Assembly: GCA_913055695.1 (NCBI GenBank)
Contig: CAJXKF010000002.1
Span: 1-64,000 of the forward strand
Direction of reading: 5' to 3'
Length of the DNA stretch: 64,000 nt
Source of the DNA: an uncultured Methylophaga sp.
Lineage (GTDB): Bacteria > Pseudomonadota > Gammaproteobacteria > Nitrosococcales > Methylophagaceae
The number at the start of each line of letters is the position of its first letter. Within the stretch, counting starts at the first letter, position 1. Positions 1 through 64,000 of the stretch are shown piece after piece. The notes under the pieces are model-generated. The model did not search any database, was not told where the DNA came from, and saw nothing but the letters and a program-made list of their open reading frames with translations. The position numbers were made by a program, and so were the translations under genes.

Positions 1-1
1 G

Positions 2-1903
<1,902 letters not shown>

Positions 1904-1927
1904 GCCTTTATCAACAGCGATTTCCCT

Positions 1928-1970
1928 CTGCGCCAGCGCGTCTATTCTGCTAAAATCTGGCGCAGTTTTT
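1928..1970 (+). terminator. Probable terminator after the acidic repeat protein
   Basis: A 9-bp stem (CTGCGCCAG / CTGGCGCAG) with a long loop of about 20 nt is followed by five T residues, 25-67 bases after the stop codon and just before the next gene. The long loop lowers certainty. Confidence 0.5.
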
Positions 1971-1983
1971 ATCGGGAAAAACC

Positions 1984-3315
1984 ATGACAGAACAAGTGCA
2001 TGATGTCGCCATCATCGGTGGCGGGGTATGTGGTACGGCGCTGCTGTACCTCTTGAGCGAATACACGGATATCCAGCATATTGCGCTGGTGGAAAAATAC
2101 GATGATGTGGCCAAAGTGAACTCACACGGCCGCAATAACAGTCAGACCCTGCACTGCGGTGATATCGAGACCAACTACACCCTGGAAAAGGCCGCCAAAG
2201 TCAAAGCGGCTGCCGAGATGGTGGTCAATTTTGCCGAAACGCTGGACGACCACAACAAGGTCATTTTCAAGTACCCGAAAATGGTGCTGGGCGTTGGTGA
2301 AAAAGAATGTCAGCAACTGCGTGAACGTTTTGAAAAATTCAAAACCGTGTTCACCACCATGCAACTCCTGGAAAAAGAACAGATTGCCGAAATTGAACCC
2401 AATGTTGTGATGGTTGACGGCAAGATGCGTGAAGAGCCCTGTGTCGCGCTTGCTGTACTTGATGAATACTCTGCAGTGGATTATCACCAACTGGCCCAGC
2501 GTTTTGTTCAGGAAGCCAATAAAAATACAGATAAAAACATTTCTCTGTGTCTCAACAGTCATGTCGAGAACATCGTTGAAAAGGATGGCGTGTTTTCCAT
2601 CGTGACCCAGAACCAGGTGATTAAAGCCAAAACCGTGGTGGTCTCTGCGGGTGGTCACAGTCTGCTGCTGGCCCAGCAAATGGGCTATGGCCTCGAATAT
2701 TCCTGTCTGCCGGTCGCGGGCAGTTTCTATTTCACCCCGCCATTGCTGAACGGCAAAGTTTACACCGTACAAAACGACAAACTGCCGTTTGCTGCTGTGC
2801 ACGGTGATCCGGATGTGCTGGTAGACGGCAAAACCCGTTTTGGCCCGACCGCTTTACTGCTGCCCATGCTGGAACGCTATAACAGTAAGACCTTTGTCGA
2901 GTTTCTGCGGGTGTTGAAACTGGACCGTCGGGTGTTCAAAGTGTTCTGGGACCTGTTCAAAGTCAGCGATATCCGTAACTACATCTTCAAAAACTTCCTG
3001 TTTGAAGTACCCGGCCTGCGTCGCTGGCTGTTTATGCGTGATGCACGCAAAATTGTGCCGTCACTGAAGCTGGAAGATGTCAGCTTTGCCAAAGGCTTTG
3101 GTGGTGTGCGTCCACAGCTGATTGATAAAAAGTCTTCCAGACTGATGCTGGGCGAAGCCAAGATTAACCCCGGCAGTGGCATCGTTTTTAATATGACGCC
3201 GTCACCCGGTGCTACCAGCTGTCTGGAAAATGCCGAGTTGGATATGCGTTTCGTCGCCGGCCGCTTGGGGGCGAAGATTGATGAAGCGAGACTGAATGCA
3301 AGCTTGCATAAATAA
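1984..3315 (+). CDS. FAD-dependent oxidoreductase, malate:quinone oxidoreductase-like
   Basis: This 443-aa protein begins with a Rossmann dinucleotide-binding motif (AIIGGGVCG, about residues 9-17), and a second oxidase-type region near the C-terminus (GFGGVRP, then NPGSGIVFNMTPSPGA) would complete the FAD site. The overall arrangement matches the DAO/Mqo/L-2-hydroxyglutarate oxidase superfamily, whose members oxidise hydroxy acids and pass electrons to quinone. No signal peptide or transmembrane helix is seen, as expected for a peripheral membrane enzyme. Mqo is the best guess, but the protein is shorter than classical Mqo (about 490-550 aa), so the substrate is uncertain. The ATG at 1984 is preceded only by a weak CGGGA ribosome site. 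It stands alone, with a terminator-like hairpin upstream. Confidence 0.7.
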   Translation: MTEQVHDVAIIGGGVCGTALLYLLSEYTDIQHIALVEKYDDVAKVNSHGRNNSQTLHCGDIETNYTLEKAAKVKAAAEMVVNFAETLDDHNKVIFKYPKMVLGVGEKECQQLRERFEKFKTVFTTMQLLEKEQIAEIEPNVVMVDGKMREEPCVALAVLDEYSAVDYHQLAQRFVQEANKNTDKNISLCLNSHVENIVEKDGVFSIVTQNQVIKAKTVVVSAGGHSLLLAQQMGYGLEYSCLPVAGSFYFTPPLLNGKVYTVQNDKLPFAAVHGDPDVLVDGKTRFGPTALLLPMLERYNSKTFVEFLRVLKLDRRVFKVFWDLFKVSDIRNYIFKNFLFEVPGLRRWLFMRDARKIVPSLKLEDVSFAKGFGGVRPQLIDKKSSRLMLGEAKINPGSGIVFNMTPSPGATSCLENAELDMRFVAGRLGAKIDEARLNASLHK

Positions 3316-3390
3316 CACCGCAAATACTTAAGCTTTAGCGGCATATGACGATATAGTGGCTGTAAGGAACACCTCTCAGAGGGAGATAAA

Positions 3391-4257
3391 ATGCAGACAC
3401 CGTCATCCAGGCTTAACAAAAGCACCAGGCTTTCTGAGCAAAAACAGCTGTTTACCTTTTTTGTTCAGGACATGCTATTCGGTCTGGATGTAGAGCATGT
3501 GCTGATGCTGGATCAGAATATCGACAAGATTCAGCCAGTACCGGTGGAAGAGCAGGGCTTTTGTGGTGTAATCAAGTTTCAGGGCATCGTGGTGCCGGTG
3601 CTCGACTTTGCCCACAGGCTTAATATCCGCTCCGGACTTGATGTAAAAAAAGATCTCGTCACTGAACTCAAGTCGCAGTTGCAGTCTCACCAGCAATGGG
3701 TGGAGACACTGGCAGATGCAATCCGCCACGGCGACGCTTTTCATCTTGATCTGGAAACCTCAGAGTGTGCAAGCAGTCTCTGGCTGCGTCACTTTGACAC
3801 CCGCGATGAAACCCTCAATGAGCTGGTCAGGGCATTAGCCGACCCGCATCATCAATTGCATGAAGCGGGTGTCATGGCACTCAGACAAGCTCAGGGCCAG
3901 GATCCGAATCATATGGCCAGTCTGTTCCGTCAGCAGGCCAGCCAGCCTCTGCAGAAAATCAAGAACCTGATCTCGCGCGGCTGTGAACAATTGCAGAGCG
4001 ATATGCGCCAGGTGCTGTTGTTTGTGACTGAAGACGGCAAAACACCGCGTTATGCCTTGCTGATAGATGAAATTAATGATGTCATCAGTTATGATGCCTC
4101 GAATTTCCAGTCCAGCGCCAGCGGCGCGCTGGCACAGTTCCGTAAAATCGCTGATGTGCTGGCGGGGGTTTACACTCATGATACCCAGACGGACTGTTTG
4201 TATTTTGATGTGAATAAACTGGCAGATAATCCAGCAATGCAGGCCGCTCAGGCTTAA
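3391..4257 (+). CDS. CheW domain fused to a CZB zinc-binding domain
   Basis: The first 75 residues or so and the last 90 together form a CheW-like fold (FFVQDMLFGLDVEHV, then GVIKFQGIVVPVLDFAHRL, and C-terminally LLFVTEDGKTPRYALLIDEI). Between them, about residues 90-165, lies a segment with the chemoreceptor zinc-binding pattern: HQQW, then a Cys in the CASSLWL stretch, then HHQLH. These His/Cys positions match the zinc ligands of CZB domains, known to sense zinc or hypochlorous acid in receptors such as TlpD and in diguanylate cyclase DgcZ. The inferred role is a cytoplasmic coupling protein whose contact with CheA or receptors depends on zinc or redox state. A strong GAGGGAGA ribosome site precedes the ATG. 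No other chemotaxis gene is nearby; greB follows after 34 bp. Confidence 0.8.
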   Translation: MQTPSSRLNKSTRLSEQKQLFTFFVQDMLFGLDVEHVLMLDQNIDKIQPVPVEEQGFCGVIKFQGIVVPVLDFAHRLNIRSGLDVKKDLVTELKSQLQSHQQWVETLADAIRHGDAFHLDLETSECASSLWLRHFDTRDETLNELVRALADPHHQLHEAGVMALRQAQGQDPNHMASLFRQQASQPLQKIKNLISRGCEQLQSDMRQVLLFVTEDGKTPRYALLIDEINDVISYDASNFQSSASGALAQFRKIADVLAGVYTHDTQTDCLYFDVNKLADNPAMQAAQA

Positions 4258-4291
4258 AGTCCTGACCGGCAGGCAGTGCCGATAAAGTAAG

Positions 4292-4765
4292 ATGAAGTCA
4301 TCTCCCTATATCACCGCGGAAGGTATGTTCCGGCTAAACCAGGAACTCAGTGAGCGCTGGCAACGGCGCCGAGAAGTTGTGCAGGCGCTGGCTGCGGCGG
4401 CAGCGGAAGGCGATCGCAGTGAGAATGCCGAATATATTTATCGTAAAAAAGAACTGCGCGAACTCGACCGCCGTATCCGTTATCTGCAGAAAAGACTGCC
4501 CGATCTGAAAGTGGTGCATGATGCGCCCGACGATCAGAGCAAAATTTTCTTTGCTGCCAGGGTGGCACTTGAAACTGAAGAAGGCAATGAAGTCGAATAC
4601 CGGATTGTCGGTCCGGACGAAATAGACTTTGAAAAAGGCAATATCAGTGTTGATTCACCGCTGGCAAGAGCTTTGCTCGGTAAAACAACAGACGACGAAG
4701 TGGTGATTCAGATTGCTGACGGCCGTAAACAGTATTTTGTTCTGGATATACGCTACGACGATTAA
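4292..4765 (+). CDS. greB: Transcription elongation factor GreB
   Basis: At 157 aa the protein is the usual GreB length. The N-terminal coiled coil contains the conserved acidic tip (EGDRSENAEY, about residues 36-45) that enters the RNA polymerase secondary channel and stimulates cleavage of backtracked RNA. It is followed by the basic helix RKKELRELDRRIRYLQKRL typical of GreB rather than GreA. The C-terminal half carries the FKBP-like domain (VGPDEIDFEKGNISVDSPLARALLGK). It lies 34 bp downstream of the CheW-CZB gene, probably in the same transcript. Confidence 0.95.
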   Translation: MKSSPYITAEGMFRLNQELSERWQRRREVVQALAAAAAEGDRSENAEYIYRKKELRELDRRIRYLQKRLPDLKVVHDAPDDQSKIFFAARVALETEEGNEVEYRIVGPDEIDFEKGNISVDSPLARALLGKTTDDEVVIQIADGRKQYFVLDIRYDD

Positions 4766-4794
4766 TCCCCCCGGCACTTAGAGCGCTGATTTAA

Positions 4795-5223
4795 TCAGCA
4801 GTCTCCCTGCCTGTGCGCCGCATAGTCCATCTTCATCATCATTTTTCCCAGTGGCGTGTTCATTTCACTGGTCATTTTCCCTTGCATCTGATCCCCATGG
4901 AAAGTGGCATAGCCGCTGAACTGGCTTTGCATGCCCTGCATATTGCACTGGGCAGCATAATCAGCGCGCTCACGCTGAATATCTATCCGGGTCAATGTGC
5001 AATTCTTGGGGATTTCCAACACGTCGATACCTTTATCAAGGTCCGCCTGTGTGACACATTGCTGGTTTTTGGTAGTTTGCGGCTCAACCGACAGCGGTCC
5101 CTCAATGCGGGTAGTGTGCGTATACGACCATAAGCCGGGAACGAGGTTTGGTGTTTCTGCGCTGGCTGGTGCAGTGAGCATGAGCATCGCCAGAGTTGCA
5201 GTAATGATTGGATACCGGCGCAT
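4795..5223 (-). CDS. Secreted DUF3617 family protein
   Basis: This 142-aa product has an N-terminal signal peptide (basic start, hydrophobic stretch, cleavage near SAE at about residue 22). It then has the DUF3617 layout: PGLWSYT near the mature N-terminus, a central Cys pair (QQCVTQADL and KNCTLTRI), a third Cys (AAQCNMQGM) and a terminal Cys. These conserved cysteines suggest two disulfides in the periplasm. The function of DUF3617 is not known. It converges on greB with 29 bp between the stop codons and reads alone. Confidence 0.85.
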   Translation of the reverse strand: MRRYPIITATLAMLMLTAPASAETPNLVPGLWSYTHTTRIEGPLSVEPQTTKNQQCVTQADLDKGIDVLEIPKNCTLTRIDIQRERADYAAQCNMQGMQSQFSGYATFHGDQMQGKMTSEMNTPLGKMMMKMDYAAHRQGDC

Positions 5224-5443
5224 AAAATAAATTCCTCTTAATCGGTTTTCCGCTGCGATGATTATACGCTGTGTCGCAAAGCTTTAACTATCAGTAGTTC
5301 GGCACATTGATTGATTCAAGGACTGTCATAAAAGACCGTCAGAGGATTAGACTGACAACGTGTTCGAGCAATCAGGGCTTCTTTGTCAACTGAGACGGAA
5401 TGCGATAAAACAACCCCAAACCACAATCAAAAGCGAGGAAACA

Positions 5444-6025
5444 ATGGCGATACTGATTGCAGGGCTCATCATCTTCCTGGGCACCCATTCTGTCCGGATT
5501 GTTGCAGAAGACTGGCGAAATCAGCAGATAGCACGCTGGGGCGAGAACTCATGGAAGGCGGCTTTCTCACTGGTCTCATTGATAGGTTTGTTGCTGGTTA
5601 TCAAGGGATACAGTGAAACAGTGATGAGTCCGCTGATTTTATGGTCGCCACCAGCGTGGATGAATCATTTAGTTATGCTGCTGATGATACCCGCTTTTGT
5701 TTTGTTGGTCGCGAGCTACTGGCCAGGGTCGATGATTAAAGCCAGGGTCGGTCATCCCATGTTGCTGGCTGTTAAAATCTGGGCCTTTGCCCATCTGATG
5801 GTCAATGGCAGTCTGGCAGACCTTCTTTTATTCGGCAGCTTTCTGATCTGGGCCATTATTGATTTTGCTGTATGTCGCCGCCGTGACAAAAAACTGGGCG
5901 TAGTAAGAGCGACAGGCACTATTGCAAGGGATATTCAGGCGACAGTGGCCGGCCTTGTCATTTGGGCAATATTCGCATTCTATCTTCACAGCCTGATGTT
6001 TGGTGTGAATCCTATGGCTATTTAG
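5444..6025 (+). CDS. NnrU family membrane protein
   Basis: The 193-aa protein has about five hydrophobic segments and starts with GLIIFLGTHSVRI, the hallmark of the NnrU family, with further conserved features such as WAFAHLMVNGSLADLLLFGSF in the middle. NnrU proteins are linked to denitrification in Rhodobacter and resemble the isoprenoid cyclase Z-ISO; the biochemical role here is not known. The ATG at 5444 is chosen because GCGAGGAAAC just upstream gives a ribosome site and the first membrane helix begins directly after it; the frame is open further upstream (to a TTG at 5360) without family similarity. Its stop overlaps the end of the convergent PQQ enzyme gene by 8 bp. Confidence 0.85.
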   Translation: MAILIAGLIIFLGTHSVRIVAEDWRNQQIARWGENSWKAAFSLVSLIGLLLVIKGYSETVMSPLILWSPPAWMNHLVMLLMIPAFVLLVASYWPGSMIKARVGHPMLLAVKIWAFAHLMVNGSLADLLLFGSFLIWAIIDFAVCRRRDKKLGVVRATGTIARDIQATVAGLVIWAIFAFYLHSLMFGVNPMAI

Positions 6026-7130
6026 CGGGAGTAATACGGTATATATCGCCTGCATCGGTAGCCACTAATATAGAACCGTCCGGTGCTTCAATCACATTGC
6101 GGATACGGCTGTTCAGGCTTCGAAGCAGACGCTTTTCTTCTACAGCTTCATTATTGTCATTCAACGTCACAATGTTGAGGTGTTGCAGTTTCATGGCCCC
6201 GGATAACAGCTTGCCCTGCCATGATTTGAACACGTCTCCCTGATATTGAATCAGGCCGCTGGGTGCGATGGATGGATCATAGATTTTGACTGGCTGTTCC
6301 ATACCGGCTTTTTTCTCTTCGCCCACCGGCAACGGGGCCCAGTACTCTTTGCCGTAAGAGATTTCGGGCCAGCCGTAGTTATTGCCTGGCTTGATCAGAT
6401 TAATTTCATCACCACCGCGGGGACCATGCTCCTGAGCCCAGAGGGTATCGGTGTGAGTGTTGTAGAACAGTCCCTGAACGTTGCGATGACCATAGCTCCA
6501 GATTTCGGGCAGGGCATTGTCCTGAGCGGCAAAAGGATTATCCTCCGGCACTGTGCCGTCGAGGTTCAGGCGCAGAATACTGCCGGCATGGTTACTGAGG
6601 TTCTGTGCATTGTCCCGTTCACCGCGTTCACCGAGCGAGAGAAAAACATGGCCTTTGCCATCAAAAGCTATACGGCCGCCAAAATGCACATCATTACCCG
6701 TGCGGCTCCGGGTCACGATAAGGTCCTGCCAATCGACAAGCTGATTACCATTGATACGGGCTCTGGCAAGTGTCGTTGCACCCTGACCGTCAACATCTTT
6801 GTTATAGCTCAGGTAAATCCAGCCGCTGTTCTGATAATCGGGTGACAAGCGGATATCAAACAAACCGCCCTGACCACCGACCCGGATATCGTCGGGTAAA
6901 CCGCTGATCTCGGTCGACTCACCGGTTTTCATATCAACCCGGCTCAGCCTTGCATCTCGCTGTGTTACCAGCAACTGATTGTCGGGCAGTACTGCCATGC
7001 CCCAGGGAATACTGAAACCAGTGGCGATTTTTTCGATATTCAGGTCTTTATCGCGGCTGATATCAGCATGGACAGAAAATGTCAGTGAGCAGAGCAAGGT
7101 CAGGGTCAGAGTTTGAAGCCATTTCATCAT
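6018..7130 (-). CDS. PQQ-dependent soluble sugar dehydrogenase
   Basis: The 370-aa product matches the aldose sugar dehydrogenase (E. coli YliI/Asd) family in length and motifs. A signal peptide (about residues 1-22, ending SVHA) is followed by a six-bladed beta-propeller with FSIPWGMAVLPDNQLLVTQRD, GGQGGLFDIRLSPDY, NDVHFGGRIAFDGKGHVFLSLGERG, SYGHRNVQGLFYN, and EHGPRGGDEINLIKPGNNYGWPEISYG. These loops hold the PQQ and calcium sites in characterised members. It would oxidise aldose sugars in the periplasm. The start is ATG-ATG with AAGGAAC five bases upstream. No PQQ biosynthesis genes are in the window. Confidence 0.88.
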   Translation of the reverse strand: MMKWLQTLTLTLLCSLTFSVHADISRDKDLNIEKIATGFSIPWGMAVLPDNQLLVTQRDARLSRVDMKTGESTEISGLPDDIRVGGQGGLFDIRLSPDYQNSGWIYLSYNKDVDGQGATTLARARINGNQLVDWQDLIVTRSRTGNDVHFGGRIAFDGKGHVFLSLGERGERDNAQNLSNHAGSILRLNLDGTVPEDNPFAAQDNALPEIWSYGHRNVQGLFYNTHTDTLWAQEHGPRGGDEINLIKPGNNYGWPEISYGKEYWAPLPVGEEKKAGMEQPVKIYDPSIAPSGLIQYQGDVFKSWQGKLLSGAMKLQHLNIVTLNDNNEAVEEKRLLRSLNSRIRNVIEAPDGSILVATDAGDIYRITPAK

Positions 7131-7444
7131 TAAGTTCCTTGTATAAAAGTGGCAGAAGCTTTGACAGAGTATTCTTAGAGTTGCACTTGCCTGTACAGTT
7201 CATGCATGCATCAATACATGCGAACTGGATTGCTTCACTGGCGTTCGCAATAACAATGCATAGTCGAGTCGTTTGCCGGCTGAAGCGTTATTTCTCATCA
7301 TAGATTGTTCAGATAATTCACGTGTTGCTGTTTGTAATGGCATCTGAACGCACCCTTAACAGACTCATCGCAGCCTGGGGTTTGCTTTTGCAATTTGTGC
7401 AATCGTCAAAATGTCGGAGCTCAACTGACACAGCTACCCAGCTA
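7131..7444. other. Intergenic region with a solo repeat module
   Basis: This gap holds the promoter side of the PQQ enzyme gene, a short palindromic stretch around 7201-7220 (ATGCATGCATCAATACATG), and a solo copy of one dispersed repeat module at 7225-7259. No gene-like frame or hairpin terminator for selO was seen. Confidence 0.5.
7225..7259. repeat. Solo module 'c' of the dispersed palindromic repeat
   Basis: The stretch starting CTGGATTGCTTC and ending CGCAATAACAATG matches the module found at 18515-18548 and, in the opposite orientation, at 32709-32740 and 38431-38460. The other modules are absent here. Confidence 0.6.
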
Positions 7445-9067
7445 TCAAGAGCTACAGGACAACATTGAACAGCCAGGGCGGTTGCGCGCCCAGTCTGGAC
7501 GTTTGGCCGCATATTGCTGATATTGAGGCTGTTCATCATAAGGATGGCGCATCACATCCAGTAATTCATTGACCAGCGAATAATCGCCTTGTTCGGCTTT
7601 ATCAATCGCCATTTGTGCCAGGTAATTACGCAGCACATACTTGGGGTTAACCCGGTTCATTTTTTCCTTGCGGCTCTCGTCATCGATGCCATCGTCTCTG
7701 ACGCGCTCAAGATAACGTCGTAACCAGCCTGTGAACGCGCTTTTGTCATCTTTGCTGAGGCTATCCGGGGCGTAAAAGGCAATCATCAGTGGTGCCATCA
7801 GTTTGTCCTCGTCGGCATCAATATCGTCGACATTGACATCTGCAAGATGACGGTAAAACAGCGTCATGTCGGTTTCAGTCAGCTGCATAATGCGGTTGAG
7901 TTCCTGGTTGAGCTCTTCATCTTCTGCCTTGAATTCACTCAAACCCAGCTTGTCGGCGCGCATCTGCTGCCATTTGTCTGTATAGACCGTGACGTAGTCA
8001 TTGAGAATGTTTCTGAGTGCTTCGGCATCATCTATCAGCGGATAAATGGCATTGGCCATCTGCAAGAGATTCCACTGGGCGATTTGAGGCTGGGCACCGA
8101 AGCGGTAACGGCGACCGACTGCATCGGTAGTATTGGGCGTCCAGTTCGGGTCATAATCGTCGATCCAGCCATAAGGACCGTAATCGATAGTCAGGCCCAG
8201 TACTGAAGTATTGTCAGTGTTGAACACACCGTGGACAAAGCCGACCCGCATCCAGTCCACCACCATGTCGGCTGTGCGCTCACAGATTTCACGAAACCAC
8301 AGCAGATAGGTTTCTTTACCCGGTTTACCCAAGTGCGGGAAATCGGTTTCCAGCGTGTAATCCACCAGTTGTTTCAGCGTGTCGATATCACCCCGTGAGG
8401 TAAAAATCTCGTAGCTACCCAGGCGCAGGAAAGAGGGGGAAACCCTGCAAACGACCGCGCCGGGTTCCGCTTTGGGACGGCCATCGTAGAACATGTCGCG
8501 GGTCACATTTTCACCGGTGGCAATAATACTGAGCGCCCGGGTGGTGGGAATCCCCAGATGATACATCGCTTCGCTACAGAGAAACTCACGGATCGAGGAG
8601 CGCATCACCGCAAGGCCATCTGCCATTCTGGAATAGGGGGTCTCACCGGCGCCTTTCAACTGCAGGCAGAAACGTTTGCCTTCGCTATTAATGACCTCAC
8701 CGAGGTTAATGGCTCTGCCATCACCGAGCTGACCGGCCCAGTTGCCGAACTGGTGGCCGCCATAGCACTGTGCATGTGGTGCCATATCGGGCAGGAGTTC
8801 GTTGCCTACAAAGACCCGGGTGAATTGTTCACTGCGACAGTCGGCTTCGGTAAGTCCCAGTTCCGCCGCCATTTCCGGTGAATAGGCTACCAGTTCAGGT
8901 GCTTTGACCTGACGCGGTTTGACAAAGGAATAACAGGCTGCCAACACCTGACGCCGATGGTTATCCGTTTCCGGATCGGCCGGTAATTCACGGACAAACT
9001 TGTTGTCGAAATGAAAGTCGAGTTCACTGCTTGTTTCAGTGGCTGTTTGTGCTATATGTTCAGTCAT
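7445..9067 (-). CDS. selO: Protein adenylyltransferase SelO (YdiU/UPF0061)
   Basis: The 540-aa protein is a SelO pseudokinase-fold AMPylase, which transfers AMP from ATP to Ser/Thr/Tyr hydroxyls of proteins including redox and TCA enzymes. Visible family motifs include YGGHQFGNWAGQLGDGRAI, QLKGAGETPYSR, RSSIREFLCSEAMYHLGIPTTRAL and GFVHGVFNTDNTSVLGLTIDYGP. The last three residues are Cys-Ser-Ser, the position where eukaryotic SelO has selenocysteine and bacterial forms a regulatory cysteine. It is longer than E. coli SelO (478 aa). The ATG at 9067 was chosen because the protein from MTEHIAQ onward looks native, while the upstream extension lies in the ald promoter region. It is divergent from ald with a 37-bp gap. 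Confidence 0.93.
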   Translation of the reverse strand: MTEHIAQTATETSSELDFHFDNKFVRELPADPETDNHRRQVLAACYSFVKPRQVKAPELVAYSPEMAAELGLTEADCRSEQFTRVFVGNELLPDMAPHAQCYGGHQFGNWAGQLGDGRAINLGEVINSEGKRFCLQLKGAGETPYSRMADGLAVMRSSIREFLCSEAMYHLGIPTTRALSIIATGENVTRDMFYDGRPKAEPGAVVCRVSPSFLRLGSYEIFTSRGDIDTLKQLVDYTLETDFPHLGKPGKETYLLWFREICERTADMVVDWMRVGFVHGVFNTDNTSVLGLTIDYGPYGWIDDYDPNWTPNTTDAVGRRYRFGAQPQIAQWNLLQMANAIYPLIDDAEALRNILNDYVTVYTDKWQQMRADKLGLSEFKAEDEELNQELNRIMQLTETDMTLFYRHLADVNVDDIDADEDKLMAPLMIAFYAPDSLSKDDKSAFTGWLRRYLERVRDDGIDDESRKEKMNRVNPKYVLRNYLAQMAIDKAEQGDYSLVNELLDVMRHPYDEQPQYQQYAAKRPDWARNRPGCSMLSCSS

Positions 9068-9104
9068 AAGCCTCATTCTACCAATATAAAACCGGAGAAT
9101 TGTG

Positions 9105-10223
9105 ATGTTAATCGGTGTACCCAGGGAGATTAAAAACCACGAGTATCGTGTTGGTTTGACACCGGCAGGTGTCCGAGAGTTGAGCAAAGCCGGACACAAG
9201 GTCATGATTGAGACAGACGCCGGTACAGAAATTGGTCTGAGTAATGAGGATTACAGTCAGGCAGGTGCGGAGTTGGTCGATGAGGCCGCAGAACTGTTCA
9301 AACGGGCTGAATTGATAATCAAGGTCAAAGAGCCACTGCCTCAAGAGCGCCAGTTACTCCAAGAGGGGCAGACTTTATTCACTTATCTGCATCTGGCACC
9401 GGATCCAGAGCAAACCAGAGACCTGGTGGCATCCGGCGCGATCTGCATTGCCTATGAAACCGTGACCGATGACAATGGCGGTCTACCGCTACTGTCTCCG
9501 ATGAGTGAAGTGGCAGGGCGCATGGCCATTCAGGCGGCAGCCCATGCCCTTGAAAAAACACAGGGTGGCATGGGGGTACTGATTGGCGGGGTACCCGGCG
9601 TGTCTCCAGCTAATGTCGCTGTTATCGGCGGCGGCGTTGTAGGGATTAATGCGGCCAGGATGGCGATGGGACTGGGAGCCAGTGTGACGATTCTGGACAA
9701 ATCGATCCCCCGATTAAAGGCATTGGATGAGCAGTTCGGTCCTCAGCTTAAAACGCTCTATGCCACATCCGAATCCATAGAGGAGGCAGCAAAAACGGCC
9801 GATATCATTGTCGGTGCCGTTTTATTGCCGGGCGCAAAAGCGCCCAAGCTGATATCGAGGGCTATGCTGAAACAGATGAAAAACGGCTGCGTGCTGGTGG
9901 ATGTTTCCATTGATCAGGGCGGCTGTTTTGAAAGCTCACGTCCGACCACACATGATAAGCCAAGCTATCAGGAGGAGGGCGTCATTCATTACTGTGTCGC
10001 CAATATGCCCGGTGCGGTAGCAAGGACCTCGACTTTTGCCCTGACCAATGCCACCTTGCCATTTGTGATGGCGCTTGCCAATAAGGGGGTTGAGCAGGCG
10101 CTGCGTGATGATGCGCATCTGCTGGCAGGGCTCAATATCTACCGGGGCAAGGTGACTTACCAGGCGGTAGCTGAAGCGCATGGCTATGAGTATGTCAGCC
10201 CTGAAACGGTGCTGAGAGACTGA
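9105..10223 (+). CDS. ald: Alanine dehydrogenase
   Basis: The 372-aa product fits NAD-dependent alanine dehydrogenase, interconverting L-alanine and pyruvate plus ammonia. It starts MLIGVPREIKNHEYRVGLTP, contains the catalytic Lys (IIKVKEPLP) and His (TYLHLAPDP) regions, the NAD motif AVIGGGVVGINAARMAMGLGA, and DVSIDQGGCFE with the active-site Asp. The ATG at 9105 is preferred over the GTG one codon earlier because GGAG lies at a good distance and homologues start with M-[LI]-IG-VP. The start is 37 bp from the divergent selO start, so the promoters must overlap. A dispersed palindromic repeat lies directly downstream. Confidence 0.95.
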   Translation: MLIGVPREIKNHEYRVGLTPAGVRELSKAGHKVMIETDAGTEIGLSNEDYSQAGAELVDEAAELFKRAELIIKVKEPLPQERQLLQEGQTLFTYLHLAPDPEQTRDLVASGAICIAYETVTDDNGGLPLLSPMSEVAGRMAIQAAAHALEKTQGGMGVLIGGVPGVSPANVAVIGGGVVGINAARMAMGLGASVTILDKSIPRLKALDEQFGPQLKTLYATSESIEEAAKTADIIVGAVLLPGAKAPKLISRAMLKQMKNGCVLVDVSIDQGGCFESSRPTTHDKPSYQEEGVIHYCVANMPGAVARTSTFALTNATLPFVMALANKGVEQALRDDAHLLAGLNIYRGKVTYQAVAEAHGYEYVSPETVLRD

Positions 10224-10231
10224 TGGAAACT

Positions 10232-10426
10232 CAGAGGCACAGAGAGGGGCATAGCGCTTTTAGAATCATCCGCAGATTACCAGTTAGGAAAGACAGCATC
10301 AGGACACAACTGAAAAGTCATGTTGCCACACAATTTACTTTGGTGGACCACATTTAATCTGTGAAAATCAGCGAAATCTGCGGATAGCTTTTTATTCCCT
10401 CTGTGCTCTCTGTGCCTCTGTGGTTG
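10232..10426. repeat. Dispersed palindromic repeat, copy 1
   Basis: Nested inverted modules occupy the gap between ald and the YdjM-like gene. Left arm: CAGAGGCACAGAGA (10232-10245), then ATCCGCAGATTA (10268-10279). Right arm: TAATCTGTG..AATCTGCGGAT (10355-10385), then CTCTCTGTGCCTCTGTGGTT (ending 10426). The arms are complementary in mirror order. No coding sequence is present. Confidence 0.75.
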
Positions 10427-10430
10427 CTCG

Positions 10431-11453
10431 TTATTGATGTAACGCCGGCCCGAAATCAAACTGAACCGCCGGATTCCAGATCCGCTGCCAGACCCAGCGA
10501 ATACCCTGTTCGCGGTTGGTTTCCATTCTGACCTGATTGGGTATGGCGGGACTCAGCCCATGGCCGTTATCCTCAGCCATACTGAATCGAAAGAAGTAAG
10601 CCGGCTCCATACCCATTCTCAGATCCGTCGCAATAATCTGCTTGCCCTGTTTTTCAAGCTTGAACAGACCATTAGTAAACCAGTTGATGCGTTTGAAGGC
10701 GGGTAGGGTTTGTGTTGCTGCAATCAGATCACCGCCGCGATCATAGCGATGGAAGGTCATTTTCTCACTATCATCAAGCAGGGAGCGGAAGCCCTCATAA
10801 TAAAAATCATCATTCACGACGACAATGCGCCACAGCAGCGTATTGAATGCTGTCGCTGAGACCTGCATATGACTGTATTCGATATTCTGCTCTGCAAGTG
10901 TCCGTTCAGCCTGCTGCACAACCCACTGCTGCGCGCCGAAGCCCCAAAGCAGATACAGACAACTGAAAGCGAAGCCATAACGCATGATTGTGTCACTGCG
11001 TTTTCGTTCCGGCCAGAGCAGCACAGCCAGAAAACCGGCCAGTAAGGCGGCTGAATAGACAGGGTCGATAATAAACACACTGCCACCCGAAACGGGCGGT
11101 GGCATAAAAGGCCAGAACAACTGAGTGCCATAGACAGTTAAGGCATCCAGACCTGCATGGGTTACCAGGGCGAGCCAGATCAACAGCCACCAGGTCGCAA
11201 ACTCGAATGTTTTATCAAATCGATGAAGCAGCACAGCAATAAACGGGGCCGCAAGCGTATGAACCAGCCAGGAATGAGTCCAGCTGCGGTGAAACGTCAT
11301 CGAGTCGAGGTCATTCTCGTAAGGGATAAATACGTCGAGGTCCGGCAGTATGGCGATGCCTGCCCCCCATAGCATGGCTTTTCTGCGGGAATGCTTCCCG
11401 GCCACGGCATAGCCGACAGCGCCGCCCAGCAGGGCCTGAGTAATGGTATCCAT
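10431..11453 (-). CDS. YdjM-like metal-dependent hydrolase, inner membrane
   Basis: The 340-aa protein begins MDTITQALLGGAVGYA and has the DUF457/YdjM pattern: a short N-terminal segment, DLDVFIP, the His-rich FHRSWTHS (about residues 54-61) and THAGLDALTVYGTQLFWPF (about 97-115), which place His and Asp residues for a metal. About four hydrophobic helices lie in the first 190 residues, followed by a soluble C-terminal region of about 150 residues. E. coli YdjM is annotated as a membrane-bound metal-dependent hydrolase of unknown substrate and is part of the SOS response; no LexA box is apparent here. It stands alone on this strand. Confidence 0.8.
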   Translation of the reverse strand: MDTITQALLGGAVGYAVAGKHSRRKAMLWGAGIAILPDLDVFIPYENDLDSMTFHRSWTHSWLVHTLAAPFIAVLLHRFDKTFEFATWWLLIWLALVTHAGLDALTVYGTQLFWPFMPPPVSGGSVFIIDPVYSAALLAGFLAVLLWPERKRSDTIMRYGFAFSCLYLLWGFGAQQWVVQQAERTLAEQNIEYSHMQVSATAFNTLLWRIVVVNDDFYYEGFRSLLDDSEKMTFHRYDRGGDLIAATQTLPAFKRINWFTNGLFKLEKQGKQIIATDLRMGMEPAYFFRFSMAEDNGHGLSPAIPNQVRMETNREQGIRWVWQRIWNPAVQFDFGPALHQ

Positions 11454-11556
11454 CTGATTTTCAGTTAACTTAAGTGTTCTTTATTTATTTTGAATGTCTG
11501 TGATAAAGCCTTGAGCGCTTGCGGGAAAAAATTCCCTGTTATACATTCAGGGTTTG

Positions 11557-13200
11557 ATGAAAACAGGCCCGAGACCTGTTCCGCCCACCTGCAAAGCCAG
11601 ACTCAACATGAAAAAGAATGCGCAACTGAGACAACCGACGCAAGCAGAAATTCAACCGGTTCTGAATGCTCTCAACAGCGGCCAACTCGCTGTTGCCGAA
11701 TCCACCGCTAAAAAAATGCTCAAACAGTTTCCCAATGCTTTTGTGCTTCATAATCTTTATGGCAATGCGCTGGCAGGGCAGAACAAATTCAAGGAAGCCG
11801 TCGATGCCTTTCGAAAAGCGCTGAAAATTGATCCGGGCATTGCCGAGCTGCATTTTAATGTCGGCATATTGCTGACCAATCTGAATCGCACTGAAGAAGC
11901 GATTCAGAGCTACAAAAAAGCGGTCAGCCTGAAACCGACTCTTGTCGATGCCCATTACAACCTGGGCGCAGCCTATCAGAATCAGCGCCAGTTTGATTTG
12001 GCTGCCACCAGTTACCAAAAAGCGCTGGAGTTAGAGTCCGGCTTTTATGAAGCCCGGGCTAATCTCGGGGTAGTACTGCAGGAACAAGGCCTGCTTACAG
12101 AAGCTGTTGATGCCTACCAGCGGGCACTAGCCATTCATTCAGATGCGCAGACCTGGTTCAACCTCGGTACGGCATTGAAAAATCAGGGTAAGCTGGCTGA
12201 CGCCATTGAAGCCTATAACCGGGCACTGGAAATCAACCCGGATTATGCCGAAGTGCACAGTAATATCGGTGAAGTGCTGCGAGAGCAGGGGCGCTATGAA
12301 GAATCCGTTAGTGCCTACCAGCATGCCTTAAAACTCGACCCTGAGTTACCGCTCGCCAACTACAGCCTGGCGGTCTATTTATACGACAGTGGCGATCTGG
12401 ACGGCGCGCTGAAACACTTCCAGCGGTCGCAATATGCCGACTGGCAGGAACGCTCTCTTTATTGCCTCTATAAAACCGGCCAGTTCGAAGCCTTTAAGCA
12501 AGGGCTCGATGAGCTTAAGCGCAGTAAAGATAATTCGCCGTTTCTGGCCACTCTCGCCGGACATTATGCAGAAAACTTTGGTGTCGACAATGACTATAAC
12601 TTCTGCAAAAATCCGCTGGATTTTGTTTTCCACACCGAAATCCCAGAGCTCAAAGGCGACAGTGAGCTGCTGCAACAACTGCTGCATGATATCGAAACCT
12701 GCGATGCCGAAGAAAAGTCACAGGGCAGGCTTTATAACGGTGTGCAATCTTCAGGAAACCTGTTCAAACGGCCGGAAGCCTCGTTCAGAAAACTGGCTGA
12801 ATGCGTGACGCAGGCCATTGAGCGTTATCGCCAAACCTTCGCAGGTGAAAACTGCCAGTTTGTTAAAGCTTTTCCTAAAAACACCGAATTTGCCAGTTCC
12901 TGGTATGTCCGGATGAAAACCGGCGGTCATCTGAACTCGCATATCCACGAAGAAGGCTGGGTCAGTGGTTCGCTGTACTTGTCACTGCCAAAAAATAAAC
13001 AGCACAAGCATGAAGGCAGTATTGAACTCAGCACACATGGTGATGAATATCCCAAGAAACACGATAATTTCCCGACTAAAACTATCGCCCCGGAAGTCGG
13101 CGATCTGGTGATGTTCCCATCATCAGTCTTCCACAGAACCATTCCGTTCAGTTCGGATGAAGAGCGGATTTGTATTGCGTTTGACCTGAAACCAGCCTGA
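11557..13200 (+). CDS. TPR protein with C-terminal putative 2OG-Fe(II) oxygenase domain
   Basis: About eight tetratricopeptide repeats (roughly residues 50-310, e.g. LHFNVGILLTNLNRTEEAIQSYKKAVSLKP) lead to a C-terminal domain of about 200 residues. This has HLNSHIHEEGWVSGSLYLSLP, then GSIELSTHGDEYP, then GDLVMFPSSVFHRTIPFSSDEERICIAFDL, the pattern of the putative 2-oxoglutarate/Fe(II) oxygenase family (PF13759 type), with candidate iron ligands in HIHEE and the later FHRT. The expected role is protein or small-molecule hydroxylation with the TPRs choosing the partner; the substrate is unknown. The start is uncertain: ATG 11557 has AGGG just upstream, while ATG 11608 (MKKNAQ) begins nearer the TPR region but lacks a ribosome site. 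Confidence 0.8.
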   Translation: MKTGPRPVPPTCKARLNMKKNAQLRQPTQAEIQPVLNALNSGQLAVAESTAKKMLKQFPNAFVLHNLYGNALAGQNKFKEAVDAFRKALKIDPGIAELHFNVGILLTNLNRTEEAIQSYKKAVSLKPTLVDAHYNLGAAYQNQRQFDLAATSYQKALELESGFYEARANLGVVLQEQGLLTEAVDAYQRALAIHSDAQTWFNLGTALKNQGKLADAIEAYNRALEINPDYAEVHSNIGEVLREQGRYEESVSAYQHALKLDPELPLANYSLAVYLYDSGDLDGALKHFQRSQYADWQERSLYCLYKTGQFEAFKQGLDELKRSKDNSPFLATLAGHYAENFGVDNDYNFCKNPLDFVFHTEIPELKGDSELLQQLLHDIETCDAEEKSQGRLYNGVQSSGNLFKRPEASFRKLAECVTQAIERYRQTFAGENCQFVKAFPKNTEFASSWYVRMKTGGHLNSHIHEEGWVSGSLYLSLPKNKQHKHEGSIELSTHGDEYPKKHDNFPTKTIAPEVGDLVMFPSSVFHRTIPFSSDEERICIAFDLKPA

Positions 13201-13205
13201 TTGCC

Positions 13206-13333
13206 TTCACCCCAGCCCTCTCCCAGAGTGAGGGGTCGGTAATGTTTGCCTGAAAGCTCAGGGCTATCACTTCCTCCTTTGAGGGGAAGGTTAGGATGAA
13301 TGAGCAATCGTTCTATACCCACCCCAGCCCTCT
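13206..13333. repeat. CCCTCTCCC/GAGGG-type dispersed repeat
   Basis: Directly after the TPR gene stop lies CACCCCAGCCCTCTCCC followed by GAGTGAGGGG, then CTTCCTCCTTTGAGGGGAAGG and another CCACCCCAGCCCTCT. These resemble the repeats around the DUF559 pseudogene at 43.9-44.5 kb. No gene is seen in the gap 13201-13393 apart from the start region of the next gene. Confidence 0.55.
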
Positions 13334-13393
13334 GCTACAATCATCGGGCGGCCAATATTCGCGATTACAGCAAATCACAACAAGGACTGATTC

Positions 13394-15106
13394 ATGTCAC
13401 AACCTCGCCAGTCATTTTTCTCCAGATGGACTCCGGCCGAAATCATGCTGGCGGCATTATTTCTGCTGGCACCACTTTACTATCATCCGAATCTGGGTGG
13501 AGAAGGACTTAGACTCCCGAATAACAGCACCATCTGGTTAGTGGCATTGGTATTCATTGCTTATTCTCTGAATAAAGTCATCAATTCAGAAACATTTCAG
13601 TTACCACGCTATTTTGCTTTTATCGCAGCATTTCCAATTCTGGTAATACTCAGTGGTTTTCTGGCCGGTGTTGAGCAGCCTTTGAAATGGCTGTTTCGAG
13701 TGCTTTTCATTCTGGGGGGACTGGCTTTTTTCTTCGGCCTGTTTCAGCACAAATTAAAACAAGGCCGATGGGATAGAGTCTTACTGATTATAGCTTTGTC
13801 GGGGATGATCCATGCAGGATTAGGTTTATTACAAATTTGGTTTGAAGGTGACATGCCTTATCTCCTCCCCAAAGCGCCAGAGGGACGGCCATCAGGGCTT
13901 TTTCAACAGATTAATAATCAGGCAACGTTTCTAGTTACTGCTACTGTCTTGTCGTTTTATCTTGCTTCCCGGCCCGTTATGTATGGCAGAAAGCTGTCTC
14001 TTCAGGTTCTCGTTTCACTGACCGTTCTCAGTTCTGCATTCATCGTAGGTTATTCGGGCTCAAGAATAGGGTTTCTTACCTTGTTCCTTTCGCTTGGGAT
14101 ATTGCTGGTGGCTAGGAAAAAAAGTCTGCTCAGAAATAAAGTATTTACTGTTTTGCTGTTATTCTCACTGATATCCGGCTTTACATTAGGTTTGATTCCT
14201 AGTGGAGGAAAAGCTGTAGATAAAACCGTTGCAATGCAATCCGGTTACTCTGGCTCTGCCAGGCTGGGCATTTACAATATTTCTTTAAATCTTTTGAAGC
14301 AAGAACCTATATTCGGTCATGGAATAGGAAGCTTCGCAAGCAAATTTCAGTATGCAAGGCCAGAGTTTTATGCAAAGTATCCAGATGCCAACCTACCTAA
14401 AGAAATGGTTAGCCATCCACATAATGAGCTTTTTCAATGGATGGTGGAAGGAGGAGTCACTGCGTTACTAGGTATCATTCTTCTAATCCTAGGTGTGGTT
14501 TTTGCTTTAAAAAAGACAGGCCCTTCTCGGGGAGGGGCTTATTTTGCCTTACTAATCCCTATCAGCTTACATACTCAAGTTGAGTTACCCTTTTACATGT
14601 CTGCTCTGCACTGGTTTGTATTTTTAACGCTGCTGACATTGCCATTTATGCATTTGCTCAGGATACATACTAATTCCATGACAATTTATGCTCAAAAACT
14701 TGCAGCGATTGGTGCTTTGACAGCCACAATTATTTTTATTCTATTTTTATTGCACACCATCATAGCTAATAGAGATTTCCCTGAATATTACAAAAATCCA
14801 TACGGTGAAGATAGATTATCTAAAGCGCTCGTTAATCCTTATTTGGGTGAGCAAGCACGATGGATGGATATGACTACAATGCTCTATTCCAGTACACAAC
14901 AAGGTTTGGATCGAAACGTTGAACATTACACAAATTGGGGCGAGCAGTTAATAAAAATAAACCCTAATCCAGAATTGTTCGTATTAATGGCTAAAGCTTA
15001 TGAGCACTTGGGTAAAAGTGAGTCTTATTGTGAAAATGTAAAATTGGGCTCAGCAATGTATCCAGAAGACCATAGACTGGAAGAGTTTCAAGATAAATGT
15101 GAATAG
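13394..15106 (+). CDS. PglL-like O-oligosaccharyltransferase / O-antigen ligase family
   Basis: The 570-aa polytopic membrane protein has about ten to twelve hydrophobic helices. A conserved periplasmic region, GIYNISLNLLKQEPIFGHGIGSF followed by MVSHPHNELFQWMVEGG (about residues 295-355), is the signature of the Wzy_C/PglL ligase family. PglL/TfpO enzymes transfer lipid-linked glycans to Ser/Thr of pilins or other periplasmic proteins. The N-terminal LPNNSTIW segment and the C-terminal soluble tail of about 110 residues fit PglL rather than WaaL. The pilin gene lies 157 bp downstream, supporting pilin glycosylation. AAGGAC seven bases before the ATG is the ribosome site. Most of the gene, from about 14.0 kb, is visibly more AT-rich than its neighbours, suggesting a variable locus. 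An 8-bp inverted repeat overlaps the stop. Confidence 0.8.
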   Translation: MSQPRQSFFSRWTPAEIMLAALFLLAPLYYHPNLGGEGLRLPNNSTIWLVALVFIAYSLNKVINSETFQLPRYFAFIAAFPILVILSGFLAGVEQPLKWLFRVLFILGGLAFFFGLFQHKLKQGRWDRVLLIIALSGMIHAGLGLLQIWFEGDMPYLLPKAPEGRPSGLFQQINNQATFLVTATVLSFYLASRPVMYGRKLSLQVLVSLTVLSSAFIVGYSGSRIGFLTLFLSLGILLVARKKSLLRNKVFTVLLLFSLISGFTLGLIPSGGKAVDKTVAMQSGYSGSARLGIYNISLNLLKQEPIFGHGIGSFASKFQYARPEFYAKYPDANLPKEMVSHPHNELFQWMVEGGVTALLGIILLILGVVFALKKTGPSRGGAYFALLIPISLHTQVELPFYMSALHWFVFLTLLTLPFMHLLRIHTNSMTIYAQKLAAIGALTATIIFILFLLHTIIANRDFPEYYKNPYGEDRLSKALVNPYLGEQARWMDMTTMLYSSTQQGLDRNVEHYTNWGEQLIKINPNPELFVLMAKAYEHLGKSESYCENVKLGSAMYPEDHRLEEFQDKCE

Positions 15107-15124
15107 TGACGCGTTACGTCACTA
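15104..15124. other. Perfect inverted repeat at the end of the ligase gene
   Basis: TAGTGACG and CGTCACTA form an 8-bp perfect stem around a 5-base loop (CGTTA). The left arm includes the stop codon of the PglL-like gene. There is no T-run, so it is more likely an operator or an RNA 3' end stabiliser than an intrinsic terminator. Confidence 0.5.
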
Positions 15125-15192
15125 TCTGACTTAAATGCGCATGCGACACTGAGGTTGTCTATTTAACTTCATGAAAAATAAAGGAGATTAAG

Positions 15193-15210
15193 TTGGCACG
15201 GTTATCGCAA
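15193..15210 (+). promoter_or_regulatory. Sigma-54 promoter for pilA
   Basis: TTGGCACGGTTATCGCAA has the invariant GG (15195-15196) and GC (15207-15208) separated by exactly 10 bases, with the extended TGGCAC element. It lies 55 bases upstream of the pilA ATG. In Pseudomonas and relatives pilA is transcribed by RpoN with PilR, so this placement is as expected. Confidence 0.8.
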
Positions 15211-15263
15211 GAATTAATGAGGCAAATGTGGTTTTGCTATTTGTTCAACCAAGGAGATAGAGA

Positions 15264-15728
15264 ATGAAACATAACCAGCAAGGTTTTACACTTATCGAAT
15301 TGATGATCGTTGTTGCGATTATCGGTATATTGGCAGCTATTGCGTTGCCCGCTTACCAAGATTATACAGTTAGGGCGAAAGTACAAGAGGGCGTTAGTCT
15401 TTCTGCACCAGCCAGAACTGCTCTAGGCATAGCTTGCAGCGAGGCCAGAATTCCGGCAGGTGCAACAAATCCATTGAATGCTAGTCTTGGACTTCCAGCT
15501 GCAGCTGATTATGCTGATAGTAGTCAATATGTTCAATCGGTTACAGTAGCCAACACTAATGCTAGTAATGCTACGGTCACTATCCTTTACGAGGCGATAG
15601 GTACTCAAGTCGCCAACACAGACACTGTTATTTACAATGGTGTCTGCGAATCCACAGGTATGCAATGGACTGTTCCTACAGGCGCTGCTGGTGGTTCAAT
15701 TGCAGATAAATATAAACCTTCTACCTGA
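15264..15728 (+). CDS. pilA: Type IV major pilin
   Basis: The 154-aa prepilin has a short leader (MKHNQQG) and the class IVa signature [20 protein letters not shown]; prepilin peptidase would cut after Gly7 and methylate Phe, and the Glu at mature position 5 is present. The globular part has two cysteines (IACSEA and NGVCES), which could form a disulfide. The mature protein is rich in Ala, Ser, Thr and Asn, giving many possible O-glycosylation sites for the adjacent PglL-like enzyme. AAGGAGA lies six bases before the ATG, a sigma-54 promoter precedes it and a strong terminator follows, so it is a single-gene transcript. Confidence 0.95.
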
Positions 15729-15787
15729 TAGTCAACAACCAAATGGTGAGCAGAAGTTAATTTAGATTTGACTTTAGTGGTTTAAAG

Positions 15788-15815
15788 AAGCCCCGGAGCA
15801 ATCCGGGGCTTTTTT
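15788..15815 (+). terminator. Intrinsic terminator of pilA
   Basis: A 10-bp GC-rich stem (AAGCCCCGGA / TCCGGGGCTT) with a GCAA tetraloop is followed by a T-run, 60 bases after the pilA stop. Confidence 0.93.
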
Positions 15816-16275
15816 GTAATCACCATAATTCAATGCAAATTATAGGGCAATATATGGTAGATTTAGCATTGCCTTGACTCATATCTACAGAGCCTCTATT
15901 TGACAACTGCTTTTATGATTACTGGCGACGCGCAAAGCTTCTATCAAATGTTTCAAAAGAATTTGAGGCATGGCTCGTTTACCAATATTCGAGATATTGG
16001 ATCAACCGCAACACCCTATTGTCCGGGCTAATCATTGCTCGCTCACACTCTCAGATATGATGAATATCAGAATAAATATCTGTCCGCAGATTTCGCGGGT
16101 TTTCACAGATTAAAAATGGGGAGATTACAGCTGAACTGAGTCCATTTGTAGCGACATCACAAATCAGTTATGGGCTGGTTTTGCCTTTAATGATTTAATC
16201 TGCGTCCATCTGCGTAATCTGCGGATGTCTCTAAAAAACTCTGTGCTTTCTGAGCCTCTGTGGTTCAATCCTGAA
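15816..16275. other. Intergenic region between pilA and metG
   Basis: About 460 bases separate the pilA terminator from the end of metG. The first 260 bases are AT-rich with no frame, hairpin or RNA gene that I can recognise. The remainder is copy 2 of the dispersed palindromic repeat. Confidence 0.5.
16083..16265. repeat. Dispersed palindromic repeat, copy 2
   Basis: Left module TCCGCAGATTTCGCGGG..TTCACAGATTA (16083-16112) faces TTTAATCTGCG..TAATCTGCGGAT (16194-16226), followed by CTCTGTGCTTTCTGAGCCTC to 16265. The outer left CACAGAG arm is missing in this copy. Confidence 0.7.
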
Positions 16276-18309
16276 TCACTTAACCCGCATGCCCGGCTGA
16301 GCACCCTCATCCGGGTTAAGAATAAACAGATCCTTGCCACCCGGCCCTGCAGCCAGCACCATCCCTTCAGACAGGCCAAATCGCATCTTACGTGGCGCCA
16401 GATTAGCGACCATCACAGTGAGTTTGCCGATCAGGTTTTCAGGCGCATAGGCGGATTTGATACCGGCAAACACCTGTTTTTCACCCAGACCAATATCCAG
16501 CGTCAGTTTCAGTAATTTGTCAGCACCTTCGACATGCTCGGCGTTAATAATTTTTGCCACACGCAGGTCGATCTTGGCAAAGTCATCAAACTGAATTTCA
16601 TCTGCAATCGGCTCAATGTCACTATCTTTTCTATCAGCTGCTGTCACTGCTGGTTTTTGTTCTGCTGCCATCGATTCTTTTGAAGCTTCCAGAATGGCAT
16701 CGAGTTTGTCCTGCTCGATGCGTGTCATCAATGGTTTGAATTTATTGATTTGATGGCTGAGCAGTGGTGTCTCTGCATCGCTCCAGTTCAATGGCGCAAT
16801 GTTGAGAAAAGCCTCAGCCTGTTCTGCCGTTTTTGGCAGGACAGGTTTAAGGTAGGCGATTAGAACACGGAACAGGTTGATTCCCATGCTGCAGATGGCC
16901 TGAACTTCGTCTTCCTTGCCTTCTTCTTTAGCCAGTACCCAGGGTTTTTTCTCGTCAATGTAGACGTTGGCACGATCCGCCAAAGCCATAATCTCACGCA
17001 TGGCCTGACCGAATTCACGGGCTTCATAGCGTTTAGCAATGGTTTCAGCCTGATTGGCGAAGTCTCTGAACAATGCAGCTTCGCTCAGTTCATCAGCCAG
17101 TTTGCCGTCAAAACGCTTGGTCAGGAAGCCGGCGCAGCGGCTGGCGATATTAACAACTTTACCGACCAGGTCGGCGTTGATACGGGTCTGAAAGTCCTCC
17201 AGGCTCAGATCAATATCATCAATCCCGCTACCCAGCTTGGCGGCAAAGTAATAACGCAGGTATTCAGGATTCAGCTGGTCCAGATAGGTACGGGCCTTGA
17301 TAAAGGTGCCGCGTGATTTGGACATCTTCTTGCCGTCGACGGTCAGAAAACCGTGGGCATAGATATTATCAGGCTGACGGAATCCGGCGCCTTCCAGCAT
17401 CGCCGGCCAGAACAGGGCATGGAAATAGATGATGTCCTTACCGATAAAATGCACCATTTCGGTATCACTGCCCGGTTTCATAAAGCTGTCGAAATCTACG
17501 CCTTCACGTTCGCAGTAATTTTTGAAGCTGGCGAGGTAGCCAATCGGCGCATCCATCCAGACATAGAAGAATTTGTTGTCGGTATCCGGGATTTCAAAGC
17601 CGAAGTAAGGGGCATCACGGGAAATATCCCAGTCCTGCAGACCGCTGTCGAACCATTCGCCCAGTTTGCGGGTGACTTCCGGTTGCAGGTGGTCGCTATG
17701 AGTCCATTCGCGCAGGGTTTTCTCGAAGTCGCCCAGTTTGAAAAAGTAATGTTCGGACTCTTTGGTAATCGGTGTGGCACCGGACACGGCAGACACCGGA
17801 TTTTTCAGTTCGGTCGGCTCATAGGTGGCACCGCAGGCTTCACAGTTATCGCCATATTGATCAGCTGCACCGCATTTCGGACATTCACCGCGGATAAAGC
17901 GATCCGGCAGGAACATTTCTTTTTCCGGATCATAAGCCTGGCTGATAGTGCGGGCTTCGATATGACCGGCATCGCGATTGGCGAGGTAAATCTGGCTGGC
18001 GAGCTCGCGGTTCTCGTCACTATGTGTGCTGTGGTAGTTGTCGAAACCAATCGCAAAGTCGGCAAAATCAGCCTGATGTTCTTTACTCACTTCGCTGATC
18101 AGTTGTTCAGGTGAAATCCCCTGATTTTGTGCCCGCAGCATGATAGGCGTACCGTGAGCGTCATCGGCGCAGACATAATGCACTTCATGGCCACGCATTT
18201 TCTGAAACCGTACCCAGATATCGGTCTGAATATATTCGACCATATGACCCAGATGAATCGAGCCGTTGGCATAAGGCAGGGCACTGGTGACCAGAATTTT
18301 TCTTTGCAT
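16276..18309 (-). CDS. metG: Methionyl-tRNA synthetase
   Basis: The 677-aa enzyme has the same length as E. coli MetRS. The class I HIGH-type motif appears as HLGH near residue 20 ([14 protein letters not shown]), the KMSKS loop is exact ([12 protein letters not shown], about residue 330), and the zinc knuckle has two CxxC pairs (ECPKCGA and NCEACGA, about residues 145-161). After an anticodon-binding helical domain, the last 100 residues are a Trbp111-like OB-fold ([20 protein letters not shown]) that dimerises and binds tRNA. The ATG at 18309 begins directly at [16 protein letters not shown]; a longer upstream reading has no family similarity. Repeats lie on both sides of the gene. Confidence 0.98.
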
Positions 18310-18784
18310 GGTGGGACCGTGTTTTCGCGATGGGAAAAACGACAAAAGATACCAGAAATCGCGTTCTGGCACCATGTAAGCAACCAACGCGATTATGGCG
18401 GATAAACCACAGAAGCACAGAGGTCACTGAGAAATAATTTTTGCATGGTAAGCTCCCGGCTTTGATGAGCTTGATCTGAATCTACCGGCATGCTCAGCAT
18501 GGCTTCTTAACTTATTGTCTGGATTGCTTCACTACGTTGGCAATGACGTGCGGGTGTTCGATGGATAAAGCACTAACCCGGAACTAACTTAAACCTTTGA
18601 CCAAAAATTCATCGAAACCTTTCTACGATTGAAAATCAAAGAGGCAAACGTTAATGGGGCTAATCTCTGTGGACTCTGTGCTTTTGTGGTGAATTATAAT
18701 CCAGAGCTATTGAAAGTTGCCTGGCTTTAGTCTAGATTGAGCTAAGTAACTCTTATATAAGACTTGCAGTTTGTGAGGGATTTG
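18310..18784. other. Intergenic region upstream of metG and of the sdh operon
   Basis: A 475-base gap between divergent genes, mostly filled by copy 3 of the dispersed repeat (18404-18690). The last 90 bases are AT-rich (AACTCTTATATAAGACTTGC) and probably hold the promoter for the TPR-sdh operon; a TATATA-like -10 lies near 18752. Confidence 0.45.
18404..18690. repeat. Dispersed palindromic repeat, copy 3
   Basis: Left arm AAACCACAGAAGCACAGAGG (18404-18423), central module with GGATTGCTTC and GGCAATGACG (18515-18548), right arm ending CTCTGTGCTTTTGTGGT (18665-18690). The arms are complementary to each other, and the central module matches those at 7225, 32709 and 38431. Confidence 0.7.
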
Positions 18785-19288
18785 ATGGAGCTCGACTTAC
18801 ACGATATACACCCCGATTCTATTGAGCTTGCACTCGATAAGGCCCGTCAATACCGCTCTCTGCATGAGCCTGAAATTGCCGAAAGTATCTGCCTTGATAT
18901 CCTGCACATAGAACCTGAAAACCAGAAAGCACTGGTGCTCTATATTCTGGCGCTCAGTGACCAGTTGCATCATGCAGGCAAGAAAACGCAGGTCCAGGCC
19001 ATTGAGCAGGCGATTCAGAAACTGCAAAGTCGTTATCAGCAATACTATTACACCGGCCTGCTACATGAGCGTCGGGCTCGGTTTATGCTGACACAAAGCA
19101 TGGCCCGCGTGTTTGCCTATGACTATTTCATCGAAGCCTTACAGTTCTACCAGAAAGCAGAAAAGATCCGGCCTGAACACAATGACGAGTCGATCCTGCG
19201 CTGGAACAGTTGCATACGCACTATTGAGAAAGAGAAGCTGAAACCGCGACCGGACAATAAAGACGCCAGACTGGATATGGAAAGTTAA
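18785..19288 (+). CDS. TPR-like small protein, first gene of the sdh operon
   Basis: This 167-aa protein is all-helical by composition and contains tetratricopeptide-like segments (RSLHEPEIAESICLDILHIEPENQKALVLYILALSDQL, shown here only in part as LHEPEIAESICLDIL, and FIEALQFYQKAEKIRPEH). It has no signal peptide. It ends three bases before sdhC, so it is co-transcribed and probably translationally coupled with the succinate dehydrogenase genes; a role in assembly or regulation of that complex is an inference from position only. GAGGGA lies just before the ATG at 18785. I do not recognise a named family. Confidence 0.7.
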   Translation: MELDLHDIHPDSIELALDKARQYRSLHEPEIAESICLDILHIEPENQKALVLYILALSDQLHHAGKKTQVQAIEQAIQKLQSRYQQYYYTGLLHERRARFMLTQSMARVFAYDYFIEALQFYQKAEKIRPEHNDESILRWNSCIRTIEKEKLKPRPDNKDARLDMES

Positions 19289-19291
19289 GTC

Positions 19292-19879
19292 ATGACGTTA
19301 CTCCAACTTCGAAAACGAACGATGACCCTGGCAGGCACTGTGCTGACTGTCTATCTGATTTTCCATATGCTGACTAACCTCAGCTTTTTTTCTGCGCCCG
19401 CATTTGAACATTTCTATGAAGTCTATAACCAAGCCTGGATTCGCTGGCCGGTGCTGGCCCTGGTACTGATTGCCTTATTTATTCATGTGAAAGCCGCTGT
19501 GGCGATCCGAATCAAGAACAGTCAGGCGCGTCAGGTCGGCTATAAAAAGCATGACAAACTGCATATCCCTGCGCCGCTGGTGACGCTCAGTATCATTCTG
19601 TTACTGATTTTTATCCTGGTGCATATCGGCCAGACCTTGATGCTCGATACCAGCCAGGTGAGACAAGCCATGCTGGACTGGTTCAGCTCAGCCTGGATGT
19701 TGCTGTTTTACCTGGCAGGCTTGGTGATTCTGGCGATGCATCTGCTGCATTCCCTGGTCAATGTGCTACAGACACTGGGCGTCAGTTCTAATATGCACCG
19801 ACTTTCAATTAGTGCCGCTGTGGTGATTTTAACCGCCGGTTTCGCTTCCGTTCCTGTTTATATCTGGATGACGGCATGA
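19292..19879 (+). CDS. sdhC: Succinate dehydrogenase/fumarate reductase cytochrome b subunit (type B)
   Basis: The 195-aa membrane protein has five hydrophobic helices, each with well-placed histidines ([50 protein letters not shown]). This is the pattern of the single-subunit di-heme cytochrome b558 family found in Bacillus SdhC and Wolinella FrdC, which anchors the enzyme and exchanges electrons with quinone. No separate SdhD follows, consistent with type B. The stop overlaps the sdhA start by four bases (ATGA). Confidence 0.88.
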
Positions 19880-21816
19880 GTGAGTTTGAACTGGATAGCC
19901 ATGCGCCTAAGGGGCCATTGCAGGATCGCTGGAAACAGCACAAATTCAACTCCCGCGTGGTGAGCCCGGCCAATCGTAAAAAGTATACGGTGATTGTCGT
20001 CGGTACCGGCCTTGCCGGGGCTTCGGCGGCCGCTTCTCTGGGCGAAATGGGCTACAAGGTGAAAACCTTTTGCTTTCAGGACAGCCCGCGCCGCGCTCAC
20101 AGTATTGCTGCCCAGGGTGGCATCAATGCTGCCAAGAATTATCAGAATGACGGAGACAGTGTCTGGCGGTTGTTTTATGACACGATCAAAGGTGGCGATT
20201 TCCGGGCACGAGAATCCAATGTCTTTCGTCTGGCTGAACTCAGTACCTCGATTATCGATCAGGCTGTGGCGCAAGGCGTTCCTTTTGCCCGGGAGTATTC
20301 CGGCTACCTGGCTAACCGCTCCTTTGGTGGTGCACAGGTCTCCAGAACCTTTTATGCACGGGGACAGACCGGCCAGCAATTATTGCTGGGGGCTTATCAG
20401 GCGATGAGCCGACAGATTGCGGCGGGCTCGGTGACGCATCGCTCACGCTGTGAAATGCAGGATCTCATCATGGATGGTGACAGAGCGATTGGCATTGTGA
20501 CCCGGGATCTGGTGACCGGAGAACTGGAGAGCCATCTGGCTGATTGCGTGGTGCTTTGCACCGGTGGTTACAGCAATGCCTTTTATCTTTCCACCAACGC
20601 CAAAGGCTGTAATGCTTCGGCCATTTGGCGTGCGCATAAGAAAGGCGCTTTATTCGCCAACCCCTGTTTTACCCAGATTCATCCCACCTGCATTCCCCAG
20701 CAGGGCGAGCTGCAGTCCAAACTGACCTTGATGAGTGAGTCGCTGCGAAATGATGGCCGGGTCTGGGCACCTAAAAACAAAGCCGATGCGGACAAACGAC
20801 CGGAAGACATTGCTGAAGCCGATCGTGATTATTTTCTGGAACGCATATATCCGTCATTCGGCAACCTGGTGCCCAGGGATATTGCCTCCCGTGCGGTCAA
20901 GCAGATTTGTGATGAGGGCCGCGGTGTTGGCGCTGAAATTGATGGCCGCAAACTGGGCGTGTATCTGGATTTTGCCGATGCTATCCGCAATCAGGGCCTG
21001 GAGGCTGTCAGGGAAAAATACGGCAACCTGTTTGAAATGTACCAGCGAATTACAGCTGAAGATCCATACCAGACACCGATGCGGATTTATCCGGCAGTGC
21101 ATTACACCATGGGTGGTCTCTGGGTGGACTATAACCTTATGACCAGCATCGATGGTTTATTCGCAGGTGGTGAGGCCAACTTCTCTGATCATGGGGCTAA
21201 CCGGCTCGGTGCCAGTGCCCTGATGCAGGGCCTCGCAGATGGCTACTTTATTCTGCCGACGACGGTGTCTGACTATCTTGCCCGGCGTAAACCCATCAAA
21301 ACAGAGCAGTATCAGTCACAGGCTAATGCCGCGATTGAAGAGGCACAATCCCGGATCAATCGGCTGATGAATGCGCCTGACGCCTCCGTTACCGCCGACG
21401 ATTTTCACCGGCAACTGGGGCAGATCCTATGGCATGCCTGCGGAATGGCGAGGGAGAGAGATACATTGCTCTCCGCCATTGATAAAATCAGGGCGCTTCG
21501 CGATGAGTTTTGGCATAAAGTCAAAATCACCGGCGAGGCGGAACAGCTCAACCAGACACTGGAACGGGCAGGCCGGGTCGCCGACTTTTTTGAACTGGCC
21601 GAATTAATGTGTCTGGATGCGCTGGACAGGGAAGAATCCTGCGGCTGTCATGCGCGCGAGGAGCACCTGACAGAAGATGGCGAAGCCAGACGCAATGATA
21701 TGGATTATTCCTATGTGGCTGCCTGGCAGTACAGCGGCGATATCAGTAAGCCGGCGCTGTTCCGAGAATATCTGCATTTCGATTTTGTTCGACCCAGCAT
21801 AAGAAATTACCAATGA
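19876..21816 (+). CDS. sdhA: Succinate dehydrogenase/fumarate reductase flavoprotein subunit
   Basis: At 646 aa, this matches the type-B flavoprotein. The N-terminal FAD motif [17 protein letters not shown] (about residues 38-54) is followed by [15 protein letters not shown], with the His that carries covalent FAD. The active-site region includes [11 protein letters not shown], the arginine segment and [19 protein letters not shown]. The C-terminal half has [12 protein letters not shown], found in the Bacteroides/Corynebacterium-type subunit. It oxidises succinate or reduces fumarate on the cytoplasmic face. It overlaps sdhC and sdhB by four bases each. Confidence 0.95.
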
Positions 21817-22541
21817 TCTTTAAATTGAATATTTGGCGGCAACAGGGGCCTGAAGCCAAAGGCTTTTTCGAAGCACATGAAGTCGATGCCAGTGAAGATT
21901 CATCATTTCTGGAAATGCTGGATGCACTCAATGAGAACCTGATTCTGGCAGGGAAAGATCCGGTCGCTTTCGACTTTGACTGCCGAGAGGGCATATGCGG
22001 CTCCTGCAACCTCGTGATTAACGGTACGCCGCATGGCAAACATAAAGCCACCACGACCTGCCAGCAGTATATGCGTGACTATGTGGATGATAAAGAACTG
22101 TGGATTGAGCCCTGGCGCGCGACGGCGTTTCCGGTCATCAAGGATCTGATTGTCGATCGCAGCTCCTTTGATCGCATCATTCAATCCGGTGGTTATATCC
22201 CGATTCGAACCGGATCCGCCTGCGAGGCCAATACATTACCCATCGAAAAGGAAGTCGCAGATAGGGCCTTTGATGCCGCCACCTGTATTGGCTGCGGCGC
22301 CTGTGTCGCAGTCTGCCCCAATGCCTCGGCGACCTTGTTTGTTGCAGCAAAAGTGGCGCATCTGTCGACTTTACCCCAGGGACAGATGGATAAAGACAGA
22401 CCCGCCAGACTGCTCAAAGCGATGGAAGATGAGGGCTTTGGCAGTTGCAGTAATTACCGCGAATGTGAGCGTGTCTGTCCCAAGGAAATCAAGGTGACCA
22501 CCATCACTAAAATGAACCGTTTTCTCTACCGTTCAGGCTGA
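21813..22541 (+). CDS. sdhB: Succinate dehydrogenase/fumarate reductase iron-sulfur subunit
   Basis: The 242-aa protein has a plant-type [2Fe-2S] ferredoxin domain (CREGICGSC, later TTTCQQYM) and a bacterial ferredoxin domain with [15 protein letters not shown] and [15 protein letters not shown] for the [4Fe-4S] and [3Fe-4S] clusters. It passes electrons between FAD in SdhA and heme in SdhC. It begins four bases inside sdhA and ends the operon; a 70-bp gap follows. Confidence 0.95.
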
Positions 22542-22618
22542 CGATTCTGTGCTGGCTATTTGCCGGGAAAATGCGTTAATCTCATAGCAGGTGTCAAAGT
22601 TCACTAGGGAGAGTGTGG

Positions 22619-23002
22619 ATGGAAGTTGCCCTCTTTATTCTGATTGTTAGTGTGATTGCCGTTTATTTGTTGTTTATCCGCAAGAAAAAGCCGGAGCCAC
22701 CGACACCTGAAATCGTCAAGCATCCCTACACTGCGGTGCGGATTAAACCCCATCAGCATGCCTGTAATGCCGCCTTTGAAATGTCTCACCGGGTATTTCT
22801 GGTCTCTGAAGCCCCCAAGTTACCACTGAATGACTGCAATAAAGCCGAAAGCTGCCGCTGCGGCTATGTTCATTATGATGATCGCAGGCGGGGTAAAGAC
22901 CGCCGCGGTGACAGCATCGTCATGCGAGATGCCTACAACAAAAAAGAAAGACGGGATGAAGAGCATCTGGGCCGACGTAAAACCGATCCAAGTAACTCCT
23001 AA
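22619..23002 (+). CDS. Single-pass membrane protein with conserved Cys and DRR motifs
   Basis: The 127-aa product starts with one transmembrane helix (EVALFILIVSVIAVYLLFI) followed by a basic KKK, placing the rest in the cytoplasm. The soluble part has HACNAAF, EAPKLPLNDC, ESCRCGYVHYDDRRRG and KDRRGD, so four cysteines in a C..C..CxC pattern before the Arg-rich tail. I believe related hypothetical proteins occur in other proteobacteria, but I know of no function; the cysteines could bind metal or a redox cofactor. ATG 22619 is chosen over GTG 22613 because AGGGAGAG lies six bases upstream. Confidence 0.7.
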   Translation: MEVALFILIVSVIAVYLLFIRKKKPEPPTPEIVKHPYTAVRIKPHQHACNAAFEMSHRVFLVSEAPKLPLNDCNKAESCRCGYVHYDDRRRGKDRRGDSIVMRDAYNKKERRDEEHLGRRKTDPSNS

Positions 23003-23007
23003 ATCAG

Positions 23008-23043
23008 ATTGGCTTGTGGTGACAGCCTTGGGCTGAAGCCAAT
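23008..23043. other. Nested hairpin between small genes
   Basis: ATTGGCTT and AAGCCAAT (8 bp) enclose a second stem CAGCC-TTG-GGCTG. It sits 6 bases after the preceding stop codon and about 70 before the next start. It may act as a weak terminator or a structured leader; no T-run follows. Confidence 0.4.
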
Positions 23044-23111
23044 TCTATTCACGCTGGCCGGTGCCAGTGCTATCCTCGACATCAGAGACCTGTTTCCTGG
23101 AGGACAAACTG

Positions 23112-23306
23112 ATGCTCAGGGTCATTTTTACACACCTCTATGTCATCGTAATGGCGATCATTGTCATCACGACCAGCAATATTCTGGCGAACCGATATGG
23201 TGATGATATCGTCAACAGTTTGAGAAACCTGGTCAGTAGCGCCGACAGTGGCGTCAATGGCATGCAGGAAAGCGTCAAAGACTGGAATAAAAATATGTTG
23301 GACTGA
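23112..23306 (+). CDS. Small hypothetical membrane protein (64 aa)
   Basis: A short frame with GAGGA eight bases before the ATG encodes one N-terminal hydrophobic segment (VIFTHLYVIVMAIIVITTSNIL) and a soluble tail ending in SVKDWNKNMLD. It ends three bases before the protease-like gene of the RimK cluster, so it is probably translated as the first member of that operon. No known family is recognised. Confidence 0.55.
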   Translation: MLRVIFTHLYVIVMAIIVITTSNILANRYGDDIVNSLRNLVSSADSGVNGMQESVKDWNKNMLD

Positions 23307-23309
23307 GTC

Positions 23310-23816
23310 GTGAATAACAGTAAACAAGCACAACAAGCCGTCACTGTCGGATGGCGCGAATGGCTGTCACTGCCGCAACTGGGCATAGACAGAATCAAAG
23401 CCAAGGTCGATACCGGCGCCCGCACTTCCGCCATTCATGCCTTTGAAGTCGGCCCTTATCAAAAAGACGGCAAAACCTGGGTTAGATTTGGTCTTCACCC
23501 TAATCAGGGAGAGACAGACACCGTGGTCTGGTGTGATGCCGAGGTCATTGATGAGCGTAATGTCACTGACTCGGGGGGCCATACTGAAAAGCGATATGTC
23601 ATTTTGACCGAGATCAGCCTGGGCGATAAAACCTGGCCTATAGAAGTCACGCTGACAAACCGCGATAATATGCTGTTTCGCATGCTGCTTGGTCGCACAG
23701 CGATGACAGCCGGCAATATCGTGGTCAATCCTTCCAGGTCGTTTCTGGCCGGACAGAGCAGCGATGAAGCCAAAGAAGAGCCACGCAAAGAAATCCTTGA
23801 CGGAGAAAGTGAATGA
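23310..23816 (+). CDS. RimK-linked protease-like protein (PF05618 family)
   Basis: The 168-aa protein belongs to the family annotated as putative ATP-dependent zinc protease, often beside rimK. Its early motif [13 protein letters not shown] (about residues 28-40) looks like the DTGA active-site loop of retropepsin-type aspartic proteases, so the zinc annotation may be misleading. Later [18 protein letters not shown] and NPSRSFL are family-typical. It starts with GTG, has no signal peptide, and overlaps the rimK start by four bases. The partner in Pseudomonas rimABK is RimB, which affects glutamylation of ribosomal protein S6; this may be its counterpart. Confidence 0.8.
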
Positions 23817-24718
23817 AGATTGCCATCCTGTCGCGCAATCCGAAACTGTATTCAACCCGCAGACTGGTTGAAGCAGCAGAGGAACGCGGTCATGAAGTCC
23901 ATGTGCTTGATGTGTTGCGTTGTTATATGAACATCACATCCCTCAAGCCGGAAGTACATTACAAAGGCGAAATTCTGACCGGCTACGATGCCGTGATTCC
24001 GAGGATCGGTGCATCGGTCACATTTTATGGTACAGCGGTGCTCAGGCAGTTCGAGATGATGAGCGTTTATCCCTTAAACGAATCAGTCGCTATCAGCCGC
24101 TCGCGTGACAAACTGCGGGCATTGCAACTGCTGTCACGTAAAGGTATCGGTTTGCCGGTCACGGGTTTCGCCCACCGTCCTGATGATGTCGATGACCTGA
24201 TTAAAATGGTCGGCGGGGCACCGCTGGTTATCAAACTGCTGGAAGGCACTCAGGGCATTGGCGTGGTGCTGGCCGAAACCGAAAAAGCCGCCGAGAGCGT
24301 TATTGAAGCTTTCCTGGGTATGAATGCCAACATCCTGGTGCAGGAATTTATCAAAGAGGCCGGCGGCTCCGATATCCGTTGTTTTGTGGTTGGCGACAAA
24401 GTGGTGGCGGCGATGAAACGTCAGGGCAAGGAAGGGGAATTCCGTTCCAACCTGCACCGCGGCGGTAGTGCCAATCTGATTCGAATCTCACCGGCGGAGC
24501 GCGCGACTGCAGTGAGAGCAGCCAAAACCATGGGGCTCAATGTCTGCGGTGTTGATTTATTGCGCTCCAATCACGGCCCGGTGGTGATGGAAGTGAATTC
24601 CTCCCCGGGACTGGAAGGCATTGAAAAAGCGACTGGCAAAGATATTGCCGACCAGATCATCGAGTTCATTGAGAAAAATGCCAAGCTGGGCAAAACCCAG
24701 ACTCGCGGAAGAGGTTAA
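23813..24718 (+). CDS. rimK: RimK ATP-grasp glutamate ligase
   Basis: The 301-aa enzyme begins [21 protein letters not shown], as in E. coli RimK (300 aa), and has the ATP-grasp features: [19 protein letters not shown], the ATP-binding loop [20 protein letters not shown], and metal-binding [15 protein letters not shown]. RimK adds glutamates to the C-terminus of ribosomal protein S6 and makes poly-alpha-glutamate. It sits in the middle of the cluster, overlapping the upstream gene by four bases and separated from the M14 gene by two. Confidence 0.95.
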
Positions 24719-24720
24719 CT

Positions 24721-25773
24721 GTGGCTGAACCCCTGATTATTGCCGGTGAAGAAATCAAGCCGGGCCAGAACCGTATTATCGAAGTCCCTTTACCTGATTT
24801 GTACATGCATACCGCACTGAGCATGCCGGTGCAGGTTATCAGTGGTCGTCGCTCAGGCCCGGTCATGTTTGTCTCTGCGGCGGTGCATGGTGATGAAATC
24901 AATGGCGTCGAGATTATTCGCCGGCTGGTGAAAAGCAAGAGCCTGAAGGGGCTGCGCGGCACACTGATTGCGATACCGGTGGTCAATGTTTACGGTTTTC
25001 TCAACCAGTCCCGCTACCTGCCAGACCGCCGCGATCTGAATCGCTGTTTCCCCGGCTCTGATGAAGGGTCTCTGGCTGCGCGTCTGGCACACTGCTTTAT
25101 GACGGAAGTGGTGCAGCACTGCAGTCATGGTATCGATCTGCACACTGCCGCCATTCACCGTGACAATCTGCCACAAATGCGGGCTGATCTGTCCAACCCG
25201 GAGGTCGAGGCCATGGCACGGGCTTTTGATGCGCCCGTCATCGTCAATTCCGGTTTGATTGAAGGATCGCTTCGTTTTGCTGCGCAGCAAACGAATGTAC
25301 CGGTCGTCGTTTATGAAGCCGGCGAGGCGCTGCGTTTTAATGAATTAGCAATCCGGGCCGGCGTCAAAGGCGTCATCGAAGTGATGCGCAAGATCGGCAT
25401 GCTGGCGCCATCCCGTCAAAAAACCAAAAAACGGGATCCTTTTGTGGCCCGTTCCAGCGTCTGGGTGCGGGCACCACAGAGTGGCATTTTCCGGATGCTG
25501 GTGCCGATGGGAGCGAGTGTAAATAAAGGCGATTTACTGGGCATGGTGGCCGCGCCCTACGGCAAGGACAATTCAGAAACGGAAGTCTTTGCCAGCAGTT
25601 CAGGCGTCATTATCGGCAGGACCAATATCCCGCTGGTGAATGAAGGCGAAGCCCTGTTTCACATCGCTCGCTTCAGTAAGCCGGATGAAGTGGCAGAAGG
25701 CGTTGAAGCCTTCCATTCCGGACTGAATCCGGCAACGGACAGTACAATACCGGAAGAAATGCCCATCATCTGA
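24721..25773 (+). CDS. Succinylglutamate desuccinylase/aspartoacylase family hydrolase (M14-like)
   Basis: The 350-aa protein starts with GTG and has the M14/AstE zinc site: HGDEINGVEII (H-x-x-E, about residues 57-67) and the third ligand in GIDLHTAA (about 138-145). It also has RYLPDRRDLNRCFPG, typical of the AstE/aspartoacylase branch. The last 90 residues (VWVRAPQSGIFRMLV, VNKGDLLGMV, ASSSGVIIGRTNIPLVNEGEALFHIA) look like a biotinyl/lipoyl-type beta-barrel. Tight linkage to rimK suggests it acts on glutamyl amide bonds, perhaps removing what RimK adds, but this is inference; a role in amino-acid acyl cleavage is equally possible. Confidence 0.82.
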   Translation: MAEPLIIAGEEIKPGQNRIIEVPLPDLYMHTALSMPVQVISGRRSGPVMFVSAAVHGDEINGVEIIRRLVKSKSLKGLRGTLIAIPVVNVYGFLNQSRYLPDRRDLNRCFPGSDEGSLAARLAHCFMTEVVQHCSHGIDLHTAAIHRDNLPQMRADLSNPEVEAMARAFDAPVIVNSGLIEGSLRFAAQQTNVPVVVYEAGEALRFNELAIRAGVKGVIEVMRKIGMLAPSRQKTKKRDPFVARSSVWVRAPQSGIFRMLVPMGASVNKGDLLGMVAAPYGKDNSETEVFASSSGVIIGRTNIPLVNEGEALFHIARFSKPDEVAEGVEAFHSGLNPATDSTIPEEMPII

Positions 25774-25882
25774 CGCACATATAGCAAAGGAAAAAAAACG
25801 CCCCATGGGCAGGCCGATGAGGCGAGTAAAGGGAATTATCAGTCTGTCGCCAGGCATGAAAGCATGCTTGAAGCCTGCATAA

Positions 25883-27340
25883 TCAGGATACTTGCCTGAC
25901 TTTGATGCTGTCACCTCTCGCATGCTGGGAGGAGGAAAAGCAATTGGGCAAAATCAAAGTGACCCGGCAGCCGCCGCTGCGAGTCTTTTCCACTGCCAGT
26001 TGTCCCCCGATTTTGGCGGCACGCGACTTCATGCTATTGATACCGTAGCCTCTGTCTATCGCTTCAGTGTGGGGGGTGAAGCTGCCATTATCCTCGATGC
26101 TGATAATAAAATCCTGCCCCTCACGGAAAGCATTGAACGCAATGTCACTGGCACCGGCATGTTTGAGTATGTTGGTAAAGGCCTCCTGCAGAATCCGAAG
26201 TAAATGCAGGCCGGTCTGTGGTTTGATGCCCAGCGCATCGGCATTGGCATCGACCTGCCAATCCAACTCAATATCGAGTTGTTCCAGCTTTTTACTGGTC
26301 CGGTATTTAAAATCAGCCAGCAATGAACCCATCACGCTGTTCTGCATGCTCAATGAATGGATAATCAGCCGCAGATCATTGAGGCATTCAGTCAATACCG
26401 CATGGATGTTGCGGTTGACCTCTGAATCTTTTTCCAATTCAAGGATCGCCAGCGAGGCCACTAACTGTCCGCCGATACCATCATGCATATCACGCATTAT
26501 ACGTTCACGTTCTTCAAGAATCGCCTTACTACGCTCCAGATCGATGGTTTCCTGACGTTGCTGGGCCAGCGCTTTGTTTTTCTGTGACAGCTGTTCGACA
26601 GTGTCGCTGAGAGAGGCGGTCGCGGCGTTCACTTTATCCTGCAGTTCCGCATCATTTTTCTCCAGCGAGTCAATCATGCTGTTGAAGGTGCGTTGAAAAT
26701 TGAGCAGCTCGCCACTGCCATTTTCGCTGACCCGGGCTGAGAAGTTTTTATGCTCCAGGTTTTTGGCTGTAGCCATCAGTGCATTGATAGCATTGCTGAG
26801 ACGCCGGCTAAATACATAAACCAGAAAAATACCCAGGGCAAGTGCCAGCAGAGCGATCCCCAGCACCTTTGTGTAGGCCTCAAAGCGCTGAGCTTCAGCA
26901 CTGTTGTTGGTAAAGCCGATTTCAATACGACCCAGCGGGGCTTTGCTGGCAATGTCTGAGCCGGCAAGAGAAAAATCATCCAGATTGGGGCCATGTGAAT
27001 AAACCAGGAACTCGATCTCTCTCACTTTACCTTTGGGTTTCTTGCCGGATTTCTCCAGTAAGAGCTGACCGGTCGGGTCAATAAAACGGATAAAGGTGAG
27101 ATCATGGGTTTTGATCATTAAATCAGCGACTTTTGTCAGGGCATCAATATCGCCGGTATAGAGTGGGAATTCAGCCAACACAGAGGCCTGACTGGCAATG
27201 CTCTGGCTGCGCTTGACGACAGCCGACTCAATGTCTTCCAGCACATCAGACAGAATGAACATGGTCACCACTGAAATCGTCAACAGCAGGGGAAGGATGG
27301 TGATGAGCAGTAACTGGGTTTTGAGTTTAGTCGGAAACAT
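25883..27340 (-). CDS. Sensor histidine kinase (NarX/HisKA_3 type)
   Basis: The 485-aa kinase has an N-terminal helix (LLLITILPLLLTISVVTMFIL), a periplasmic sensor of about 130 residues, a second helix (ALLALALGIFLVYVF), a HAMP segment and a coiled coil. The kinase core follows: H-box RDMHDGIGGQLVASLAILE (about residue 290), N-box LLRILQEAFTNILKHAG, D-box ISIEDNG and G-box GYGINSMKSRAAKIGG. HisKA_3 kinases pair with NarL-type regulators such as the one upstream. Its start overlaps the end of the substrate-binding protein gene by 14 bp, so the two are coupled. Confidence 0.92.
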   Translation of the reverse strand: MFPTKLKTQLLLITILPLLLTISVVTMFILSDVLEDIESAVVKRSQSIASQASVLAEFPLYTGDIDALTKVADLMIKTHDLTFIRFIDPTGQLLLEKSGKKPKGKVREIEFLVYSHGPNLDDFSLAGSDIASKAPLGRIEIGFTNNSAEAQRFEAYTKVLGIALLALALGIFLVYVFSRRLSNAINALMATAKNLEHKNFSARVSENGSGELLNFQRTFNSMIDSLEKNDAELQDKVNAATASLSDTVEQLSQKNKALAQQRQETIDLERSKAILEERERIMRDMHDGIGGQLVASLAILELEKDSEVNRNIHAVLTECLNDLRLIIHSLSMQNSVMGSLLADFKYRTSKKLEQLDIELDWQVDANADALGIKPQTGLHLLRILQEAFTNILKHAGASDIAFNAFREGQDFIISIEDNGSFTPHTEAIDRGYGINSMKSRAAKIGGQLAVEKTRSGGCRVTLILPNCFSSSQHARGDSIKVRQVS

Positions 27341-28232
27341 CGGTTGCAGCGCCTTGCCTTATGCTGTCCGGAATGTTGATTTCCAAGGCCCGGGCGATGT
27401 TGTCATTGATCGAGATGGTGTAGGGAGGATAAATGTTTGTTTGATTTGTTCCCCATCCACCCTGGTACTGGTGCCAGTAAGTGATGAGGTCAGCGGTTTC
27501 TCTGACAATATCAAACAGGCTGGGATAAACTGAAATCAGGGCACCGGCTTTGAGAAAACTTTTTGAATAGCCGATGACCGGCACTTTGTATTTGTAGCTC
27601 TGATACAGCATCCATTTCGCATGCTCTCCGGACCAGACATGTGAGTCACGCACCGCAATTAAGGCACCGGCATTTTGCAAAGCGCTATCGATCACCTTGG
27701 CAGGTTCAGCATCAGTGCCCACAACCACGATGTCCAGCTGTATGCCAAGGGCAGTGTTCAAGCGGGCAATTTCATCGCGAATTAACTGGTTGTCTTCCGA
27801 TACCGCGATGACAAGCCTGGTGTTGAGTCCACCCTGAACAATCTGAGTGGCGGTATCAAGCTGCCGCTGGATTGGCTGATCAAGCAATACTGCAACCCAG
27901 TTCTTGGCGTAATCTGTCTGAATCAGGCTTTTGTCAATAAAACTATAGAGATGACTGTTCTGGGGATAATGACTTTTACTGAATAGAACAGCCGTTTCAC
28001 CGATACTGACAATCAAGTCTGTCGGCGCAAAGTTGTTTGCTGCACTGCTATTGAGGGTCACAATGTGTGTATTAGTGCGCAGTGCCGGATCACCGATGTG
28101 GTTCTTGATGTCCTGAGCCAGCTGGTGGTAAGCGGTTTTGTCCTCTGACAGCAGGATTTGCACGGTGTCGGCATAGGCGGAAGAAACCAGTGTAAAAAAC
28201 AGCAGACAGGCAAATGTCAGTAAACGAGTCAT
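27327..28232 (-). CDS. Orphan ABC-type substrate-binding protein in a two-component operon
   Basis: The 301-aa product has a signal peptide (LLTFACLLFFTLVSSAYA, about residues 4-21) and the layout of the PF04392-type substrate-binding proteins: repeated alpha/beta segments such as LIVSIGETAVLF, LVIAVSEDNQLIRDEI, GALIAVRDSHVWSGEHAKWML and VPVIGYSKSFLKAGALISVY. No ABC permease or ATPase lies nearby, and it sits between a response regulator and a histidine kinase. It probably presents a periplasmic ligand to that kinase. ATG 28232 is chosen because the signal peptide begins there. Confidence 0.82.
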   Translation of the reverse strand: MTRLLTFACLLFFTLVSSAYADTVQILLSEDKTAYHQLAQDIKNHIGDPALRTNTHIVTLNSSAANNFAPTDLIVSIGETAVLFSKSHYPQNSHLYSFIDKSLIQTDYAKNWVAVLLDQPIQRQLDTATQIVQGGLNTRLVIAVSEDNQLIRDEIARLNTALGIQLDIVVVGTDAEPAKVIDSALQNAGALIAVRDSHVWSGEHAKWMLYQSYKYKVPVIGYSKSFLKAGALISVYPSLFDIVRETADLITYWHQYQGGWGTNQTNIYPPYTISINDNIARALEINIPDSIRQGAATDVSD

Positions 28233-28500
28233 GACCCAAACGCTTCTGCAAAAACGCGGAGGCCGGAAACAGTCAATCCGCACTGACGGATGGCGCTATG
28301 CTTGCAATCAGCAGAATGATGCATCTGTTGCCTCCTGTGCTGAACCAGTTTCTCGTTACCCAAAACCCTGCTGTCCTTATCAGTCATTTCCGCTTGTCAT
28401 CAGATGGGTGCCTTTTCAACATCTTACACGGTGCTAAAAACAAACATAAACCATTTAATTTCATAAAGATAAAAAGTTTATTGTCGGCTTCATCTGATGT

Positions 28501-29148
28501 TCAGATAATACCGAGCAGGGTGGCCTCACTGACTGCCTGCATTTTGTTTTTGACTGACAGCTTCTTATACACATTGGAAACATATTCCCTCACTGTGTAA
28601 TAAGACAGATCCAACGTTTTGGCAATTTCCTTGGACGTATATCCCTTACTGACCAGCAGTAATACTTCTTTTTCTCTGGGGCTGAGGATGCTGTCGGTCG
28701 ACTTTTCCTTTTCGTTCGTCGTGTCAGCCATCGACAACTCATTGAGCAGATAACGGGCAATGCTCGGGCTGATAGGGGCCCCACCATCAACCATCTGCGA
28801 TATAGCCTCATTGATGTCCATGAAATTGTCGTCTTTCAGCAGATAGCCAGAAGCACCGGCTTTGAGTGCCTCGATGACGTGGTAACCATCACCGAATACG
28901 GTAATCACGATAGCGAGTTCTGTTTTGACCACAGGCAGGTTAATCAGCTTGATCAATTCCACCCCGTTACCGTCGGGCAAATCCAGATCAGTCAGTAGAA
29001 TATCCGGGGGGGTTGAACGAATAAAACTCAAGGCATCCTGATAGGTATTGACCGAGCCGATAAGTTCAAACTGGCCGCCCTCGGTAATCGCTTCTTCAAG
29101 GCGATGGCGTGTCGCTTCAGAATCTTCAACAATTAATATGGTTTTCAT
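28501..29148 (-). CDS. NarL/LuxR-family response regulator
   Basis: The 215-aa regulator has a receiver domain with the acidic pocket and phospho-Asp (ILIVEDSEA, then DILLTDLDLPDGNG) and conserved Lys (GASGYLLKDDN). The C-terminal LuxR helix-turn-helix has LSPREKEVLLLVSKGYTSKEIAKTLDLSYYTVREYVSNVYKKL (cited here as the segments SPREKEVLLLVSKGY and YYTVREYVSNVYKKL). It heads the leftward operon with the substrate-binding protein and kinase, 268 bp upstream of the former. A GC-rich palindrome lies 120 bases upstream of its start. ATG-ATG doubles the possible start (29151 or 29148). Confidence 0.92.
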   Translation of the reverse strand: MKTILIVEDSEATRHRLEEAITEGGQFELIGSVNTYQDALSFIRSTPPDILLTDLDLPDGNGVELIKLINLPVVKTELAIVITVFGDGYHVIEALKAGASGYLLKDDNFMDINEAISQMVDGGAPISPSIARYLLNELSMADTTNEKEKSTDSILSPREKEVLLLVSKGYTSKEIAKTLDLSYYTVREYVSNVYKKLSVKNKMQAVSEATLLGII

Positions 29149-29476
29149 CATTCGGTATCGATTACTCTGATTGCAGACATCACTGACTGATTCAAGCTCA
29201 AGCCGATCTCAGCAAACATCAGAGATCAGTCCCATGCTCTAGATTATCAGTTGGCAAGCATATCATTACCCCCTAGATTGAGGGGGTGGCGTGTCGGGAC
29301 AGGCTGTCCTGGCCTGCGTTTGCGCCTAATCTCGCGGTTATAGGAACCGTCTCTAGGCATAGAGAGTCATGCTACTGTAAAGTTAAGCTTTTATTTGTTG
29401 TAATTATTCTTTGCATTTTCCTGCCAAAGTAGTGAAAATCGCGCACTTTAATCAATACCATTAGGGATCGCTGCCG
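29149..29476. other. Divergent control region between the response regulator and speA
   Basis: A 328-base region serving both directions. It holds the 29268-29287 palindrome, a short CTCTAGGCATAGAG inverted repeat near 29352, and an AT-rich stretch at 29380-29460 that probably contains the speA promoter. No gene was seen. Confidence 0.5.
29268..29287. promoter_or_regulatory. Perfect palindrome, candidate operator
   Basis: ACCCCCT-AGATTG-AGGGGGT is a perfect 7-bp inverted repeat with a 6-base spacer, 120 bases upstream of the response regulator gene and 190 upstream of speA. LuxR/NarL-family regulators usually bind such dyads, so autoregulation is plausible. There is no T-run to suggest a terminator. 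Confidence 0.55.
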
Positions 29477-31423
29477 ATGCAAAACCACCTCTCCTCAATG
29501 CTGGACAAAGACCTGGACTTGAGCGCTGAGTGGAGTTCCGAACATAGTGCCCGTTTATACGGCGTTCGTGACTGGGGCAGTGACTATTTTGACGTCTCCG
29601 AGGACGGTAATGCCGTGGTCTCGCTCCAGTTCGGCAACAAGACTACCCAGGTGCCGATCATTGATATCGTCAATGGCATGCGCGAGCGCGGTCTGGATAT
29701 GCCGGCGGTACTGCGCATCGAAAATCTGCTGGATCAGCGCATCACCCAGATCAACGAAGCTTTCGCCAAAGCCATCAAAGACGCCGATTACCAGAATCAT
29801 TATCGCGGCGTGTTCCCGATTAAGGTCAATCAGCAGTGCCACGTTATCGAGGAAATCGCGGATTACGGCAGCCGTTACCATCATGGTCTCGAAGCCGGCA
29901 GTAAAGCGGAACTGATTATTGCCCTGTCGCAACTGCGTGACCATGACAGCCTGATTATCTGCAACGGTTATAAAGATGAAGAGTTCATTGAACTGGGTCT
30001 TTATGCCCGCCAGATGGGGATCAAGTGCTTCTTTGTGCTGGAAACGGCGATGGAGCTCGATATTATTCTTGAGCGCAGCCGCGCGCTGGGTATCGATCCC
30101 TTAATCGGCGTGCGCATTCGACTCGCCTCCATGGTTGAAGGTCACTGGAATGAAGACAGTGGCGATCGTTCGATCTTTGGACTATCGACCAATGCCTTGC
30201 TCGGTGTAGTGGAAAAGCTCAAACAGGCCGATATGCTGCACTGTCTGCAGTTGCTGCATAGTCATCTCGGCTCGCAAATCCCCAACATCCGTAATATCCG
30301 TAGCGGTGTGATGGAAGCCTGCCGTTTTTACGCCGGTCTGATTGAAGAGGGCGCGCCAATGGGCTATATCGACCTCGGTGGCGGTCTGGCGGTCGATTAT
30401 GAAGGTGCTCGCAGCAACAGCACCCATAGCATGAACTATGGGCTTGATGAGTACTGTTACAACATTGTCGAGACCCTGCAGGAATGCCTGGATCCGCTGG
30501 ATATTAAACACCCGGTCATTATTTCCGAGTCGGGGCGCGCCCTGGTGGCTTACTCTTCCATGTTGCTGTTCAACATTCTGGAAGTTCGTGAGCATAAGCC
30601 GGATTTCATCCCCACCGAGCCACCGGAAGACAGTCACGATCTCATCGTCAATCTTTATGGCGTGATGGAATACGTGAATGTCGATCACCTGCAGGAGTGC
30701 TACAACGATGCACTCTATTACCGCGACGAACTGCGCGAACTGTTCCACCACGGTCAGGCAACGCTGCGTGACCGCGCTTTGGCGGAAAACGTGACACTGG
30801 CGATTTTGGAGAAGATTTCCAATCTGCTGCCACAGGCCAGACGCGTGTCGCAGGAACTGGAAGCGCTGCCGGAACTGATGTCCGATATCTATTACGGTAA
30901 CTTCAGCCTGTTCCAGTCGCTGCCGGATATCTGGGCAATTGATCAGCTGTTTCCGATCATGCCGATTCATAGGCTCAATGAAGCCCCGGTGCGTGACGGC
31001 GTGCTGGCCGATATGACCTGTGACTGTGACGGCAAAATTGACAACTTCATCTCGCCGGAAGGGGTGCGCAAAACGTTACCTTTGCATCCATTGAAAGCAG
31101 GCGAGGAGTATTACGTCAGCGTGTTCCTGGTTGGCGCCTATCAGGAAACGCTCGGCGATCTGCATAACCTGTTTGGTGATACCAATGTGGTCAGCGTGCA
31201 CATCAATGAGGATGGCAGCTTTGACTTCCGCCGTGAATTCCACGGTGACAGCATTGCCGATGTCCTGAGCTATGTGGAATATGATCCGAAACTGATTCAG
31301 GAACAGTTCCGCCGTATTGCCGAGCAGGCAGTGCGTGACGGCCGGATTTCAGTGCCGATGCGCCAGCAGATGCTGCGTGCTTTCCGTGAGAGCATGCACG
31401 GTTATACATTCTTCGAACGTTAA
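29477..31423 (+). CDS. speA: Biosynthetic arginine decarboxylase
   Basis: The 648-aa PLP enzyme is close to E. coli SpeA (658 aa). The PLP lysine lies in YRGVFPIKVNQQCHVIEEI (about residue 115), the glycine-rich phosphate-binding region is YIDLGGGLAVDYEG (about 295-308), and the active-site Cys region is ADMTCDCDGKIDNFI (about 510-524). It converts arginine to agmatine, the first step to putrescine when followed by the agmatinase downstream. It begins a rightward series of polyamine genes; the next gene starts 47 bp later. Confidence 0.97.
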   Translation: MQNHLSSMLDKDLDLSAEWSSEHSARLYGVRDWGSDYFDVSEDGNAVVSLQFGNKTTQVPIIDIVNGMRERGLDMPAVLRIENLLDQRITQINEAFAKAIKDADYQNHYRGVFPIKVNQQCHVIEEIADYGSRYHHGLEAGSKAELIIALSQLRDHDSLIICNGYKDEEFIELGLYARQMGIKCFFVLETAMELDIILERSRALGIDPLIGVRIRLASMVEGHWNEDSGDRSIFGLSTNALLGVVEKLKQADMLHCLQLLHSHLGSQIPNIRNIRSGVMEACRFYAGLIEEGAPMGYIDLGGGLAVDYEGARSNSTHSMNYGLDEYCYNIVETLQECLDPLDIKHPVIISESGRALVAYSSMLLFNILEVREHKPDFIPTEPPEDSHDLIVNLYGVMEYVNVDHLQECYNDALYYRDELRELFHHGQATLRDRALAENVTLAILEKISNLLPQARRVSQELEALPELMSDIYYGNFSLFQSLPDIWAIDQLFPIMPIHRLNEAPVRDGVLADMTCDCDGKIDNFISPEGVRKTLPLHPLKAGEEYYVSVFLVGAYQETLGDLHNLFGDTNVVSVHINEDGSFDFRREFHGDSIADVLSYVEYDPKLIQEQFRRIAEQAVRDGRISVPMRQQMLRAFRESMHGYTFFER

Positions 31424-31470
31424 GATTCTTGTTTTTCCGAACATTTAGCTAATAAGGAAAGGTTCTTGTT

Positions 31471-32667
31471 ATGTCAAAAGTCGTGATTATCGGCGCCGGT
31501 GGCGTCGGCGGTGTGGTGACACACAAATGTGCCCAACTGCCGGAAGTGTTTTCCGAAATCGTGCTGGCCAGTCGCACCGAAGAAAAGTGTAAAGCGATTG
31601 CTGCGCAGCTGGACCGTCCGATTAAAACCGCCAAAATCGACGCTGACAATGTCGCCGAACTGACCGCTTTTCTGGAGCAGGAAAAACCGGATCTGGTGAT
31701 TAATGTAGCGCTACCATACCAGGATCTGAGCATTATGGATGCCTGTCTGGCAGCGGGTATTGATTATCTCGACACCGCCAATTACGAGCCACTGGACACC
31801 GCCAAGTTCGAATACAAATGGCAGTGGGCTTATCAGGACAAGTTCAAGAATGCCGGCCTGACCGCACTGCTCGGCAGTGGCTTTGATCCGGGTGCGACCA
31901 ATGTGTTCACTACCTGGATTGCCAAGCATTATTTCGATGAAATTCACGAGCTCGACATTATCGACGTCAACGGTGGTGACCACGGTTATCCGTTTGCGAC
32001 CAACTTCAACCCGGAAATCAATATCCGTGAAGTCACGGCCGAATGCCGTCACTGGGAAAACGGTGAATTCGTTGAAACGCCGGCGATGTCGAAAAAGGCC
32101 AGCTTCACCTGTCCGGATGAAGTCGGTACCTACAATATCTACCGCATGTACCACGAAGAACTGGAGTCGCTGGTCAAGCATTTCCCGACCCTGAAGCGCG
32201 CTCAGTTCTGGATGAGTTTTGGTGATAATTATCTCAAACACCTTGAAGTGCTGGGGAATGTCGGCATGACCGGTATCGAACCGGTCGAATTCCAGGGCCA
32301 GCAGATCGTTCCGATTCAGTTCCTCAAAGCGCTGCTGCCGGATCCGTCCACCCTGGGACCGCGGACCAAGGGTAAAACCTGTATCGGTTGCGTCGTCAAA
32401 GGCGTGAAAGACGGCAAAGAAAAAATTGTCTATGTCTACAACATCAAAGACCATCAGGACTGCTACCAGGAAGTGCAATCGCAGGCGATTTCCTACACCA
32501 CCGGTGTCCCTGCCATGATCGGCGCCAAAATGATCCTGGAAGGCAAATGGAAAAAACCGGGTGTCTGGAATATGGAACAGTTCGATCCGGATCCGTTTAT
32601 GGAAGACATGAACAAATACGGCCTGCCGTGGCAGGTGGTCGAACTGGATAACTTCGATCTGGATTAA
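31471..32667 (+). CDS. Carboxy(nor)spermidine dehydrogenase
   Basis: The 398-aa protein is a saccharopine-dehydrogenase-fold enzyme with NADP motif VVIIGAGGVGGVVTHKCAQ at the N-terminus and DTANYEPLDTAKFEYKWQW and GSGFDPGATNVFTTW in the middle, which fit carboxynorspermidine dehydrogenase better than saccharopine dehydrogenase. It condenses putrescine (or diaminopropane) with aspartate beta-semialdehyde to carboxyspermidine (or carboxynorspermidine). AAGGAAAGG precedes the ATG. It lies between speA and the matching decarboxylase, with a dispersed repeat inserted before the latter. Confidence 0.93.
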   Translation: MSKVVIIGAGGVGGVVTHKCAQLPEVFSEIVLASRTEEKCKAIAAQLDRPIKTAKIDADNVAELTAFLEQEKPDLVINVALPYQDLSIMDACLAAGIDYLDTANYEPLDTAKFEYKWQWAYQDKFKNAGLTALLGSGFDPGATNVFTTWIAKHYFDEIHELDIIDVNGGDHGYPFATNFNPEINIREVTAECRHWENGEFVETPAMSKKASFTCPDEVGTYNIYRMYHEELESLVKHFPTLKRAQFWMSFGDNYLKHLEVLGNVGMTGIEPVEFQGQQIVPIQFLKALLPDPSTLGPRTKGKTCIGCVVKGVKDGKEKIVYVYNIKDHQDCYQEVQSQAISYTTGVPAMIGAKMILEGKWKKPGVWNMEQFDPDPFMEDMNKYGLPWQVVELDNFDLD

Positions 32668-32675
32668 TAAACGTC

Positions 32676-32819
32676 AAACCACAGAGGCACAGAGAACACA
32701 GAGAGTTTGTCATTACGAGGCCGGCGGCCGAAGCAATCCAGTCCCAATCCGGGAAAGGTTCTTTACCTTCAAAGTGTGGCCGTTACATTTTCCTCTGTGA
32801 ACTCTGTGCCTCTGTGGTT
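32676..32819. repeat. Dispersed palindromic repeat, copy 4
   Basis: Left arm AACCACAGAGGCACAGAGAA (within 32676-32705), central module GTCATTACGAGG..GAAGCAATCCA (32709-32740), right arm CCTCTGTGAACTCTGTGCCTC to 32819. The outer arms are near-perfect complements. It splits the polyamine genes, lying 8 bp after one stop and 17 bp before the next start. Confidence 0.8.
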
Positions 32820-32836
32820 AGAAACTAGGTTACTCA

Positions 32837-34003
32837 ATGCAATTCACCGATTTCTCCAAACTCGATCTTTACCGTCTGCCATCACCCTGTTTTGTGGTGG
32901 ATGAAGTCGCGGTCGAACGCAATCTGCGTATTCTGAGCGAGGTCGCTGAGGCCAGCGGTGCCAAGGTGCTGGGTGCGCTGAAAGCGTTCTCAATGTGGTC
33001 ATTCGGTGATTTGACTCGAAAGTACCTGAGCGGCACCTGCGCCAGCGGTCTGCATGAAGCCAGACTGGGTTATGAAGAATACGGCGGTGAAGTCCATGCC
33101 TTTGCCGCGGCCTTCAGCCAGGCAGATATTGATGAACTGCTGACCTTTGCCCATCACATTGTGTTCAATTCCTGCGGTCAGTGGCTGCGGTTTCGTGAAC
33201 AGTGCCTGGCTGCGAAAAAGAAACGCCCGGAACTGCACTTCGGCCTCAGAATCAATCCGGAGCATTCCGAGGGCACAGTGCCGATTTATGACCCATGCTC
33301 ACCAGGCTCGCGTCTTGGCATTCCGCTGTCTCAGCTGGATGAATCGGCACTGGATGGCATCAGCGGCCTGCATTTCCATACCCTCTGCGAGCAGGGTTTT
33401 GAACCCTTGGCCAGAACCGTGGCGGCGGTCGAAGATAAATTCGGTCATCTGCTGCAGCAAATGCAGTGGATTAACTTTGGCGGCGGTCATCACATCACCG
33501 CCGAAGGCTACGACATCAATGGGCTGGTAGAACTGGTCCAGGCGTTTAAACAGCGACATGATGTCGAGGTCTACATGGAACCGGGCGAGGCGATGGCCAT
33601 TGGCACCGGTATCCTCAGCTGCGAAGTGCTGGATATTACCTGGAATAATCTGAACCAGGCGATTCTCGATACCTCGGCTACCTGTCATATGCCGGACACG
33701 CTGGAAATGCCTTACCGTCCTGATATCAGCGGCGCCGGTGAGCCGGATGAGTTTGAACATAGCTATCGTCTCGGTGGTCTCACCTGTCTCGCCGGTGATG
33801 TGATTGGTGACTACAGCTTTGCTGAACCCCTGAAGATCGGTCAGCGACTGATTTTTGAAGATATGAGCCATTACACGATGGTCAAAACCACGACTTTTAA
33901 CGGCACCAAATTACCGGCCATTGCGATCTGGAACTCGGAAACCGACGTGCTGCGTGTGGTCAAAGAATTTGGCTACCAAGACTTTAAACACAGGCTGTCC
34001 TGA
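32837..34003 (+). CDS. nspC: Carboxy(nor)spermidine decarboxylase
   Basis: The 388-aa PLP enzyme is of the fold III alanine racemase type. The N-terminal SPCFVVDEVAVERNL and the PLP lysine region GALKAFSMWSF (about residues 45-55) are NspC signatures; the family also shows GLRINPEHSEG, GLHFHTLCEQGFEPLART, INFGGGHHITAEGYD and EPGEAMAIGTG. It removes the carboxyl group from carboxyspermidine to give spermidine. The stop is followed after one base by the speB start, so the two are coupled. The first part of the upstream gap is repeat copy 4, so its promoter or read-through is unclear. Confidence 0.95.
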   Translation: MQFTDFSKLDLYRLPSPCFVVDEVAVERNLRILSEVAEASGAKVLGALKAFSMWSFGDLTRKYLSGTCASGLHEARLGYEEYGGEVHAFAAAFSQADIDELLTFAHHIVFNSCGQWLRFREQCLAAKKKRPELHFGLRINPEHSEGTVPIYDPCSPGSRLGIPLSQLDESALDGISGLHFHTLCEQGFEPLARTVAAVEDKFGHLLQQMQWINFGGGHHITAEGYDINGLVELVQAFKQRHDVEVYMEPGEAMAIGTGILSCEVLDITWNNLNQAILDTSATCHMPDTLEMPYRPDISGAGEPDEFEHSYRLGGLTCLAGDVIGDYSFAEPLKIGQRLIFEDMSHYTMVKTTTFNGTKLPAIAIWNSETDVLRVVKEFGYQDFKHRLS

Positions 34004-34004
34004 T

Positions 34005-34877
34005 ATGAAACAACTCGAATACCCCATTTTCCTCGGTTCTGAAATCGAACAGCCAGCGCCAGATAAAGCGATGTTTCATGTATTACCGGTCCCGTTTGAG
34101 AAAACCGTCTCTTATGGTGGCGGCACCGGTCTGGGACCATCATCGATTCTGGAAGCCTCATGGCAGTTGGAAGAGTGGGATGGTTACAGCAAACCCTGTG
34201 ACGCCGGTATTTACACCTGTGAACCGGTTGATTGCAGTGTCGATGCCAAGCAGGTCATTGATAATATCGCAGCGGCCACCGCCAATATCGTCCGTCAGGG
34301 CGCGATGCCCGTCGTACTGGGCGGTGAACATACTGTCACTTACGGCGTGATCAAAGGGCTGGTGGATGCCGGCATGACCGATTTCGGTGTGGTGCAGATT
34401 GATGCCCATGCTGATTTACGCCAGGCCTATGAAGGGGATGTGCTGAGCCACGCCTCGGTGATGAAGCGGGTGGTCGATATGGGCATCCCGCTGTACCAAC
34501 TTGGTATCCGGGCGTTCTGTGAAGAAGAAATGGGCTTTCGCGAAGAGTTCGGCGTGCATTTCAAAGACGCTGATGAACTGGTCCAGAACAATATTCAAAG
34601 CATTACGCTACCTGATGACTTCCCGCAAAAAGTCTTTTTCACTGTCGATATCGACGGCATGGATCCGTCCGTATTTCCATCCACTGGTACACCGGTACCA
34701 GGCGGCCTTGGCTGGTATCAGACGCTGAATCTGTTCGAATCGGTCGCTAAACAACGCGATATTATCGGCTTTGATGTGATGGAGTTTGCGCCGATTGAAG
34801 GCTTCCATGCCTACGATTTTGCCGCGTCGATGCTGACCTACAAATTGATGGGCATCGTTCAGCGAAATCAGCGCTAG
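34005..34877 (+). CDS. speB: Agmatinase
   Basis: The 290-aa ureohydrolase has all manganese-site motifs: GGEHTVTYG (about residue 106), QIDAHADLRQAYEG (about 130-143) and VDIDGMDPS (about 215-223). Substrate loops fit agmatinase rather than arginase. It hydrolyses agmatine from SpeA to putrescine plus urea. It starts one base after the nspC stop. With speA, the dehydrogenase and nspC it completes a route from arginine to spermidine. Confidence 0.95.
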   Translation: MKQLEYPIFLGSEIEQPAPDKAMFHVLPVPFEKTVSYGGGTGLGPSSILEASWQLEEWDGYSKPCDAGIYTCEPVDCSVDAKQVIDNIAAATANIVRQGAMPVVLGGEHTVTYGVIKGLVDAGMTDFGVVQIDAHADLRQAYEGDVLSHASVMKRVVDMGIPLYQLGIRAFCEEEMGFREEFGVHFKDADELVQNNIQSITLPDDFPQKVFFTVDIDGMDPSVFPSTGTPVPGGLGWYQTLNLFESVAKQRDIIGFDVMEFAPIEGFHAYDFAASMLTYKLMGIVQRNQR

Positions 34878-35181
34878 GCAATGATTGAGTTATCCGCAGA
34901 TGACACGGATTGCCGGAGATTTACGTAAAAACTTAATTTGAAATCTTAGGAAATGAGTTAACGCATGCCATAACAGTCAGGGCATTGGGCAGGGGTGCTA
35001 ACCAATGCTGAGCGCCTGCGAAAGAAACCTTTTATTAATCTGTGCTAATCAGCGAAATCTGCGGATAAAAGTTTTTAATCAAACTCACTCTGTTCGTCTC
35101 AGCCAACAATCAAAATTTATGCTTTTCATTGAAGCGTTTACGGGCTAAAATCCGCCGTTTTTTCTGTGCGGAATTTTGACC
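34878..35181. other. Intergenic region between speB and the NTF2-GNAT-nitrilase trio
   Basis: The 304-base gap is largely copy 5 of the dispersed repeat. The last 110 bases are AT-rich and could hold the promoter of the downstream trio. No RNA gene or terminator hairpin is seen. Confidence 0.5.
34890..35067. repeat. Dispersed palindromic repeat, copy 5
   Basis: Left module TTATCCGCAGATGACACGGA (34890-34911) and right module TTAATCTGTGCTAATCAGCG..AATCTGCGGATA (35035-35067) are inverted copies. The CACAGAG arms are absent. Confidence 0.65.
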
Positions 35182-35589
35182 ATGAACCAAGCCACTGTAA
35201 AACTGCTGCAAGACTACTACGATGCATTCAACCGTCAGGATATGGATGCTTTTCTGGCGATGCTGACTGATGATGTCATCCACGACGTTAACCAGAGCGG
35301 CCGTGAAGTCGGTAAGGAAGCCTTCTCCAAGTTCATGGATCGCATGAACGCGCATTACAAAGAGCAAATCGTTGATATTTCCATCACCACCAATGATGAA
35401 GGCGATCGCGCTGCGGTTGAATTCACGGTATTGGGTGAATACCTGTCAACAGATGAAGGCCTGCCTGAAGCCGCGGGTCAGACTTACCGCCTGCCTGCCG
35501 GTGCTTTCTTTGTGATTCGTGACGGCAAAGTCGCCCGCATCACTAACTACTACAACCTGGAAGACTGGATCGCTCAAGTCGCAGGTTAA
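35182..35589 (+). CDS. NTF2/SnoaL-like protein (ketosteroid isomerase-related)
   Basis: The 135-aa protein has the SnoaL-like cone fold pattern: TVKLLQDYYDAFNRQDMDAFLAML at the start, TDDVIHDVNQSG, and late VIRDGKVARITNYYNLEDWIAQV. It matches my memory of the 'ketosteroid isomerase-related' proteobacterial family (TIGR02096-type). The reaction is unknown. It opens a three-gene set with a GNAT and a nitrilase-family protein. ATG 35182 is preferred over the TTG two codons earlier. Confidence 0.8.
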   Translation: MNQATVKLLQDYYDAFNRQDMDAFLAMLTDDVIHDVNQSGREVGKEAFSKFMDRMNAHYKEQIVDISITTNDEGDRAAVEFTVLGEYLSTDEGLPEAAGQTYRLPAGAFFVIRDGKVARITNYYNLEDWIAQVAG

Positions 35590-35635
35590 ACAGCTGTGTC
35601 CTCTTTCACAGCAAAAAATGACGATTGGAAAAACT

Positions 35636-36223
35636 ATGCTGAAACTGGAACGACTCTCCGGCGATAAGCTGAACCAATATATTCCGGAGCTGGCCCGGCT
35701 CCGGATTCAGGTATTTCGTGACTGGCCTTATCTCTATGATGGCGATCTGGCTTACGAAGAAAAATACCTGCAAACCTATATCGAAGCGCCTGACAGTGTC
35801 ATCGTGCTCGCTTTTGACGGTGACAAGGTGGTCGGCGCATCTACCGGTATCCCGCTTGAGCATGAAACGGATGAGGTCAAAGCGCCCTTTAATGCTGCCG
35901 GCTACGATGTCAGCAAGATTTTTTATTGCGGTGAATCGGTTTTGTTACCCGAATACCGTGGTCAGGGCGCAGGTGTCGCTTTCTTCGACCATCGTGAAGC
36001 GCACGCGCAGGAAATCGGCGGTTTTGATTACAGCTGCTTCTGTGGTGTGCAGCGTCCTGAAAACCATCCACGGCGTCCGGCTGATTACGTACCACTGGAT
36101 AATTTCTGGCGTAAACGCGGTTATGAAAAGTATCCGGAGCTTAACACCACTTTTAGCTGGAAAGAGCTGGATGAAAATGTTGAATCGCCCAAACCGATGA
36201 CTTTCTGGATGAAGAAAATTTAA
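35636..36223 (+). CDS. GNAT family acetyltransferase
   Basis: The 195-aa protein has the GNAT fold with acetyl-CoA motif A near LLPEYRGQGAGVAFFDHREAHA (shown in part as PEYRGQGAGVAFF, about residues 104-116) and N-terminal LARLRIQVFRDWPYLYDGD, suggestive of a small-molecule acetyltransferase. The start could be ATG 35618 or 35636; the second begins directly at MLKLERL. The stop overlaps the nitrilase start by one base (TAATG). Its substrate is unknown; polyamines or an amine derived from them are possible given the neighbours. Confidence 0.83.
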   Translation: MLKLERLSGDKLNQYIPELARLRIQVFRDWPYLYDGDLAYEEKYLQTYIEAPDSVIVLAFDGDKVVGASTGIPLEHETDEVKAPFNAAGYDVSKIFYCGESVLLPEYRGQGAGVAFFDHREAHAQEIGGFDYSCFCGVQRPENHPRRPADYVPLDNFWRKRGYEKYPELNTTFSWKELDENVESPKPMTFWMKKI

Positions 36224-37098
36224 TGAGCAAAGTAAAAGCAGCCGTCGCGCAATACGATATCGGCTTTTTCCATGAGTGGAGCGAGTTTGAAACCAAGCTC
36301 ACTCACTGGGTCAAGCAGGCAGCCTCTCATCAGGCCAAGCTGCTGGTATTCCCGGAATACGGCAGCATGGAACTGGCGTCTTTGTTCGGTGAAGAAGTCT
36401 ACAAGGATCTCGGTAAACAGCTGCATTCGATGCAGGAGATTTATCAGGACTATGAGGCGCTCTACACTGAACTGGCGCGTCAGTTTGATGTCATGATTCT
36501 GGCCAGCAGCTTTCCGGTGCTTCAGGACGACGGTACCTTCCGTAACCGCGCCAACCTCTATGGCGTGGATGGGCTGATTGATTATCAGGACAAGCTCATC
36601 ATGACCCGTTTTGAGAATGAGCAGTGGCTGATTCATGCCGGCCAGGATATCAAGGTCATTGATACCGACATCGGTCGACTCGGCATCAATATCTGTTACG
36701 ACACCGAGTTTCCATTGATTGCCCATCAGCAGGTTCAGGCAGGTGCCGATGTGATTCTGGCGCCAAGCTGCACCGACACCCAGGCCGGTTTTTACCGGGT
36801 CCGTATCGGCTGCCAGGCACGGGCACTGGAAAACCAGTGTTATGTGCTGCAATCTCCGACTTTCGGCAATGCCGAGTGGTCTGAGGCGGTGGACTTCAAT
36901 ACCGGCCGTGCCAGTGTGTATACACCGGTCGATTATGGCTTTCCTGATAATGGCATCCTGGCAGAGGGCAGTGCGGAAACCGCCCAGTGGGTTTATGCCG
37001 ATCTGGATCTCACTGAAATCGCCCGCGTACGGCAGGCGGGGCAGGTCTTTAATTATCGTGACTGGCCCTTGCAAAACAAACTCCGTGGCCCCAACTAA
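36223..37098 (+). CDS. Carbon-nitrogen hydrolase (nitrilase superfamily)
   Basis: The 291-aa protein has the full catalytic set: Glu in LLVFPEYGSME (about residue 45), Lys in YQDKLIMTRFE (about 125) and Cys in INICYDTEFP (about 160). These build an amidase that cuts C-N bonds by a thioester intermediate. It is not close to N-carbamoylputrescine amidase by motif, and the pathway here already has an agmatinase, so another amide is probably the substrate. It is coupled to the GNAT gene and closed by a strong terminator. Confidence 0.88.
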   Translation: MSKVKAAVAQYDIGFFHEWSEFETKLTHWVKQAASHQAKLLVFPEYGSMELASLFGEEVYKDLGKQLHSMQEIYQDYEALYTELARQFDVMILASSFPVLQDDGTFRNRANLYGVDGLIDYQDKLIMTRFENEQWLIHAGQDIKVIDTDIGRLGINICYDTEFPLIAHQQVQAGADVILAPSCTDTQAGFYRVRIGCQARALENQCYVLQSPTFGNAEWSEAVDFNTGRASVYTPVDYGFPDNGILAEGSAETAQWVYADLDLTEIARVRQAGQVFNYRDWPLQNKLRGPN

Positions 37099-37111
37099 CT
37101 ATTAAGAGCCG

Positions 37112-37139
37112 AAACGCCATCATTGATGGCGTTTTTTTT
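37112..37139 (+). terminator. Intrinsic terminator after the nitrilase gene
   Basis: AACGCCATCA and TGATGGCGTT form a 10-bp stem with a very short loop, followed by eight T residues, 15 bases after the stop. Confidence 0.92.
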
Positions 37140-37251
37140 GCCCGCTGCAAAAGCCACAATCCTTGTATGGATGAAGCCGTTGTTGCCAGTCGTTAAAATA
37201 AGCGTATCTCAAAGACACAGTGTGCGCGCTGAACAGACACAGGAGTATTGA

Positions 37252-38334
37252 ATGTTAGATAAAAGCCAAGTTCAGGAAATCATCAACGATTTCGTGGACC
37301 CCGCTACCGAAATCAAGCTCGGTGATACCAAACCTGGCATCAAAGTGGAGCAGGAAGGGGACAAGCAAACCGTCACGGTCACCCTTGGCTACCCGGTCAA
37401 AGGCTATGCGACTGAGCTGCAGCAACAACTGGCAGACAAGCTCAATGCCGCCGGCGCCGACAATGCCAGTGTTAAAGTTGACACCAAAGTCATCAAGCAT
37501 AAAGTCCAGCAGGGCGTGCCGGCACTGGAAAACGTCAAAAATATTATTGCTGTTGCCTCCGGCAAGGGTGGTGTTGGTAAGTCCACCACCGCAGTGAATC
37601 TGGCCCTGGCGCTGGCAGCAGAAGGTGCTACCGTCGGCGTGCTGGATGCCGATATTTATGGTCCCAGCCAGCCACGTATGCTGGGCACCACCAAACGCCC
37701 GGAATCGACCGATGGCAAATCCATCGAGCCGATTGAAAGCTATGGCGTGCAGAGCATGTCGATTGGTTTTCTGATTGATGAAGAAGAACCGATGATCTGG
37801 CGTGGTCCGATGGTGACCCAGGCGCTGCAACAGATGCTGGGCGATACCAACTGGAAACAACTGGATTATCTGGTGATTGACCTGCCGCCGGGAACCGGTG
37901 ATATCCAGCTGACGCTGTCGCAGAAAGTCCCGGTCAGTGGCGCATTGATTGTGACGACACCGCAGGATATTTCGCTGCTGGATGCCCGCAAAGCCTACAA
38001 GATGTTCGAAAAGGTCAAAGTGCCGGTGCTGGGTGTGGTTGAAAATATGAGCACCCATATTTGCAGTCAGTGTGGTCATGAAGAGCATATCTTCGGCAGC
38101 GGCGGCGGCCAGAACATGGCCGATCAATACGGTCTTAATCTGCTCGGTAGTCTGCCGCTCAATATCCGTATTCGTGAAGATGCCGATGGTGGTCAGCCGA
38201 GCGTTGTTACTGATCCTGAAGGCGACATCGCGATGGCCTATCGTAATATTGCCCGTCGCCTCGCTGCCCGACTGGCGATGCAGGGTAAGAACTATGCCAG
38301 TGCCTTCCCCAACATTGTCGTTAAAAACGATTAG
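37252..38334 (+). CDS. apbC: Iron-sulfur cluster carrier ApbC/Mrp
   Basis: The 360-aa protein has an N-terminal MIP18/DUF59-like domain (about residues 1-90) and a deviant Walker A NTPase domain (VASGKGGVGKSTTAVNLALALA, quoted in part as SGKGGVGKST, about residue 105). The Cys pair ENMSTHICSQCGHEEHIFG (about residue 275) carries a labile [4Fe-4S] cluster for transfer to apo-proteins. ACAGGAG precedes the ATG. It is monocistronic, with a terminator upstream and a repeat element downstream. Confidence 0.96.
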   Translation: MLDKSQVQEIINDFVDPATEIKLGDTKPGIKVEQEGDKQTVTVTLGYPVKGYATELQQQLADKLNAAGADNASVKVDTKVIKHKVQQGVPALENVKNIIAVASGKGGVGKSTTAVNLALALAAEGATVGVLDADIYGPSQPRMLGTTKRPESTDGKSIEPIESYGVQSMSIGFLIDEEEPMIWRGPMVTQALQQMLGDTNWKQLDYLVIDLPPGTGDIQLTLSQKVPVSGALIVTTPQDISLLDARKAYKMFEKVKVPVLGVVENMSTHICSQCGHEEHIFGSGGGQNMADQYGLNLLGSLPLNIRIREDADGGQPSVVTDPEGDIAMAYRNIARRLAARLAMQGKNYASAFPNIVVKND

Positions 38335-38663
38335 TATTTTGCTAATCCGCAGATTTCGCTGATTGAATTTTAATCGAGGAAAAACACTGAAATAGAAAAC
38401 CACAGAGACACAGAAGGCAGAGATATTTTTGTGATGCGAGACCGCAGGCGCTGGCAATACAGCCCCCAGCCGGGAATAGATCCATTTAACTTTGGATATT
38501 CCCACGACTGACAATATTTGTCTCTGTGCCCTCAGTGCCTTTGTGGTTCTATTTAATAATCTGCGATAATCCGCGTCATCTTCGGACAAAGATAAATGAT
38601 TTCAGTCAAGTCGGAAATTAACGTTATCATTACCCTTTTTAAGCAAGGCTAAGCGGCTCAACT
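38335..38663. other. Intergenic region between apbC and dcd
   Basis: This 329-base gap is almost entirely copy 6 of the dispersed repeat, the most complete one. The last 80 bases hold the presumed dcd promoter. Confidence 0.5.
38343..38581. repeat. Dispersed palindromic repeat, copy 6 (most complete)
   Basis: Modules appear in the order TAATCCGCAGATTTCGCTGA (38343-38364), CCACAGAGACACAGA (38396-38423), GTGATGCGAGACC..GGCAATAC (38431-38460), CTCTGTGCCCTCAGTGCC..TTTGTGGTT (38521-38548), and TAATCTGCGATAATCCGCG (38554-38581). The outer two pairs are inverted relative to each other, giving a nested palindrome. Confidence 0.8.
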
Positions 38664-39224
38664 ATGATCAAATCGGACAAATGGATTCGCCGGATGGCGG
38701 AGCAGGGCATGATCTCACCCTTTGAACCGGGTCAGATCCGTTATCACAATGATAACCGCATTATTTCCTACGGCACCTCCAGCTATGGCTACGATGTCCG
38801 TTGTTCCAACGAGTTCAAGATATTCACCAATATCAACTCGGCGATAGTTGATCCGAAAAACTTCGATGAGAGCAGCTTTGTGGATGTGACCTCCGATGTC
38901 TGCATCATTCCGCCCAACTCCTTTGCGCTGGCCCGCACCGTGGAGACCTTCAAAATTCCGCGTAATGTGCTGACCGTCTGTCTGGGTAAATCAACTTATG
39001 CCCGCTGCGGCATTATTGTGAACGTCACGCCGCTGGAACCGGAATGGGAAGGCCAGGTCACCCTGGAGTTTTCCAATACCACCCCCTTGCCGGCCAAGAT
39101 TTATGCGAATGAAGGTGTGGCCCAGATGCTGTTCTTTGAGTCTGATGAGGTCTGCGAAACCTCCTATGCTGACCGGGGTGGTAAGTATCAGGGGCAGGCC
39201 GGTGTGACCTTGCCACGGTCCTGA
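38664..39224 (+). CDS. dcd: dCTP deaminase
   Basis: The 186-aa enzyme is near E. coli Dcd in length. Motifs include [12 protein letters not shown], the trimer-interface [20 protein letters not shown] and [18 protein letters not shown] with the catalytic Glu. It deaminates dCTP to dUTP for thymidylate synthesis. It stands alone after a repeat-rich gap; the WD40 lipoprotein follows after nine bases. Confidence 0.97.
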
Positions 39225-39233
39225 TCCCAGGGC

Positions 39234-40286
39234 ATGGAATACGGCAGATCCTTTTCAAGCTTATTCAGACTGGCTCTGGCCAGCACCCTGCTGGTAGCCT
39301 GCAGCAGCGAAAAGGCACCGCTGCAATCCTGGCAGCACAGCCAGTACGGTAACTACGCTGCCGCTTTTTCTCCCGACAAACGCTTTGCCCTGGTGGGAGA
39401 TATCGATCTGCCTGCCAAACTCTGGGATATCGAAGCCGGTAAAATCCGTTATGCATGGCAAAACCAGCCTGGCGAGGCCAGTACCGCAACCGATGTCGCG
39501 TTTTCACCGGACGGCACTGTCGCTGCCACCTGTGAATCGAACACCATCGTGCTTTGGAATATGGCTGACGGCAAGCCCATCAGCCGCCTGCAGTTCCCTG
39601 TGACAGTAAAAGATATGGCGCTGTCGGCCAATGGCAGTCATCTGCTGCTGGCTTTACAGAATCGCACCGCGGTGTACTTTGATGTCAGGGCCAATCAGGT
39701 GCGTCAGATATTTGAACATGATGGTGCTCCGGTTAATTCACCGATTAACCAGCTCATCAATACTGTCGCCTTATCTGCCAATGGTAAGCTGGCGTTAACT
39801 GGCGGTGATGATCAGACAGCGCGGCTGTGGGATTTGCAGACGGGTGAACAAATACGTCAGTGGAAACACGGTAATGCGGTGATGCTGGTCAGTTTCAGCC
39901 CGCAGGATGATTATGTAGTGACCAGTGCCGCCAACGATCAGACTCGAGTTCGTTCCGTCGCCAATGGCGAACAAATCGCGGTGCTTAACACTTCGCCGAT
40001 TCCGGTTGATGGCCCGTGGGGGAATTTTCCGGTATTTAAAACCACCACCACCGCGGTCGGATATTCCAGTGACAATCGTTTTATTGTCACCGGGCATCCG
40101 AATCAGGAAATCTGCACCTGGCGAGCGCGGAATGGTGAGAACCTCAGCTGCTGGCAGGCATCAAGACGGGACGCATTGAAGCCGGGGGTGGTGTTGCAGG
40201 CCCTGACATTCGGTCCGGACGGACAATCTATTTACAGTGAGGCCGGTAACGGTCTGGCACAGAAGTGGAGTTTTCAACATGACTGA
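39234..40286 (+). CDS. WD40-repeat lipoprotein
   Basis: The 350-aa protein has a lipoprotein signal ending in the lipobox LVAC (Cys at about residue 23), so it is membrane-anchored after export. The rest has about six or seven WD40 blades, e.g. YAAAFSPDKRFALVGDIDLPAKLWDIEAG (partly quoted: FSPDKRFALVG, AKLWDIEAG), VAFSPDGTVAATCESNTIVLW and TGGDDQTARLWDLQTGE. This would make a closed propeller acting as a protein-interaction scaffold in the periplasm. The C-terminus overlaps the next gene start. Function unknown. Confidence 0.85.
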   Translation: MEYGRSFSSLFRLALASTLLVACSSEKAPLQSWQHSQYGNYAAAFSPDKRFALVGDIDLPAKLWDIEAGKIRYAWQNQPGEASTATDVAFSPDGTVAATCESNTIVLWNMADGKPISRLQFPVTVKDMALSANGSHLLLALQNRTAVYFDVRANQVRQIFEHDGAPVNSPINQLINTVALSANGKLALTGGDDQTARLWDLQTGEQIRQWKHGNAVMLVSFSPQDDYVVTSAANDQTRVRSVANGEQIAVLNTSPIPVDGPWGNFPVFKTTTTAVGYSSDNRFIVTGHPNQEICTWRARNGENLSCWQASRRDALKPGVVLQALTFGPDGQSIYSEAGNGLAQKWSFQHD

Positions 40287-40611
40287 GCCTTTACTCAAAC
40301 TGGTGTTTTTCGTACCTGAATCACACAAGGAAACAGTCAAGCAGGCTATCTTTGATGCCGGTGCAGGGCGCTATGAAGGTTACGATTGCTGTAGCTGGGA
40401 AAGCCGAGGCACCGGCCAGTTCCGGCCGTTGGAAGGCAGTGACCCGTTTATCGGTAATCAGGGGGAAGTCGAGCGGGTGGATGAATTCCGTGTTGAAACG
40501 GTTTGCCCGCAATCCTCGATGAAAACCGTTCTGCAGGCGCTGATTCTGGCTCATCCCTACGAAACCCCGGCCTATGAAGTCTGGTCTGTAATGACAATAG
40601 ACGATTTCTGA
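40279..40611 (+). CDS. Nif3/YqfO C-terminal domain-like protein
   Basis: The 110-aa protein resembles the stand-alone inserted or C-terminal domain of NIF3-family proteins (YqfO; PII/CutA-like ferredoxin fold). LVFFVPESHKETVKQAIFDAGAGRYEGYDCCSW, cited in part as FFVPESHKETVKQAIF, is characteristic, and AHPYETPAYEVW near the end is the usual family ending. It begins inside the WD40 gene (8-base overlap), so the two are coupled. Function unknown; possibly a nucleotide or metal sensor. Confidence 0.82.
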   Translation: MTEPLLKLVFFVPESHKETVKQAIFDAGAGRYEGYDCCSWESRGTGQFRPLEGSDPFIGNQGEVERVDEFRVETVCPQSSMKTVLQALILAHPYETPAYEVWSVMTIDDF

Positions 40612-40627
40612 ATCAAGAGTACAAACC

Positions 40628-43285
40628 ATGGATACATCCGCTACCGAAGCCTCACCCAAGGTCACCTTGCTGGCTGATTATCAGCCGCCAGCTTATCTGG
40701 TTGAGCAAGTACTGCTGCAATTTGATCTGGACAGTGCCAAAACCCGTGTTGTCAGCACACTGACCATGCGTCGAAATCCGCAAGGTGGCGGTGGCGACTG
40801 CATTCTTGATGGAGAAGAACTGGAACTGGTGTCGGTCAAAATGAATGGCAGCACTCTGTCGGCCAGCCAGTATCAACGTTCTGACAGCCAGCTGCTGATC
40901 CCGAATGTACCTGAAAAATTCGAACTGGAAATCACGACCGATATTCATCCGGATCAGAATACGGCACTGGAAGGTCTCTATCACTCCGGCCGCCTGCTTT
41001 GTACCCAGTGCGAGGCCGAGGGTTTCCGCCGCATTAGCTATTACCCGGATCGCCCCGATGTGATGTCGGTCTTTACTGTCACCATCGTGGCGGAACGTGA
41101 AAAATGGCCGGTCTTACTGTCCAACGGCAACCTGGAAGATCAGGGCCGCTTTGACGATGGCCGCCACTGGGTGCGCTGGCATGATCCGCATCCCAAACCC
41201 AGCTATCTGTTTGCCCTGGTCGCTGGTGATCTTTATGTGCAGCAGGATAAATTCACGACATTAAGCGGTCGTGACGTAGCGCTCAGAATCTATGTGGACC
41301 CGGAAAACAAGCATAAATGCGATCACGCACTGAACTCGCTGAAACAGGCGATGGAATGGGATGAAGAAACCTACGGCCGTGAATACGATCTCGATGTGTT
41401 CATGATTGTCGCCGTTAATGACTTCAACATGGGCGCGATGGAAAACAAAGGCCTCAATATTTTCAATGCCGCCTGCGTATTGGCCAGCCCGGAAACCGCT
41501 ACCGATCAGGATTTCTATACCATCCAGAGCATTGTCGGCCACGAGTATTTCCATAACTGGTCCGGTAACCGTGTCACCTGCCGTGACTGGTTCCAGTTGA
41601 GCCTCAAGGAAGGCTTTACCGTGATGCGGGATCAGGGTTTCAGTGCCGATTTGAACTCGGCCGCCGTTGCCCGTATAGACGATGTCGACAAGCTGCGCAG
41701 CATGCAGTTTGCCGAGGATGCCGGCCCGATGGCACATCCGGTCAGACCCGATTCCTACATCGAAATCAGCAACTTCTACACCGTCACCATCTACGAAAAA
41801 GGTGCCGAAGTGGTTCGCATGATTAAAACCCTGGCCGGGGAGGAAGGTTTCCGCAAAGGCACGGATTTGTATTTCGACCGTCATGACGGCCAGGCCGTGA
41901 CCACCGATGACTTTGTTAAAGCCATTGAAGATGCTAACCATCTGGATCTGTCTCAGTTCAGACGTTGGTATAGTCAGGCTGGTACACCGGAGCTCACCGT
42001 TGAAACTGATTATGATGCCATTGAGCAGCGGCTGACGATGACAGTCAGTCAGCATTGTCCTGCTACACCGGGCCAGGATAAAAAACTGCCATTCCACATT
42101 CCCTTTGCTGTCGGCCTGCTGGACAAAGATGGCGACAGCCTGCCGCTGCAACTGGAAGGCGAGTCAAAACCTTATCCTGCCGACACCCGCGTGCTGTCGG
42201 TAACCGAAGCCAGTCAGACATTTGAATTTATCAATGTCAGCAGCGAGCCATTAGCCTCAGTGCTGCGCGGTTTTTCAGCGCCGGTCAAGCTCAATCATAG
42301 CCTCAGTAATCATCAGCTGGCGTTCATGATGGCGAATGACAAGGACAGCTTTAATCGCTGGGATGCGGGTCAAAAGCTCATCATCAATATCATGCTGTCA
42401 CTGGTCGCTGACATTCAGCAGCAGAAACCACTGGCTCTGTCGCCGCTACTGGTTAATCAGTTCGAGCAGGTGCTGACCGACAAGAAACTGGACCCGGCAC
42501 TCGTTGCAAAAATGCTGACTTTGCCCACTGAGAATTATCTTGCTGCGCAGATGGATACGCCGGATGTGGATGCCATTCACCAGGCGCGCGAATTTGTTAA
42601 ACGCCAGCTGGCAGCTGCGTTAAAAGAGCAGTTTGATCAAACCTATCAGCGTCTGAGCGTCAATAAACCTTATGAGTTTACTGCCACGGAAATGGCGCGC
42701 CGCAGCCTTAAGAACCTGAGTCTGTCCTATCTCGTAGCCAGCGGTGACCCGTTCCAGGTACAACGCTGCCTGAAGCAGATGAAGCAGGCCGACAACATGA
42801 CTGAGCTGCTGTCCGGTTTGAGATTGATGGCCGATCAAATCGGCCCCGAACGCGAGCATGCCCTGCGGGCCTTCTACGAGCAATGGAAGCACGATAAACA
42901 GGTGGTCGATAAATGGCTGGCGGTGCAGGCGGCATCCAAGTTGCCGGATACCCTGATCCGGGTGAAAGGTTTGATGCAGCATGAAGCCTTTAACATCAAG
43001 AATCCGAATAATGTACGTGCCTTGATCGGCATGTTCTGTCGCAATAACCCGGTGAACTTCCATGCCAAAGACGGTTCCGGTTATCAGTTCCTTGTCGATC
43101 AGATTCTGGCACTCGACAAACTGAACCCGCAGGTCGCCGCGAGGATGCTGGGAGCACTCAATTCCTGGCGTCGTTATGACGCAGACCGTCAGGCATTGAT
43201 GAAACAGGCCCTGGAGCGCATCGCCGCTGAAAAATCTTTGTCTGCGGATGTTTACGAGATTGTGACCAAGTATCTTGCTGCCTGA
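40628..43285 (+). CDS. pepN: Aminopeptidase N
   Basis: The 885-aa M1 zinc metallopeptidase has GAMENKG (about residue 268, substrate-binding exopeptidase motif) and HEYFHNW (about 305-311, HExxH zinc site) with the downstream Glu about 18 residues later in LKEGFTV. It is about 15 residues longer than E. coli PepN. It removes N-terminal residues from peptides in the cytoplasm. The HIT protein start follows after one base. Confidence 0.97.
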   Translation: MDTSATEASPKVTLLADYQPPAYLVEQVLLQFDLDSAKTRVVSTLTMRRNPQGGGGDCILDGEELELVSVKMNGSTLSASQYQRSDSQLLIPNVPEKFELEITTDIHPDQNTALEGLYHSGRLLCTQCEAEGFRRISYYPDRPDVMSVFTVTIVAEREKWPVLLSNGNLEDQGRFDDGRHWVRWHDPHPKPSYLFALVAGDLYVQQDKFTTLSGRDVALRIYVDPENKHKCDHALNSLKQAMEWDEETYGREYDLDVFMIVAVNDFNMGAMENKGLNIFNAACVLASPETATDQDFYTIQSIVGHEYFHNWSGNRVTCRDWFQLSLKEGFTVMRDQGFSADLNSAAVARIDDVDKLRSMQFAEDAGPMAHPVRPDSYIEISNFYTVTIYEKGAEVVRMIKTLAGEEGFRKGTDLYFDRHDGQAVTTDDFVKAIEDANHLDLSQFRRWYSQAGTPELTVETDYDAIEQRLTMTVSQHCPATPGQDKKLPFHIPFAVGLLDKDGDSLPLQLEGESKPYPADTRVLSVTEASQTFEFINVSSEPLASVLRGFSAPVKLNHSLSNHQLAFMMANDKDSFNRWDAGQKLIINIMLSLVADIQQQKPLALSPLLVNQFEQVLTDKKLDPALVAKMLTLPTENYLAAQMDTPDVDAIHQAREFVKRQLAAALKEQFDQTYQRLSVNKPYEFTATEMARRSLKNLSLSYLVASGDPFQVQRCLKQMKQADNMTELLSGLRLMADQIGPEREHALRAFYEQWKHDKQVVDKWLAVQAASKLPDTLIRVKGLMQHEAFNIKNPNNVRALIGMFCRNNPVNFHAKDGSGYQFLVDQILALDKLNPQVAARMLGALNSWRRYDADRQALMKQALERIAAEKSLSADVYEIVTKYLAA

Positions 43286-43286
43286 T

Positions 43287-43700
43287 ATGTACGAACTGCA
43301 CCCGAAACTGGCGCAGGACACCTTTAGCATCGGTGAGTATGAGCTCAGTGAGGTGCGGCTGATGAATGATACCCGCTACCCCTGGGTGATTCTGGTGCCA
43401 AGGCGGGGCAATGTACGTGAAATTCATCAGTTGACGGAAGCAGAACAGCAAAGGCTGATTGTCGAGTCCAGCTTCACCTCTGAGCAGATGATGCAGTTGT
43501 TCTCAGCCGACAAAATGAATGTAGCGGCGATCGGTAACGTCGTAGAACAACTGCACCTGCATCATGTGGCCCGTTTCACTACCGATGTGACCTGGCCTTT
43601 GCCGGTCTGGGGGATTGGCGAAGCGCAGCCGTATTCAGATGTGGCTGCAAAAGCCATGCTGTCACAGCTCAGAAGAGTGCTGGATGAGTTGCTGATCTAG
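43287..43700 (+). CDS. HIT-domain protein with a degenerate triad
   Basis: The 137-aa protein has the HIT fold pattern. Its triad reads QLHLHHVARF instead of the canonical H-phi-H-phi-H-phi-phi, a variant I associate with a gammaproteobacterial HIT subgroup with IPWVILVPRR-like openings (here YPWVILVPRRGNVREIHQL). It starts one base after the pepN stop and precedes DUF2835 by three bases, so pepN-HIT-DUF2835 form an operon. The nucleotide substrate is unknown. Confidence 0.85.
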   Translation: MYELHPKLAQDTFSIGEYELSEVRLMNDTRYPWVILVPRRGNVREIHQLTEAEQQRLIVESSFTSEQMMQLFSADKMNVAAIGNVVEQLHLHHVARFTTDVTWPLPVWGIGEAQPYSDVAAKAMLSQLRRVLDELLI

Positions 43701-43703
43701 AAT

Positions 43704-43928
43704 ATGACAGAACTGCGATTTCGCCTGCATCTGGCACGGCAAGAGGCACTTCGTTATTATCAGGGCCAGGTAAGCACTGTCGTTGTGCGTGCGCATAACG
43801 GTCAGACCATCAGTTTCCCTGCCTACCATATCCGTCCCTTCGTTGACGCTGCGGGCGTGAACGGCTTATTCCAGATACGTTTTGATGACAACCACAAGCT
43901 GCAGTCTTTGGAGCGGATTGGAACTTAG
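43704..43928 (+). CDS. DUF2835 family protein
   Basis: A 74-aa soluble protein matching the DUF2835 pattern, with RFRLHLARQEALRYYQGQVSTVVVRAHNGQTISFPAYHIRPFV (quoted in part: YYQGQVSTVVVRA, ISFPAYHIRPF) and GLFQIRFDDNHKLQSLERI. Function unknown. It is last in the pepN operon; a repeat follows 22 bp after the stop. Confidence 0.85.
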   Translation: MTELRFRLHLARQEALRYYQGQVSTVVVRAHNGQTISFPAYHIRPFVDAAGVNGLFQIRFDDNHKLQSLERIGT

Positions 43929-43950
43929 GTTTTTGTTTTAGCGCTTGCAT

Positions 43951-43989
43951 CCCTCCATCCCAGCCTTCCCCCGCAAGGGGGGAAGGAGT
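43951..43989. repeat. Direct repeat flanking the DUF559 pseudogene, left copy
   Basis: Thirty-nine bases beginning CCCTCCATCCCAGCCTTCCC and ending GGAAGGAGT match the copy at 44415-44453 at 34 of 39 positions, in the same orientation. Internally CTTCCCCCGC..GGGGGGAAG folds into a hairpin. Confidence 0.75.
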
Positions 43990-44016
43990 CAGAAGCATGC
44001 TAGTGTATATATTATT

Positions 44017-44053
44017 CCCTCTCCCCTGGTGGGAGAGGGTTAGGGTGAGGGGG
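44017..44053. repeat. Hairpin repeat CCCTCTCCC/GGGAGAGGG
   Basis: A perfect 9-bp stem with a 5-base loop (CTGGT) followed by TTAGGGTGAGGGGG. It covers the last codons and stop of the DUF559 pseudogene. Related sequence lies at 13206-13235. Confidence 0.7.
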
Positions 44054-44379
44054 CTAAATGATTCAAAATCACCTCCAAAACAGCATCAATATCACCCAGC
44101 ACCTGATGATTCCAGAATCGAATCACTACAAACCCCTGCTGTGAGATAGGCGCTTCGCTTATCATCGTAAGACTTATTCTGCAGATGCTGGCCACCATCA
44201 ATTTCGATCACCAACCGCTGCTCCAGGCAGACAAAATCCACGATATAACTACCCAGGATAAATTGACGTCTGAATTTGGCGTTCAATAACTGTCGATTTC
44301 TGATCCTGCGCCAGAGAGTTTGCTCTGCATCAGTCATATTTCGCCGAAGTTGGCGGGCTCGGTGTTGTAGTTCATCCAT
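44040..44379 (-). pseudogene. DUF559 (Vsr-like) endonuclease, frameshifted
   Basis: Reading from ATG 44379, the protein shows the DUF559 pattern (RQLRRNMTDAEQTLWRRIRNRQL, FRRQFILGSYIVDFVCLEQRLVIEIDGGQH), quoted here in part. The expected family ending is missing in this frame. In the next frame, however, it continues as FVVIRFWNHQVLGDIDAVLEVI to a stop at 44040, the normal DUF559 C-terminus. The shift coincides with a run of four C (44133-44136 on the plus strand); one base fewer would restore the frame. The gene lies between two 39-bp direct repeats. It could be a pseudogene, a phase-variable frame or a sequencing error in a homopolymer. Confidence 0.82.
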
Positions 44380-44414
44380 GAACTTTGGCTCCTTGCTTGT
44401 GGTTGATTTGGGGT

Positions 44415-44453
44415 CCCCCCATCCCAACCTTGCCCCACAAGGAGGGAAGGAGT
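44415..44453. repeat. Direct repeat flanking the DUF559 pseudogene, right copy
   Basis: CCCCCCATCCCAACCTTGCC to GGAAGGAGT, matching 43951-43989 at 34 of 39 positions in the same orientation. Confidence 0.75.
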
Positions 44454-44493
44454 TAGATCCCATGTCATCAGATGTTTAAGGTGCGGGGAACAG

Positions 44494-44925
44494 CTATTTT
44501 TTATCCACCTTATGCACAATCAACTGTGTGCCTGACATTAAATCATGCCAGCTCAGCTTGTCCTTGCTGAGCCATTGCCAGAGAAAACCCAGTCCCAGAC
44601 AGAGCCAGGACAGGATGGCTACGCAAAAACGGATGCTGGCCTGTTTCCAGGTGATTGCGACCTGACTCTGACCCACCAGATACACCTTCCAGGCACGCAT
44701 GCCCAATGTCTGGCCGCCATGGGTCCAGAACCAGCCATAAAAGAACAGGCTGACCATCAGTAGATAAAGCAGAAATATCGGGTTGCCGGCCTGGATCGCT
44801 TCGCCCTGGTTGAGGGCAACCGGAATAACCGCTGCAAACAGCAGTGCTGAAAGCAGCAGCAAAAAGTCATAGGTCATTACCATCAATAGTCGAATCGGGC
44901 CGGGGCGGGTGTTGGTGTCAGTCAT
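44494..44925 (-). CDS. RDD family membrane protein
   Basis: The 143-aa protein has the RDD layout: three hydrophobic helices (LLMVMTYDFLLLLSALLFAAVI, NPIFLLYLLMVSLFFYGWFW and FCVAILSWLCLGLGFLWQWL), TLGMRAWKVYLVG between the second and third, and LSWHDLMSGTQLIV at the end. The eponymous Arg-Asp-Asp positions are only partly conserved. The function of RDD proteins is largely unknown, some act in ion transport. It reads leftward alone; a 7-bp inverted repeat (AGCGCTA/TAGCGCT, 44950-44972) lies 25 bases upstream of its start. Confidence 0.85.
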   Translation of the reverse strand: MTDTNTRPGPIRLLMVMTYDFLLLLSALLFAAVIPVALNQGEAIQAGNPIFLLYLLMVSLFFYGWFWTHGGQTLGMRAWKVYLVGQSQVAITWKQASIRFCVAILSWLCLGLGFLWQWLSKDKLSWHDLMSGTQLIVHKVDKK

Positions 44926-45279
44926 CGTTATCAGAAAAATTCTTGTGTTAGCGCTAAAACCAGTATAGCGCTCCGTACACGCGATGTTGAATTCTGCTTA
45001 AGCATAAAGCAATCCTGTTTTTTTGCACGCATTGCAGTGAGCGGACATTCTGGACAGCGCGAATTTTGCGCAAAATCTTCAGCGGTGCGGGACAGAAATG
45101 AGCCAACTCAACAATTTTTCTGGGCAGTTGAGATTTTAATCAACGGACAGGTCCCAGCTTTCCTGCGAACTTCAATATCTCAATCAACAATCGACGCAAA
45201 AGCCCGCTCTCATGCGGTTTAGCTCTGGTCGCTTTTCACGTATCATAAGCGCTTTAATTTATCTTGAATTGGGTTTCGC
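44926..45279. other. Divergent upstream region of the RDD gene and purL
   Basis: The 354-base gap has an inverted repeat AGCGCTA..TAGCGCT at 44950-44972 and no frame that resembles a gene. No clear PurR operator (ACGCAAACGTTTGCGT) was found by eye. The last 60 bases should hold the purL promoter. Confidence 0.45.
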
Positions 45280-48200
45280 ATGCTGCAATTGATTGGCCGT
45301 CCGGCTTTTTCTGCTTTCCGACTGGAGAAATTACTCAGCGCTATTCAGGCTGAGGTCGCCGCTGTCAGCGCGATCAGAACTGAATATCGTTACTTCGTCG
45401 AAGTTGAAGGCGAGTGTATTCTGCCTTTGCCGGAACTCAAACTGGTCGAAACCATGCTGGAAGCCAAAGTCGGTGATACCCAGCCGGAAGCAGATGAAAA
45501 CTTTTTCCTGGTTACACCGCGCCCGGGCACGATTTCACCCTGGTCGAGCAAAGCAACAGATATCGCTGAAAACAGCGGTGCCAATGATGTCGAGCGTATT
45601 GAACGCGGCGTTGCTTTTTTTGTAAAAAGCAGTGCGCCTCTGACAGCCAGAGAAAAGCAGCAGGTGGCCAGCCATCTGCATGATCGGATGATCGAATCGG
45701 TCTTTGAAAGCATTGATGATGCCGATCGTCTGTTTGTTCATGCTGCCTCCAGACCACTGGTCAGTGTCGATATTCTGAACGGCGGCCGCGAAGCATTGGT
45801 AGCTGCCAACCAGAGTATGGGCCTTGCTCTGGCAGAAGATGAAATTGATTACCTGTTCGATAACTTCACCATGCTCGAGCGCAATCCCAACGACATTGAG
45901 CTGATGATGTTTGCCCAGGCCAACTCGGAGCACTGCCGCCACAAAATCTTCCGTGCCGACTGGATTATCGACGGCGAAACGCAGCCACACACGTTGTTCA
46001 ATATGATCCGTAACACCCACGATAAAAATCCTGAGGGTGTGGTCACGGCTTATTCCGATAATTCCTCGGTGATTGAAGGCCCGCGCAGCCATCGCTTCCA
46101 AGTCGATATGGCCAATGGTCAGTATCACTATGAAGGCGAAGTCCAGCACATCATCATGAAGGTGGAAACGCATAACCACCCGACGGCGATTTCACCGTTT
46201 CCCGGCGCTGCTACCGGTGCCGGTGGTGAAATCCGTGATGAAGGTGCAACCGGACGTGGTTCCAAACCCAAAGCCGGTCTGACCGGGTTTACTGTCTCCA
46301 ATCTGGAAATTCCAGGCTTTGAACAACCCTGGGAAACGCCTTATGGCAGACCGGCCCGCATGGCCTCTGCGCTGGAAATAATGACTGAAGGTCCGCTGGG
46401 CGGCGCGGCATTTAATAACGAATTCGGTCGTCCTAATCTCTGCGGTTATTTCCGTACTTTTGAGATGCAGGTGGAATCCAATCAGGGCTTTGAAGTTCGT
46501 GGCTACCACAAGCCCATCATGGTCGCAGGCGGTATGGGCTCGATTCGCCCCCAGCATGTCAAAAAAGGCATTATGGATCCGGGCATGCAGCTGATTGTGC
46601 TGGGTGGTCCGGCCATGTTGATTGGCCTGGGTGGTGGTGCAGCTTCTTCCGTGGCTTCCGGGACCAGCGATGAAGGTCTCGACTTTGCTTCTGTGCAGCG
46701 TGGTAATCCGGAAATGGAACGTCGCTGTCAGGAAGTTATCGACCGCTGTGTGGCCCTGGGTGATGACAACCCGATTATTGCGATTCACGATGTCGGCGCT
46801 GGCGGCCTGTCCAATGCCTTCCCGGAACTGGTTGATGACAGTGGTCGTGGTGGCCGTTTTGAACTGCGCCTGATTCCGAATGATGAATCCAGTATGTCGC
46901 CGATGGAAATCTGGTGCAACGAGTCTCAGGAACGCTATGTGCTCGGTGTACACCCGGATCGAATCGATGAATTCCAGGCGATTTGTGAGCGCGAGCGTTG
47001 CCCGTGGGCCATCGTCGGTGAAACCACAGAAGAAGAGCATCTGCTGCTCGGCGATGCTGACAATGAAACGCTGCCGATTGATATGCCGCTGTCTCTGCTG
47101 CTGGGTAAACCACCTAAAATGCTGCGTGATGTCAGCCATGTCGAAAAAACCTACCCGGAACTTGATTTCGATGGCATTTCCGCAGAGCACGCGCTGGAAC
47201 GGGTATTAAAATTACCGGCTGTTGCCAGTAAAAACTTCCTGATAACCATCGGTGACCGTACTGTGACCGGTCTGGTGGCGCGTGACCAGATGGTCGGTCC
47301 CTGGCAGGTGCCAGTCGCTGACTGCGCCGTAACTCTGGCCGACCATCATGAACTGCTAGGTGAAGCCATGGCGATGGGCGAGCGCACACCGCTGGCATTG
47401 GTTAACGGCCCGGCTTCCGGTCGCATGGCGGTGGGTGAGGCAATCACCAATATTGCTGCTGCCAAAATCGATAAGCTGAGCGATATCAAACTCTCAGCCA
47501 ACTGGATGGCGCCTTGTGGTCATCCGGGTGAAGATGCTGTTCTTTACGACACAGTGAAAGCGGTGGGCATGGAATTATGCCCCGAGCTGGGCATTGCGAT
47601 TCCGGTCGGTAAAGATTCGCTGTCAATGAAAACAGTCTGGGATGAAAAGGGCGAAACCAAAACCGTGACTTCACCACTGTCGCTGATTATCAGTGCTTTC
47701 GCTCCAGTGAGCGATGCCGCTAATACCAGCACACCGCAACTGAGAACTGATCTCGGTGAGACCGACCTGATTTATATCGATCTGGGTCGGGGCCAGAATC
47801 GCCTAGCGACTTCTGCCCTGGCACAAGTGTTTAAACAGGTCGGCACTGAAGGGCCTGATCTTGATAATGCCGCAGATCTGAAGAACTTCTTTAATGCGAT
47901 TCAACAGCTCAAATCTCAGAACAAAATTCTGGCTTACCATGACCGTGGCGATGGCGGCCTGATCGTCACACTGGCGGAAATGGCTTTTGCCGGCCGTTGC
48001 GGAATTGATGTTGAAATTAACGGACTGGGCGATGCCTTGCCTGTGCTGTTCAGTGAAGAACTGGGCGCTGTAATTCAGGTCCGACGCGACGAGCTGGATG
48101 AGGTCATGAGCCAGCTGGCTGACAACGGCCTGGAATCTCTCTCCTTTGTGATTGGTCAAGTGACCGAAGAACAGCGTCTCCGGATCAAAGTGGATGGCGA

Positions 48201-49164
48201 GCAGGTCATTGAGCAGTCCCGTGTCACGCTACAGCGTTTCTGGGCTGAAACCAGCTACCAGATGCAGGCACTGCGTGATAACCCGGAATGTGCCAGACAG
48301 GAATTCGACAGCATTCTTGATGATAAGGATCCGGGCCTATTTGCCAAACTGAGCTTTGATGCGGCAGAGAATGTGGCGGCACCACTGATTGTCAGTGGCA
48401 AGCGTCCGAAAGTGGCTATTCTGCGTGAGCAGGGCGTCAACGGCCAGGTGGAAATGGCAGCGTCATTTGACCATGCCGGTTTCTGTGCAATTGACGTGCA
48501 TATGAGCGACATTCTGGAAGGCCGGGTTAGCCTGACCGATTTTGTCGGTCTGGTGGCCTGCGGTGGTTTCTCTTACGGTGACGTACTGGGGGCCGGCCGC
48601 GGCTGGGCCAGCACCATTTTGCATAATGAGCGTGCCCGCAAACAGTTTTCGGACTTCTTCCAGCGCCAGGATACCTTTGCTTTAGGTGTCTGTAACGGCT
48701 GTCAGATGTTGTCACAGCTGAAAGAACTGATTCCGGGCAGTGATCACTGGCCGCGGTTTTCACGCAACCTGTCTGAGCAGTTTGAAGCCCGTTTCTCACT
48801 GGTGGAAGTACTCGAGTCACCGTCGGTTCTGTTGCAGGGCATGGCAGGCTCGATCATGCCGATTGCTGTCGCCCATGGCGAAGGCCGTGCTGATTTCAGC
48901 GAGACCGGTTCTGAATCTCAGGCACTTGCTGCAATGCGTTTTGTTGACCATTACGGCGAGGCAACTGAAACCTACCCATTCAACCCGAATGGTTCCAAAG
49001 GAGGCCTGACTGCACTGACCACCGATGATGGCCGTGTCACGATTATGATGCCGCATCCGGAGCGGGTGACCCGTGCGGTGCAGCATTCATGGCACCCTGA
49101 TAACTGGAGCAAGGAAGGTCCATGGGCCCGTCTGTTCCAGAACGCCAGACGCTGGGTCGGTTAA
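45280..49164 (+). CDS. purL: Phosphoribosylformylglycinamidine synthase
   Basis: The 1294-aa single-chain FGAM synthase is the same length as in E. coli. The synthase part has [52 protein letters not shown] (quoted in part: [18 protein letters not shown]) and [15 protein letters not shown]. The C-terminal class I glutamine amidotransferase domain (about residue 1035 on) has the nucleophile Cys in [10 protein letters not shown] and the His/Glu pair in [10 protein letters not shown]. It makes FGAM from FGAR, ATP and glutamine in purine synthesis. The downstream diguanylate cyclase starts five bases later. Confidence 0.98.
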
Positions 49165-49169
49165 AAAAT

Positions 49170-51314
49170 ATGATGCCTCGCAGTTTCGCCCTGCGGGGCA
49201 CAGGGCTTTTCATGCTGATGCTGGTGATGAGCAGTTTTTCTGTCATCACCAGCGTCCAAGCTTCACCCACTTCGCTGGCGCTTGCCGAGCTGGACTGGCA
49301 ATATCACTGGGGGGATCTGCCGTTTACTGAGTCAAAGCCAGATCTGGCAGCCGCTTCCTCTAACTGGCAAACGATTGAATTTCCTGCAAACCCGCCCGGA
49401 CGTGATGGACGGCACTATGTCTGGTTCAAAACCGTGTTACCTGACGTTGCGCTCTCTGCACCGGTTATTTTTGTTACCAGCATTAACCTTAATGTCGAAG
49501 TCTATCTCGGCGACCGGATAATCTATCGTTTCGGTCAGCTGGATCAGGACAGCAAAAAAGCATTCAAGGGCTGGCCCTGGCACCAGATAGCATTGCCAGA
49601 AGACTTTGCCGGAAAGCCGCTTTATTTGCGTATTTATTCCGATTACACCGATATCGGCCTGTGGGGCGAAGCCAAGCTGATGGAGCGTTCCGACATGCTG
49701 CTTCACGTCATCAGTACTGGCCTGCATGAGCTGATCGTGGCGGCATTTTCCCTGCTGGTGGCCTTTGTCACCATGGTGTTCGCTTTATTCCGCGGCACCA
49801 GGCAGGAATTCTTCTATCTCGGCTTGTTTTCGCTGGCAACGGCGGGGGTGCTGATTGGTGAAAATCTGGCGATTCAACTGGTTCTGCCGTGGCCACTGAT
49901 AAAGACTTATCTGGCTGCAGTCAGTTATTTCTCGATGCCGATATTTATCGCGATGTTGCTGTATTACTGGCTCAACGGCGCGACAGGTAGCCGTTTACTG
50001 AAATTGCTGGCGCAGTTGCACCTGGCCTACCTGGTACTGGCTGTTGCGCTATCAATCAGTGGCTTTATGAATCTTGCGATTTTCTTCCCGGTATTTGATG
50101 CGCTGTTTGTGATCTCATTGCTGATTATGATTCGTGTGGTGCTACGCATATCACGACAGGTGAACCTGTCACAGCAACTGGTGCTTGGCGCTTTCGCGGT
50201 GTATGCGATCTTGCTGCTGCTGGATATGCTGGTGGCACACAGCTTCCTGCCCTGGGTCGATTTCCCTATCGCCATTGGCGGTTTAGTGTTTGCGCTGGTA
50301 TTGGTGGTCGTGTCGATACACAGTTATGTGCAGACCAACCTGGCAATGGAACAGCTCAACCTTCAGCTTGAAGAACGCGTGAGCGAACGCACAGCAGAGT
50401 TACATGCCTATGCAGAAGCGGAGCAGCAAAGGCGCATCGAACTGGAACGGGAAAACCAGTTTATTGCTGAACTCGAGAAGCTGAATATCGATCTGCAAAG
50501 CTGCCAGAGTATCGACGAGGCCAAGATCCTGATGCGGCAAAGACTTGGCAATGTATTCAAGCCTGCTCGCGTACATGTCAGCCTGGATGGTGAGGCCATC
50601 AATACTTTGCCTGATGCACAGATCCGCTTGCAGCAACTGGAAGGGGGCAGTCATGTGCTGGCTTCGCTGACACTGGAAACTACGGATGAGAGTCTGCCCA
50701 GAACGCAGTGGGAGCATTTTCTAAGACGTGCTTCTCAAAGACTCACGGTGACACTGGGTAATATCAAGCTGCGCGAGGATTTACAGCGTTACTCTTTTGA
50801 AGATTCGTTAACCGGCTTGCGTAACCGTCGTTTCTTTGATGATGCGCTGGCACGAGATATTCAGCTCGCCAAGCGGAATCAAATGCCGCTATCGCTCTTG
50901 ATCTGTGATATCGATCATTTCAAGCACTTCAATGACGAGTTCGGTCACGATGCCGGCGATGCCGCATTACAGGCTGTCGCGGAGACTTTACAGCAGTATT
51001 TCCGCGAAAGTGATATTCCCTGTCGCTTCGGTGGTGAGGAATTTGTAGTACTCATGCGTGATGCAGTGCTTGAAGATGCGGTAGCCAAAGCAGAGCGTCT
51101 CCGCGAGGCAGTGCAGGCACTCGATATCAGTTACCGGGATGAGACACTCTCACACCTGACGATCTCAATCGGTGTTTCCTCTTTGTCTGACGCGGATACT
51201 GATGCCGAAACCCTGCTACGGCAGGCGGATCAGGCACTCTATGCGGCCAAGCAGTCCGGTCGCAACAGAGTGCTTAGCCACCATGAAAAGTTAAAACAAT
51301 CGCAGGCTGAATGA
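49170..51314 (+). CDS. Membrane diguanylate cyclase with 7TMR-DISM sensor
   Basis: The 714-aa protein has a signal peptide, a periplasmic beta-rich domain of about 165 residues (SNWQTIEFPANPPG, RHYVWFKTVLPD, VYLGDRIIYRFGQ, LYLRIYSDYTDIGLWG) typical of the 7TMR-DISM extracellular domain, and then seven hydrophobic helices (about residues 185-395). A coiled coil follows (LQLEERVSERTAELHAYAEAE), and a C-terminal GGDEF domain has the active-site variant RFGGEEF (about residue 618). The product is probably cyclic di-GMP. The start is the ATG at 49170 or 49173; the next cyclase begins directly after its stop. Confidence 0.9.
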   Translation: MMPRSFALRGTGLFMLMLVMSSFSVITSVQASPTSLALAELDWQYHWGDLPFTESKPDLAAASSNWQTIEFPANPPGRDGRHYVWFKTVLPDVALSAPVIFVTSINLNVEVYLGDRIIYRFGQLDQDSKKAFKGWPWHQIALPEDFAGKPLYLRIYSDYTDIGLWGEAKLMERSDMLLHVISTGLHELIVAAFSLLVAFVTMVFALFRGTRQEFFYLGLFSLATAGVLIGENLAIQLVLPWPLIKTYLAAVSYFSMPIFIAMLLYYWLNGATGSRLLKLLAQLHLAYLVLAVALSISGFMNLAIFFPVFDALFVISLLIMIRVVLRISRQVNLSQQLVLGAFAVYAILLLLDMLVAHSFLPWVDFPIAIGGLVFALVLVVVSIHSYVQTNLAMEQLNLQLEERVSERTAELHAYAEAEQQRRIELERENQFIAELEKLNIDLQSCQSIDEAKILMRQRLGNVFKPARVHVSLDGEAINTLPDAQIRLQQLEGGSHVLASLTLETTDESLPRTQWEHFLRRASQRLTVTLGNIKLREDLQRYSFEDSLTGLRNRRFFDDALARDIQLAKRNQMPLSLLICDIDHFKHFNDEFGHDAGDAALQAVAETLQQYFRESDIPCRFGGEEFVVLMRDAVLEDAVAKAERLREAVQALDISYRDETLSHLTISIGVSSLSDADTDAETLLRQADQALYAAKQSGRNRVLSHHEKLKQSQAE

Positions 51315-52619
51315 ATGGATAAAGCCGGTTTTGATTCGCTGAGCCATTACATCGACATGCTGCTCGATGCCATTTGTGTGGTGGATGAAAACGGGCATTT
51401 TCTCTACGTCAGTGCCGGTGGCGAGCGCATCTTCGGCTACAAGCCAGAAGAGATGATAGGTCGACAGATGCTGGACATGGTGCATCCGGAAGATCGTGAA
51501 CGGACCCTGCAAACGGTTGCAGAAATCATGTCCGGCATAGCCAAAATCGATTTTGAAAACCGCTATATCCGTAAGGATGGACGGGTTGTGCATTTGCTCT
51601 GGTCAGCCCGCTGGTCTGAGAATGAAGGTATTCGAATTGCCGTTGCCCGCGATATCTCCGAATTAAAGCAGACCGAAGCCCGCCAGGCCGCGCTGATTAA
51701 TATTTCGGAAGCGGCGCATACTGAGCAGAGTCTGACTGATCTTTACATACGTATTCATGACATCATCGCCGGTCTGATATCGACGCAGCAGTTTGTGATT
51801 GGTCTGTGTGAGCAGAAAAGCGCAGATTCCGAGCTGGTTTATCACTGTGGTGCCGGTCACCTGACAGACCAGAAAACGGTGCTGGAAACCCTGTGTAGTC
51901 AGGTCGCCAGAAGAGGGGTAAGCTGGCCCAAGTCAGAGTGGGAACAGCGTGCGCTGCCGGACTGGCTGGCCGTTCCCTTGAAGTCCCAGGACGGCATTGT
52001 TGGCGCACTGATGGTGAAAACCGACGCTGATAACAAAGCTGATAATGTCGACGAGTGTGAACTGCTGGAGTTTGTCTCTACTCAGATTGCCGCGGCAATC
52101 GTGCGCCGCAAAATGCTGGAAAGTCTGCATCAGCTGGCGATGTTTGATCAGTTGACCGGATTGCCCAACCGCCGTTTATTCCATGATCGCTTTCAGCAGG
52201 TGCTGGCCAGAGCCAAACGTAATCAGGAGAGCTTTGCTGTGCTTTATCTCGATCTGGATAAGTTCAAACAGGCCAACGATCACTTTGGTCATGAAGCGGG
52301 TGACCGGATTCTGCGTCAGACTGCTCAAAGGCTCAACACTTGCCTTCGTGATACCGACACTGTGGCCAGAATGGGCGGCGACGAATTTGTGATGATTCTG
52401 GATCGTATCGATATGAAAGATGTTGAAGATGTCGTTATCAAGATCCGGACGGAATTATCACAGCCCTATCAGCTCGACGATACTATGCTGAGTCTGACGG
52501 CAAGTATCGGCATAGCCAGTTTCCCTGAGCACGGGGAAACACAGATGTCGCTGATGCAACAGGCTGACTCTGATATGTATCGGGCTAAACGCGCTGAGCG
52601 GATTTCCAAGAAAACCTAA
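51315..52619 (+). CDS. PAS-GAF-GGDEF diguanylate cyclase
   Basis: The 434-aa cytoplasmic protein has a PAS domain (about residues 10-130: LLDAICVVDENGHFLYVS, YIRKDGRVVHLLWSARW), a GAF-like domain (about 140-265) and a GGDEF domain with MGGDEF (about residue 355). The active site is canonical, and no EAL domain is present. It begins immediately after the stop of the previous cyclase, so the two sense different inputs but are made together. Confidence 0.9.
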   Translation: MDKAGFDSLSHYIDMLLDAICVVDENGHFLYVSAGGERIFGYKPEEMIGRQMLDMVHPEDRERTLQTVAEIMSGIAKIDFENRYIRKDGRVVHLLWSARWSENEGIRIAVARDISELKQTEARQAALINISEAAHTEQSLTDLYIRIHDIIAGLISTQQFVIGLCEQKSADSELVYHCGAGHLTDQKTVLETLCSQVARRGVSWPKSEWEQRALPDWLAVPLKSQDGIVGALMVKTDADNKADNVDECELLEFVSTQIAAAIVRRKMLESLHQLAMFDQLTGLPNRRLFHDRFQQVLARAKRNQESFAVLYLDLDKFKQANDHFGHEAGDRILRQTAQRLNTCLRDTDTVARMGGDEFVMILDRIDMKDVEDVVIKIRTELSQPYQLDDTMLSLTASIGIASFPEHGETQMSLMQQADSDMYRAKRAERISKKT

Positions 52620-52740
52620 GCCTGGCAAAATCAGGTTTATTTCACACTTTTACTAATCGATTGAATTAACGGCGATTTTTTATCGAACTCCTGGGCAAGT
52701 CCTCTGTCTCAATTACGAACAAAAAACGACAGGAGGTTAC

Positions 52741-53166
52741 ATGAGAAAATTAATATCAGTCCTAACTGCGTTATTTCTTACGGGACTCCTTGCGGCAGGT
52801 TCAGCGGTGGCTAAAAATCACACAGTTGAAGCACAGGGTTTAAAGTTCATGCCGATGAATATCCATATTCAACCTGGTGATACCGTTTACTGGGAAAATA
52901 TGGCGACACACAACGTGCATATGATGGAAGGCCTGATCCCGGAGGGCACTGAAGCATTCGTATCCCCTCTGGGTGAGAACATCAACCATACCTTTGAGAA
53001 AGAGGGGGTCTATATTTACCAGTGTGATCCTCACATCGGCGCCGGTATGGGCGGTGCTGTGATTGTCGGCAAGCCAGTCAATCTTGAGAAGATAAAATCT
53101 CAGGATGTGAAAGGGGGCTTGGGACGAGTCGTCGATGAAGCGATTGAGTTCGCAGAAGGCCTGTAA
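52741..53166 (+). CDS. Periplasmic cupredoxin (pseudoazurin/amicyanin-like)
   Basis: The 141-aa protein has a signal peptide (LISVLTALFLTGLLAAGSAVAK, about residues 4-25) and the type 1 copper pattern: His in ENMATHNVHMM (about residue 59), and the Cys-xx-His-xxxx-Met loop YQCDPHIGAGMGG near residues 97-104. The family shuttles electrons in the periplasm, for example to cytochrome oxidase or denitrification enzymes. The last 20 residues extend past the usual fold (VDEAIEFAEGL). A good ribosome site (CAGGAGG) precedes the ATG, and a strong terminator follows. Confidence 0.9.
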   Translation: MRKLISVLTALFLTGLLAAGSAVAKNHTVEAQGLKFMPMNIHIQPGDTVYWENMATHNVHMMEGLIPEGTEAFVSPLGENINHTFEKEGVYIYQCDPHIGAGMGGAVIVGKPVNLEKIKSQDVKGGLGRVVDEAIEFAEGL

Positions 53167-53188
53167 ACCCACCGCATGATATTTGACC

Positions 53189-53216
53189 AACCGGCTGCTT
53201 ATGCAGCCGGTTTTTT
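53189..53216 (+). terminator. Intrinsic terminator of the cupredoxin gene
   Basis: AACCGGCTGC and GCAGCCGGTT form a 10-bp stem with a TTAT loop, followed by a T-run, 22 bases after the stop. The convergent cupin gene ends 12 bases away, so it may serve both strands. Confidence 0.93.
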
Positions 53217-53227
53217 ATTGCCTGCTA

Positions 53228-53548
53228 TCAGCTGAAAAAGACCGCCAGCCAGATAGTGGGCTGGTCAGCTGAGGTCCTGAGTACTTTATGGCGCTGACGA
53301 GCCGGTATCAGTAAAAAGTCTCCCTTTTTAAGCTCGACGTCTTTTTCTCCTTCAAACAACAGCGTAGCCGAGCCACTCACTAGCATGACCCACTCGTTTT
53401 CATCCTGGTCATACCAGCCCGTTTCAGGTGAACTGTGACCTCGCGAGATAATACGCTCTATCCTGATATTCTCGGCAGTCACTAAGTTCTCAAAGACTTC
53501 CTTGTTCAGCGACGCGGGCAAACCTGAAAAAATATTGTTTTTAGTCAT
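53228..53548 (-). CDS. Cupin domain protein
   Basis: The 106-aa protein is a single cupin: RGHSSPETGWYDQDENEWVMLVSGSATLLFEG (metal-binding first half with His and Glu; quoted in part) and GDFLLIPARQRHKVLRTSADQPTIWLAVFF (second half with His). It has no signal peptide. It overlaps the end of the upstream transporter gene by eight bases, so they are translated together. The ligand is unknown. Confidence 0.85.
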   Translation of the reverse strand: MTKNNIFSGLPASLNKEVFENLVTAENIRIERIISRGHSSPETGWYDQDENEWVMLVSGSATLLFEGEKDVELKKGDFLLIPARQRHKVLRTSADQPTIWLAVFFS

Positions 53549-54917
53549 TTTTCATCGATACAGATTCAAATTCAGACACTTTCTCAGCAGGGCCGGACTG
53601 TTTTCTGGCCCAGCCCTCCATCAGCCGTGAGGTTACCAGGTCACCGCTGACATTCACTGCCGTTCTCGACATATCCAGAATGCGATCCACCCCCATTATC
53701 AGCGCAATACCACTGGGTGGGATTCCCACTGTTGTCAGCACCATTGCCAGGATCACGATGCCCACACCGGGCGTGGCCGGAGAACCGATTGAGGCGCCAA
53801 CAGCCATGGCCACAACCAGCGCCATGCTGGCCATACTTAAATCGATACCATAGACCTGTGCCAGAAACACGGTGGCAACACTCTGGTAGAGTGCAGTACC
53901 GTTCATATTGATGGTGGCGCCGAGCGGAATAACAAACTGTGCAATAGAAGGTCTGACAGCAAGCTTTTCCTGAGCGGTGCGGATTGACAAGGGCATCACT
54001 GCAGCCGAGCTGGAGGTGGAAAAGGCCAGTAATAAAACATCACGACTATGCATCAGAAACAGCATCGGAGACTGACCAGCCAGTAATTTCAATAGCAACA
54101 GATAAACCAGCATCAGCAACAGTAAGCCTATCAGCACGGTGACTACATAAGAAGCCATACCCAGAAGCGCGCTGAGACCAATACTGGTGGTGAGTTGGGC
54201 CATGAGACCAAACACGGCATAAGGTGCCAGTCGCATGGCCCAGTGAACTACAGTCATGCAAATCTGTTGTAGCGAGCGAAGTAAATCCAGCATCGGTCGT
54301 GATTGTTCGGCAGGCATCGATACCAGTGCCACACCGACGATGATGGAGAAAATCACTACCTGCAGCATTTGTCCCTGCACCATGGCATCAAGCGGGTTGC
54401 CCGGCAGCAGGCCGATTAAAACGTCAGGCAGGGTAGTCACATCCGGCATCGTGGCGGGGGCGAGTTCACCCGGCGCCTGTTTGGGTAAGGTCACGTCCTG
54501 CATTAATTTGCCTGGATTAAGCAGGTTTGCGATCCATAAACCAATGGCGGATGCCAATGCAGTGGTGGCAGTAAAAAATAACACTACACGAACGCCGACC
54601 TTACGCAGTTGCTCGATATCTTCGGTGGCAGCAAGACCACGGACAACCGAGGCGATAATCAGCGGAATCACAATCATCTGAATGGTGGCGATAAACAGTC
54701 GCCCCGGAAAAGCCAGCCAGTTACCGATAATGGCACCGGTGTCAGCCTTTACCAGGCCGACAGAAGGGCCCAGTATGATACCTGTGATAAGGCCCAGAAA
54801 CATCCCGATAAGGACTTTCAGCCATAACCGGTCCTGAACCAGGCCGAATAAATAACTACTCAGGGAGCGGTTAGCGGATGAAGCGATCTCGGGCGCTTTG
54901 CTTGTTTCTTCTGCCAT
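53541..54917 (-). CDS. Dicarboxylate/amino acid:cation symporter (DAACS)
   Basis: The 458-aa membrane protein shows the glutamate/aspartate transporter pattern: eight or so helices, the re-entrant serine-rich loop AFSTSSSAAVMPLSIRTA (about residue 300) and the NMNGTALY segment (about 340) that bind substrate and Na+ or H+, plus SIGSPATPGVGIVILAMVL in the C-terminal loop. It imports C4-dicarboxylates or acidic amino acids. The specificity is not deducible. It reads leftward and carries the cupin gene behind it. The start has an N-terminal tail of about 25 residues rich in Ala, Ser and Glu. Confidence 0.92.
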   Translation of the reverse strand: MAEETSKAPEIASSANRSLSSYLFGLVQDRLWLKVLIGMFLGLITGIILGPSVGLVKADTGAIIGNWLAFPGRLFIATIQMIVIPLIIASVVRGLAATEDIEQLRKVGVRVVLFFTATTALASAIGLWIANLLNPGKLMQDVTLPKQAPGELAPATMPDVTTLPDVLIGLLPGNPLDAMVQGQMLQVVIFSIIVGVALVSMPAEQSRPMLDLLRSLQQICMTVVHWAMRLAPYAVFGLMAQLTTSIGLSALLGMASYVVTVLIGLLLLMLVYLLLLKLLAGQSPMLFLMHSRDVLLLAFSTSSSAAVMPLSIRTAQEKLAVRPSIAQFVIPLGATINMNGTALYQSVATVFLAQVYGIDLSMASMALVVAMAVGASIGSPATPGVGIVILAMVLTTVGIPPSGIALIMGVDRILDMSRTAVNVSGDLVTSRLMEGWARKQSGPAEKVSEFESVSMKND

Positions 54918-55120
54918 GACAATTCCCGGGCGTAGCTAAAACCTGATGAAAGTAGAATCGAATTAAAAAATAGCACAGGCAATGTCTTGTTGGGCATCCG
55001 GATCAGCTTTGACCAATTGAGCAAGAATTGCGTCATGAGCAGGATTCTGTTCAACTTGGGGTCAAGGGTTGTGCCACAATACGCACAACAATTCTGGATG
55101 GTCAAAAGGACGATGCGAGT

Positions 55121-56209
55121 ATGACCTTGCGGGCGATTTTTAGTGACTGGGCTGAACGTTACTTCTCTGATGAAGAAGCCGTGATCATGCTGATAGTGCT
55201 GGTGCTGGGCTTTGCAGCGGTGATCTGGTTCGGCCGCATGCTGGCGCCGTTTTTTACGGCCCTGGTTCTGGCTTTCCTGCTTCAGGGCGTTGTAAACCTG
55301 CTGACCCGCCGGCATATTCCAGAAAAAGTCGCCATCGGCATCGTCTTTTTAGGCTTTATCAGTGCGATGCTGGCTCTGGCATTCCTGTTGATGCCGCTGC
55401 TCTGGAACCAGATGGTGAATCTGGTGCAGGAAATTCCCAAGATGCTTTCCAGTGGTCAGCAATGGCTGGATGAGTTGCAACAGAAATACCCCAATTTTGT
55501 TACCCAGGATCAGATCCAGGCCTGGATTGCAGCCATCAGTCGTGAATTCAATCTTTATGCTCAGCGGGCGCTGACACTGTCACTGGCCTCGCTCGGCAGT
55601 GTGATTGGACTGATTGTTTATCTGGTGCTGGTGCCGATACTCATCTTTTTCATGCTCAAAGATCGGGAAAAACTGGTCGGTTTCACCCTGTCAGTGCTGC
55701 CGGAAAAGCGGGGACTAATGAGCCGGATCTGGAATGAGATGGACGATCAGATTGCCAATTATGTCCGCGGTAAAGTCGTTGAAATCATTATCGTCGGTTC
55801 TGTCACCTTTGTGACGTTTGCGCTGTTCGGATTACCTTATTCGGCACTGCTTGCGGTACTGGTTGGTTTCTCGGTACTGGTGCCATTTATCGGTGCTGCG
55901 GTTGCCACACTGCCAGTAGCGGCCGTGGCCGGTTTTCACTTTGGTCTGACCAATGAGTTTATGTACGTGGTGATTGCCTATGGCATCATCCAGGCACTGG
56001 ATGGCAATGTGCTGGTGCCGGTGCTGTTTTCTGAAGCGGTCAACCTGCATCCGGTTTCGATTATTCTTGCCGTGCTGTTTTTCGGGGGCATCTGGGGATT
56101 CTGGGGCATTTTCTTCGCTATTCCACTGGCGACTTTGTTGAAAGCGCTGATGAATGCCTGGCCCCGCAGCCTCAAGCGCAGTCAGCAGCCGCCCACGCCA
56201 TCCATCTGA
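55121..56209 (+). CDS. AI-2E family transporter (PerM-like)
   Basis: The 362-aa protein has the AI-2E/PerM pattern with about eight helices and the family-typical VYLVLVPILIFFMLKDREKL (about residues 170-189) and LVGFSVLVPFIGAAVATLPV (about 247-266). Members export autoinducer-2 or ions; the substrate here is unknown. ATG 55121 has AAGGAC about ten bases upstream and begins close to the first hydrophobic helix; a longer upstream frame is not supported by family similarity. Confidence 0.87.
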   Translation: MTLRAIFSDWAERYFSDEEAVIMLIVLVLGFAAVIWFGRMLAPFFTALVLAFLLQGVVNLLTRRHIPEKVAIGIVFLGFISAMLALAFLLMPLLWNQMVNLVQEIPKMLSSGQQWLDELQQKYPNFVTQDQIQAWIAAISREFNLYAQRALTLSLASLGSVIGLIVYLVLVPILIFFMLKDREKLVGFTLSVLPEKRGLMSRIWNEMDDQIANYVRGKVVEIIIVGSVTFVTFALFGLPYSALLAVLVGFSVLVPFIGAAVATLPVAAVAGFHFGLTNEFMYVVIAYGIIQALDGNVLVPVLFSEAVNLHPVSIILAVLFFGGIWGFWGIFFAIPLATLLKALMNAWPRSLKRSQQPPTPSI

Positions 56210-56571
56210 GCTGGTCACTATGGATTCATTGTCTGAAATAACAGCTTTGCAACTTTAAACAGGTAAATAAAATACATAATTATTGAATTCTTCGTAATAA
56301 GGGCGTAGTTTGTTAAAAAGCCTGTTATGTAAAAGTAAAAAATAATTAACTATTAATATGTTACGGAGTATTCCTCGCTATCTGTTAATGAGGTTTTCAG
56401 CGCAGCTATATTCCCAGGCTGCGCTGATTGAGGCACTCAAATCAGCAGAGTCTCAGCCTGATTCTGCTGCTCAAACAACAATTTCCAATATCTTTCTTCA
56501 TTGCTGTGAACTGACATGAATTCTGGTTTCAGTTCGCCGGCACGGGCGTTATCACAAAAAGGAGTGAGCTG
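56210..56571. other. Upstream region of the nitric oxide reductase gene
   Basis: The 362-base gap is AT-rich in its first half. It contains two inverted repeats (56398-56426 and 56443-56469). I looked for FNR/DNR (TTGAT-N4-ATCAA), NsrR and sigma-54 (GG-N10-GC) sites and saw none that hold up. GGAG sits eight bases before the ATG. Confidence 0.45.
56397..56427. promoter_or_regulatory. Long inverted repeat upstream of the nitric oxide reductase gene
   Basis: TCAGCGCAGC and GCTGCGCTGA form a perfect 10-bp dyad with an 11-base spacer, 145 bases before the start codon. A second dyad (CAGCAGA/TCTGCTG, 56443-56469) follows. Neither has a T-run. They could be operators or a structured 5' leader. Confidence 0.5.
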
Positions 56572-58836
56572 ATGACAAACGTAAAAAAACTCTGGCTGTT
56601 TCTCGCACTTTTGCTCGTTATCTCTTTCGGTGTTTTGATCTGGAGTGGTAATCAGATCTATCAGAGCGCACCGTCGATGCCGGAACAGGTGGTGACATCG
56701 AGTGGCGATAAGCTATACAGCCGTGATGAAATCGAGACAGGGCGTCAGGTCTGGCAATCCTTTGGTGGCATGCAACTCGGCTCGATATGGGGGCATGGCG
56801 GTTACGTCGCGCCAGACTGGAGTGCTGACTGGATGCATCGGGAGCTGATGGCGCTGCTCGATATCTGGGCTGCTGAAGAATATGGTCTCGATAGCTATGA
56901 ACAGGCTAGTGCCGAGCAGAAAGCGGCACTGGAAGGCAGGCTCAAGTCCCTTGTCCGTCAGAATACCTATAACCCTGAGACCGGTGTTATTACCCTGAGT
57001 GAGGACAGAGCGCGGGCGATAGAGCAGGTTGCCGCTCACTATCAAAGCCTTTTCGGTGATGATGCGGCAACGTCAGAGCTGCGGGAAGCCTATGCGATGA
57101 AGGATAATACGGTCGCCACAGCAGAAAATCGCCGCATGCTCACGGCCTTTTTCTGGTGGACCAGCTGGGCCACCATGACCAACCGCATTGACAGTGATAC
57201 TACCTATACCAATAACTGGCCCAGCGAACCCCTGATTAACAATGAGCCACCACCGAGCATGTTTCTGTGGTCAGTCTTCAGCGTGACTTTTCTGCTTGCC
57301 GGCATTGGTCTGATGGGCTGGTATTACGCCGTTTCTCACGACCGGGAAAACGCAAGCAGCCAACTGCCTGCGACAGACCCGATGCGGGCTCTGAGGCCGA
57401 CGCCCTCGATGCTGGCCACAGCAAAATACTTCTGGGTACTGCTGGCTTTATTTCTGGTGCAGATCCTGTTTGGGGCCATTACAGCGCACTATCAGGTTGA
57501 GGGCCAGGTCATGTATGGCTTTGAGCTGGCAGATATGCTGCCATACTCAATAACGCGTACCTGGCATACCCAGCTTGCCGTGTTGTGGATAGCCATGGCC
57601 TGGCTGGCTACCGGCCTTTATATCGGTCCGGCGGTATCGGGCTATGAACCGCCTTACCAGCGTCTGGGCGTCAATGTGCTCTGGGTCTGCCTGCTGGTGA
57701 TTGTAGTGGGGGCGTTTGCCGGCCAGTGGCTTGCCATCAACCAGAGCCTGGGACTTGAACATAATTTCTGGTTTGGTCATCAGGGCTGGGAATATGCCGA
57801 TATCGGCCGCTTCTGGCAGTGGTTCCTGTTCATTGGCCTGCTGCTGTGGCTATTCCTGGTGGGGCGGGCCTTATGGCCGACCTTAAGACAGCCATCGGAA
57901 AACCGTTCTATCGTTGGTTTATTGTTCCTGTCTACGGTCGCTATAGGCCTGTTTTTTGGCGCAGCCCTGGTCTGGAATGAGCACACGCATATTTCCATGA
58001 TTGAGTACTGGCGCTGGTGGCTGGTGCACTTGTGGGTGGAAGGCTTCTTTGAAGTGTTTGCCACAGCAGTCATTGCCTTCCTGTTTACCCGGCTGGGACT
58101 TATTCCAGTCAAAACAGCTACGATTGCCGTATTGTTTGCGACCATCATCTTCATGTCAGGCGGGGTCATCGGCACCTTGCACCATTTGTATTTTGTCGGT
58201 TCACCGACACCGGTGCTGGCACTCGGGGCCAGTTTCTCAGCACTGGAAGTGGTGCCGCTGGCCTATATCGGTTTTGAGGCATATCACAACTACCGATTGG
58301 GTAAAGCGACTGAATGGATGAAGCGTTACCGCTGGCCGGTGATGTTCTTTGTCGCAGTCGCGTTCTGGAATCTGGTCGGTGCCGGTTTATTCGGCTTTTT
58401 GATTAATCCACCGCTGTCGCTGTATTACATGCAGGGTCTCAACCTGACGCCACTGCATGGCCATACCGCACTGTTCGGTGTTTACGGCATGCTCGGCATC
58501 GGTCTTGCCTTGTTTTGTCTGCGTGGGATCAGGCCAAATCTTATCTGGCCGGAGGGTATTCTCAAGTCGAGCTTCTGGTGTCTCAATATTGGTCTGGCAC
58601 TCATGGCCCTGCTGACATTGTTGCCACTCGGGGTCATGCAGCTGTTTGCCAGTTTGGACCAAGGTTACTGGTATGCTCGCTCTGCCGAGTTTATGCAGCA
58701 ACCGCTGGTGGATTTGCTGGTCTGGATGCGCGTGCCCGGTGACACCATCTTTGCCATCGGCGCCGTGCTGCTGGCCTGGTTTATCGCCAGTCTCTGGATC
58801 GCGCCCAAGTATGAGCAGGCTGATAAACAGAGTTGA
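56572..58836 (+). CDS. norB: Quinol-dependent nitric oxide reductase (qNOR)
   Basis: The 754-aa protein has the N-terminal extension of qNOR: a first helix, then a periplasmic domain of about 200 residues (GRQVWQSFGGMQLGSIWGHGGYVAPDW, quoted in part) lacking a heme c motif, then 12-13 helices. The catalytic part has WHTQLAVLWIAMAWL (low-spin heme His), HLWVEGFFEVFATAVIAF (His and Glu of the FeB site), GTLHHLYFVG (the two FeB His) and LHGHTALFGVYG (heme b ligands). It reduces NO to N2O with quinol electrons for detoxification or denitrification. The SirB gene follows after 32 bp. Confidence 0.96.
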   Translation: MTNVKKLWLFLALLLVISFGVLIWSGNQIYQSAPSMPEQVVTSSGDKLYSRDEIETGRQVWQSFGGMQLGSIWGHGGYVAPDWSADWMHRELMALLDIWAAEEYGLDSYEQASAEQKAALEGRLKSLVRQNTYNPETGVITLSEDRARAIEQVAAHYQSLFGDDAATSELREAYAMKDNTVATAENRRMLTAFFWWTSWATMTNRIDSDTTYTNNWPSEPLINNEPPPSMFLWSVFSVTFLLAGIGLMGWYYAVSHDRENASSQLPATDPMRALRPTPSMLATAKYFWVLLALFLVQILFGAITAHYQVEGQVMYGFELADMLPYSITRTWHTQLAVLWIAMAWLATGLYIGPAVSGYEPPYQRLGVNVLWVCLLVIVVGAFAGQWLAINQSLGLEHNFWFGHQGWEYADIGRFWQWFLFIGLLLWLFLVGRALWPTLRQPSENRSIVGLLFLSTVAIGLFFGAALVWNEHTHISMIEYWRWWLVHLWVEGFFEVFATAVIAFLFTRLGLIPVKTATIAVLFATIIFMSGGVIGTLHHLYFVGSPTPVLALGASFSALEVVPLAYIGFEAYHNYRLGKATEWMKRYRWPVMFFVAVAFWNLVGAGLFGFLINPPLSLYYMQGLNLTPLHGHTALFGVYGMLGIGLALFCLRGIRPNLIWPEGILKSSFWCLNIGLALMALLTLLPLGVMQLFASLDQGYWYARSAEFMQQPLVDLLVWMRVPGDTIFAIGAVLLAWFIASLWIAPKYEQADKQS

Positions 58837-58868
58837 TAGCCGCATCAACAAGCCCGGGGTAACGCATT

Positions 58869-59294
58869 GTGATTGAGTATTACAGTGAAGTGAAACTGGT
58901 ACATATGCTGATGGCGCTGGCCAGTGGCAGCCTCCTGTTCATACATGGCTTGATTCTGATGCGTCGCCCCGCTGGCTTTGTTGCCAACGCGCTGCGATAC
59001 CTGCGCTATGGGATTGATACCATTCTCATTACAGCAGCGCTGATGCTGACCAATATCGTGCAGCAATACCCGTTTATCAACAGTTGGCTCAGTGTAAAGC
59101 TGGTGTTGCTGATGGTTTACCTCGGGCTTGGTCAGATTCTGCTCTACTCAGCACACAGCCAGCAGCAGCGTTTTATAGCCTGGTTTCTGGCGCTGCTTAC
59201 GCTGCTGTATATTTTCAGCGTGGCAGAAACCCACCATGGCTGGGGTGTGTTGAGTCCCGTTCTTGGTTATGCTGGTATTACTCAAGCCGGTTAA
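58869..59294 (+). CDS. SirB family membrane protein
   Basis: The 141-aa protein has four hydrophobic helices and starts with EYYSEVKLVHMLMALASGSLLFIHG, which matches the SirB family (invasion regulator SirB, UPF0093-related). The start codon appears to be GTG at 58869. The role is unknown; its position behind qNOR and in front of a hypothetical gene suggests co-transcription. ACCCTAAC-like spacing is not obvious, so the ribosome site is weak. Confidence 0.75.
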   Translation: MIEYYSEVKLVHMLMALASGSLLFIHGLILMRRPAGFVANALRYLRYGIDTILITAALMLTNIVQQYPFINSWLSVKLVLLMVYLGLGQILLYSAHSQQQRFIAWFLALLTLLYIFSVAETHHGWGVLSPVLGYAGITQAG

Positions 59295-59302
59295 ACAGGA
59301 AA

Positions 59303-59782
59303 ATGATGACGACTTTAGTCGTACAAATTGTGATTCAGCAGTGGGATAAAGCGCAGCGTTCAGAGGCGGATGTTAAAGCACGCGAAGCGCGCGCCAATCG
59401 TCTTCCCGTAAGAGAACCCAACGCCCGTTATCTGTTTGACCATCAGGTCGTGCTGGATCAGCATGGTGATGATGTGATGGGCAATCGCATTCGATATGAA
59501 CTGACTGATAACGGTCGTTTTATTATCGACCGCTTTCGTTTTGATTTAAGCAATAAAACCCTGGAATACATCGCCCAGCCCGACTCCATGCTGCCGACAG
59601 AACCCGTCGCTGATATGCGTGAGGGTTGGGTTCAATGCCGCTATCATTGGCGCTATAAAGTGTATGAGGGTGGGTTACATTACTGGCTTTACGAGAACAT
59701 CACTGTCAATGCCGGATTCGCAGACAGTGTGCAACAGAATATGTTCACCCGTTCAGATCCAGTGCGAATTTTTGAAGATTGA
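59303..59782 (+). CDS. Hypothetical protein
   Basis: The 159-aa soluble protein starts MMTTLVVQIVIQQWDKAQRS with AGGA just upstream, eight bases after the SirB stop. Its middle has repeated beta-type segments (YLFDHQVVLDQHGDDVMGNRIRYELTDNGRFIIDRFRFDL quoted in part: FDHQVVLDQHGDD, RYELTDNGRFIID), and GWVQCRYHWRYKVYEGGLHYWLYENITVNAGF is rich in aromatic residues (quoted in part: YHWRYKVYEGGLHYWLYE). No family is recognised. Position ties it to qNOR and SirB. Confidence 0.65.
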   Translation: MMTTLVVQIVIQQWDKAQRSEADVKAREARANRLPVREPNARYLFDHQVVLDQHGDDVMGNRIRYELTDNGRFIIDRFRFDLSNKTLEYIAQPDSMLPTEPVADMREGWVQCRYHWRYKVYEGGLHYWLYENITVNAGFADSVQQNMFTRSDPVRIFED

Positions 59783-59818
59783 TAAAAAAGAACCGGCCAT
59801 TAGAGGACCGGTTCTGTC
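59781..59818 (-). terminator. Bidirectional terminator of the TonB receptor and qNOR operons
   Basis: AGAACCGG/CCGGTTCT stem with an 11-base loop. Read leftward it is followed by TTTTTTATC, so it is best for the TonB receptor on the minus strand. It nearly duplicates the terminator at 62331. Confidence 0.75.
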
Positions 59819-59866
59819 TGTTTAAGCACATAAGCACTTCACTGCTCGTGCAGATTTGATTTAAGC

Positions 59867-61990
59867 CTACCAACTATAATTCAGCGTTGCCGATACTTCC
59901 CGCCCCGGGTTGTAGTAATCAGCAGTACCTGAACCGACGACGTGTTGTTCGTCTAACAGATTACGTACGTGAACCGTTAAATCGGTGTCTTTGTATATCT
60001 GGTAGGAAAAAGAAGAATCAAACAACACGGCGGCTTCACTTTTCGCAGTATTGGCCGCGTCAAAGAAATAGGAGCCAGTGTAGCGGGCCCCGAGGCCGAA
60101 ACTCATGTCCTTACCGGGAAAGGTATAGTGTCCCCATAACGAAGCCATGTGGTTCGGCGCAGCAACAAACTCATTGTCTTTGAGAGAGGTGCCATTTCGC
60201 AGTGTGCCACGGACTACCTCGGTTTCCATATAGGAGTAACCCCCAGTCAGGCTGAAGCTATCATTCAACTCAACCTTAGCCTCTAAGTCCAGACCCTTAA
60301 CATTAGATTCGCCGATGGTTTCACGCTCAATCGTCCCGTTATCCTGAACTACTGCGATGGTCACGTCTTCTTTCGTCAAATCATAGACGGCCACGGAAAA
60401 AATGGCATTGGTATCAATGGGGGCATACTTCATGCCCACTTCGTATTGCTTGCCACGCTCCGGTTTTACCCCAATGGTCGGTGGCGCAACTGACTCGACC
60501 ATGCTGATGTAGGTGGAAACTTCTTCAGTGACTTTATAGGTCAATGCACCGCGAATGGAGGTTTCTGAAAATTTATCGGAAGATCTGACACCGCCAATAT
60601 CCGTGCTGGACAAATCGAGAACATCGTTCCGGAGACCTGCTGTAACAATAAAACGATCATCAAACGACAAATTCTGTTGTACAAAGAGCGACTTGGTGGT
60701 GTAGTCCTGATTGTCATCAAGGTATCTACCATTGAAGATATCCACCCTGCTTGGGGCACCACTGTACGTTGGATTTGAAAGGTCTATAGAGGGGACAGCG
60801 CCAAAAAATGAAATCTGCTCGCTGGAGGCGTCACGGTATTCGAGACCAACCAGTGTGCTGCTATCGAACCAATCAAACTGGGCATCGTATTGTACGATCG
60901 CATTACCGATGAGTTCCTCAGCTTTGCTATCACTTCCAAAAAATGAGCGATCCGTACCTGTAGTGCTCGGATTATCAGCTAAATAAACATAACCGAAATC
61001 ATCAGTCAGATCGCTATAACGCAGATTGGCTCTCAGAATAAAACCGTTGTCGAAATCGTGAGTGAACAGACCAGTCACGCTGGTTCGTTCCACATCATGG
61101 TAATTAAAGTCCGGTTCCCCGTAAAAATCGTCACGGTCATATTCTCTGTCCATCGGGTAACCACCACTATTGGGTGTGCTGTCCCGGTTGAGATAATCCA
61201 GAATCAATGTTGCGGAAGTAAATGCGGTCGGTTCCCAGGTCAGTCCGCCCATGATGAATTCATTATCATCGCGGGAATAATCATATTCTCGATCAGCATC
61301 CTTCACTTTGGCTGTAAAACGATAAGCCAGTGTTGAATCTGCGTTCAGTGTGTCACCGACATCCACACCAACTTCTTTACGGTCAAATGAACCGTAGGTC
61401 ACATAGCCATTACCAAACTTTTCGAACCTAGGTTGCTTGCTGACAAAGTTAACTGAGCCGCCCGGATCAGCAGGACCAAACAAGGTCGAATTAGCGCCGC
61501 GCAGCACTTCAACCCTTTCGAATGCATAAGCTTCTTCACGGACACCACGCATTGACCCCAACGTGAGACCATCTCTATAAGTTGTTGCTTGAAAGCCACG
61601 AATCTTGAAGTAGTCGTTGCGATCATCGTTACCATAAAAATCAGTGATAATGCCAGGACTGTATTGAAGCACTTCTTCAGTAGTATTGGCATCTCGTAGT
61701 TCAATTTCTTTTTCTGTGATAACAGAAACAGATGCCGGTGTGTCGAGAATACTCGTAGCCACTTTACCCCCCACCCAGAGTTCCTGAGCGACAACCGAGT
61801 TGGCATCGTCATCAGCGACTGCCTGGGCATTAACAATAATGGGGGAAAAACGAAAAACTTCTTTCTCATTGTTCTCCTGTGCCTGGATGCTGATGGAGGC
61901 CAAAACAAACGGAGAACAGAAAAGTACCGCAGCAGAATTAAGTTTTAGCCGTGAATTGACTGTTTTGAGAGTGGGCTTATGTGCCGTCAT
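59867..61990 (-). CDS. TonB-dependent siderophore-type receptor
   Basis: The 707-aa outer-membrane protein has a signal peptide, a short N-terminal segment, a plug domain (TPASVSVITEKEIELRDANTTEEVLQYSPGI quoted in part; RVEVLRGANSTLFGPADPGGSVNFVSKQP) and a 22-strand barrel ending in the aromatic residue of NYSW. The plug and barrel pattern resemble ferric-hydroxamate/FpvA-type siderophore receptors. A Fur half-site upstream supports iron control. No siderophore biosynthesis gene is present, so it likely takes up a foreign siderophore; a role for another metal chelate is not excluded. Confidence 0.9.
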   Translation of the reverse strand: MTAHKPTLKTVNSRLKLNSAAVLFCSPFVLASISIQAQENNEKEVFRFSPIIVNAQAVADDDANSVVAQELWVGGKVATSILDTPASVSVITEKEIELRDANTTEEVLQYSPGIITDFYGNDDRNDYFKIRGFQATTYRDGLTLGSMRGVREEAYAFERVEVLRGANSTLFGPADPGGSVNFVSKQPRFEKFGNGYVTYGSFDRKEVGVDVGDTLNADSTLAYRFTAKVKDADREYDYSRDDNEFIMGGLTWEPTAFTSATLILDYLNRDSTPNSGGYPMDREYDRDDFYGEPDFNYHDVERTSVTGLFTHDFDNGFILRANLRYSDLTDDFGYVYLADNPSTTGTDRSFFGSDSKAEELIGNAIVQYDAQFDWFDSSTLVGLEYRDASSEQISFFGAVPSIDLSNPTYSGAPSRVDIFNGRYLDDNQDYTTKSLFVQQNLSFDDRFIVTAGLRNDVLDLSSTDIGGVRSSDKFSETSIRGALTYKVTEEVSTYISMVESVAPPTIGVKPERGKQYEVGMKYAPIDTNAIFSVAVYDLTKEDVTIAVVQDNGTIERETIGESNVKGLDLEAKVELNDSFSLTGGYSYMETEVVRGTLRNGTSLKDNEFVAAPNHMASLWGHYTFPGKDMSFGLGARYTGSYFFDAANTAKSEAAVLFDSSFSYQIYKDTDLTVHVRNLLDEQHVVGSGTADYYNPGREVSATLNYSW

Positions 61991-62041
61991 AAGTGATGAT
62001 GTCCTTAACTAGGCAGACGTGATTTTGCCTGCTCCGGGCTG

Positions 62042-62060
62042 TAAAAAAGGAATCATTATC
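62042..62060 (-). promoter_or_regulatory. Candidate Fur half-box upstream of the TonB receptor
   Basis: AATCATTATC (62051-62060) matches the right half of the Fur consensus GATAATGATAATCATTATC, about 60 bases upstream of the start. The other half (AAAAAAGG) does not match well. Confidence 0.4.
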
Positions 62061-62330
62061 GTATGAGGAGGAGGAGTAGTCAATACAAATCTAAATGCGA
62101 TACAGTATCATTAACAATAAATATTTGGCAGTATTATTAAATCAATATTGCGGTTTTATGAGATGTATTTCAGTGAGAAGCTGGTCAAAAGGCTAGATGC
62201 AGAGTGCTTAGCTTCAAAAGACAACAATAGAGTAATCAAAAGCCTTGCTCGAAGAACAAGCAAGTGTAATGAGCCATACTGGCTTCAAGTCATGCTTATT
62301 ATATTTTCGGAATCAGGCGTTTTGGCAGGA

Positions 62331-62366
62331 GATAAAAAAGAACCGGCCAGTTGGCCGGTTCTTTGT
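62331..62366 (-). terminator. Terminator of sodC
   Basis: AAAGAACCGGCC and GGCCGGTTCTTT make a perfect 12-bp stem with an AGTT loop, followed leftward by TTTATC. It lies 12 bases after the sodC stop. GATAAAAAAGAACCGGCCA is shared with the terminator at 59781. Confidence 0.93.
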
Positions 62367-62377
62367 GTTTAAACGGC

Positions 62378-62893
62378 TTATTTAATCACGCCACAGGCGA
62401 GTCGGGCACCGCCACCCCCAAGTGGCTTGGGGTGGTCAGAGTAATTATCACCATTGACGTGTACCATCAGTGAGCGGTTATGTAATTCTTTGAGTACCAG
62501 CTTGGGTGCCAGTACCGGTTGTGTAGCCATACCGTTCTTATCTACGTACAAGGCAGGTAAGTCGCCTGCATGACCGTGAAGGTCCCACGGTTCGGCATGA
62601 AGACCGGTGTTAGCCGGATCATAGTGACCGCCGGCAGCACCACCGGGCACCAGTTCCCCATTTTTTTGCTTGGGACCGCAGGACGGAATCTCATGCACAT
62701 GGAAACCGTGATTGCCGGTAGAAAGGTTTTTCATATCCGGTGTAAACACGGCCCCGAAAGGGTGTTGGCTGATGGTGACCGTACCAGCCGGTTCTCCGGT
62801 TTGCAGGTTGGTCATGTTAACGATTAGGGGTTCAGCGGCGAAAGCGCTGGATGTCAGTAATAGCGATGAGAGCAGGGCGAGTTTTATCTTCAT
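62378..62893 (-). CDS. sodC: Periplasmic Cu/Zn superoxide dismutase
   Basis: The 171-aa protein has a signal peptide (LALLSSLLLTSSAFA, about residues 5-19) and all metal ligands: HGFHVHEIPSCG (copper His pair and disulfide Cys), AAGGHYDPANTGLH and LHGHAGDLP (zinc and bridging His), MVHVNGDNYSDHP (last copper His), and GGGGARLACGVI (second Cys). It dismutates superoxide in the periplasm. AAGGAGA lies six bases before the ATG. It is monocistronic. Confidence 0.97.
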   Translation of the reverse strand: MKIKLALLSSLLLTSSAFAAEPLIVNMTNLQTGEPAGTVTISQHPFGAVFTPDMKNLSTGNHGFHVHEIPSCGPKQKNGELVPGGAAGGHYDPANTGLHAEPWDLHGHAGDLPALYVDKNGMATQPVLAPKLVLKELHNRSLMVHVNGDNYSDHPKPLGGGGARLACGVIK

Positions 62894-63457
62894 ACAATCT
62901 CCTTTTATGAGTCTTCATGGGTTATTAGTCTGGACTCTGTCAAAGGAGAGATGTTCCAATCACACAAGCTTTGCCTGATGAAGTCAAAATTAACGAACTA
63001 AAGCTGGCATACCCTCAATGCGATTTAACGCATCTTCACTATTCTTCTGAGTGAGAACTGTCCCGGTTTTGGATGGGAGGTTTTCCTGCTCAAGCCAAGA
63101 TTGGCTCATAAAATCTATCAGTAAAAATACGGCGCCATGCATCTTCAGTTTTTGCCTGTAAAGCGGTACTCAAGCTATGACTTGGTTTGCGCCTTATCAG
63201 AAATACATTTTATCCGCTGTGAAACAGAAAAATATTATGAATCAGTTTCTTGATTGAGAGCGGTGGCGTTATTTGCATCACGTTTAACTGTGATGTTAGC
63301 GTGAAAAACAGACAGGCAAGAACGGCATGCAACTACTTTTTGTTGCGACCGTTGTTCCGAAAATCTGAAGAGTGCTTGGACTTGAATTGATTGTCTGTCT
63401 CGAGAGAACTTTCTTCAAGCAACACCAATCACTCAAATGAGTTGAAAGGAGTTAACT
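62894..63457. other. Intergenic region between sodC and the EF-hand gene
   Basis: About 560 bases without a convincing frame, RNA gene or repeat. The last 20 bases have a short palindrome ACTCA-AA-TGAGT (63433-63444) and the ribosome site AAGGAG (63445-63450). The region is long enough for a small RNA, but I see no clear promoter-terminator pair. Confidence 0.45.
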
Positions 63458-63865
63458 ATGAAATTTCTCAACAATCAAAATATGACATTCCGTAAAACTA
63501 CTCTTGCTTTAGGCGTACTGTTTGCCCTGGGTAGTGGTGCTGCAGCTGCAACAACCTTTGCTACTGCTGATACCAACGGAAACGGAAAAATTTCCAAGGA
63601 TGAGTATTATGGTTATGTAGGTGATGTTGGCATCTATGGTGATTGGGATCTCAATGACGACGGTCTGTTAGATGAAGATGAATGGACCGATGTCGATTAT
63701 AGCTACGATTATGACTATGACACCTGGGATCTCAATGACGATGGTTATCTGGACGATGATGAAGTCTACGTCGGAACCTTCGATACCTTTGACGTCGATG
63801 ATGACACCTACCTGGATAATGATGAATGGGATGATGCCGGCGATGAAGGCTGGTTTGATGTCTAA
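63458..63865 (+). CDS. Secreted four-EF-hand protein with lanmodulin-like loop spacing
   Basis: The 135-aa protein has a signal peptide (KTTLALGVLFALGSGAAAA, about residues 13-31) and four 12-residue EF-hand loops: DTNGNGKISKDE (38-49), DLNDDGLLDEDE (64-75), DLNDDGYLDDDE (91-102) and DVDDDTYLDNDE (112-123). The gaps between loops are 14, 15 and 9 residues, shorter than in classical calmodulin-type pairs (about 24) and close to lanmodulin (12-13). Loops 2-4 have Asp at position 9, as lanmodulin does; the proline at position 2 of lanmodulin is absent. The region between loops is Asp/Tyr-rich. It is very acidic. It may bind calcium or lanthanide in the periplasm. A strong ribosome site (AAGGAG) and a strong terminator flank it. 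Confidence 0.88.
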   Translation: MKFLNNQNMTFRKTTLALGVLFALGSGAAAATTFATADTNGNGKISKDEYYGYVGDVGIYGDWDLNDDGLLDEDEWTDVDYSYDYDYDTWDLNDDGYLDDDEVYVGTFDTFDVDDDTYLDNDEWDDAGDEGWFDV

Positions 63866-63914
63866 GGACTAAAACCTGGATAGAGACATTAACATTCATC
63901 TCTCTTAAGTAGAT

Positions 63915-63943
63915 AAAGCCCGGCACTCGCCGGGCTTTTTTTT
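63915..63943 (+). terminator. Terminator of the EF-hand gene
   Basis: AAAGCCCGGC and GCCGGGCTTT make a 10-bp stem with an ACTC loop followed by a T-run, 50 bases after the stop. Confidence 0.95.
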
Positions 63944-64000
63944 GACAGGTGACCCTACATTCATAGCCGCCAAAAACTTCATCGATAAACGACTTCATGG

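Follow-up and report, generated by a model that had tools for sequence, protein, structure and literature searches.

The window analysed here, a 64,000-nucleotide stretch of DNA from an uncultured Methylophaga sp., carries a broken nuclease gene set among short repeats, and the question raised by this locus is whether gene and repeats together form a mobile element. The sequence-only reading had described a frameshifted DUF559 endonuclease gene between two 39-bp direct repeats, with a further hairpin repeat over its stop, as a small cassette in which a homing-type nuclease is accompanied by flanking repeats of its own. In a profile search, PF04480 (DUF559) positions 3-80 matched one minus-strand frame (E 2e-30, 105.3 bits) and positions 78-108 a second minus-strand frame (E 5.6e-7, 29.8 bits), both above the curated cut-off of 20.6 bits, so that the frameshifted gene was recovered as described. 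It is the only DUF559 gene in the window genome. The identity of the direct repeats (43951-43989 and 44415-44453) was reproduced at 34/39, their extended version being 44 bp long and 86% identical, and a hairpin repeat (repeat B in Table 1) does span the stop codon of the C-terminal frame. However, the direct repeats do not form the two ends of the cassette, as had been supposed. The inner bracket of the gene is the inverted pair made up of repeats B and A', and repeat A lies outside it. The similar repeats noticed near 13206-13333 are of the same kind, in degenerate form.

Table 1. Positions in the window of the DUF559 gene, the repeats associated with it and a second repeat family.
Feature	Coordinates	Strand	Remarks
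DUF559 (PF04480) Vsr/EDxHD-fold nuclease gene	44040..44379	-	Profile matches in two frames; intact orthologue in sister genome G003
DUF559 gene landmarks	ATG 44377-44379; frameshift near 44143; stop 44040-44042 (C-terminal frame)	-	
Repeat B	44017..44053	+	9-bp pyrimidine-first hairpin, then G-rich third strand, tail facing gene; motif equals E. coli TM type A
Repeat A'	44414..44457	+	Degenerate hairpin, C-rich leader facing gene; inner bracket at gene 5' end
Repeat A	43950..43993	+	Extra copy beyond inner bracket; direct repeat of A'
Degenerate gene-less copies	13206..13351		Same repeat type as the window cassette
Second family (CTCTGTG type)	10348-10432, 16061-16265, 18402-18440, 18661-18691, 32670-32822, 34890-35087, 38515-38588		Also at L225

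Repeat B consists, in order, of a pyrimidine arm, a loop, a purine arm, a short linker and a purine third strand, which is the architecture of the TM/PIT/BoxC repeats considered below, and the hairpin is also present in repeats A and A', where the leader is less regular. Folding of the window repeats covered the hairpin only, and the triplex in repeat B is predicted from the motif. Elsewhere in the window genome, an A-B pair without a gene (L038) and lone CCCTCTCCC hairpins are present. The 9-mer CCCTCTCCC by itself was not enriched in the window, with 7 matches at up to one mismatch versus 10.4 expected, and the bare 9-mer count was dropped as uninformative.

In the sister genome G003 this site is occupied by the same cassette; the DUF559 frame is intact there, and the RDD neighbour is 97% identical. 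Compared with G003, the window sequence shows a two-base length difference near the frame break, some bases off the C-run, and the C-runs themselves are equal in length, which rules out the one-base shift in the C-run that had been read from the window. The window copy is best described as a decayed element, dead or dying.

The cassette is flanked by two convergent genes, DUF2835 and RDD. The site was compared across 30 loci (L003-L032), in 16 of which both neighbours were in view; the cassette was present in two (the window and G003), a short intergenic stretch in 11 and a longer unrelated stretch in three. No repeat was seen at any of the 14 cassette-less loci with both neighbours in view, and the cassette and its repeats hence arrived or left together. 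An empty site retaining a single resident repeat had been anticipated in relatives; the empty sites without a repeat, which that reading had itself named as refuting, are evidence against homing into a resident repeat here. EDxHD homing endonucleases invade cognate sites, which they cut when these are unoccupied; a repeat-bearing site of this kind was absent from the empty relatives.

DUF559 genes are generally bracketed by TM-type repeats. That they are often embedded in such repeats had been stated for other genomes, and a survey of 80 DUF559 loci from the GTDB collection (the best 80 of 572 confirmed), drawn from about ten phyla, agrees with that statement. These loci include 47 from Pseudomonadota, 10 from Chloroflexota, 10 from Thermodesulfobacteriota, 3 from Planctomycetota, 2 from Myxococcota, 4 from other phyla and 4 unassigned. 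A hairpin was scored if it was perfect, pyrimidine-first, at least 8 bp and no more than 300 bp from DUF559, and purine-first hairpins served as the control. Among these best 80 of 572, a hairpin was found upstream at 58 loci, downstream at 52, on both sides at 45 and on either side at 65, versus two for the purine-first control, and it is this hairpin architecture next to DUF559 that exceeds chance. Hairpin density at the same best 80 was ~9 per kb within 60 bp of DUF559 and 0.05-0.09 per kb beyond 1 kb. Relaxing the criteria to one mismatch and a distance of 450 bp gave 67 positive loci among the best 80; each of the remaining 13, viewed by eye and outside the scoring, has a comparable repeat that departs from the criteria, at one end or both, by a longer loop or some flaw. 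The usual order in this best-80 set is a hairpin with its tail inward, the gene, and a hairpin with its leader inward, the inner upstream hairpin having its tail facing the gene at 43/60 loci and the inner downstream hairpin its leader facing the gene at 36/56.

The two ends of a locus also match each other, and terminal inverted repeats, as known from classical insertion sequences, are thus present at DUF559 loci. For 78 of the best 80 of 572 loci (two were too short and were left out), the upstream flank was compared with the reverse complement of the downstream flank, giving a mean local score of 26.6 versus 12.1 for permuted pairs, for which the maximum of 10,000 permutations was 15.2. A score of at least 20 was obtained for 47/78 loci and for 0/69 control pairs taken 1 kb out. 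In G330, each of eight DUF559 genes has its own end type, and in seven of the eight the highest match is with the own 3' end. As judged from 62 loci with a CTCTCC or CTCCCC stem, stem type tracks the nuclease tree, with 13 changes versus a mean of 20.7 and a minimum of 16 in 300 shuffles, and the two types are mixed inside the alpha, beta and gamma classes; this result is taken as supporting evidence only, because the nuclease tree is short and of low resolution.

In build, and nearly letter for letter, repeat B equals the TM type A motif described by Holder et al. (2015, Table 1; PMC4666352), earlier named PIT or BoxC; inverted pairs, and copies that vary between strains, occur in both. According to the accessible text of that paper, this intrastrand-triplex motif is linked to genome instability, no promoter or terminator activity is reported for the E. 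coli motif in its summary, and mobility-providing activities were never found near the E. coli copies, leaving their spread unexplained. Whereas Holder et al. drew no link to a mobility gene in that text, in the present case a nuclease gene lies between the repeats. In E. coli K-12, a copy of the motif, by position number 9 in the PMC4666352 table, adjoins ycjD, which is annotated as DUF559, and ycjD with its repeat, used as a query, was at least 80% covered in 3,333 of 5,426 E. coli genomes. No clean empty ycjD site was found among the strains examined. The entire fabI-sapF interval of W619 is an efflux operon, with ycjD not annotated there, and the fabI side begins the same operon in GPEC102, FDAARGOS_1373 and ET350; in the strains examined, an efflux operon thus takes the place of ycjD between fabI and sapF (L092, L093-L096, L101), a swap that PMC12817139 describes as loss of eefRABCD. 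The gene-less TM pairs of E. coli are present, absent, shortened or inverted depending on the strain. As an example, F9792 has the hrpB-mrcB pair of MG1655 (L182, L191) in inverted form, three of the strains examined lack it, and in one it shows an internal deletion. A link between DUF559 and TM/PIT/BoxC was not found in the accessible literature, including the available text of PMC12907096, PMC12308824, PMC9403480, PMC3733652, PMC3943268, PMC1189080 and PMC12817139; subscription papers were mostly outside this coverage, and an earlier notice is possible.

The number of hairpins in a genome follows the presence of the gene. In a first sample of 274 genomes from the class of the window organism, with CCTCYCC taken as the hairpin and kinship ignored, at least five hairpins were found in 42 of the 56 genomes in which DUF559 is full-length, 6 of 28 with a weak or partial match and 29 of 190 with none, the medians being 17.5, 1 and 0, respectively, while the purine-first control reached five in only 2, 3 and 3 genomes. 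A second sample comprised 107 new genomes from the phylum, after removal of 13 among 120 drawn genomes that the first sample already contained. Here, again with kinship ignored, the corresponding numbers were 19/20, 6/12 and 15/75, with medians of 78, 3.5 and 1, and the control reached five in 3, 4 and 12 genomes. Within one genus, G203 has four DUF559 genes and 152 hairpins, and G394 has none of either. Counter-cases exist on both sides, as at least 10 hairpins occur without any DUF559 match in 16/190 genomes and fewer than five with the gene in 14/56. Genomes G086, G132, G311, G121 and G084 have 31-101 hairpins and no DUF559 match, for which a lost nuclease, assembly gaps or another partner may account. 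The co-occurrence of gene and repeats across bacteria suggests that the gene helps to spread the repeats. The REP transposase family (PF01797) was tested as the true partner and not supported, the odds ratio for hairpin load being 2.3 versus 16.7 for DUF559.

Movement of such an element is evident in one genome, G071, in which three copies of an element of ~0.5 kb lie on different contigs with differing flanks and are 98% identical over 534 bp (L199/L200) and 405 bp (L066/L199). The element has inverted ends of ~75 bp with the hairpin and third strand inside them, and its sole gene is DUF559, which fills it; no known transposase is encoded. Direct repeats of ~10 bp were recognised by eye at the borders, exact at two copies and with one mismatch at the third, and that at L199 was recovered independently in the target-duplication comparison. 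When G071 was searched with the element, neither a longer element with the same ends nor a gene-less copy of the full ends came up. The G071 element resembles a classical insertion sequence in its terminal inverted repeats and differs in having DUF559 instead of a known transposase. The ~10-bp repeats at its three copies are candidates for a target-site duplication; a general one was not found over 82 loci (own mean 4.04 vs 3.96 for cross comparisons).

Recent within-genome copies of DUF559 were found only in G071 and not in G203, G175, G163, G060, G120, G330, G353 or G373. A match between L202 and L203 of G175 was discarded as a second copy, the two being overlapping stretches of one place. 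The DUF559 genes of G330, G353 and G373 share no DNA match of at least 100 bp, and no recent within-genome amplification is therefore seen there. Among the 100 of 152 hairpins of G203 that were listed, 18 gaps of at most 150 bp separate neighbours versus 0.5 for random placement, and the sole gap of 301-900 bp contains DUF559. DUF559 is also commonly situated inside long open frames, with matches of at least 98 bits in frames of 323-1,218 codons at 14 places. At L072, L082, L168 and L172 the cassette lies in frame within another gene, with the repeats translated as protein; by reading of the translations, L168 and L172 have it inside the same zinc-peptidase-like gene and L082 inside a bioF-like gene.

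DUF559 proteins are often called Vsr-like. A predicted structure of the relative L102 (pLDDT 89.9, 49-row alignment) has as its nearest structure 3hrl, a gonococcal structural-genomics protein called endonuclease-like, and as the next distinct structures the homing endonuclease I-Bth0305I (3r3p; TM-score 0.67/0.78) and Vsr (1vsr; Foldseek E 6e-3), and the sequence profile by itself recovers 3hrl and I-Bth0305I (E 4.5e-4 for the latter). The EDxHD homing endonucleases have conserved E, D, H and D residues (PMC3943268), and candidates for these, E60, D62, H66 and D73, are invariant in 49 DUF559 proteins. DUF559 is thus like the EDxHD homing endonucleases in sequence profile and fold, and unlike them in being bracketed by inverted hairpins and in consisting of ~115 residues, all catalytic domain, with the extended DNA-binding region of that family absent; an intron or intein did not come to notice. 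In the available text, PMC9403480 assigns a DUF559 gene to the EDxHD family, PMC1189080 relates YcjD to Vsr, and PMC12907096 argues that the Caulobacter DUF559 protein VsrA is a mismatch-repair enzyme. DUF559 shares its fold with the Vsr mismatch-repair endonuclease and differs from it in having, at the loci seen here, the repeat as its constant companion. For a role in anti-phage defence, just a weak partial PADLOC match to DpdF was obtained, and this role was set aside. The earlier picture of a small cassette holds in outline, given the general association with repeats and a fold near I-Bth0305I and Vsr; its details, namely the ends, the C-run and the resident repeat, do not.

We lean towards the reading that the locus represents a very small mobile element that is moved by its Vsr-fold DUF559 nuclease, with TM/PIT/BoxC repeats as its ends and as its gene-less derivatives. 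Such an element would consist of one nuclease gene of the Vsr/EDxHD fold (DUF559) between two inverted TM/PIT/BoxC-type hairpin repeats. Its hairpin-plus-third-strand ends would be recognised by the nuclease, probably in an extruded or single-stranded state of the repeat, and be cut or nicked there; the freed or copied unit would then be inserted elsewhere. Inverted repeat pairs minus the gene would be non-autonomous derivatives and would account for the dispersed TM/PIT/BoxC repeats. The association, the matched inverted ends, the correlation across genomes, the fold and the multi-copy mobility in G071 are results, from which it is inferred that the nuclease would act on the repeat by binding and cutting and would thereby cause the movement, with the ends joined by transposition or by homing. 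Counting against this reading are the absence of a general target-site duplication, the counter-case genomes, the lack of recent amplification in G330, G353 and G373, the mismatch-repair role argued for VsrA, and the exchange of ycjD with an efflux operon in E. coli.

Homing proper, in which the nuclease would cut resident gene-less repeats and its gene would be copied in via homologous recombination, so that only repeat-holding sites are invaded, is in keeping with the fold of I-Bth0305I and with the abundance of gene-less inverted pairs such as L038 of the window genome. It appears unlikely, given the 14 gene-less relatives without a repeat at the window site, and the G071 copies have full inverted ends in different flanks, those ends never being found gene-less in that genome. 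It is rather improbable that the nuclease is a passenger with a job elsewhere, e.g. in mismatch repair or defence, on a repeat unit whose movement is due to another transposase or to recombination of the host between repeats. This alternative gains from VsrA, which PMC12907096 ties to cytosine methylation in Caulobacter, from the ~10-bp direct repeats of G071, which resemble ordinary transposition, and from the internal deletions and inversion in E. coli, which fit plain inter-repeat recombination. Against it, hairpin load follows DUF559 and not the REP transposase by the odds ratios given above, and seven of ten genomes with DUF559 and no Y1 transposase match still have at least five hairpins; no larger element bearing the same ends was found in G071, and stem type tracks the nuclease tree. 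Stable, GC-rich hairpins, one of which covers the stop codon in the window, might also be transcription terminators or insulators that stand around a common small gene by chance. This is very improbable, as the hairpins are equally common on the upstream and the downstream side of the gene (58 and 52 of the best 80 of 572 loci) and are rare at neighbouring genes, and the match between the ends extends past the hairpin; the summary in PMC4666352 likewise reports neither activity, promoter or terminator, for the E. coli motif.

Compared with the REPIN/RAYT system, an element moved by DUF559 would be similar in having a nuclease gene beside short palindromes and in the dispersed inverted pairs without a gene, as in G203 and E. 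coli. It is different in its nuclease, the DUF559 fold being unrelated, and the Y1 HUH transposase (PF01797) of that system is not supported as the partner here, since hairpin load follows DUF559. The ends of the window repeats were not seen to have a GTAG/CGTC tag.

If the favoured reading is true, the widespread DUF559 family, so far without an assigned function, gains a role, and the known mobile elements come to include one based on the fold of a repair nuclease. Were DUF559 the source of TM/PIT/BoxC repeats, which are known from E. coli and many further bacteria, catalogued in >260 genomes and without a known mobility gene according to the accessible text of PMC4666352, this question on bacterial repeats would become testable in E. 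coli K-12 through ycjD. A wider proposal is put forward tentatively, namely that DUF559 elements may constitute an unrecognised class of autonomous transposon, found in some ten phyla, in which a stand-alone Vsr-fold nuclease reads hairpin/triplex ends, TM/PIT/BoxC repeats are the gene-less derivatives and the PDDEXK_3 family follows the same plan.

The last point concerns a second dispersed repeat family in the window, CTCTGTG...CCTCTGTGGTT with AATCTGCG-type partners. Its CTCTGTG part lies on both sides of a PDDEXK_3 (PF13366, GxxExxY) gene in L225 (1451-1488 and 1894-1932), and this gene, at G000:C5:178659-179009, is the only one of its family in the genome. The arrangement looks like the nuclease-plus-repeat plan of DUF559, and small PD-(D/E)XK nucleases accompanied by dispersed repeats of their own may hence be a general kind. 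Short tandem repeats are present at both ends of the window, at 1-217 and 63644-63763, with GCCAGA, GCCGAA and GATGAC-rich units.
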